Below, piece by piece: positions 1-33,636 of a DNA stretch of 33,636 nt (position 1 is the first letter of the stretch; each line of letters opens with the position of its first letter). The notes beneath the pieces are model-generated. The model was not told the DNA's origin and made no database searches. It saw only the letters and a list, made by a program, of their open reading frames with translations. The position numbers were made by a program, and so were the translations under genes. The DNA is from Geopsychrobacter sp. (GTDB taxonomy: Bacteria; Desulfobacterota; Desulfuromonadia; Desulfuromonadales; Geopsychrobacteraceae), in the NCBI GenBank assembly GCA_012974425.1, contig JAAXQE010000022.1:1-33636 (forward strand), written 5' to 3'.

Positions 1-117
1 AACAGAAACAGCACTGACAAGGGGAGATCGGCAAAGGGCATAACGAGGCTCCCTTATCTATGGGTTACGTCCGAAAAGTCCAGAGACTCCTTACATTGTA
101 AACTACGGGAAGGCAGA
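1..117. other. Intergenic, no gene seen
   Basis: No open frame with a ribosome-binding site or recognisable protein is visible at the left edge. I looked for tRNA and riboswitch cores on both strands and did not recognise any. It may be the end of an intergenic region whose neighbouring gene lies outside the window. Confidence 0.5.
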
Positions 118-145
118 GGGACAGGCACCTGGCGGAGCCAGTCCC
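118..145. repeat. REP-like palindromic element
   Basis: A GGGAC...GTCCC pair (118-122 / 141-145) encloses a small hairpin CTGGC-GGA-GCCAG (129-141). This arrangement resembles short palindromic repeats scattered between genes in Desulfuromonadales and other proteobacteria. Only one copy is present here, so the repeat status rests on remembered similarity and not on copy number. Confidence 0.35.
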
Positions 146-150
146 TAAAC

Positions 151-196
151 AAAAAAACCGCCTGCATGATGGCAAGTGACAATCATGCAGGCGGTT
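151..196 (-). terminator. Rho-independent terminator of the M42 peptidase operon
   Basis: A perfect 15-bp inverted repeat (156-170 and 182-196, 11-nt loop) is followed on the minus strand by a run of seven T (complement of 151-157). It lies 26 bp past the stop codon of the M42 peptidase gene, which is transcribed toward it. Confidence 0.9.
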
Positions 197-221
197 ATCC
201 GATGGTGTTACAGGTTTGATT

Positions 222-1289
222 TTATAAGGGTAAAAACGACTGATCTTTTTCGATGCGCAGTACCACGGCGGTCAACAGTTTGATCGCTGCCTGCAGATCG
301 GCTTCGGCGAGCAGTTCGACCGGGGTATGCATGTAACGCAGCGGGATGCCGAGCAGGGCGGTTGCCACCCCGCCGCGGGTCAGTTGCAGGCTGTTGGCGT
401 CGGTGCCGGTGGCGCGTGGCACGCCGATAATCTGGATCGGAATCTCCTCGACGGCTGCGGTCTCGACCAGGATATCGAAGAGCACCGGGTTGATATTGGC
501 GCCACGAGCCAGTACCGGGCCCTTCCCCACTTCGACCCGTCCGATCCCCTTGGGGTCGACATCGGGGGTGTCGGTGGCGTGGGTCACTTCAACCACGATG
601 GCCAGATCGGGATCGACCCCGTAGCCGCTGGTGGTCCCGCCGCGCAGGCCGACCTCTTCCTGCACGGTGCTGACACAGACCAGTTCAGAGACCGCGCCGC
701 CAGCTTGTTTGACCCCGGCCAGAACGCGACTGACGATGAAGGCGCCCATCTTGTCATCCAGCGCGCGTGAGGTGAGACGCCCATTCTGCAGGCGTTCCAG
801 GCCGACCGCGAAGGTGATCGGATCACCGATGCACAACAACTCTTCTACTTCTTCACGACTGCTGCAACCGATATCGATATATTGTTCCTTGAGCTTGATG
901 ACCGTGTCGCGGTCCTTGGCATCGATCAGGTGGATCGCCTTCTTGCCGATGACCCCCTTGATAACCGCTGATTTGGTGTGGATATTGATCCGTTGACCGG
1001 GCGACAGATGCGGGTCGACGCCACCGATAGCGCCGAAGTAGATAAAGCCCTCATCGGTGATGTACTGCACCATGAAGCCGATTTCATCGCAATGACCGGC
1101 GAGCATCAGGCGCAGACCGCCCTCCCCCTTGAGGCGGGCCATCATGTTCCCCATGACATCGACCTCGATCTGATCGGCGAGGGGTTCAAGGTATCTCTTC
1201 ACGACTCTTTGTGCCGGGGCCTCAAACCCCGAAGGACTCGGTGCTTCGACCAATTCTTTGAGAAAATTGAATTCTGAATCAGGCAGCAT
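222..1289 (-). CDS. M42 family metallopeptidase (aminopeptidase/endoglucanase-like)
   Basis: Predicted cytoplasmic dinuclear-metal aminopeptidase of family M42 (tetrahedral aminopeptidase type), which trims short peptides. The protein is about 355 residues, normal for the family. It shows the metal-site signatures in order: AGHCDEIG near residue 64, ALDDKMGA, the catalytic VQEEVGLRGG, EVTHATDTPD and the C-terminal HTPVE. I chose the ATG at 1287-1289 because a GAGGGGTG ribosome-binding site precedes it and the protein then begins MLPDSEF. A longer in-frame start would run far into the upstream gene. The gene overlaps the end of the PHP gene by 11 bp, so the two are probably co-transcribed and translationally coupled. 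A strong terminator follows. M42 members are often annotated as cellulases or deblocking aminopeptidases; the exact substrate cannot be read from sequence. Confidence 0.92.
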   Translation of the reverse strand: MLPDSEFNFLKELVEAPSPSGFEAPAQRVVKRYLEPLADQIEVDVMGNMMARLKGEGGLRLMLAGHCDEIGFMVQYITDEGFIYFGAIGGVDPHLSPGQRINIHTKSAVIKGVIGKKAIHLIDAKDRDTVIKLKEQYIDIGCSSREEVEELLCIGDPITFAVGLERLQNGRLTSRALDDKMGAFIVSRVLAGVKQAGGAVSELVCVSTVQEEVGLRGGTTSGYGVDPDLAIVVEVTHATDTPDVDPKGIGRVEVGKGPVLARGANINPVLFDILVETAAVEEIPIQIIGVPRATGTDANSLQLTRGGVATALLGIPLRYMHTPVELLAEADLQAAIKLLTAVVLRIEKDQSFLPL

Positions 1290-1935
1290 CTTCACCCCTC
1301 TTGACAAGCTCCAAAGAGTTGGCCTGAGCCTCATCAAACTGAGCAAGGGTCATGCCGGCACCCAGGGCAACCTTGCATACCATTTCAAACGAAAGCAGGT
1401 CACTCGGCGCATGGGCATCATTATTGATCACCAGTCTGGCGCCATACTGCAGGGCCAATTTAACCACATGACCATTGGTCAGGGAATGCCCCTTGCGGGT
1501 GGTGACTTCGAGAAAGACCCCCTTCTCTGCCGCCAGTTGCACCTCTTCAGGAGTAATCAGGCCGGGATGGGTCAGGATGTCGACTCCGGCCTCTATCGCG
1601 GCGCGATTGGTCCCGACCACGACCGGCTCAACGATGGTTTCGCCGTGCACCGAGACAATCTGCGCGCCATGCTCGCGCGCCAGCTTAACCACAGCAGCGA
1701 TCATCCTGGGCGGCACATGGGTCAGTTCGGCGCCGACCAGCAGGGTCAGGCCATTGGCCTCACCGAGCTCCTTGGCCACCGGGCAGAGACGCTCGAGCAT
1801 CGCGACAACATTGCTCTGATCGGCATGGTCGGTGATCGCCAGCGCCGTATATCCGGCAAAGGCCGCGCGGCGCACCAGTTCGGCGGGTCCGAGTTCACCA
1901 TCACTGAAGAAAGTATGGGTGTGCAGATCGATCAT
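1279..1935 (-). CDS. PHP-domain phosphoesterase, histidinol-phosphatase-like
   Basis: A 218-residue PHP-fold metal-dependent hydrolase. Metal-binding motifs are visible in order: DLHTHTFFSDGE at the N-terminus, ITDHAD, the ELTHVPP glutamate/histidine, SVHGE, DILTHPG and a final NNDAHAP. These match the trinuclear site of PHP phosphatases such as YcdX or HisK-like enzymes. The start at 1935 gives MIDLHTHT and has a GGAG site 7 nt upstream; the longer frame to 1992 would begin inside a palindromic repeat and lacks support. It is the first gene of a two-gene unit with the M42 peptidase. The substrate is unknown: phosphoserine, histidinol phosphate or a nucleotide-type phosphate are all possible in this family. 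Confidence 0.88.
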   Translation of the reverse strand: MIDLHTHTFFSDGELGPAELVRRAAFAGYTALAITDHADQSNVVAMLERLCPVAKELGEANGLTLLVGAELTHVPPRMIAAVVKLAREHGAQIVSVHGETIVEPVVVGTNRAAIEAGVDILTHPGLITPEEVQLAAEKGVFLEVTTRKGHSLTNGHVVKLALQYGARLVINNDAHAPSDLLSFEMVCKVALGAGMTLAQFDEAQANSLELVKRGEDAA

Positions 1936-1986
1936 GGTCAATCTCCGTCGCAGAAGGTTATTGAATGGATCCCTAAACCCAGACAT

Positions 1987-2065
1987 CGTCATCCCCGCGT
2001 AGGCGGGGAACCAGAGAGGTCCCTGGATTTATCTAAACTTGATCCCCGTTTTCACGGGGATGACG
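1987..2065. repeat. REP/BIME-like inverted palindrome pair
   Basis: Two GC-rich hairpins, CCCCGC-GTAG-GCGGGG (1993-2008) and CCCCGT-TTTC-ACGGGG (2044-2059), face each other. Outer arms CGTCATCCCCG (1987-1997) and CGGGGATGACG (2055-2065) are perfectly complementary. The internal GAACCAGAG and CTGGATTT segments match the layout of a very common proteobacterial intergenic repeat family. It sits between the 3' end of miaB and the PHP gene, both on the minus strand. Confidence 0.75.
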
Positions 2066-2102
2066 ACTTTTACTCGAGACTCAGGGTTAACCGTTTGACT
2101 GA

Positions 2103-3428
2103 TTATGAAACTACCCGCTCGCCGAGGTTCGAATTGCGGAACACTCGGGTTATCTTAACATCAACCAGGGTGCCGATCATATCCGGGGTCCCGGCAAAGT
2201 TGACAATCCGGTTCGCCGTCGTGCGCCCGAACATCTGACCATCGCCCTGCTTACTCTCCCCCTCTACCAGCACCTCAAACTCATGCCCCAGATCCGATTC
2301 CCAGATTTCACGGCTGCGGCTCTGCTGAAGTTCTAGCAGGCGCTCGAAACGTTGCTGCTTGATCCGCGCTCCGGTCTTGTCCTCGAGCTCGGCAGCGGGG
2401 GTGCCGGTGCGTTTTGAATAGAGAAAGGTAAAGGCATCGGCATAGCCGACCTCGTCGACCAGAGCGAGGGTCTGCTGAAAATCCTCTTCAGTCTCACCTG
2501 GAAAACCGACGATGATATCGGTCGACAGGCGGATATCGGGACAGGCCGCCTTCAGCTTGTGGACCGTCTGCAGATAGTCCTCGCGACTGTAATCACGATT
2601 CATCTGGGTCAGAATCGCGTTAGAACCGCACTGCACCGGCAGATGCAGTTGATGGCAGAGATTGTCGAGTTCAGCGAAACAGGCGATCAGCTCATCCGAA
2701 AGATCCTTGGGGTGGCTGGTGGTGAAACGCAGGCGCAACAGTCCTTCCACCGCAGCGACCCGACGCACCAGTTGCGCAAAGCTGATCTCGCCGTCTTCCT
2801 TGTTGCCGTAGGAATTAACATTCTGCCCGAGCAGGGTGACCTCACGGGCCCCCTGGGCGACCAGGGCTTCAACTTCCCTGACGATCTCGGCGCTCGCTCG
2901 GCTGATTTCTCGGCCGCGCACGTGCGGAACGATACAGTAGGTGCAGAAATTGTCACAGCCCTGCATTACGGTCACAAAGCGCGTAACCGTATCGAGTTCG
3001 CTGCGTTGCGGGAACAGGTTGAGCCGGGTCTCCTGATCGAGAAAACCGGTCACGCTGAGGCGCCGGTTGCCGGCTTCCGCCTGCTGCACCAGTTCGGGCA
3101 GACGGTGGACATTGTGGGTGCCGAAGACCAGATCGAGATAGGGCACCTCTTTCAACATCTTCTCCCCTTCCTGCTCGGCAACACAGCCACCGACACCGAT
3201 AATCAGAGCGGGTCGTGCGTCCTTGATCGGCTTGAAGCGGCCGAGGTGACCGTAGACCTTACGTTCGGCCTTGTCGCGTACGCTGCAGGTATTGAGCAGG
3301 ACCAGATCGGCGTCATCGGCCGCGTCGACCTGTAGATAGCCGATTTCACCCAACATGCTGACGATGCGTTCTGAATCGACCACGTTCATCTGGCAGCCGA
3401 AGGTTTCGAGATAAAAACGTTTTTGCAT
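2103..3428 (-). CDS. miaB: tRNA (N6-isopentenyl adenosine(37)-C2)-methylthiotransferase MiaB
   Basis: Radical-SAM enzyme that adds the 2-methylthio group to i6A37 of tRNAs reading UNN codons. About 441 residues, normal length. The N-terminal MTTase domain carries the three cluster-binding cysteines (FGCQMN, NTCSVRDKAERK, GGCVAEQ). The radical-SAM motif CDNFCTYC (CxxxCxxC) is followed by PHVRGREISR, and the C-terminal part ends in a TRAM-like region (LVEGESKQGDGQMFGRT). I chose the ATG at 3426-3428 (MQKRFYLETFGCQMN) because the TAGGAT ribosome-binding site is well spaced for it. The ATG three codons upstream would have the site directly abutting the start. It lies 65 bp downstream of the small membrane-protein gene. 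Confidence 0.96.
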   Translation of the reverse strand: MQKRFYLETFGCQMNVVDSERIVSMLGEIGYLQVDAADDADLVLLNTCSVRDKAERKVYGHLGRFKPIKDARPALIIGVGGCVAEQEGEKMLKEVPYLDLVFGTHNVHRLPELVQQAEAGNRRLSVTGFLDQETRLNLFPQRSELDTVTRFVTVMQGCDNFCTYCIVPHVRGREISRASAEIVREVEALVAQGAREVTLLGQNVNSYGNKEDGEISFAQLVRRVAAVEGLLRLRFTTSHPKDLSDELIACFAELDNLCHQLHLPVQCGSNAILTQMNRDYSREDYLQTVHKLKAACPDIRLSTDIIVGFPGETEEDFQQTLALVDEVGYADAFTFLYSKRTGTPAAELEDKTGARIKQQRFERLLELQQSRSREIWESDLGHEFEVLVEGESKQGDGQMFGRTTANRIVNFAGTPDMIGTLVDVKITRVFRNSNLGERVVS

Positions 3429-3493
3429 ATTATTCATCCTACCAAGACTGGTTATAAAATCGGGCGCATCTTACCCGCACTAGGTCACAAGCG

Positions 3494-3976
3494 TCAAACC
3501 TTGAGTTGTGGGCAATGTTCGTTAAGCAATCTGAGCAATTGATGCGGCTGCTCGATACAGTGGATAATCGCCGGGCTGGAATCTTCAACAGTGACCCGCA
3601 AGCTAGCCAGGTTCGCGCCCTGCTTCATCATTTTGATATCAATAATGCGCGCAAGGGGGACAGGTTTACCGACCGAAAAGTGCAGTTGAGTTTCAGTCAA
3701 ACGATAGAAGATTCTTGGCCAGCGCCAGCGCGCGAGCAGTATCTGCCAGGGGCCGAAAACGAAGCTGCCGACAATCAGGGGCAAAGGCAAGAGTGCCAAC
3801 CAGAACGGCTGGGCATCTTTTATCAGTTCGAGGGCGAACATCAACCAGAAGCTACTGGCCAAAAACAGGATACTTCCCAACAACGCCTGCTTCCAATATT
3901 GGAATGTATAACAACGCGGTGCCGGCCGCCCCTGCCAGAGAATATTCTCCCGCGCTGCTTGAGTTAACGACTCCAT
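3494..3976 (-). CDS. Small PH-like membrane protein of unknown function
   Basis: About 160 residues. I do not recognise a specific family. The N-terminal segment ENILWQGRPAPRCYTFQYWKQ, two closely spaced hydrophobic helices (about residues 30-75, ...GSILFLASSFWLMFAL... and LLPLPLIVGSFVFGP) and a C-terminal soluble part (YRLTETQLHFSVGKPVPLARI...) resemble the bacterial PH (bPH2/YdbT-like) layout of a double membrane hairpin followed by a PH-type sheet. The start at 3976 (MESLTQ) is preferred because it gives the typical beginning; a longer frame to 4102 adds 42 residues with no ribosome-binding site. It is upstream of miaB on the same strand and divergent from the AMMECR1 gene. Confidence 0.65.
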   Translation of the reverse strand: MESLTQAARENILWQGRPAPRCYTFQYWKQALLGSILFLASSFWLMFALELIKDAQPFWLALLPLPLIVGSFVFGPWQILLARWRWPRIFYRLTETQLHFSVGKPVPLARIIDIKMMKQGANLASLRVTVEDSSPAIIHCIEQPHQLLRLLNEHCPQLKV

Positions 3977-4168
3977 ACTTACAATAAGCCTTCCAAATAT
4001 CAATTGCGGTGCAAGGGTTACGGTCCAACACAATATGCGCAAACAAACCATAAACTTCCTGTTGTTGGACCGCCCAGATTTTATCATCAGGTCATTAGCC
4101 ATGCGGCTTTGCGCAACAAAACTACCATGTGCCCAGGCCTTGAGCCAGTCAATTTTCAGGATAACTTC

Positions 4169-4198
4169 TTGCCAGCAGTACGCTCATGCCTCTATTAT
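4169..4198 (+). promoter_or_regulatory. Possible sigma-70 promoter for the AMMECR1-metF unit
   Basis: TTGCCA (4169-4174) and TATTAT (4193-4198) are separated by 18 bp, about 45 bp before the AMMECR1 start codon. The hexamers are good but not perfect; predicted from sequence alone. Confidence 0.4.
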
Positions 4199-4246
4199 CC
4201 TTAAATCTAAAAATGGGACAAATCAACGGCACGAGGGGAATTGGCT

Positions 4247-4792
4247 ATGTTGCTTGACAAGCAGATGGGCACAAAGCTGCTCAAGATCGCCCGCAATGCG
4301 ATCGATGCCTGCCTGACAGAAACCGCAGCAGCACCAGTAGAGGTCGCTGATCTCGCGCTGAATCAGACAGCAGGCTGCTTCGTCACTATCCATATGGAAG
4401 GTCAACTGCGCGGCTGCATCGGCAATTTTGTCAGCGACAAACCACTTCACCTTGAAGTCACTCAGATGGCGGTTGCGGCGGCAACCACTGACCCACGTTT
4501 CTACGCCATGAGCTCTCAGGATATTGGCAGCTACAGCCTCGACATCTCGATCCTCTCGCCCCTGCTGAAGATTGACGATGTCATGCAGATTGAAGTCGGC
4601 ACCCATGGCATCTACCTGGAAAAAGATTACAGCCGTGGCGTGCTGCTCCCGCAGGTTGCCACAGAGCAGGGCTGGGACCGACAAACATTCATAGAACAGA
4701 CTTGTGTAAAAGCCGGGCTACCGACCGATGCCTGGAAATCGCCGCAGACATCGATCTACAGCTTCAGCGCCCAAGTCATTACCGATAGCTAA
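4247..4792 (+). CDS. amrA: AmmeMemoRadiSam system protein A (AMMECR1 family)
   Basis: A 181-residue AMMECR1-domain protein. The family hallmark LRGCIG is at residues 54-59, followed by the characteristic conserved blocks AVAAATTDPRF, DISILSPL, GTHGIYLEKD and RGVLLPQVATEQGWD. The cysteine in LRGCIG is the probable functional residue of the family. The biochemical role is not firmly established; in many bacteria the gene occurs with a MEMO-type gene (B) and a radical-SAM gene. Neither partner is in this window. The start is the ATG at 4247, 8 nt after a GAGGGG site; an in-frame TTG at 4241 is too close to that site. The metF-like gene follows after 17 bp, so the two are probably one transcript. 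Confidence 0.88.
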   Translation: MLLDKQMGTKLLKIARNAIDACLTETAAAPVEVADLALNQTAGCFVTIHMEGQLRGCIGNFVSDKPLHLEVTQMAVAAATTDPRFYAMSSQDIGSYSLDISILSPLLKIDDVMQIEVGTHGIYLEKDYSRGVLLPQVATEQGWDRQTFIEQTCVKAGLPTDAWKSPQTSIYSFSAQVITDS

Positions 4793-4809
4793 GACAACGG
4801 AAAGTACGC

Positions 4810-5550
4810 ATGACCGAAATATCGATTGAACTCGTCCCGCGCTCGGCAGAGTCGCTGTGCAAAGAACTGAATCTGGTTAAAGAGCACCTGCCTGCAGTTA
4901 AAAGGATCAACATCCCCGACATCCTGCGCTTCGACCTGCGCAGCTGGAAAGGCTGTGAATTAGCCGCCGAACGTTTCAGCCGTACGATTCCGCACCTGCG
5001 GGCCATCGATTTCGACCTGACGCAACCGCTGCCGATCATCGCTGAACTGTCGAGTGAAAGAGTCGAGGCGGTGCTGGTCATAACCGGCGACCCACCCCAG
5101 GACATGTCTCAGCCGAGCTATCGCACCAGCTGTACCGATATGATTGCCAGACTCAAAAAAGACCTGCCGAACCTCAAGGTTTATGCCGGGATTGATCCCT
5201 ACCGCAGCGGGATAAAAGCAGAGATCGACTATGTGCGTGCCAAGCAGGAAGCTGGTGCCGATGGCTTTTTCACCCAACCTTTTTTTGATCTGCGCCTGAT
5301 GGACCTCTACCGTGACCAACTGCCGGATATCGAGGTCTGGTGGGGTGTCTCCCCGGTGCTGAGCCTCAACAGCCAACACTACTGGGAGAACAAAAACAAC
5401 GCTATCTTTCCCCCCGATTTCACCCCGACCATGGAATGGAATCGAAATTTCGCCAGGCAGGCTCTCGACTTTGTGCGCAGTGGCAGCGGCAATATCTACT
5501 TCATGCCGATCCGCACGAATATTGAGAAGTACCTGGGTGGGATTTTATAG
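4810..5550 (+). CDS. metF: Methylenetetrahydrofolate reductase family protein, short form
   Basis: Predicted flavin-dependent reduction of 5,10-methylene-THF to 5-methyl-THF, the methyl donor for methionine synthase. The 246-residue TIM-barrel protein keeps family blocks: ISIELVPRSAES at the N-terminus (in place of the usual EFFPP motif), VLVITGDPP, VYAGIDPYR, the strongly conserved ADGFFTQPFFD near residue 155, and WWGVSPVLS. It is about 50 residues shorter than E. coli MetF (about 296) and the usual EFF glutamate region is rewritten, so it may be a divergent MetF relative or a form that works with a partner. It follows the AMMECR1 gene by 17 bp and precedes a decayed rubredoxin. Split metH lies nearby on the opposite strand. 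Confidence 0.8.
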   Translation: MTEISIELVPRSAESLCKELNLVKEHLPAVKRINIPDILRFDLRSWKGCELAAERFSRTIPHLRAIDFDLTQPLPIIAELSSERVEAVLVITGDPPQDMSQPSYRTSCTDMIARLKKDLPNLKVYAGIDPYRSGIKAEIDYVRAKQEAGADGFFTQPFFDLRLMDLYRDQLPDIEVWWGVSPVLSLNSQHYWENKNNAIFPPDFTPTMEWNRNFARQALDFVRSGSGNIYFMPIRTNIEKYLGGIL

Positions 5551-5569
5551 ACAAAAAACAGGAGGGCGA

Positions 5570-5714
5570 ATGCGCTATATCAGCACGAACTGCGGCTACA
5601 TCTACGATCCAGCTAAGGGTGATCCGTCGGCAGACATTCTTCGAGGATCTTCCTGAGGGTTGGTGCGGCCCGCTCTGTTATCTAGGCAAAGAGCTCTTCG
5701 ACCCTCTCGATTAA
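5570..5714 (+). pseudogene. Rubredoxin, frameshifted and lacking metal ligands
   Basis: A strong ribosome-binding site (AGGAGGG, 5560-5566) precedes an ATG at 5570 reading MRYISTNCGYIYDPAKGDPS, clearly the first half of rubredoxin. After GDPSADI (about 5638) the homology jumps frame and continues as FEDLPEGWCGPLCYLGKELF and ends DPLD at the stop 5712-5714. The P-G-T loop normally lying between the two halves is missing, consistent with a deletion of about 14 nt. The first metal-binding pair, normally CxxC, reads SxxC, and the second, normally WxCPxC, reads WCGPLC. At least two of the four iron ligands are therefore lost or displaced. Read without a frameshift, the first frame stops after 28 residues at 5656. 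An intact copy could exist elsewhere; a sequencing error would explain the frame jump but not the missing cysteine. Confidence 0.82.
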
Positions 5715-5748
5715 AAAAGGGCTCCCGTTACGGCAGGAGCCCTTTTTT
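5713..5748. terminator. Bidirectional rho-independent terminator
   Basis: Perfect 13-bp inverted repeat (5713-5725 and 5736-5748; AAAAAAGGGCTCC with its complement) with a 10-nt loop, giving a T-run on both strands. It overlaps the stop codon of the rubredoxin remnant and lies 24 bp beyond the convergent OmpA-family gene, so it serves both directions. Confidence 0.93.
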
Positions 5749-5772
5749 CATGATTGATCTAAAAGCTCCCAG

Positions 5773-7302
5773 CTATTCTGCGGTATGGATAATCACGTCG
5801 ATGCGCCGATTGATCGCCCGCCCAGCAGCAGTATCATTCTTCGAAAGCGGACGTTCTGCACCATAGCCGATCGCCATAACCTTCCCAGGTTTGATCGCGT
5901 CATTGGCAACGAAATACTCACGCACCGCATTGGCGCGTTGCTGTGATAGCTGTTCGTTCGCTGCAGCAGATCCGGTGCTGTCGGTATGGCCCTCAATCAC
6001 GACATCCGGCGTCCCAAAGGTATGGACTGCCGTGCGGACGGTCGCCAGCAACTCATAATTATCTGGAGTGATAAATGCCTGACCAACCGGGAAGCGGATC
6101 GCTTTCAGGCGGATAACCAGATCATGACCCTGCTTGTAAACCTCGGCCTGATCCTTGGAAAACGACTTTTGCACCTGGACAAATTGCATCTGAAAGCGAT
6201 GTTCGGCCTCAAGCTTGGCGTTTGCCGCACGCTCCTTAGCCTCGAGTCGCTCTCGGGCCTTCTGCGCCTCAATCGATTCCCCTTCGAGGGTCGCGATCCG
6301 GTTCTTCTGCTGTGAAATTTCCTGTTTCTTCTCCTTGAGCTTCGCTTCTAAGGAGGCGCGATCGGCCTTAAGTTTTTTTTGCAGGAAAAGATTATCTTTC
6401 TGCAAACCAGCAATCGACGCGTGAACGTTCTGCATCTGCACGGCCCACTCCTGATCGCGCATGTCTGGGGCCTTCAATTTTTGGGTTGTCTGCTGCAAAA
6501 GATCCTCAACCCAGAGGATCGTTGCCTCAGAGGTCATGGTAGCTATTCTGCCAATCTGGATCATCACCTGCTCGAGACGCTTGGTCTCGAACATGGCAAC
6601 AGCGGCCCTGCGCTGCATCTGCTGCCGCTCGTAACGCTTCTCAGTGATATACTGGTCGGCTTCAACCAGCCTTTTCTTGGCAGCGTCGAGAACCAGGGGT
6701 GCCAATTTCAGGGCCTGATTCGCTTCCGCCTTAGCCAGGCGACTCCGAACCTCTCCCAGAACAGCGTCCTTGATTGCGCGCAATTCAAGATCTGCGTAGC
6801 TCTGCGCAACCTTCGTGCTGTTCTGCTTGGCACGTGCGATATTGCCATCCTCGATACTCCGCGACAGACTCAAGAACTCTTTCTCGACCCTCTGATAGTC
6901 TTTGGCATACTGCATCGCATTGACTTTGTTTGCGGCATTTCGGGCATCAATTGCCGGACCGATCACAGTCTTAGCGACGCGCGCGTAACCTTGCGCCTTT
7001 TCGAGATAAGCCTGACCGTAGGCAATATTCTCAACAACTTTTGCGGCAGGCTCGCCAAGTGACATCCCCTTACGTGCTTTTTCCAACGCGGCGCCGGCTC
7101 TTGCATACCAATCAGGCGAAAGAACATTCAGCTGCTGCTGACGACCACCAAAAACGGCGCTGGTTAAGGCCGTTAACTGTGCGCTCGGGTCATCAGTCAC
7201 CTTAACGTTTGCAAGTTGAACCTTGGGTGACCCGCAGGCAGAGAGCAGCGTAATCAGCAGCACAGTCGAAATCAATAGCCATTTTTTGGATTGATAAAAC
7301 AT
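5773..7302 (-). CDS. OmpA-family lipoprotein with coiled coil
   Basis: A 509-residue envelope protein. The N-terminal signal ends in the lipobox LLSAC (lipidated Cys23), so it is probably anchored in the outer membrane facing the periplasm. Residues about 30-120 resemble DUF4398-type helical regions. A long charged coiled coil (roughly residues 270-360, rich in K/E/A, e.g. EAKLKEKKQEISQQKNRIATL) leads to a C-terminal OmpA peptidoglycan-binding domain with VIEGHTDSTGS and NEQLSQQRANAV. The start at 7302 (MFYQSKKW) has AGAGG 6 nt upstream; longer starts at 7317 or 7344 lack a site or enter metH. It begins 31 bp after metH with no terminator between, so it may share its transcript. Likely role: tethering or organising the envelope; the specific function is unknown. 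Confidence 0.87.
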   Translation of the reverse strand: MFYQSKKWLLISTVLLITLLSACGSPKVQLANVKVTDDPSAQLTALTSAVFGGRQQQLNVLSPDWYARAGAALEKARKGMSLGEPAAKVVENIAYGQAYLEKAQGYARVAKTVIGPAIDARNAANKVNAMQYAKDYQRVEKEFLSLSRSIEDGNIARAKQNSTKVAQSYADLELRAIKDAVLGEVRSRLAKAEANQALKLAPLVLDAAKKRLVEADQYITEKRYERQQMQRRAAVAMFETKRLEQVMIQIGRIATMTSEATILWVEDLLQQTTQKLKAPDMRDQEWAVQMQNVHASIAGLQKDNLFLQKKLKADRASLEAKLKEKKQEISQQKNRIATLEGESIEAQKARERLEAKERAANAKLEAEHRFQMQFVQVQKSFSKDQAEVYKQGHDLVIRLKAIRFPVGQAFITPDNYELLATVRTAVHTFGTPDVVIEGHTDSTGSAAANEQLSQQRANAVREYFVANDAIKPGKVMAIGYGAERPLSKNDTAAGRAINRRIDVIIHTAE

Positions 7303-7333
7303 CCTCGTCCTCTTCATAAGAATAGACTGATTA

Positions 7334-9766
7334 TTAAACAGCAAAGTACTTGGCTTGCGGATGATGTGCCACCAGGGCCGAAGTGGTCATTTCAGGAACC
7401 ATCTCAAAATTTTCGGTAAGGCTGACCCCGATCCGTTCCGGTTTCAGCAAGTCGAAGGTCGGTCTTTGCAGTTCAAGATCTGGACAAGCCGGGTAACCGA
7501 AACCGAAGCGACTGCCGCGATATTGCTGGACAATAAATCCACCGACAGCTTTGGGTTCAGCCTCGGCGATGCCGAGTTCCTTGCGCATCTGCAGATGCCA
7601 ATACTCGGCGAGGGCATCGGTCAACTCGACCCCGAAACCGTGCCAGAGCAGGTAATCCTTGTAGTTGTCTGATTCATAGAGACTCTTGGCCTTCTCCGCC
7701 AGCTTAGCTCCCAGGGTCACGACAAACAAGCCCGCCAGATCGCCCCCTTCTGCACTGGTACGGAAAAAATCACTCAAGCAAATATTCGGTGCAAAGCCCT
7801 GGCGCGGGAACCCATAGCGATACTCACGCCCGGAGTCCTCCATGACCAACTCTTCCCCCTCGCTGCGACAATTGAAATAGCCGTATGCAACCTGGGGTTG
7901 CAAGAGTCCTTCGGCGAGAGCCTCTGCCTTGATTCGGGCATAAGCGGGAACCACTTCATTCTGAACCAGTGACTCGTACTCTTCGGCGCCAAGCTTACCG
8001 CGTCGGTAGCCCCAGCGACCACGAAACAGAGCCTGCTCGTTGACCATTGAGAAGAGTGTCTCAATATCAGCCACGGTCTCGATCCGCGAACCAAGAAATG
8101 GTGGGGCGGGTATTTGCACACTGCGATCCAGCTCAAGTTTCGCTCCAGACCTGACCGCCGAGCTCTTCTGCTTAAGCTCAACCCTGGTCGACTCCAGCGT
8201 TCCTGCTTCGAAATCGCGGACGGCCTTCAAGCCGGCGAAGGCATCGGAACAGTAAACCACCGGAGACTGATAGCGCGGCGCGCACTCAGCAGCAACAAAA
8301 CGTGCCGTCAGTGCCGCGCCACCGAGCAGGATCGGCTGGGTCAGGCCAGCCTCCTGGTACTGGGCAAGATCCTCCTTCATCAGCAAGGCCGATTTGACCA
8401 ACAGGCCGGAGAGCCCGATAATGTCAGGTTTGAGCTCTTTGGCCTTGGCGATGATCTCTTCAGCCGGCACCTTGATACCGATATTGTAGACCTTGTAGCC
8501 GTTATTGGAGAGGATAATGTCGACCAGGTTCTTGCCGATGTCGTGAACATCTCCGGCGACAGTGGCGAGCAGGATACTGGTCTGCTCTTGCCCATCCAGC
8601 TTCTCCATGAATGGTTCCAGCAGCAAGACCGACTGCTTCATCGCTTCGGCCGACTGCAGGACAAAGGGGAGCAAGAGTTCACCACGACCGAAGAGTTCAC
8701 CAACCTCGCGCATTGCCGGGACCAGCAGGGTGTTGATGATATCAAGCGGCCGCCAGCGACCACGCAATTCGGTCAGGAGATCCTCAAGCCCATCCTTATC
8801 CCCCTTGAGAACTTTGTGACGCAGAAACTCCTCAAGGCGAATGGTTTTCTCATCCTCGGTATCCTCCTTGGCGACCGCCTGCTCGAAATGCTCTATGAAT
8901 GCCATCACCGGATCTGCGGTGCGGTTATAGAGCAGGTCGAAGCAGACCTCGCGGTCCTCCTGTGTGATCGAGGCCAGCGGCACTATCTTCGCGGCATCGA
9001 CGATCGCGGTATCGAGGCCCGCTGCGACCGCCTCGTGCAGGAAGACCGAATTGAGGATTTTCCGCGCGGCCGGCCGCAGACCGAAGGAGATGTTGCTGAC
9101 TCCGAGGGTAAAGCTGACTCCGGGCAGCTCCTTTTTTACCTGGCGGATTGCGTTGAGAGTTTCAATCGCGGCGGTGCGCATCGCCTCATCACCTGAGCCG
9201 ACCGTGAAGGTCAGCAGATCAAAGATCAAATCCTGAGGGCGCAGACCGTAGCTATTAACCGCCAGATCATGGATCCGTTTGGCGGCAGCAACCTTCGTCT
9301 CGCAGGTCAGCGCCATCCCCTCTTCGGTAATGGTTAGGGCCACAACCGCCGCACCATATTTCTTGGCCGCCGTGCAGATACGCGCAAGGTTCTTGCCGCC
9401 ATCTTCAAGGTTGATCGAATTGATGATTGCCCGCCCGGGATAGAGTGGCAGCGCGGCTTCGATCGTCTCCGGGCTGGTCGAATCGATCATGAGCGGCGCC
9501 TTGCAGGAGGCGGCACAGAGGCTGATCATCTTCAACATATCGCTCAGTTCATCACGCCCGGCATAAGCGACACAGATATCAAGCACCTGAGCGCCCCGCG
9601 CCTCTTGATCGAGTGCGACCCTGAGACAGCCATCCCAATCCTCGGCTAACAGCGCCTCACGAAAAGCCTTGGAGCCGTTCGGGTTACAGCGCTCACCGAG
9701 CAATAAGGGCGGGATCTCCTGCTCAAGCTCAACGGCCTGATAGAGACTGGCTACTGATTTTTTCAT
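7334..9766 (-). CDS. metH: Methionine synthase, folate/cobalamin/activation part of split MetH
   Basis: Carries the methyl-THF-binding, B12-binding and reactivation domains of cobalamin-dependent methionine synthase; 810 residues. Residues about 15-285: pterin-binding barrel (GERCNPNGSKAF, MIDSTSPE, INSINLEDGG, GVSNISFGL). Residues about 300-390: helical cap. Residues about 395-520: B12 Rossmann domain with DVHDIG (His408 is the expected cobalt ligand) and LSGLLVKSA. Residues about 560-810: activation domain with GFGYPACPD and a HHPQAKYFAV end, close to the E. coli MetH C-terminus. The homocysteine domain is absent here but encoded by the immediately upstream gene. The start ATG overlaps that gene's stop by 4 nt (ATGA), which implies tight translational coupling and an equimolar two-subunit enzyme. 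The activation region looks somewhat shorter than in E. coli. Confidence 0.95.
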   Translation of the reverse strand: MKKSVASLYQAVELEQEIPPLLLGERCNPNGSKAFREALLAEDWDGCLRVALDQEARGAQVLDICVAYAGRDELSDMLKMISLCAASCKAPLMIDSTSPETIEAALPLYPGRAIINSINLEDGGKNLARICTAAKKYGAAVVALTITEEGMALTCETKVAAAKRIHDLAVNSYGLRPQDLIFDLLTFTVGSGDEAMRTAAIETLNAIRQVKKELPGVSFTLGVSNISFGLRPAARKILNSVFLHEAVAAGLDTAIVDAAKIVPLASITQEDREVCFDLLYNRTADPVMAFIEHFEQAVAKEDTEDEKTIRLEEFLRHKVLKGDKDGLEDLLTELRGRWRPLDIINTLLVPAMREVGELFGRGELLLPFVLQSAEAMKQSVLLLEPFMEKLDGQEQTSILLATVAGDVHDIGKNLVDIILSNNGYKVYNIGIKVPAEEIIAKAKELKPDIIGLSGLLVKSALLMKEDLAQYQEAGLTQPILLGGAALTARFVAAECAPRYQSPVVYCSDAFAGLKAVRDFEAGTLESTRVELKQKSSAVRSGAKLELDRSVQIPAPPFLGSRIETVADIETLFSMVNEQALFRGRWGYRRGKLGAEEYESLVQNEVVPAYARIKAEALAEGLLQPQVAYGYFNCRSEGEELVMEDSGREYRYGFPRQGFAPNICLSDFFRTSAEGGDLAGLFVVTLGAKLAEKAKSLYESDNYKDYLLWHGFGVELTDALAEYWHLQMRKELGIAEAEPKAVGGFIVQQYRGSRFGFGYPACPDLELQRPTFDLLKPERIGVSLTENFEMVPEMTTSALVAHHPQAKYFAV

Positions 9767-10686
9767 TGAATTACCTCACGCTGGGCAGGAACCACTCCGT
9801 CGAGTTTCTCGGCCAAGGCTTTGATATGCGCCGGGCTGGTCCCGCAGCAGCCGCCGACAATACTGACGCCTAGTGAATTCACAAAATTATGCATCTGGCT
9901 AGCGAAGTCTGCGGGCGACAAGGGATAGGCTGTTTCACCATTAATCACCTCGGGCATCCCCTGGTTGGGGATCACCGAAATCCGTTTCGACCAATTATGT
10001 GACAGATAACGGATATGACTCGCCATATCCTGCGGCCCGGTCGCACAGTTCAACCCGACTGAGAGGATATTGAATGGTTCAAGGGTCGCGACGACAGCAG
10101 CGATGTCAGAGCCGACCAGCATCGTCCCCTGCTGTTCAATCGTGACCGAGGCGAGGACCGGCAGATCAAGCTTGGCACTGCTCAAAACCTCGAAGGCTGC
10201 GACCAGGGCAGTCTTTGTCTGTAACAGATCCTGACAGGTCTCGATAATCAAACAGTCGACACCCGCCTCAAGCAGGGCCTCAATCTGCTCACGTGTCGAG
10301 CGGGCCAATTCAGCGACACTGATATGGCCCAGCGACGGGAGCTTGGTACCTGGACCGATCGAACCGGCAATATATTTATCTGCACGGCCGGCGATTGCGC
10401 TGCGGGCATTTTCGACCGCGCGCTGATTAATCTCTTTGACTCTATCCTGCAGACCATACTCAGCCAACACGACCGAGGAAGCACCGAAGGTGTCTGTTTC
10501 GACGACCATCGCGCCCGCATCCAGCATGTTCTTATGCAACTGAATAATAAATTCCGGACCATGCAGGTTCAGTATTTCATTACAACCCTCACAACCGGCC
10601 CAAGCCTCGTCAGGAATCGCCATAAGTTGCAGGTTTGTGCCACACGCACCATCTAAAATCAAAATTGGATGATCTAAAAATGCCAT
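9763..10686 (-). CDS. Homocysteine S-methyltransferase subunit of split MetH
   Basis: N-terminal homocysteine/zinc domain of cobalamin-dependent methionine synthase as a separate 307-residue protein. Signatures: LDGACGTNLQ near the start, ETDTFGAS, GSIGPGTK, and the zinc cysteines in GLNCATGP and GGCCGTSP (one Cys plus the adjacent Cys pair). It activates homocysteine thiolate for methyl transfer from the B12 subunit encoded next. An AGGAG ribosome-binding site lies 9 nt before the ATG. The gene ends inside the ATG of the second metH gene (ATGA overlap). It could instead be a stand-alone betaine- or S-methylmethionine-type methyltransferase, but the coupling to a MetH that lacks this domain makes the split-enzyme reading much stronger. 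Confidence 0.93.
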   Translation of the reverse strand: MAFLDHPILILDGACGTNLQLMAIPDEAWAGCEGCNEILNLHGPEFIIQLHKNMLDAGAMVVETDTFGASSVVLAEYGLQDRVKEINQRAVENARSAIAGRADKYIAGSIGPGTKLPSLGHISVAELARSTREQIEALLEAGVDCLIIETCQDLLQTKTALVAAFEVLSSAKLDLPVLASVTIEQQGTMLVGSDIAAVVATLEPFNILSVGLNCATGPQDMASHIRYLSHNWSKRISVIPNQGMPEVINGETAYPLSPADFASQMHNFVNSLGVSIVGGCCGTSPAHIKALAEKLDGVVPAQREVIQ

Positions 10687-10722
10687 TATTTAAATACTCC
10701 TGTTTTACAAAAGTGACCGGCA

Positions 10723-10751
10723 ATTATAGGGCAAAGCTGAAAAAATGCCAA
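10723..10751 (-). promoter_or_regulatory. Sigma-70 promoter of the split metH operon
   Basis: On the minus strand TTGGCA (complement of 10746-10751) and a perfect TATAAT (complement of 10723-10728) are spaced by exactly 17 bp. Transcription would start near 10716, leaving a leader of only about 30 nt before the first metH gene. That is too short for a cobalamin or SAM riboswitch. Confidence 0.7.
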
Positions 10752-11177
10752 ATGGCTATTGCAGGAAACTTTGTTTAGCAGATGGCGACCCTCTTGGCCA
10801 TCAGTTTTAGTGTCGGAAAACGCAAGCAACTCACGCCAAACCGAAGTGATTCGCAAGAACAGAATCTCGATCTTTCGGACAGGCCGGTCTTCAGCTTGAA
10901 AAATATCCATTCGCTGCTAAACTCTTAAAGTCATTATCTTTTCTACACCAGGAAACAGCATACCAGTCTTCTTATCATGGCTGCTCTGAGCGGATCGACA
11001 TCGGTGCCGAAGCGGCCCGAATGCGCCGCGAAAACTAGCGCTAGAAAAGAGTATTGATCGTTTCAAAATATTGATGCCGTAAACGCTACGCCAAGAGAGG
11101 TATTGTTATCTTACCCGCCGTAAGATTAATATAAGTCGGCAGTATCATTTGTCATGCAACACAAAAGGGGACAGAAG
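10752..11177. other. Intergenic region, no gene seen
   Basis: About 425 bp between divergent metH and MshEN genes. A 74-codon minus-strand frame (to 10910) overlaps the metH promoter and has no recognisable protein, so I do not call it. A perfect 10-bp palindrome CTAGCGCTAG lies at 11036-11045 and a small CTTAC/GTAAG hairpin near 11110-11125. Either could be an operator. No RNA gene was recognised. Confidence 0.5.
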
Positions 11178-11225
11178 ATGACAGCAGAAGCTATGCTCGC
11201 CGTGAGTTCCAACGACACCAACTAA
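11178..11225 (+). CDS. Possible 15-codon leader peptide
   Basis: ATG at 11178 follows an AGGGGAC site with good spacing and encodes MTAEAMLAVSSNDTN, with the stop 14 nt before the MshEN start codon. No repeated amino-acid codons suggest classical attenuation. It may be a translated leader that couples to the next gene, or it may be chance. Confidence is low. Confidence 0.25.
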   Translation: MTAEAMLAVSSNDTN

Positions 11226-11239
11226 GTGAGGCAACAAAA

Positions 11240-12481
11240 ATGTCACAGCGGCTGGGAGACTTACTGGTCTTCGAAAATTTATTGACCTCTGCCCAACTCG
11301 AAAAAGCTATCGAAGCCCAGTGTCTTTATGGCGGTCGCCTCGGAACAAATATCGTTGAGCTAGATCTCCTCAGTGAAGACAAGATAGCCAAAGCCCTGAG
11401 TCGAAAACTACAATTCCCCTACATTGACCCCAAACTGTTGATGAAAATCCCGCCAGATGTGATCAAACAGATTCCAAAAAAATTGGCGTGCAAGCATCAG
11501 GTTATCCCTTGTCGGCTGGAGAAAAAACGCCTCTATCTCGCAATGTCAGACCCCACAAACCTGACAACAATTGATGCACTGGCCTTCCGACTTGGCCTTG
11601 TAATCATTCCCGTGATTGTGCCGGAGGTTCGCTTGATGCTGGCCCTGAAAAAATATTACCATCTCGAACTCTCCTTCCGCATGCAACGGCTTAGTCAAAA
11701 GCTAGCAAAAAAAACACAGGCATTAGGCACGGCCTCGGCATCAGAAGATCCGCCAGAAAGCGATCAAATTCTGGAGCTAGCAGAAGAAGACATTCTGCTC
11801 AACGATAGCACCGACGAGGATAACTGGCCATTACTCGGTGAAAATGAATCACTCGACATGCTCTCGGATCAGGATTATCCAGAACTGATCAACGTGCCAG
11901 AGCATCTACGCGCCAACCCTGGAGAGAAGAATCATCCAGAGGCAGAGACAGTTCTGCGGACAGCTTTGGAAGTTGAGAATCTTTGCCCCGAGGACCCGCC
12001 TTTCACTCAATTTTGCAAACAATTGAAGGCGGTCGAAAATCGCGATGACATCGCAAATGCCATCCTCGCCCATGTCTCACAAAAAAGCCGTGGTGTTGCG
12101 CTCCTGCTGGTTAAAGACGGCGAAGTTCATGGTTGGAAAGGTGCATGGCAAGGCAAGTTACTGGACGATTTTGAACAACTGCAGATTTCACTGGCCCAAC
12201 CATCGGTGCTGCAGACAGTATCTGTCAGCAAATCACATTATCTAGGGCCGCTCACAAAGGAAGTCGACAATATCCTGCTCTCGACGCGCTTCAACCATCA
12301 AACTCCGGAAAGCGTTCTCGTCATGCCGCTTAGCCTCGGCGGACGGCTTGTCTGCCTCCTCTATCTGCAGGATCTTGATGAAGATATTCTGGGCCAACTC
12401 CCCGAATATCAAAAATTGATCGGTAAGGTAACCATGGCTTTCGAAATTTTGATCCTCAAGAACAAAATTCTGCTGGGATAG
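11240..12481 (+). CDS. MshEN-domain protein (GspE N-terminal type) without ATPase
   Basis: A 413-residue cytoplasmic protein. The N-terminus has two tandem MshEN-type motifs, RLGDLLVFENLL...Q (residues 4-27) and RLGTNIVELDLL...K (residues 33-56). These match the RLGxxL...L...Q pattern used to bind cyclic di-GMP in MshE/GspE/PilB N-domains. Residues about 60-155 complete the GspE-N fold (FPYIDPKLL, MSDPTNLTTIDAL). A charged acidic linker (about 160-250) leads to a C-terminal region (about 260-405; GVALLLVKDGEVHGWKG, VLVMPLSLGGRLVCLLYLQD) that looks like a GAF-type sensor fold. No Walker A or B is present, so it is not a secretion ATPase. A c-di-GMP-responsive regulatory role is an inference. 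The downstream gene begins 4 bp after its stop. Confidence 0.75.
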   Translation: MSQRLGDLLVFENLLTSAQLEKAIEAQCLYGGRLGTNIVELDLLSEDKIAKALSRKLQFPYIDPKLLMKIPPDVIKQIPKKLACKHQVIPCRLEKKRLYLAMSDPTNLTTIDALAFRLGLVIIPVIVPEVRLMLALKKYYHLELSFRMQRLSQKLAKKTQALGTASASEDPPESDQILELAEEDILLNDSTDEDNWPLLGENESLDMLSDQDYPELINVPEHLRANPGEKNHPEAETVLRTALEVENLCPEDPPFTQFCKQLKAVENRDDIANAILAHVSQKSRGVALLLVKDGEVHGWKGAWQGKLLDDFEQLQISLAQPSVLQTVSVSKSHYLGPLTKEVDNILLSTRFNHQTPESVLVMPLSLGGRLVCLLYLQDLDEDILGQLPEYQKLIGKVTMAFEILILKNKILLG

Positions 12482-12485
12482 ACGA

Positions 12486-13286
12486 ATGTCGGACACAGGA
12501 CATGACCAACTCAACTCGGCTAAAGCCAGACTGCTGACCTCGGCCCTGACGGCAAATTCAGAAAAGCTCTTTCAGCTCATACAAGAGTCCGACGCCGAAA
12601 TTCTCAAGGCGATTCTGCACAATCCGAACATCTGCGATGATCACCTGATCGCTCTATTGAAACGTCGCGACCTTCCCGAATATTTAGCTAAGCTGATTCA
12701 CCAACGCAAAAGCAACAACCTCTCGCACAAATTGACCCTGGCATTGGTTAAAAATCCTTCAACCTCTGGCAGTCTGGTCCGCAGCCTGCTACCATTCCTG
12801 TATCTATTTGAGCTGGTAGATCTCTGCTTTGTCCCGGGAGTCAGCCATGACCAGCGCCTTGCGGCAGAACGGGAACTCATAAAAAGATTGCCGACCACCC
12901 CATTAGGCAACAAAATCACCCTCGCCCGGCGCGCAACGACGACGGTTGTCGGCGAAATTCTCAAAGCAGGCGACCCCCTTACGCTTGATCCCTGCCTGAA
13001 CAACCCACGCCTTAAGGAAGCCGCAGTATTTCAATTCCTCAACGGTCCAACAGCATCGGCAGCGACTATCTCCGCTGTCGCCCGCCACAGTCGCTGGAAA
13101 CAACGTGCGAACCTGCGGTTGGCAATTTTAAAAAACCAACAGACCCCGCCTATCTGGTTCACGCTCTGGCTACCAAAACTTCCGCTTGCAACAATCAATC
13201 AACTCCTTGGCAGTCACCGACTCTCGAATCAGCAAAAGAGATTGATTCAGGACCATTTAAAATGCCGTGGTCGCCAATCTGAATAA
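12486..13286 (+). CDS. Hypothetical helical-repeat protein
   Basis: 266 residues, not matched to a named family from memory. The sequence is almost entirely helical, with units of about 30-40 residues such as LFQLIQESDAEILKAILHNPNICDDHLIALLKR and LTLALVKNPSTSGSLVRSLL. The recurring hydrophobic helix-(N/D)P-helix pattern recalls HEAT/Leu-rich-variant or DUF2336-like solenoids. No signal peptide or catalytic motif is visible. It starts 4 bp after the MshEN gene, so the two are almost certainly co-expressed and may act together; a helical solenoid could serve as the binding partner. About 260 bp of non-coding sequence follow before argS. Confidence 0.6.
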   Translation: MSDTGHDQLNSAKARLLTSALTANSEKLFQLIQESDAEILKAILHNPNICDDHLIALLKRRDLPEYLAKLIHQRKSNNLSHKLTLALVKNPSTSGSLVRSLLPFLYLFELVDLCFVPGVSHDQRLAAERELIKRLPTTPLGNKITLARRATTTVVGEILKAGDPLTLDPCLNNPRLKEAAVFQFLNGPTASAATISAVARHSRWKQRANLRLAILKNQQTPPIWFTLWLPKLPLATINQLLGSHRLSNQQKRLIQDHLKCRGRQSE

Positions 13287-13545
13287 TAATTTTCACACTT
13301 ATCCCAGTTGCAAACCAAGCCGACATCGTCAAAAAATACACAGATTTTCATGGAGCACTATTTCTGCGGCAACCCATCAAAACGGTACGACCATCCTGCC
13401 ACTGTAGCGCCTGAGCGATCAGGGCTGCTTATCGCATAGCGCATCAGCAATAAACAGATTGCGCTCTTGTTGAATTGATTTTTATCCGCGGAGATGAAAT
13501 GATGCGCTGCCTTATCCGATCGACCTATTTTTCAGGAGAATACTG

Positions 13546-15294
13546 GTGAAAGACTACGTAAGCGAACAACTGCTCCAGCTTATTGAAGAGCTTAAAAATC
13601 AAGAGGTTTTACCCGCAGACCTGACACCGCGCTTTACGGTTGAGCGGACCAAGGATAAGAGTCACGGCGATTTCGCGACAAATCTGGCCCTGACCCTGGC
13701 GAAACCGGCCAAAGCCAATCCTCGCCAGATTGCCGAAAAAATTGTCGCACTACTCCCGCAGGATGGTGCGATTGAGAGAGTTGAGATTGCAGGACCAGGC
13801 TTCATCAATTTCTTCCTGGATGAAAGCTGGTTGGCGCGCCAAGTATCTGCCGCCCTGGCCGACCCTCAGCTTGGCGTACCCATAACCAAACGGCCCAAAA
13901 CGGTGGTCATCGACTACTCCTCGCCCAATCTGGCCAAAGAGATGCACGTCGGTCACCTGCGCTCAACCATCATTGGTGACGCCGTCGCGCGCACCCTCGA
14001 ATTTCTGGGCCACAAGGTGATCAGGCAGAATCATGTTGGCGACTGGGGGACTCAGTTCGGCATGCTGCTGGCCCTGATGGAACAGCTCCGGCAAACAGGG
14101 CGCGAAATCAGCATGGAACTCGCCGATCTCGAGAACTTCTACCGCCAGGCCAAACAACAATTCGATGATTCGCCCGATTTCGCCACACGCTCACGCCAAC
14201 TTGTGGTCGAATTGCAATCGGGGGACAAGCACTGCCTGGCCCTCTGGCAGGAATTTCTTAATATTTCCCTCAGCCATTGCCAGAAAATATATGATCGTCT
14301 CGGGGTCGGGCTCACACCTGAGGCGATTTACGGCGAGAGTGCATACAACGCTGACCTGCCGCTGGTCGTTAGTGATCTGGAGAAGACCGGCCTGCTGACC
14401 GAGGATCAGGGAGCCAAATGCGTTTTTCTGGACGAATTCAAGGGCCAGGACGACACACCCCTGCCGATGATCGTGCAGAAGAAAGACGGTGGCTACCTCT
14501 ACTCGACCACCGACCTTGCGGCCCTGCGCTATCGCCAGAATCAATTGAAGGCAGACCGAATCCTCTATTTTGTCGATGTTCGCCAATCACATCATTTCCG
14601 ACACCTCTTCGCCGTGGCCCGTAAGGCTGAATTCCTTGCCGCTACGACCGAGGTCGAACATATGGGTTTCGGTACCGTCATGGGCGATGATGGCAAACCG
14701 TTTAAAACCCGCAGTGGCAGCGTCGCCAAGCTGGCCGATCTGGTCGATGAAGCAGAGAAACGCGCCCGGCTGCTGGTTGCGGAAAAGAATCCGGACATGG
14801 CCGCAAGCGAACTCGATGAAATCGGGCGCATCGTCGGTATTGCCTCGATTAAATATGCCGACCTTGGCAAAAATCGCAGCAGCGATTACCTGTTCAGCTT
14901 CGACAATATGATCAGCTTTGAAGGGGACACTGGCCCCTATATGCTCTACGCCTACACCCGTGTGGCGAGCATTTTCCGCAAGGCCGAGATCGACGAGAAG
15001 AACCTCTCGGGGGATATTATCCTCGGCGAAGAGATCGAACGCGAACTTGCCAATCGTCAAATTCAGTTTGCCGAGATCCTCAACCGGGTCGCCGAGCGCG
15101 GCACTCCGCACCTGCTCTGTGGCTATCTCTACGAGCTGGCCTCGACCTTTTCCAGCTTCTATAAAAACTGCCCGGTCCTGAGCGCAGAAACTGAAGAATC
15201 GCGCAACAGCCGACTGCAACTCTGCCTGCTGACCGCGCGGATTCTCAAGCAAGGGCTCGCCCTGCTCGGTATCGGCACCCTGGAGCGGATGTAA
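13546..15294 (+). CDS. argS: Arginyl-tRNA synthetase
   Basis: Class I synthetase charging tRNA-Arg; 582 residues, typical length. The N-terminal Add-1 domain ends with [10 protein letters not shown]. The HIGH motif is present as MHVGHLRST after SPNLAKE (about residue 130). The KMSKS-equivalent loop is FKTRSGS near residue 381, as usual for ArgS. A DALR anticodon-binding domain follows ([14 protein letters not shown]...[16 protein letters not shown]). The start is a GTG at 13546 with AGGAG 7 nt upstream. The 259 bp before it contains no gene and only a small CCTGA/TCAGG hairpin near 13405-13425. Two proteins of RNA-binding or unclear function follow on the same strand. Confidence 0.97.
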
Positions 15295-15351
15295 GCGGCG
15301 CGTACCGCAACTTAAATGAGTATGCCGTTCACAACGCTAAGACGGATCTAA

Positions 15352-15750
15352 ATGAGCCCCGAATTTAACTGCCGCTGTTGCGGCCATTGCTGTCTCACTC
15401 TGGTTGATGCCTATAATGGTTGCGTCAGTGATGCAGACATTCAGCGCTGGAAGCAGTTGGGCCGGGAGGATCTCCTCGCCTGGGTAGAAACTCTCGAGCT
15501 CGGGCCGGGAAACCAGCTCCACACCGCCTGGATCAACCCGGAAACGGGAGAGGATGTAGAGCGTTGCCCCTGGCTGCTCGACATGCTCGACGGTAACGGC
15601 TACCTCTGTGGTATCGATTCGATCAAACCGGATCACTGTCGTGCCTATCCGGAGCACCAGAAGCACGCCGAACAAACCGGCTGTCAGGGTCATAAACGGC
15701 CTGACGAGATATCTGTCGAACCAGCGAAGAAAGGTCAGCAGGATGAGTAA
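15352..15750 (+). CDS. YkgJ-family cysteine cluster protein
   Basis: 132 residues. Begins with the CRCCGHCC cluster (residues 8-15) typical of the YkgJ/UPF0153 family, which is thought to bind zinc or an iron-sulfur cluster. Later cysteines occur in RCPWL, YLCGID and DHCRAYP, as in the family pattern. The C-terminal tail is charged. Function is unknown. It lies 57 bp after argS and its end overlaps the RRM-gene start by 8 bp, so the two are co-translated. Confidence 0.82.
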   Translation: MSPEFNCRCCGHCCLTLVDAYNGCVSDADIQRWKQLGREDLLAWVETLELGPGNQLHTAWINPETGEDVERCPWLLDMLDGNGYLCGIDSIKPDHCRAYPEHQKHAEQTGCQGHKRPDEISVEPAKKGQQDE

Positions 15751-16081
15751 GAAATCGAAGGTCAACGAAATTTATGTGGGGGATATTTCGTTTGAAGTTG
15801 AAGAGGAAGATTTGCATAAGCTGTTCTCGGTTTGCGGTACAGTCCGCGCAATCAACATGCTGAAAGATGATAGAACCGGTAATTTCAACGGCCGGGCATT
15901 CATTCGCATGTCGAGCGACGCCGAAGCCAAAGAAGCGATCAACATGCTTGACGGCACGCGCTTGATTGATCGTTGTATCTGTGTCAGTGCGGCACGCGAC
16001 AAACCGCTCAATGTGGCGGTCGCTGTGGTTGAAGAGAAGAAGAAACCGCGACGTGAGCGGCCGAAACGCACGCGAAAGTAA
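15743..16081 (+). CDS. RNA-binding protein with single RRM domain
   Basis: 112 residues. One RRM: RNP2 is IYVGDI (residues about 9-14), RNP1 is NGRAFIRM (about residues 48-55), with the alpha1 region EEDLHKLFSVCGTV. The C-terminal tail EEKKKPRRERPKRTRK is strongly basic and should add non-specific RNA affinity. Such stand-alone RRM proteins resemble the cyanobacterial Rbp group and occur in several proteobacteria; the targets are unknown. RNP1 has Arg where many RRMs have an aromatic residue, so stacking may be weaker. I chose the ATG at 15743 because MSKKSKVNEIYVGD begins the domain normally; longer in-frame sequence lies inside the YkgJ gene. A terminator follows after about 25 bp. Confidence 0.86.
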   Translation: MSKKSKVNEIYVGDISFEVEEEDLHKLFSVCGTVRAINMLKDDRTGNFNGRAFIRMSSDAEAKEAINMLDGTRLIDRCICVSAARDKPLNVAVAVVEEKKKPRRERPKRTRK

Positions 16082-16105
16082 CGCGCGTCCCTATAAAGGG
16101 TTATT

Positions 16106-16146
16106 AAAAAATGAGCAGATTCCATAATGAGTCCTGCTCATTTTTT
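16106..16146 (+). terminator. Rho-independent terminator after the RRM gene
   Basis: Inverted repeat AAAAAATGAGCAG (16106-16118) with CTGCTCATTTTTT (16134-16146) and a run of T on the plus strand. It closes the argS-YkgJ-RRM segment. Confidence 0.9.
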
Positions 16147-16166
16147 TGTTTGGTTCACTAACTTAA

Positions 16167-16500
16167 TCAAAACGATTCCACTTTGTCCCTTGTTGAACTA
16201 TTTCGAGAAATCCAGAAACCGATGAAATTTTTATTCGGCACTGCGGGACTGTAGTAATAGCCCTGACATCGATCCCGCGGGATCTCAATTGGCATCACGC
16301 CGAATTCGCCCTTGATCGTTTTTGCCGAATTGCCATTACGGGCATTGCCGCCCTTGGTCGCGACGGGAGCATGCTTTTGGTGACCCAAATGATCAGTCAA
16401 CCCGGTTTGCAGCGCTCGTTGCAGAAGACTCTTAGTTAGCTGTTTGAGTTAGCTGTTTGAGTAGCCAGTCAGTGTGCAGCTTCGCTACTATTCCCGGCAC
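16167..16500 (-). pseudogene. IS256/mutator-family transposase fragment, frameshifted
   Basis: On the minus strand the remnant reads TDWLLKQLT, then KSLLQRALQTGL, TDHLGHQKHAP, GGNARNG, SAKTIKGEFG and IEIPRDR. This is the conserved N-terminal region of IS256-type transposases (compare the LTEHLGYEKH and GNSRNG blocks of the family). A 13-bp tandem duplication (16434-16459) breaks the frame between LLKQLT and KSLL. After the IPRDR block the family similarity ends and the frame stops at 16167, so the DDE catalytic part is missing. A full IS256 transposase is about 400 residues; about 75 recognisable ones survive. It is a dead remnant, not an active IS. Confidence 0.78.
16434..16459. repeat. 13-bp tandem duplication disrupting the transposase remnant
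   Basis: AGTTAGCTGTTTG occurs twice in direct succession (16434-16446 and 16447-16459). Removing one copy restores a continuous transposase frame through DWLLKQLTKSLL, so this duplication is a direct cause of inactivation. Confidence 0.9.
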
Positions 16501-16505
16501 TTTTA

Positions 16506-16547
16506 ATACAAAAATGGCGACCCCAGTTGAGGTCGCCATTTTTGTAT
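16506..16547. terminator. Orphan 17-bp hairpin, terminator-like on both strands
   Basis: A perfect 17-bp inverted repeat (16506-16522 and 16531-16547) around an 8-nt loop includes an A/T-rich outer stem that would give a T-run in either direction. No intact gene ends here. It sits just beyond the upstream edge of the transposase remnant. Confidence 0.7.
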
Positions 16548-16743
16548 GGAGGTGATGAGATTAAAAGTCTAGTGTAAAGTTTTGCAACTTTAAAAGACCA
16601 CATTACTCTGTCTGACCCAATGCTCTCTCATCTCAAAGATAGATAAACTGTGGAAGATTACGCGAATTGGATATACAGACCCCGGAACTCCAGAAATCGT
16701 GATTGTCGGAGAACGGACACTTTGGGGGCCGGTGGCGCAATGG
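16548..16743. other. Intergenic, no gene seen
   Basis: Holds a short AAAGTT/AACTTT hairpin around 16577-16592 and a GGAGGTGATGAG stretch at 16548-16560 resembling a ribosome-binding site, followed only by a four-codon frame. No RNA or protein was recognised. It may be debris of a lost gene. Confidence 0.45.
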
Positions 16744-16782
16744 ATAAAAAATGCCCCATCCCAGAGGAGACCGGGATGGGGC
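16744..16782 (-). terminator. Rho-independent terminator of the DASS transporter
   Basis: Perfect 10-bp stem GCCCCATCCC (16753-16762) / GGGATGGGGC (16773-16782) with T-rich sequence following on the minus strand (complement of 16744-16751). A second small hairpin GATCCGC/GCGGATC lies at 16790-16807. Confidence 0.88.
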
Positions 16783-16824
16783 GAAACACGATCCGCCAAA
16801 GCGGATCGCGGAGAGAACTCTTAA

Positions 16825-18570
16825 TTACTTGGCGACCGCTTGTGCCCAGGCTGGAATCTCGCCGATGACCACATCGAAGACTGGAAAGACCAGCACATAG
16901 GTCACAACTATCACCATGACTATACCGATCAGGTTCAGCCCGAAGCCGCTTTTGGCCATCTGCGGGATGGTGACGTAACCGGAACCGAAGACGATGGCGT
17001 TCGGCGGGGTCGCGACCGGCAGCATGAAGGCACAGGAGGCCGCGATCGCCGCAGGCACTATAAGCAGGAGCGGACTCTGCCCCAGGCCGATGGCGACCGC
17101 CGACAATATCGGCATGACCATGGCACTGGTCGCGGTATTACTGGTCAGTTCGGTGAGGAAGATGATCAGGGTGGTAACGGCAAAGATCAGCAGCAAGGTC
17201 GGGGCGTTGGCCAAGAGACCAACCTGAGAACCGAGCCATTCGGCCAGACCGGTCGCCTTGAAGCCACTCGCCATCGACAAACCGCCACCGAACAGGATCA
17301 GCACCCCCCAAGGCATCTTCGAAGCCCAGTGCCAGTTCATGACAAATTCACTCTTTTTCATATTGATCGGAATCAAAAAGAGCACCAGCGCGCCGGTCAT
17401 GGCGATGGCAGCATCGGTCACCATTTTGGGATCTGGAAACATAAAACCGATATGCTTACGGAAAATCCAACCGAGAGCAGTCAAACCAAAGACCAGGGCC
17501 GTCCAGCGTTCTCCGCTGCCCATAGAACCCATATCTTTGAGTTCCTGAGTAATCAGAGCGCGACCGCCTGGTACCTTTTTCAGCTTCATCGGGTTGGCAA
17601 CCCGGGTCAACCAGAACCAGCAGAGCGGCAGCATCACTAGCACCAGCGGTACCCCAACCTTCATCCAGTCGACAAAGGAAATTTCATAGCCATAGGTCTT
17701 CTGCAGATAACCGGCAAGCACCGTATTGGGTGGAGTTCCGATCAAGGTGGCAACGCCCCCGATCGAGGCGGCATAGGCGATGCCAAGCATCAGGTTGAGG
17801 CCGAAGGCGAAATGCTCGGGCGAAAAATCGATCTCCTTGTCGAGACCCTCCTTCTTACCTTCTTCGATGACATGGCTGATAATGGCCAGACCGATCGGCA
17901 TCATCATGACCGTCGTTGCGGTATTCGAAACAAAGGCTGAGAGAACAGCAGTCGCCGCCATGAAACCGAGGATCAGGCGTCCGGGAGAGAACCCGATGGC
18001 CTTGACGATATTCATGGCGATGCGGCGATGCAGATTCCAGCGCTGCATCGACAGCGCAATAATAAAGCCCCCCATGAAGAGAAAGATCAGATGGTTGGCG
18101 TAGGGTGCCGTTGCCGCCTGGGTTTTCATGATCCCCAGTAACGGAAAGAGCGCGATCGGCAACAGGCTGGTTGCCGGGATCGGCATCGATTCGCACATCC
18201 ACCAGGTCGCCATCAACAGAGCGACAGCGGCCATCTTCTGCGCTGCCGGATCCATCCCCGCAGGCGTCGGCAAGAGCAGCATGGCGAAGAAGAGCAATGG
18301 ACCGAGGACCAGACCAAATTTCTGTCTCGCGGTGTAGTTGCGTGGCTCCCCTTCCTCAACGCCGCCTGGGGTGCCCTGAATACGCCCTGCGTGTTCAGCA
18401 GGAGCTTCTTCCATTTCATCGGCCAGATTAACATCCCGTTCGTTATGCGAGATGCTGTACGCAGTATTCTTGTTGCCTAGCAGTCGCTTTACCGCCTTGG
18501 GGGTAAAGCTGAAGAGTGATTTGGTTTCATCATGCATCGCCCAGAGGCGATTCCAGACAGCAGTCATCAT
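16825..18570 (-). CDS. SLC13/DASS-family sodium:carboxylate (or sulfate) symporter
   Basis: An inner-membrane secondary transporter of 581 residues that imports dicarboxylates such as succinate, fumarate or malate, or sulfate, with sodium. Two DASS/VcINDY-type signature loops are visible: FVSNTATTVMMMP in the first half and ELTSNTATSAMVMP in the second, each preceding the re-entrant/helix-break sites that bind Na+ and substrate carboxylates. About twelve hydrophobic segments run from residue ~85 to the end. The soluble N-terminal extension (about 80 residues, containing an acidic stretch) is longer than in typical 460-490-residue members. AAGGAG precedes the tandem ATG-ATG start. A sigma-54 promoter lies upstream and an NtrC-type system next door, which favours a carboxylate role. 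Confidence 0.9.
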   Translation of the reverse strand: MMTAVWNRLWAMHDETKSLFSFTPKAVKRLLGNKNTAYSISHNERDVNLADEMEEAPAEHAGRIQGTPGGVEEGEPRNYTARQKFGLVLGPLLFFAMLLLPTPAGMDPAAQKMAAVALLMATWWMCESMPIPATSLLPIALFPLLGIMKTQAATAPYANHLIFLFMGGFIIALSMQRWNLHRRIAMNIVKAIGFSPGRLILGFMAATAVLSAFVSNTATTVMMMPIGLAIISHVIEEGKKEGLDKEIDFSPEHFAFGLNLMLGIAYAASIGGVATLIGTPPNTVLAGYLQKTYGYEISFVDWMKVGVPLVLVMLPLCWFWLTRVANPMKLKKVPGGRALITQELKDMGSMGSGERWTALVFGLTALGWIFRKHIGFMFPDPKMVTDAAIAMTGALVLFLIPINMKKSEFVMNWHWASKMPWGVLILFGGGLSMASGFKATGLAEWLGSQVGLLANAPTLLLIFAVTTLIIFLTELTSNTATSAMVMPILSAVAIGLGQSPLLLIVPAAIAASCAFMLPVATPPNAIVFGSGYVTIPQMAKSGFGLNLIGIVMVIVVTYVLVFPVFDVVIGEIPAWAQAVAK

Positions 18571-18667
18571 CGTTGTTCTCTCCTTAACTTCAATAAACCG
18601 TTTTCAGCTCAGCCACCTTTGGATGATCAAAAAACGCTTTCCGGGTCAAAATCGTACTCTCCCCTAG

Positions 18668-18683
18668 AGCAACTGTGGTGCCA
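18668..18683 (-). promoter_or_regulatory. Sigma-54 (RpoN) promoter of the DASS transporter
   Basis: The minus strand reads TGGCACCACAGTTGCT: a -24 TGGCAC and -12 TTGC separated by five bases, the full sigma-54 consensus. The predicted start near 18656 leaves a leader of about 87 nt before the transporter start codon. The adjacent NtrC-family regulator supplies the required activator type. An imperfect GATTT...AAATC dyad at 18722-18738 (about 75 bp upstream of the start) might be an activator site. Confidence 0.87.
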
Positions 18684-18813
18684 AGCCGATAAAACAAAGG
18701 TTCAGTTGAAGAGCAGGTTTAGATTTTCGATGGAAATCCAAAGGCTTGTAAACGGCAAAAGAAAAGGACTGCGGAGAACAGCGTTTGTTTAACAGAACTG
18801 GATAGAGAAGAAA

Positions 18814-18855
18814 TGCCCGCCAAAAGAGGCCATTATCGGCCACTTTTGGCGGGCA
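18814..18855 (-). terminator. Strong hairpin ending the regulator/kinase unit
   Basis: A 13-bp stem (18814-18826 / 18843-18855) with a second internal GGCC/GGCC stem forms a long hairpin. On the minus strand it is followed by a T-rich segment. It lies 53 bp after the response-regulator stop and upstream of the sigma-54 promoter, insulating the transporter. Confidence 0.75.
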
Positions 18856-18908
18856 GGATTCAACAAGATTGGGGAGGCGCAAATGACCAGCCACAGGCGA
18901 TGTCTATT

Positions 18909-20285
18909 TCAGCCAGGAGTATCCCCACTCAAGCCGTATTTTTCGAGCTTGTAACGCAGGGTGCCGCGCGGCACATTGAGGATACGCGCGGTTCTGGCGA
19001 CGTTCCCCCCGGTTATGGAAAAAGCCTTGGTGATCAGCTCCTTTTCAACCTGGCAAACAACATCATCCAACAGGATCCCTTCTGGTGGGATTTCGTAACT
19101 GAAAGGCACTTCGCTCTGTGGTGCCTCGCCCCATATTTCACGCGGCAGATGCGCCGGTTTGATCTCATCGACGTTTTGCATGATGCAGATCCGCTCGACC
19201 AGGTTGCGCAGTTCGCGCACATTTCCCGGCCAGTGGTAGCGCAGCATCAGATCGAGTGCATCACGTGAAAATCCACGCATCGCCTTGTTGAATTCGCGGC
19301 TGAAGCGCTGCAGGAAATATTCGAGCAGACAGGGGACATCTTCGCGGCGCTCGCGCAACGGCGGGATATGGATCGGAAAAACATTTAAGCGGTAGTAGAG
19401 GTCCTCGCGAAACTCCTTGGCGATGATAGCATCCTTGAGCTTGGCATTGGTCGCCGCAATGATGCGGACATTGATATCGATATTGCGGTTGCCGCCCAAT
19501 CGTCTGATCTTACGATCCTCAAGCACCCGCAGCAGCTTGACCTGCAGGCCCATATCCATCTCACCGATCTCATCGAGAAAGATCGAACCGTTGTCAGATT
19601 CTTCAAACAGTCCGAGCTTACGCGTTTTGGCATCGGTAAAGGCGCCCCGTTCATGCCCGAAGAGTTCACTCTCGAGCAGGTTAAACGGCAGAGATCCACA
19701 GTTGATTTCAATAAAGGGTTTGTCGACGCGCGGGGAGAGGTTATGGATCGCCTGGGCGACAAGCTCCTTGCCTGTCCCGCTCTCGCCGGTGATCAGAACT
19801 GTTGCGGTCTCATGCTTGGCGACCTCGCGGATCTGATGAAAAATCTGTAACAGGGCCGGGCTGTTGCCGACCATCTTGATGTCGTCCTCCTGCCGCGCAA
19901 GTCGCTTGACTTTGCGCCGCAACGATTGAGTCTCAAGCGCCAGTTTAACAATCAGGTGAATCGCATCGGCCTTAAAAGGCTTTTTGATATAATCATAGGC
20001 CCCGATCTTGATTGCCTCTACTGCGCTCTCGACAGTGCCGTAGCCGGTTATGATGATGACCAGGATGTCCGGGTCAACCTCTTTAATTGCGCGCAAAACA
20101 TCGAGCCCGCTCCTGCTCCCCAGGTTCAGATCGAGCAGAACCAGACTGATCTCCTCTTCACTGACTATCTTGACGGCCTCATCCGGACAGTCGGTCGATT
20201 GTGCCCGATAACCATCATCGCCAAGAATCCGTTCCAGGTTTTCACGGATAAAGGCCTCGTCATCGACAATCAGAATTTTTTCCAT
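18909..20285 (-). CDS. NtrC-family sigma-54-dependent response regulator
   Basis: 458 residues with three domains. Receiver (1-120): acidic pocket VDDE, phosphoacceptor Asp52 in LLDLNLG, Lys in KKPF. AAA+ domain (about 138-375): Walker A GESGTGKE at 167-174, the sigma-54-contacting GAFTDA at 214-219, Walker B IFLDEIGEMD, and sensor motifs including REDLYYRLNVFPI and HWPGNVREL. C-terminal Fis-type helix-turn-helix (about 415-450, GGNVARTARILNVPRGTLRYKLEKYGL). It activates RpoN promoters after phosphorylation, almost certainly by the kinase encoded 187 bp upstream. A perfect sigma-54 promoter faces the neighbouring DASS gene, so that transporter is the leading target. DctD-like is the nearest functional analogy. 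Confidence 0.96.
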   Translation of the reverse strand: MEKILIVDDEAFIRENLERILGDDGYRAQSTDCPDEAVKIVSEEEISLVLLDLNLGSRSGLDVLRAIKEVDPDILVIIITGYGTVESAVEAIKIGAYDYIKKPFKADAIHLIVKLALETQSLRRKVKRLARQEDDIKMVGNSPALLQIFHQIREVAKHETATVLITGESGTGKELVAQAIHNLSPRVDKPFIEINCGSLPFNLLESELFGHERGAFTDAKTRKLGLFEESDNGSIFLDEIGEMDMGLQVKLLRVLEDRKIRRLGGNRNIDINVRIIAATNAKLKDAIIAKEFREDLYYRLNVFPIHIPPLRERREDVPCLLEYFLQRFSREFNKAMRGFSRDALDLMLRYHWPGNVRELRNLVERICIMQNVDEIKPAHLPREIWGEAPQSEVPFSYEIPPEGILLDDVVCQVEKELITKAFSITGGNVARTARILNVPRGTLRYKLEKYGLSGDTPG

Positions 20286-20472
20286 AGGTGGGGCTCCCGT
20301 GTGAGTCAGCCGAAGAGATCAGGAGTAAGGAGACATCTCTCTTCCGACCAGCATAGTGACTAAAACATACGGGGAACCTATATGGAAGGCAAGCCGGAAT
20401 GGTGGTTTTTGGCCACAAGGGTGGTTTTGACAGGCAGGAATCGAAAAACAGAACTCTGAAAAATGGCGGTTA

Positions 20473-22983
20473 TCAGCCAACCCTATCCTCAGCCTCGCTC
20501 GGAAGGGTCAGGCAGATGCGTGTCCCCTGATTGAGGGTACTCTCAGCACTGATCGATCCTCTATGCTCAGAAAGGATGTTATGGCTGATCGACAAGCCCA
20601 GGCCGGTCCCTTCTCGCCCCTTGCTGGTATAGAAGGGCTCGAAAATCAAACCGACTCTTTCCGGTTCAATGCCGCAACCATTATCGCTAACCCTGATCTG
20701 AACTCCGTTACACACAGAGTTGGCTGAAACCCTTAACTGCCCACCTTCAGGCATGGCATCGATGGCATTACTGAACAGATTCAAAAAAACCTGCTTCAAC
20801 CTGTCGGCATCAATCAACAATCCCGGCATCCCCGCCTCAAAGTGCGAAACAATCTCAATCCCCTGGCGCTCACACTGTTTGCGGACCAGGAACAGGGAGT
20901 CATGAATAACACTGGTGATGTCACCGGAGATCAACCGCGGCTTGGATGCCGAAAAATTGAGTAATTCACCGACCAATCCCTCCAGGCGCTCAATCTCGCC
21001 CAGGGCTTTTTGAATCAACAACTGATCCCGTTCCTGCCCAAGCAGGCGATCATGCAGTTCATCCAGCAGCAGACTGACCCCGGTCAGCGGGTTGCGAATT
21101 TCATGCGCTATACCGGCCGACATCCGCCCCAGGGAGGCCAAGCGATCCATACGCGACATCTGTTCGCGCATATGCACGCGTTCGGTCAGATCCTCAACCG
21201 TCAACAACCAACCGGCCTGGCGTCTAAAGCTTAAGGGAAAGAGCGACAGACGGTAGGTCAGTTGCCGGTCATCACGACCAAGGGTGACGTATTCGCCCAA
21301 GTTCTGCTGATCACCTGGGGTAAAGGCCGATTCAAGCCCGGCAGAAAATTCTGGCCAGGCGCTCAAGACTTCATGCCAGGGCGTTGCTTCACGCGGTTGG
21401 TCGATAGCGAGGATCTTGCAGGCCGGGCCGTTGACCGAGGTCACCTGCCGCTCCCCATCGAAGGTCAGAATGCCGGTTTCGATATTTTCAACAACGGTAT
21501 GCTTGAAGTTACGTTCGCGGATGATCTCCTGCCTCGATCGGCGCAGCGCCTTCAGGGTTTTCAACAAGCGGAGCTGTCTCAGGCTTAGATCATTGGCCAT
21601 CTGATTGAATGAATCGGCCAGAACGCCGACCTCATCAGAGGAATTTACGGCAACGCGAATCTCCAGATTGCCACGCGCCATCTCCTGGGTCCCTGCTGTC
21701 AGGCAGAGGAGTGGTCTGACAATGCTGCTCGACAGTCGATAAGCCGCCAGAATCACGAACATGACCGTTATGGAGATGACAAACCAGGATTCACTCAAAT
21801 AGTTGGTAATCTCCTTACGAATCAGACTTGCGGTGGTCAGGGCCGGCAGATGGAAATTATCGACTTCGGCGCCAATCGTAATCCCGCCAAAAACATTGAA
21901 GCGTTTGAAATCACCCGCTGAATAAAAAATCGGCGCATAGGCCATTATCTTGCTCGAGCCACCGACATTGGTGATATCGACAACTCCCTGTTGCCCCCTA
22001 CGCACCGCCTCGGCGACGACCGGATAGTTCTGATGGATGAAGCCTGCGCTCAGCAGATTAAACGGAATGCGCCCGGCCTGGATCGTAGCTTGATCAGTAT
22101 CCTGAGTGTAGGCTGGCACCAGGGTTCCGTCTGGATCATAACCGCGGATATCCCAGTATTTGGGGTGAGTAATCATCCAGCCTTCATCATCAAACATGAA
22201 GGCATAATTGCCGCTGGAATAGGACGGAAAGACCACGTAACGGTCCTTGGTGGGAGAGATATGCTGGGTAAACTCCATCAGATGACGGTGATCGAGGGAA
22301 ATCACGACGATGCCGGTCAGTTCATCTCCCGCATAAACAGGCGTTGCAAAACGGATAACGCCACGATAAGGGGCCCCCTGGACGGCCTCAAGCGGGGTTT
22401 CAGCGCCCTGCAACTGCTCGGCGCGGCTGACATACCAGCCGGTTAAGCGTGATACGGAAACTTCACCCTTGCGCAGCTTGATCGCCTTATTGAAATAGTC
22501 TTCGTGTTTATAGGTGGTATTTTCAGGGTTCGCGACATTACGCAGATTAAGCGAAGGACGACCCGCGACGATACGGATTTTCTCCGCGCCTGAGGGATCG
22601 ATAAAGCTGACTTCATGGTATTGCAGAATCTGCTCTCTAACCTCGATCGGACTATCATTGCTGCCGCGCCGATACCAGACAGTACGCGCGTGATTCCATG
22701 AAAATTCGAGGTAGGATTCCGAGGCGGGTTCGATCAGAGCCAGATCCTTCAAGTCCCCTTCAACCTGGTGCAGAAAATCGGAAACATCACGCGCAACCAT
22801 CTCGGCACGCAGTTCCAGGGCCTGGGTTGCCTGCAAATCGAGAGCTTCGGTCGTGCGCTGACGCAGCAGGGTCTCTACCAGGCGCAGGCTGTGGTGCGAG
22901 TTAACCAGCAGCAACATCAGCGGCACCAGAGACAAGAGCAGAAATGCGCCGAGAACTTTTTTATGGAGATTGATTTTAAACAT
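20473..22983 (-). CDS. Membrane sensor histidine kinase with periplasmic Cache region, HAMP and PAS
   Basis: 836 residues. TM1 about 9-27; large periplasmic sensor about 30-395, double-Cache-like ([39 protein letters not shown]); TM2 about 400-416; HAMP ([18 protein letters not shown]); coiled linker; PAS about 495-600 ([22 protein letters not shown]). The HisKA motif is AHEIRNPL with phosphorylated His627. The catalytic domain has N-box [11 protein letters not shown]1 DNGCGI (767-772), FEPFYTSK and G2 GTGLGL. The start ATG at 22983 lies after the terminator of the upstream gene; a TTG 14 codons earlier would sit in that hairpin. It is 187 bp upstream of the NtrC-type regulator, its likely partner. 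Ligand is probably a small organic acid (Cache domains often bind these), an inference. Confidence 0.93.
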
Positions 22984-23003
22984 CAAGAATCCAGATTCAA
23001 CGG

Positions 23004-23035
23004 AAAAAGCCGCCCCCGGAATCAACAGGGACGGC
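23004..23035 (-). terminator. Terminator after the polyprenyl diphosphate synthase
   Basis: On the minus strand a GC stem (complement of 23028-23035 with 23009-23016, one mismatch) is followed by five T (complement of 23004-23008). It separates the prenyl synthase from the sensor kinase. Confidence 0.7.
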
Positions 23036-23068
23036 CTTCATCATGGGCATAGCTACAGGGTACTCGAC

Positions 23069-24037
23069 TTACTTATTGCGCGCCACTACATAGTCGGCGA
23101 GAATACAGAGGGCGGTACGTACCTCGGTATCCGCGAAGATATCGAGCTGGGCCTTGGCCAGTTCAATCCGTTCCACAGCGCGCTGGCGCGTATATTCTAT
23201 CCCGGCGTATTTGTCGATCAATCCACAAACCCGATCAAGATCGGCCTCGCTCAGTTCTTCGAGGCCAATTATTCGTGCAATCTCATCCCGCTCACTCAGA
23301 TCAGCTGCGGCATAGGTATGGATCAAGGGCAGGGTCATCTTGCCCTCTTCCAGATCTTGACCGCGAGCCTTGCCAAATTCCTGCTGAACGGCAACATAAT
23401 CGAGGGCATCATCCATAAGCTGGAAGGCAGAGCCAATTTCAAGCCCGAATTCACGCAACGCAGCCTCTTGTTGCGCTGAGGCTTCCGCCAAGATGGCCCC
23501 CACCTGACAGGCGGCGGCGATTAGAATTGCGGTCTTGTCGCGGATAACAGCCAGATAACGCTTTTCGTCGATCTCGAGATCGGCGGTATTAAGCAGCTGT
23601 TGAGCCTCCCCTTCCGCCATCTGGGTGCTGGTATCGGATAGGAGCTGTAAAATTTTCAGGTTATTGCAACCGACCATGACAGAGAAGGATTTGGCGAACA
23701 GAAAGTCACCAACCAAGACCGAGGCTTCATTGCCCCAAACTGCGTTTGCCGAACGGTTGCCACGCCGCAGTTCGGCGCCATCAACCACATCATCATGCAA
23801 CAGAGTCGCACTGTGAATAAACTCAATGACCCCGGCCAACTCGATATGATGCTCGCCGCGATAATCACAAAGCTTGGCCGCCAACAACAACAGCATGGGA
23901 CGGATTCTTTTCCCGCCACTGGCCAGAAGATACTCCCCCACCTGTCCAATCAGCGGCACATCAGAGGTCATGTTCTTACGAAACTGTGCCTCGACTGCCA
24001 GCATATCTCCCTGGATCAGGGCTGTAACTTGCTCCAT
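23069..24037 (-). CDS. ispB: Polyprenyl (octaprenyl-type) diphosphate synthase
   Basis: All-trans long-chain prenyl diphosphate synthase that makes the side chain of menaquinone/ubiquinone; 322 residues, typical. Both Asp-rich motifs are visible: DDVVD at residues 82-86 (LLHDDVVDGAELRRG) and DDALD at about 209-213 (FQLMDDALDY), with GGKRIRP near residue 42 and the GKMTLPLI segment of the family. The ATG at 24037 (MEQVTAL) is used; an in-frame TTG two codons upstream is less likely. Chain length depends on the residues before the first Asp motif and cannot be read confidently. It lies 86 bp downstream of the orphan kinase gene and may be co-transcribed. Confidence 0.92.
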   Translation of the reverse strand: MEQVTALIQGDMLAVEAQFRKNMTSDVPLIGQVGEYLLASGGKRIRPMLLLLAAKLCDYRGEHHIELAGVIEFIHSATLLHDDVVDGAELRRGNRSANAVWGNEASVLVGDFLFAKSFSVMVGCNNLKILQLLSDTSTQMAEGEAQQLLNTADLEIDEKRYLAVIRDKTAILIAAACQVGAILAEASAQQEAALREFGLEIGSAFQLMDDALDYVAVQQEFGKARGQDLEEGKMTLPLIHTYAAADLSERDEIARIIGLEELSEADLDRVCGLIDKYAGIEYTRQRAVERIELAKAQLDIFADTEVRTALCILADYVVARNK

Positions 24038-24123
24038 CTTCAATATATTTCCATCTCATTGTTTGTGGGGGCCAAAAGATTTGCAGCATTCTAAAAATCG
24101 CATGCCAGTATGTCAAAGACTTT

Positions 24124-25638
24124 CTAGCATTCTGACTGAGTTTTCCGATCAGCATCACAGGGGAGATAGATACGTATACGGGCTCCGCCCAGTGGGGACT
24201 CAAGCGCATCTATGCTGCCACCATGTTCCTCGATCAACTTGCGGCAGATCGCCAGGCCGAGTCCTGTCCCCTTACCCTTCTCTTTGGTCGAAAAGAAGGG
24301 ATCAAAGATCGTTTCGCGCTGCTCTTGCGCTATGCCGGGGCCATCGTCATCAACCGTAATCTCTGCCCCGCCCGCAACCTTTTTGAGCCCTATTCTGATT
24401 ATTCCTCGCTCGGCTAGCGCCTGTACCGCATTCAATAAAAGGTTGACCAGCACTTGGCGCAAGCGATCAGAATCCCCAATCAGGCGGGGCAGGCCGGCAT
24501 CGAGATGCATGGCAAAATCGATCTGACGGAAGAGTTTTTGCGGCTGTAGGGATGCCCAGGTCGATTCAATCAATTCATGCAGATCGACCGGCTCCCACTG
24601 ACGAGCGCCGGTCCGAGACAGACCAAGCAGACCGCCGGTAATCCTTTTACAGCGCAAACACTCATCGATAATTGCCTGCACATCCTCACGGCGCATATCA
24701 CCTTGCGGCAGATCCTCTAGCAGCAGCTGAGCATAGCCGAGTATGATGCCGACCGGATTATCGATTTCATGCGAAACCCCTGCGGCCACCTGACCAACGG
24801 CAGCCAGGCGCTCTGCGCGAGTCAATCGTTCCGAGATACGGTGCAGCTCATCGTTGGCAGTGGACAATTGATCATTACGCCGCGTCAATTCTTCCCGGCT
24901 GGCATTCAAACTGCCAGCCATCTCATTAAAGACTCCGGCCAGAACCGTCAATTCATCGGCCCCACCATCGGCCCCACGCATCGGAATACGGGTTTCAAGT
25001 TCGCCGCGGGTAATCGCCCTGGCGCCATCGATCAGTTGCTGAATAGGCCGGGTCAGGCGCCTGGCCCCAAGGGCGGCCAGGAATATCGAGACCAGAGCTG
25101 CGCCAATCGCGATGCTCAAAAAGTCTTGATGCATTTCTGCCAGGCGTTGATCGACGGTTCTGAATGAATAATAGAAGCGTACGCTTAACAAGCGTGAACC
25201 AGCCGGGCTGAACGCTGGCACAACGACATCGAGCACGCGGCGACCCTGCGCATCCGGGGCTATCCGATAGGCCAGATCCTGATCCTCGGTCTCAAAGAGC
25301 GTATCGGTCGGCAAATCCTGCGTTGTGAAGCCCGGGAAGATATCAGAGGCAAAAAGAGCCCGACCGCTGTCAGAGTACAGCGAGAACCCGATCAAATCGT
25401 GACTAAACCCGAGCAGATGAACCATTTCGCCCTGTTTCCGCGGCGACAAACGGGTAAAGTCCCCGCGAAAATGCTTTAAAATTTCAGGGGTAGCAAAACG
25501 AGCAGCAGCCAGATGCTGGGCCTGCAAATGCTCCAGCCATAAAACCGCTTGACGCTTCTCTAAAAGCCAGAAAGTTACCAGCAGCAGCATGAGCAGCACA
25601 GCACTGGTATAAATAAAGAGTTTTCGCGAAAGACTCAT
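24124..25638 (-). CDS. Sensor histidine kinase with HAMP, orphan in this window
   Basis: 504 residues. TM1 about 8-25, periplasmic region about 28-170, TM2 about 173-190, HAMP (RRLTRPIQQLIDGARAITRG), a coiled linker, then HisKA with VSHEIDNPVG (His290). The catalytic domain has N-box NLLLNAVQAL, G1 DDDGPGI and G2 GKGTGLGL, all intact. There is no PAS or receiver domain and no response regulator beside it. It is divergent from the cbb3 oxidase operon with a 231-bp shared upstream region, so it could regulate it or sense envelope or redox state; this is inference. The ispB gene follows after 86 bp. The start at 25638 (MSLSRKLF) has only a weak ribosome-binding site. Confidence 0.9.
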   Translation of the reverse strand: MSLSRKLFIYTSAVLLMLLLVTFWLLEKRQAVLWLEHLQAQHLAAARFATPEILKHFRGDFTRLSPRKQGEMVHLLGFSHDLIGFSLYSDSGRALFASDIFPGFTTQDLPTDTLFETEDQDLAYRIAPDAQGRRVLDVVVPAFSPAGSRLLSVRFYYSFRTVDQRLAEMHQDFLSIAIGAALVSIFLAALGARRLTRPIQQLIDGARAITRGELETRIPMRGADGGADELTVLAGVFNEMAGSLNASREELTRRNDQLSTANDELHRISERLTRAERLAAVGQVAAGVSHEIDNPVGIILGYAQLLLEDLPQGDMRREDVQAIIDECLRCKRITGGLLGLSRTGARQWEPVDLHELIESTWASLQPQKLFRQIDFAMHLDAGLPRLIGDSDRLRQVLVNLLLNAVQALAERGIIRIGLKKVAGGAEITVDDDGPGIAQEQRETIFDPFFSTKEKGKGTGLGLAICRKLIEEHGGSIDALESPLGGARIRIYLPCDADRKTQSEC

Positions 25639-25701
25639 ACCAGTCTTTTATCCCATTTTTTCATGAAGTTACAGAACATTCTCTTCATTCCATTTAATTC
25701 G

Positions 25702-25714
25702 GTACACAGTGTAC
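25702..25714. promoter_or_regulatory. Palindromic operator candidate
   Basis: GTACACAGTGTAC is a perfect 13-bp palindrome (6-bp arms, 1-bp centre) in the shared region between the orphan kinase and the cbb3 operon. The binding protein is unknown. No FNR-type TTGAT-N4-ATCAA box was found in this gap. Confidence 0.5.
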
Positions 25715-25790
25715 AGTATTTTTTATTTGACAGTTCAGATTCGGGACCCTAGAATCATTACCCGGAAGGTCATCTTTTTTGCCCCTCTCA

Positions 25791-25818
25791 TTGACATTTG
25801 CCTCTTATATACTACAAT
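25791..25818 (+). promoter_or_regulatory. Sigma-70 promoter of the cbb3 operon
   Basis: A perfect TTGACA (25791-25796) and TACAAT (25813-25818) are separated by 16 bp, about 52 bp before the ccoN start codon. Transcription would begin near 25825. Confidence 0.65.
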
Positions 25819-25869
25819 TCCCTGGATTTACAGATCCCGACTTCAAGGTTAAATCAACAAGGAGACTCT

Positions 25870-27285
25870 ATGGAGAAGCCACAGTACAACACGGAGATTG
25901 TCAAAAGTTTCGTACACTGGAGTGTGCTCTGGGGGCTGGTTGCAGTCCTGGTCGGAGTTATCGTGTCGATTCAGATGACGAATCCGGAGATGAACTTTCC
26001 GCCCTACCTCACCTTCGGTCGCCTGCGGCCGATCCATACCAATGCCGGCATTTACGGATGGGGCGTCGGGGTCATCTTTGCGACCTTCTTCTACATCGTT
26101 CAGCGACTCTGCAAGGTTCGTCTCTGGAGCGACAAACTGGCGAGATTTCAGCTCTGGTTTTTCAACGCAACGATCAGCGCGGCGGCCTTAACCCTGCTTC
26201 TGGGCTTTACCACCAGCAAGGAATATCATGAGATGGAGTGGCCGATCGACCTGATGATCGTCATCCTCTGGGTTAGCTTTGCGATCAACATCATCATGAC
26301 CATCATCAAGCGTAAAGAGGAGCAGATGTATATCTCGCTCTGGTACATGATGGCTGCGATTGTCGGCGTGGCGATCCTCTTTTTGGTCAACTCGGCGGCT
26401 GTTCCAGTCTCGCTATTCAAATCCTATTCGGCCTTTGCCGGGACCAACGACGCCAACGTCCAGTGGTGGTTCGGGCACAACGCCGTAGCCATGGTCCTGA
26501 CGGCGCCTCCCCTGGCGATGTTCTACTATTTCCTGCCCAAATCGACCGGAGTACCGATCTACAGCCACAAGATTTCGATCATCTCCTTCTGGTCGCTGAT
26601 CTTCATGTACCTCTGGACCGGCGCTCATCACCTGCTCTGGACCCCGGTTCCGGACTGGATTCAAACCCTGGCCATGGCCTTCTCGGTGATGCTGATTGCG
26701 CCCTCATGGGGCTCGGTGATCAACGGCTATCTGTCGATGAAGGGAGAGTGGCACCAGATGCGCGAAAACTATCTGGTCAAGTTCCTGATCCTGGGCATCA
26801 CCTTCTACGGCCTGCAGACCCTGCAGGGTCCGATGCAGGCGATCCGTTCCTTTTCGGCCTTTATCCACTTCACCGACTGGGTTCCGGCCCACATCCACAT
26901 GGGCACCATGGGCTGGGTCTCGATGGTCTGTTTTGCGTCGATCTATTTCCTGGTCCCGAGAATTTACGGCAAGGAACTCTACAGCATCCCCCTGGCAAAC
27001 CTGCACTTCTGGCTGACACTGAGCGGGCAACTGATCTGGTCGATTTCACTCTGGGTTGCCGGCGTGCTGCAAGCGGGCATGTGGAATGCCATGAACTCTG
27101 ACGGCAGCCTGACCTACACCTTCATGGAGACCATGGTCGAGATGTATCCCTACTGGTGGGCTCGCACCACAGGCGGCGCGGTATTCACGCTGGGCGTCCT
27201 CGTTTTCATCTACAATCTCTTCAAGACTGTGCGTAGCGGCGAAAAAACCGCGCCCCTGACCGCTAGCTCTGAAGGGAGGGCCTAA
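25870..27285 (+). CDS. ccoN: cbb3-type cytochrome c oxidase subunit I
   Basis: Catalytic subunit of the high-affinity cbb3 oxygen reductase; 471 residues, about twelve TM helices. Heme and copper ligands are all visible: His55 in RPIHTNAG (low-spin heme b), His203 in WWFGHNAV (CuB), the pair His253-His254 in GAHHLLW (CuB) and His341/His343 in HIHMGTMGW (hemes b and b3). Tyr247 in FMYLWTGAHH is the candidate for the Tyr linked to a CuB ligand. AAGGAG precedes the ATG at 25870. It is the first gene of the oxidase operon, followed at a 3-bp gap by the ccoO fusion. Confidence 0.97.
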   Translation: MEKPQYNTEIVKSFVHWSVLWGLVAVLVGVIVSIQMTNPEMNFPPYLTFGRLRPIHTNAGIYGWGVGVIFATFFYIVQRLCKVRLWSDKLARFQLWFFNATISAAALTLLLGFTTSKEYHEMEWPIDLMIVILWVSFAINIIMTIIKRKEEQMYISLWYMMAAIVGVAILFLVNSAAVPVSLFKSYSAFAGTNDANVQWWFGHNAVAMVLTAPPLAMFYYFLPKSTGVPIYSHKISIISFWSLIFMYLWTGAHHLLWTPVPDWIQTLAMAFSVMLIAPSWGSVINGYLSMKGEWHQMRENYLVKFLILGITFYGLQTLQGPMQAIRSFSAFIHFTDWVPAHIHMGTMGWVSMVCFASIYFLVPRIYGKELYSIPLANLHFWLTLSGQLIWSISLWVAGVLQAGMWNAMNSDGSLTYTFMETMVEMYPYWWARTTGGAVFTLGVLVFIYNLFKTVRSGEKTAPLTASSEGRA

Positions 27286-27288
27286 GCC

Positions 27289-28170
27289 ATGTGGGAAAAG
27301 AGACCTATCCTTCTGCTGATCCTGGCCACCGCGGCCATTATGGTAGGAACCACTGTCACCATGATTGTGCCCTTCATGTCGGTTAATACCGACGCCGACA
27401 AGATCGCCAGCGTCATGCCCTACACCCCGTTACAACAGCAAGGGCGTGATCTCTACATCCGCGAGGGATGCAACAACTGCCACACCCAGACCGTACGCCC
27501 GTTGGTCAGCGAAGTGTTGCGCTACGGTGAGTATTCAAAATCTGGGGAATTCGTCTACGATCGCCCCTTCCTCTGGGGCTCCAAGCGGACCGGCCCGGAC
27601 CTGGCGCGCCTGGGGGGCAAGTATCCCGACGCCTGGCACTACAAGCACATGGATTCGCCACGTTCCATGATCCCGAGATCGAATATGCCGGACTATGCCT
27701 GGTACCGGGAGAACCCCCTCGATCCAAAGATGATCCAGCGCAAAATGGAGGTTCTGGACTTCCCCTATACGGCGGGACAGATCAGCGCCCTGGCCGACAA
27801 GAATGAGATGGACGCCATTGTTGCCTACCTGCAGAAACTTGGTAGCGATATCCCCTGGCGCAAGGCAGCAGAAACGACCATTGTCGGTGAGATTAGCAAT
27901 CCGTTTGCCGGGGCCACTCACGCCAAGATGGAAGCGTGGGAAATAATATACGAAAATAACTGCGCGGCCTGCCATGGCAAGCACCGCGAGGGCGACATCG
28001 GGCCGGAGTTGGTTGGTTCCAATTATGAAGATGAAGAGCTTTTCCGTATCATCTTTAACGGTATTCCCGATGGCGGGATGCCGGCCTTTAACAGTCTCGG
28101 CTCTGACAAGGTCTGGCAAGTCGTCACTTTCCTCAAGTATTACGATGAGGAAGAGGGGCATAAACAGTGA
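27289..28170 (+). CDS. ccoO: CcoO-type cytochrome c fused to a CcoP-like cytochrome c domain
   Basis: 293-residue membrane-anchored diheme cytochrome. Residues about 7-28 form the N-terminal TM anchor of CcoO. The first heme site is CNNCH (61-65) with the CcoO-typical TQTVRPL following, WGSKRTGPDL and axial Met in RSNMPDY (Met133). A second cytochrome c domain (about 212-290) has CAACH (225-229) and axial Met in GGMPAF (Met264), as in CcoP cytochromes. A classical CcoO ends near residue 200; here the extra monoheme domain is joined on. Classical CcoP carries two hemes; only one CcoP-like heme domain is present in this operon. Ends 1 nt into the next start codon (TGATG). Confidence 0.92.
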   Translation: MWEKRPILLLILATAAIMVGTTVTMIVPFMSVNTDADKIASVMPYTPLQQQGRDLYIREGCNNCHTQTVRPLVSEVLRYGEYSKSGEFVYDRPFLWGSKRTGPDLARLGGKYPDAWHYKHMDSPRSMIPRSNMPDYAWYRENPLDPKMIQRKMEVLDFPYTAGQISALADKNEMDAIVAYLQKLGSDIPWRKAAETTIVGEISNPFAGATHAKMEAWEIIYENNCAACHGKHREGDIGPELVGSNYEDEELFRIIFNGIPDGGMPAFNSLGSDKVWQVVTFLKYYDEEEGHKQ

Positions 28171-28310
28171 TGGACCTGGCTGCTACCCTCTATCTTGGCG
28201 TCACCTTCGGTCTCTTCGTGATCTTTGTCGGGATCGTTATGCGAACCTACAGCCGCAAAAACCGCGACAAGAACGAAACCGCCAAGTACCGTATGCTGGA
28301 TGATGACTGA
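28170..28310 (+). CDS. Small membrane protein, CcoQ-like (46 aa)
   Basis: MDLAATLYLGVTFGLFVIF begins a single TM helix (about residues 8-26), followed by a basic stretch (MRTYSRKNRDKN) and a tail ending KYRMLDDD. The position after CcoO, length and the GIV...YSRK pattern fit CcoQ/FixQ, a small stabilising subunit of cbb3 oxidases. The tail TAKYRMLDDD nearly duplicates that of the CcoS-like protein at the end of the operon (AAKYRMLEDDDD). A CcoS-derived duplicate is therefore an alternative. The ATG overlaps the ccoO stop by 1 nt. Confidence 0.72.
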   Translation: MDLAATLYLGVTFGLFVIFVGIVMRTYSRKNRDKNETAKYRMLDDD

Positions 28311-28346
28311 GTTGTGCAGCAACAGGCTTTTCAATAAGGGATTCTT

Positions 28347-28553
28347 ATGATCAATATAGATCAGCAGACTGACGAGCACGCCGATGGAATTAAGGACAGC
28401 CACCAACCGCCCCCGGTCTACTTCAATGTCCTGTTTTACGGTCTGATCATCTGGGGGGTGATCTTCATGGCTTATTTCCTGTTGAGTGGCTGGAGTTCTC
28501 ATCAGGAGTTTGAGCAGAAGATGGAGATCCACCAACAACAGATGGCGAAATAG
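28347..28553 (+). CDS. Stand-alone FixP_N-type membrane anchor (cbb3 accessory)
   Basis: 68 residues. The segment DEHADGIKDSHQPPPVYFNVLFYGLIIWGVIFMAYFLLSGW matches the N-terminal FixP_N domain of CcoP (HEYDGIxExDNPLPxWWxxxFYxTIxF pattern): a short soluble lead-in then one TM helix. The cytochrome c domains that normally follow in CcoP are absent and the protein ends in a charged helix (EFEQKMEIHQQQMAK). It appears to be the CcoP anchor as its own gene, while a cytochrome c domain sits fused to CcoO. AAGGG precedes the ATG. Confidence 0.75.
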   Translation: MINIDQQTDEHADGIKDSHQPPPVYFNVLFYGLIIWGVIFMAYFLLSGWSSHQEFEQKMEIHQQQMAK

Positions 28554-28562
28554 AGCTACTCC

Positions 28563-28583
28563 GGGGGGAGCCATGCTCCCCCC
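28563..28583 (+). terminator. GC-rich hairpin between oxidase and assembly genes
   Basis: GGGGGGAGC (28563-28571) pairs with GCTCCCCCC (28575-28583) across a 3-nt loop, followed by a C/T-rich run with five T (28593-28597). It could be a partial terminator reducing expression of ccoG-fixH-ccoI-ccoS relative to the oxidase subunits. Confidence 0.55.
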
Positions 28584-28604
28584 CCCTTTCACTTTTTGGT
28601 GACA

Positions 28605-29849
28605 ATGCAAAAAAAACGATTACTCGGGCCCTGGCGACGCAGCTTTCAATGGGCGATCAGCCTGTTGATCCTGCTGCTTCCCTGGGGAAGGATCGACGCT
28701 GTCGGCCTCCTGCGTATCGATATCCCATCCTTAAGCCTGCATCTCTTTGGTGCGACCCTAAGGATCGAAGAACTCTACCTTTTCCTTTTCTTCAGCCTGG
28801 CGCTCGTACTCTTTTTCTTACTGACGACCCTGAGCCTCGGCCGGGTCTGGTGCGGCTGGGCCTGTCCGCAAACAACCCTGAGTGAGCTTGCCGAATGGGC
28901 GGCGCGCAAGCTGAAACTAAAAATAATCAACAGCCAGATTCAAGGCGCGAGCGGTCGCAGATTTCTACTCCAGCTATTCTTCATCCTGCTGGCCTTACTG
29001 GTCGCCAGCAATCTGCTCTGGTACTTCATTGAACCTGCCACCTATTTCAGACAGCTGTTCAGCGGCCAACTCCATCCGGTGGCAGTCGGCACCCTGCTGA
29101 TTGTTGCAGCGGCCGTTTATCTCGACCTGGCTTTTTTGCGCCGTATTATCTGCCGTGATTTCTGCCCCTATGGCCGCTTCCAGACCGTCCTGATCGATAC
29201 CAGCACCCTCAGCTTGCAACTACCGCACTCTGAGGCGCCACGCTGTATAGATTGTGGGGCCTGCGTCCGCAGCTGCCCGATGCAGATCGATATTCGCCAG
29301 GGCTATCAGATCGAATGCATCAACTGCGGGCGCTGTCTGGATGCCTGCCGTAAGGTCATGCACAAACGGCAACAGGCCGGTCTGATCGGTTATTATTTTG
29401 GCAACGCTGGCAAAGGCTATCGGGCGCTGTTCAAGCCACAGAGTCTGCTGCTGGCGACAGGCTTCATTGGGTTGTTGATATTGCTGCTGTTTTCAGTAAA
29501 GATGCGCCCCGAGGCGACCCTGAAGGTCGCCCTCTCCCAACAGGTCGCGAGTCGCCGCCTTGCCGACGGTAACCAGGCCAGTTTCTTCAACGCCTGGATC
29601 AATAACCGTACAACAGCAAGGGCTGAGTATTCGCTTACCGCCAAATACCAGTCGGATGGTCAGAATTTGCAATTAAAAGGTCCTAGCCGGGAGATCGTCC
29701 TTGCGGGCGGCCAGAATCAGAGAGTCGATTTTGTCCTTGTCACCCCTTTTACCGGGCATGAAAGTCGGGTCCGCTTCATCCTCAGCAGTAGCGATGGCCG
29801 CCAGCTGGCTGAGAGCAACGCCCTAATCACCCCAAACCAAAGCAGGTAA
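28605..29849 (+). CDS. ccoG: Cytochrome c oxidase accessory protein CcoG (polyferredoxin)
   Basis: 414-residue inner-membrane iron-sulfur protein of the CcoG/RdxA/FixG family, implicated in reducing copper for cbb3 assembly. The membrane motif CGWACPQ is at about residues 83-89 (RVWCGWACPQTTL), and ICRDFCPYGRFQ lies near residue 192. Two ferredoxin-like clusters follow: CIDCGACVRSCP (Cys214, 217, 220, 224) and CINCGRCLDAC (Cys238, 241, 244, 248). A C-terminal Ig-like periplasmic domain ends the protein. I use the ATG at 28605; TTG or GTG codons a few positions earlier are possible. fixH follows after 1 nt. Confidence 0.93.
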   Translation: MQKKRLLGPWRRSFQWAISLLILLLPWGRIDAVGLLRIDIPSLSLHLFGATLRIEELYLFLFFSLALVLFFLLTTLSLGRVWCGWACPQTTLSELAEWAARKLKLKIINSQIQGASGRRFLLQLFFILLALLVASNLLWYFIEPATYFRQLFSGQLHPVAVGTLLIVAAAVYLDLAFLRRIICRDFCPYGRFQTVLIDTSTLSLQLPHSEAPRCIDCGACVRSCPMQIDIRQGYQIECINCGRCLDACRKVMHKRQQAGLIGYYFGNAGKGYRALFKPQSLLLATGFIGLLILLLFSVKMRPEATLKVALSQQVASRRLADGNQASFFNAWINNRTTARAEYSLTAKYQSDGQNLQLKGPSREIVLAGGQNQRVDFVLVTPFTGHESRVRFILSSSDGRQLAESNALITPNQSR

Positions 29850-29850
29850 T

Positions 29851-30309
29851 ATGGCTCCCATGAAACGCATAAGCCCCTATGTTCTGTTGATTATTACTCT
29901 GCTCTGCGCCTTTTTGCTCTTCTCAATCTGGTCGGCACGTCAGGCGGCGACCCGCGGCAGTCAGATTTCGGACCTCAACTACTACAGCAAGGGGCTTAAA
30001 TACAATAATACCCGTGTCGAAGAACGCGCTGCAGCCAGCCGTGGCTGGCGACTCGAGACCGCAATCAACAAGAAGACCTTAGTCTTCAAACTCTCCGACA
30101 GTGCAGGCCAACCGATAGCTCAGGCAACTGGCGAACTGACCCTGTTTCTGAGTGAGAAGAAGCGGGTGATTCGCCTGCAACCAACTGAAACAGAATCAGG
30201 CGTTTATCGTCTCATACTCCCCGAACAAATCAGCGGCAGTCTGCAGGCCCGCATAGAATTTGAGCAGCAGGGTGCGCGTGTCAGCCGGCAACTGCTGGTG
30301 AACCTCTAA
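29851..30309 (+). CDS. fixH: FixH/CcoH-family cbb3 assembly protein
   Basis: 152 residues. One N-terminal TM helix (about residues 9-27, YVLLIITLLCAFLLFSIW), then a periplasmic beta-rich FixH domain (NYYSKGLKYNNT, GWRLETAINKKTLVF, YRLILPE). The NYYxKGL-like stretch is typical of FixH. It assists CcoI-dependent copper insertion and oxidase maturation. Located between ccoG and ccoI with 1-nt gaps on both sides, the standard ccoGHIS order. Confidence 0.88.
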   Translation: MAPMKRISPYVLLIITLLCAFLLFSIWSARQAATRGSQISDLNYYSKGLKYNNTRVEERAAASRGWRLETAINKKTLVFKLSDSAGQPIAQATGELTLFLSEKKRVIRLQPTETESGVYRLILPEQISGSLQARIEFEQQGARVSRQLLVNL

Positions 30310-30310
30310 G

Positions 30311-32701
30311 ATGACCAAGGCCGAACAACAAGGCTGTGCTCACTGTGGCCTGCCGATCCCTACTGCCGAGCTGGTTACTGAAGTAGCTGCGGACCAGGAG
30401 TTTCGGTTCTGTTGTCGGGGATGCCGTGGGGCCTGGCTGATTATTCGCGGCGCGGGACTCGAAAGGTTCTATACGCGCACCGATCTTCAGCATGGGCCGA
30501 TCAGGGAGACTCACCCCCCCCAATTCGATGCCACCTATCTGCTCAACTTTGTCAGTACGAGTCCCGCCGGAGCCGAAATCAGCCTGATTATCGACGGCAT
30601 CCGCTGTGCCAGCTGCATCTGGCTGATCGAAAGGTATATGCAGCAGCTTCCGGGGGTTCTTGCGGCGCGGGTCAACTTCGCCACTCACCGCCTGCTCCTG
30701 CGCTTCGATGCAGATCTGGCCGAGATAGCAGATCTCTGCCGGATCCTGTCGCGCTTAGGCTACCTGCCCCGCCCCTACAGTCAGGATGAGCTGCGCAGTT
30801 CGATGGAGAACGAACGCCGCAGCCTGCTGCTCAGATTCGGGACTGCCGTCTTTCTCTCGATGCAATTGATGGGCTTCTCCATCGCCCTCTATGCTGGCTA
30901 TTTCAAAGGGATTGACCCGCAAACCCGACAATTGCTCCAGACCTTGGCGGCACTGGTCACGACCCCGGTGGTCTTCTATTCAGGCTTCCCGTTCTTACGT
31001 GGAGCCTGGTTCGCGCTACGCAATTTCTCACCGAATATGGATCTGTTGATCGCCATCGGCTCACTCAGCGCCTATGGCTACAGCATCTTTGCCCTGGTTA
31101 GTGGTCGTGAAGTCTATTTCGATACAGCCGCGATGATCGTCACCCTGATCCTGGCCGGACGCCTCTTCGAGAACAGCGCGCGCCATCGCGCCTCGGCCGG
31201 GTTGGATCGCCTGCTTCAGCTTTCACCGCCCATCGCCACCCGCCTGATTGATGGCCAATCAACTCGAGTCGATAGCCGCCTACTCGAACCTGGCGACCAT
31301 ATTCTGATAGCACCCGGCGACCGTTTTCCGGTTGATGGGTTGATCATTAGCGGTGATTCTGAAGTCGACGAGGCCGCAGTAAACGGCGAATCGCTGCCCG
31401 TTTTCCGGCAAACAGGAGATTCAGTGAAGGCCGGCACCCAGAACCTGAACGGCACCCTGTGCCTTCAGGTAGAAGCCAAGGCGGCCGATTCCTTTATCGC
31501 CCGTATCGGCCGCATGGTCGAACAGGCTCAAATCCGCAAGGCACCGATTCAGAATCTCGCCGACCGGATTTCCGGCATCTTCATCCCGAGCGTTCTCAGT
31601 ATTGCGGTTGCGACATTCCTCTACTGGGGAGCCGACCAGAACGGACTGCTCAACGCCATCACTGTCATGGTCGTCGCCTGTCCCTGCGCATTGGGTCTGG
31701 CGACTCCAACCGCTGTCATGGTTGCGACCGGACGTGCCGCTGAAGAGGGGGTACTCTTTCGCGGCGGCGATACCTTAGAGGCAGTCGCCAACCTCGATAT
31801 TCTCGCCTTTGACAAGACCGGAACCCTGACGGAAGGCCGCCCACAGGTGGTCGCTATCAAGGCGGTCAATGATCAAGCTGAATTGCTGCGCTGTGCGCTG
31901 CAACTCGAAACGGGCAGTCGACATCCGCTGGCAGAGGGGATCTGCAGCGAAATCCGCACGAGAGGGCTCAGCGCTCCTCAGCTTGAAAATATTCAGCAAA
32001 TCCCCGGCAAAGGGCTGCTGGCTCAGGCAGAGCAACTGATCGGCGGAAGTGCCGATTTTCTGTTGGAACAGGGGATCCCCGTTCCGGCAATCCAGGCAGA
32101 CACCACGACCAGTGAAGTCCATTTCGCCAAGGAGGGTCACTACCTGGGTTCTATCAGCCTGCAGGATATCGCGCGCAATGAAGCGGCAGAGGCCCTCTCT
32201 TTCTTAGACCAGCAGGGTTATTCCTGCCTGCTCCTTTCCGGAGATCGGCCGGGCAGTGTTGAAAATCTCGCCAAACATCTCGGCATTCAACGCTGGCTGG
32301 CACCCTTGACTCCCGAGTTAAAAACCCAAGAGGTAGAACGCCTGAAGGAGATGGGCCACAGGGTTTTGATGACGGGTGATGGGATCAACGACGCACCTGC
32401 CCTGGCCACCGCCACGGTCAGCTGTTCAATTGTCGGCAGCAGCGACATTGCGATGGAACAGGCAGACCTGCTCCTGACCCGCCCCAACCTGCTGCTGTTG
32501 CCCTGGGCGCTAGTCACTGCGCAAAAATCTATGTCGATCATCCGCCAGAATCTATTTTGGGCATTCAGCTATAACCTGATTGCCATTCCGCTGGCTGCCA
32601 GCGGCAACCTATTGCCGGTCTATGGCGCCGCAGCCATGGCCCTCAGTTCGATCGGGGTACTCCTTAATTCGCTCCGGCTAAAAAGGATTCCATCGCCATG
32701 A
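30311..32701 (+). CDS. ccoI: Copper-translocating P1B-type ATPase CcoI/FixI
   Basis: 796-residue copper exporter that feeds copper to the cbb3 active site. N-terminal metal-binding region with CAHC (residues 9-12) and CCRGC (34-38), then an HMA domain with CASC (99-102). Eight TM helices surround the CPC motif (457-459, VACPCALGLATPT). Catalytic DKTGTLTEG with phosphorylated Asp501, NGESLPV in the actuator domain, HP at 538-539 in the nucleotide domain, and GDGINDAPAL complete the machinery. All key residues are intact. Such ATPases with a CcoI N-terminus serve cbb3 assembly; a general copper-efflux role is less likely given the operon. The ccoS start overlaps the stop (ATGA). Confidence 0.96.
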   Translation: MTKAEQQGCAHCGLPIPTAELVTEVAADQEFRFCCRGCRGAWLIIRGAGLERFYTRTDLQHGPIRETHPPQFDATYLLNFVSTSPAGAEISLIIDGIRCASCIWLIERYMQQLPGVLAARVNFATHRLLLRFDADLAEIADLCRILSRLGYLPRPYSQDELRSSMENERRSLLLRFGTAVFLSMQLMGFSIALYAGYFKGIDPQTRQLLQTLAALVTTPVVFYSGFPFLRGAWFALRNFSPNMDLLIAIGSLSAYGYSIFALVSGREVYFDTAAMIVTLILAGRLFENSARHRASAGLDRLLQLSPPIATRLIDGQSTRVDSRLLEPGDHILIAPGDRFPVDGLIISGDSEVDEAAVNGESLPVFRQTGDSVKAGTQNLNGTLCLQVEAKAADSFIARIGRMVEQAQIRKAPIQNLADRISGIFIPSVLSIAVATFLYWGADQNGLLNAITVMVVACPCALGLATPTAVMVATGRAAEEGVLFRGGDTLEAVANLDILAFDKTGTLTEGRPQVVAIKAVNDQAELLRCALQLETGSRHPLAEGICSEIRTRGLSAPQLENIQQIPGKGLLAQAEQLIGGSADFLLEQGIPVPAIQADTTTSEVHFAKEGHYLGSISLQDIARNEAAEALSFLDQQGYSCLLLSGDRPGSVENLAKHLGIQRWLAPLTPELKTQEVERLKEMGHRVLMTGDGINDAPALATATVSCSIVGSSDIAMEQADLLLTRPNLLLLPWALVTAQKSMSIIRQNLFWAFSYNLIAIPLAASGNLLPVYGAAAMALSSIGVLLNSLRLKRIPSP

Positions 32702-32856
32702 TGACCACCATCCTGCTTCTGATCTTCCTTTCATTCTGCATCGGCACAGGCGTCTGGCTCTTCTTTATCTACGCGGTAAAAAAAGGGGAATTTGATGACA
32801 TCGAAGCCGCAAAATACCGCATGCTTGAGGACGACGATGATGAACCACGCGAGTAG
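32698..32856 (+). CDS. ccoS: CcoS-type cbb3 maturation protein (52 aa)
   Basis: Single TM helix (about residues 4-26, LLLIFLSFCIGTGVWLFFIYAV) then KKGEFDDIEAAKYRMLEDDDDEPRE. The FDDxExxxxRxLxDDD tail is the recognisable CcoS pattern. CcoS is needed for cofactor insertion into cbb3 oxidase. Starts 4 nt inside the ccoI stop (ATGA). Its tail resembles that of the CcoQ-like protein earlier in the operon. Confidence 0.88.
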   Translation: MMTTILLLIFLSFCIGTGVWLFFIYAVKKGEFDDIEAAKYRMLEDDDDEPRE

Positions 32857-32937
32857 CAAACGGACAAAGAGTAAACGAAAATATACGGTCATTGATAGGC
32901 GCTTAGAGACTCTGAGCATTAACCCTGGAAGATTAAG

Positions 32938-33636
32938 ATGAATTTTGATCCACTCTATACCCTGGCCTTTACCACCGCCCTGTTTGGCTCAGGCCATTGT
33001 ATCGGCATGTGTGGCGGGCTGGTTACAGCACTCGGGCTATCAAGCGACGGACGCCGTGCTGGCCTCAGCTTCCATCTGCTCTACAACCTGGGCCGCACCA
33101 TCACCTATTGCCTGATCGGTCTTGCGGTCGGCTGGGTCGGTTCTGCAATGGTCTACAAGCAAGCGCTGCACGGAGCCTCCCGCTATCTGCTCCTCGGTAG
33201 CGACATCCTGGTGATTCTGGCCGGACTTGGCACCGCAGGCCTGTTCAGCTGGTTAAACCTCTCAATCCTCGAATTTTCTGGTCCGATCCAGAGCATGACA
33301 AAGGCGACGCGCGGCTTACGCAAACTACCAGCAGCAGCCTCAGCGTTGCCCCTCGGTCTCCTCTTCGGCTTTCTGCCCTGCGGCTTTCTCTACGCCATGA
33401 TCCTGACGGCTGGCCAGAGCGCCGATCCTTTGAAGGGGGGACTGATAATGCTCGCCTTCGGTCTGGGCACACTCCCGGCACTCTTTTTGGTCGGAAGTGC
33501 GGCGCACCTGATCGGACATGCGAAAAGAATCTGGATGTTTAGGATTGCGGGTCTGCTCGTCGCCTCGATGGGAGCCTACAATCTTTACCGACATCTAAAC
33601 ATGTTCATGATGGCTGGGGGGATGCATGCAGGCTAG
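32938..33636 (+). CDS. Sulfite exporter TauE/SafE-family protein (CcoH-like metal-handling)
   Basis: 232-residue polytopic membrane protein, about six TM helices. The N-terminal GSGHCIGMCGG (residues about 17-27) is the metal-associated motif of the SafE/CcoA-neighbour branch often encoded next to cbb3 genes, and LPCGFLY occurs in the middle. Those cysteines and histidine could bind copper; sulfite export is not implied by this branch. Start ATG at 32938 has GGAAGATTAAG upstream. The TAG stop occupies the last three bases of the window, so the gene is complete. It is the last oxidase-cluster gene visible, 81 bp after ccoS. Confidence 0.83.
   Translation: MNFDPLYTLAFTTALFGSGHCIGMCGGLVTALGLSSDGRRAGLSFHLLYNLGRTITYCLIGLAVGWVGSAMVYKQALHGASRYLLLGSDILVILAGLGTAGLFSWLNLSILEFSGPIQSMTKATRGLRKLPAAASALPLGLLFGFLPCGFLYAMILTAGQSADPLKGGLIMLAFGLGTLPALFLVGSAAHLIGHAKRIWMFRIAGLLVASMGAYNLYRHLNMFMMAGGMHAG

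Follow-up and report, generated by a model that had tools for sequence, protein, structure and literature searches.

The 33,636-nucleotide stretch of Geopsychrobacter sp. DNA analysed here (the window) contains, as judged from its sequence, a complete operon for an oxygen reductase of the cbb3 type (C-family). CcoP is represented there by a 68-aa transmembrane anchor without heme, while CcoO carries a second cytochrome c domain at its C-terminus. Our preferred reading, which we consider likely, is that CcoP lost its hemes, that its anchor was kept for assembly and stability, and that the extra heme of CcoO, which is not of CcoP type, would serve as the point of electron entry.

A cbb3 operon with a heme-free CcoP anchor

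Profile searches and reading of the open reading frames gave the gene order ccoNO*QP'-GHIS on the + strand, of which the N-O-Q-P part corresponds to the canonical ccoNOQP order. Catalytic subunit I is encoded by ccoN (25870..27285), which matched PF00115 with 357 bits; TIGR00780 (residues 5-461) was its best ccoN-only model, yet the score of 544.7 bits lies below the equivalog cut-off of 583.15. The CcoN-type catalytic subunit by which a cbb3 (C-family) oxygen reductase is recognised is thereby present. It is followed by the fused ccoO (27289..28170; 293 aa; PF02433, PF13442 and NF011054), by ccoQ (28170..28310; PF05545 33.7 bits, cut-off 29) and by the anchor gene (28347..28553), which sits after ccoQ as CcoP does in canonical operons. 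The ccoGHIS assembly genes adjoin the oxidase genes: ccoG (28596..29849; Fer4_18 82.8 bits, and TIGR02745 252 bits, under the NCBIfam cut-off of 316.7), ccoH (29851..30309; PF05751 FixH 63.8 bits), ccoI for a copper P-type ATPase (30311..32701; TIGR01511/TIGR01525, PF12156, PF00403) and ccoS (32698..32856; TIGR00847 33.2 bits, cut-off 28.35; PF03597 50.3 bits). A DsbD-type membrane protein is encoded from after ccoS to the end of the window. The C-termini of CcoQ and CcoS have a motif in common (KYRMLDDD in CcoQ, KYRMLEDDDD in CcoS); that of CcoQ was found again across relatives.

Two tandem sigma-70-like promoters were seen upstream of ccoN (25727-25755 and 25791-25818; 11/12 matches each), the total of such sites being not above chance. 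No FNR-type box was found upstream of ccoN at two mismatches; a perfect FNR-type palindrome, TTGATCGGAATCAA, at 17363-17376 lies within a sodium:sulfate symporter-type gene and is probably due to chance. In the gap between the anchor gene and ccoG we read a G/C-rich hairpin followed by a T-rich tract (28560..28590, + strand) of the type GGGGGGAGC..GCTCCCCCC, and a hairpin with T-rich tail recurs at this place in several genus members. It may lower read-through into the assembly genes; since a pattern scan of the + strand did not report it, a terminator function is put forward here as a suggestion.

An earlier reading of the window from its letters alone (the sequence-only reading) had described the 68-aa product as a FixP_N-like anchor without heme motif, encoded separately two genes after ccoO, and had proposed comparison with the FixP_N profile. 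That comparison bears the description out: the protein scored 31.5 bits against FixP_N PF14715 (cut-off 24.9, E 1.5e-7). It has no CXXCH, and reached 17.3 bits against the CcoP model TIGR00782, the cut-off of which is 179.95. Its best matches among solved structures, all weak, were the CcoP chains 3mk7_C, 9g83_v and 6xkw_p, with alignments covering the region of the DGI...P..W motif, and it aligned with the anchor part of the one-heme CcoP of relatives. The protein is accordingly assigned as a CcoP-derived anchor and not as a CcoP cytochrome.

The CcoO subunit carries a second cytochrome c domain

Residues 2-167 of CcoO matched FixO PF02433 (247.7 bits; TIGR00781 202.2 bits, cut-off 200.65), and residues 215-282 matched the cytochrome c domain PF13442 (66 bits), in agreement with the second CXXCH domain noted in the sequence-only reading. 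The two CXXCH motifs are C61-H65 and C225-H229; all their Cys and His residues, as well as M264, were invariant in 57 homologues. Against NF011054 the protein aligned end to end with 397.1 bits, short of the curated cut-off of 447, and it has the architecture of that model, i.e. FixO plus one C-terminal cytochrome c domain in about 294 aa. A structure model of CcoO alone, outside the complex, was obtained with AlphaFold; the mean pLDDT was 78.6 with the alignment of 57 homologues and 37 without alignment. Foldseek returned CcoO 3mk7_B as the best match to this model, as well as small cytochromes c, and no CcoP chain was present among the 50 best matches. The matches included PDB 9g6b, titled 'cbb3-2 NOH complex'; judging from this title, it seems possible to isolate a cbb3 core that has CcoH and lacks CcoP, which bears on the idea of a scaffold.

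FixO proteins were found in 130 of the 277 genomes of the window's class. Nearly all open reading frames around strong FixO matches measured approximately 290-350 aa, i.e. were fused, and nearly all strong matches that were read out contained two CXXCH. NCBIfam already catalogues the fusion of CcoO to cytochrome c, and within this class the fusion is close to universal. An exception is the class member G477 (L136), which encodes an unfused one-heme CcoO of 192 aa together with a one-heme CcoP, an arrangement that may represent another route to an enzyme with two c hemes.

Distribution of heme-free anchors

The gene after ccoQ was read in more than 100 operons. The survey of relatives that the sequence-only reading had called for gave a divided answer: the heme-free anchor recurs, in approximately 25 genomes overall, and most relatives keep one CcoP-type heme, their gene encoding FixP_N plus one heme domain in approximately 150-190 aa. 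In the window's genus seven members were readable: six (G000, G312, G315-G318) had FixP_N alone, and the seventh, G313, had retained the heme. The bare anchor was also present in G330 (of the window's family), G095, the metagenome-assembled genome MB1D_Bin_5, and G424, whose genus-mate G425 retains the heme. Divergent cbb3 operons that encode a heme-free anchor of 60 aa and a CcoO of approximately 300 aa with two hemes were read in G470 (L116), where the operon is a second copy, and in G534 (L121); on the CcoO tree both lie far off the main group. In the class to which G195 belongs (Desulfurivibrio and other Desulfobulbia-type bacteria), 243 genomes were sampled, of which 15 contained the anchor, heme-free in all 15 (one match ends at a contig end); loci that include CcoO all had it fused with at least two CXXCH, one frame having three. 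In every case where CcoO was read, a heme-free anchor went together with a fused CcoO containing two or more CXXCH. Among cultivated species, Desulfurivibrio sp. AMeS2 (L177) has the heme-free anchor. A different expansion was seen in G397 (L105, 1138-1983), where CcoP consists of FixP_N plus two heme domains, both of the one-heme type; this looks like an internal duplication and, with a fused CcoO, would give four c hemes.

On the CcoO trees the heme state needs approximately 7-9 changes by parsimony, while well-supported branches force only two. A single origin of heme-free anchors was rejected by the AU test (p 0.035 with 59 rows; p 0.009 with 71 rows, after addition of the Desulfobulbia-type genomes). 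Because certain sequences of the Desulfobulbia type are intermingled with Desulfuromonadia ones on the tree, horizontal transfer of the operon between lineages may explain part of the scatter, and the number of events is uncertain.

Probable loss of the CcoP heme domain rather than relocation

The window genome, 99.8% complete in a 327-contig assembly, contained one FixP_N above cut-off and one FixO. The profile search of this genome recovered no other FixP_N or CcoP above cut-off, so that the full-length ccoP elsewhere that would have spoken against the sequence-only reading was not encountered. A profile of the anchored heme domain was then run on 12 genomes, four heme-bearing and eight heme-free. 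Scores in the heme-bearing group were 109-129 bits; in the heme-free group, which includes the single-contig G312, none was above 47 bits, and the best match in each of these eight genomes was CcoO's own domain. Relocation of the CcoP heme domain to another place in the genome was rejected on the basis of these searches.

A missing heme domain could be replaced by heme supplied in trans, with a soluble or multiheme cytochrome docking on the anchor or at the vacated CcoP site and at least three c hemes in the working enzyme. Periplasmic cytochromes are in general abundant in this bacterial group. Contig 82 of G000 encodes a Rieske protein, cytochrome b and a protein of 277 aa containing five CXXCH (L223); a subunit of molybdopterin type and a further multiheme cytochrome (L011) lie on the same contig, and other small cytochromes are present in the genome. 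With a genome devoid of a CcoP-type heme domain and an operon devoid of an extra cytochrome gene, we nevertheless regard supply in trans as unlikely.

The sequence-only reading had proposed a split of CcoP in which one heme domain passed to the C-terminal end of CcoO and the anchor stayed behind. Both pieces do lie in one operon, and the C-terminal domain of CcoO matches the Pfam family 'Cytochrome_CBB3' (PF13442); however, this profile covers cytochromes c in general and matches the anchored domain of relatives as well. Comparison of the C-terminal half of the fusion with CcoP, as the same reading had suggested, went against a transfer: on TIGR00782 the relatives' anchored domain scored 64.8 and 55.5 bits and the CcoO domain only 17.6-18.9. 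With HMMs built from canonical CcoP sequences, the anchored domain reached 51-65 bits on CcoP heme domain 1, whereas the CcoO domain reached 13-38 bits on heme domains 1 and 2; its best match among small cytochromes was c551, with 48 bits. Derivation of the extra CcoO domain from CcoP is thus disfavoured. Moreover, relatives have both the fused CcoO and the anchored heme, so the fusion would predate the heme loss. We therefore hold a split with transfer to be improbable.

Given that the anchored domain is of CcoP type and is absent from the heme-free genomes, the state in the window is best read as a fusion that came first and a subsequent deletion of the heme domain of CcoP. This domain would accordingly have been lost, not relocated, a direction deduced from the resemblance of the relatives' domain to CcoP. 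As the CcoP heme domain is gone and the extra CcoO domain is not CcoP-like, the operon is predicted to encode two c hemes, both on CcoO, and not three. The heme count of the sequence-only reading is thereby retained at the level of what the operon encodes, and its account of how that count arose is not.

The heme-free anchor is under purifying selection

Within the genus, the anchor showed pN values of 0.08-0.16 against pS values of 0.54-1.0. In an alignment that spans the window's genus, Desulfurivibrio and sequences of Geobacter type, 17 columns were invariant, and invariant residues occur in the stretch DGI...P...LF.GL..W...F....L..GWSS. Taken from these comparisons, the heme-free anchor is real and under purifying selection, and pN/pS together with the invariant columns indicate that it is functional. 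In full-text searches we found no description of a heme-free CcoP, although older key papers might mention one; the heme-free anchor appears to be undescribed so far.

Were the 68-aa frame instead a decaying, functionless remnant, the complex would effectively be CcoNO(Q). Several losses on the tree and the functionality of CcoNO alone in other bacteria (PMC5697931) are compatible with this, but strong purifying selection with saturated synonymous sites, retention of the anchor through the whole class-level sample and the invariant residues in the DGI...GWSS stretch make decay very improbable. An artefact of assembly or a frameshift in a longer gene, conceivable for a window from a 327-contig assembly, has a negligible chance of being correct, as the architecture is repeated in five congeners (including a single-contig genome of 4.24 Mb) and in independent Desulfobulbia-type genomes, an intact ccoG starts approximately 43 bases past the anchor frame, and neither a CXXCH in any of the three forward frames of the next 600 bases nor a remnant of a heme domain downstream was found.

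Proposed electron path

In model cbb3 oxidases, cytochrome c hands electrons to CcoP heme cp2, from which they travel via cp1, the heme of CcoO and heme b to b3-CuB (PMC7876108). The smallest unit that functions is CcoNO (PMC5697931); CcoQ stabilises CcoP, and CcoH binds CcoP via its transmembrane domain (PMC8267372). On these grounds we propose that the anchor is a helix for docking and assembly, with the second heme of CcoO as the entry point. Under this proposal a periplasmic donor would most likely deliver electrons at the C-terminal heme of CcoO, from where they would pass to CcoO's own heme, to heme b and to b3-CuB in CcoN. The anchor would probably contact CcoN, CcoQ and CcoH and probably have no role in electron transfer. 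With its Rieske protein, cytochrome b and multiheme cytochrome, contig 82 encodes a quinol-cytochrome c reductase that could feed the donor.

An extension of this proposal, to which we give little weight, is that heme-free CcoP with diheme CcoO constitutes a cbb3 subtype of its own that evolved repeatedly, loss of the CcoP heme arm letting a different donor dock on CcoO. If true, CcoO might be docked directly by, for instance, the periplasmic multiheme network used in metal or electrode respiration.

A conserved enzyme with an anchor-only CcoP would separate the structural from the electron-transfer role of this subunit and offer a natural test of which hemes are required; loss of the CcoP hemes would make the electron chain of cbb3 shorter. 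Genome papers on this group that score 'ccoP, diheme subunit' (PMC8235581, on Desulfuromonas, is an example) can miscount hemes, as the number of CcoP hemes is one in most of the relatives examined and mostly zero in the window's genus.

Comparison with known systems

What appears to be new is the heme-free anchor variant, the CcoO fusion and natural change in CcoP heme number (Neisseria, PMC2924362) being known. Among the nearest systems are those of Desulfuromonadia relatives with a one-heme CcoP, such as Pelovirga terrestris (L170), Geothermobacter hydrogeniphilus (L149) and Citrifermentans bremense (L193), which share the locus, a FixP_N anchor ending in GWSS and the fused CcoO with the window; unlike the window, they retain a CcoP-type heme domain, so that three c hemes are encoded. 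The bifunctional CcoO/cytochrome c of NF011054 has the same domain order and nearly the same length (294 vs 293 aa), but the window CcoO scores outside this strict equivalog, and the model is silent on CcoP. The order N-O-Q-P, the FixP_N anchor and the downstream cco assembly genes are found likewise in Shewanella baltica pSbal01 and in Rhizobium fixNOQP; whereas canonical ccoNOQP combines a monoheme CcoO with a diheme CcoP, the window combines a diheme CcoO with a heme-free CcoP. Fusion of cbb3 subunits is also known from the Bacteroidetes/Chlorobi-type CcoNO (Melioribacter, PMC3534657; NF011053), which differs from the window in joining subunits I and II. In Neisseria, natural, lineage-specific change in the number of CcoP heme domains has a functional effect; there a third domain was gained and then lost, resulting in a diheme CcoP (PMC2924362), whereas in the window the number of CcoP hemes is zero.
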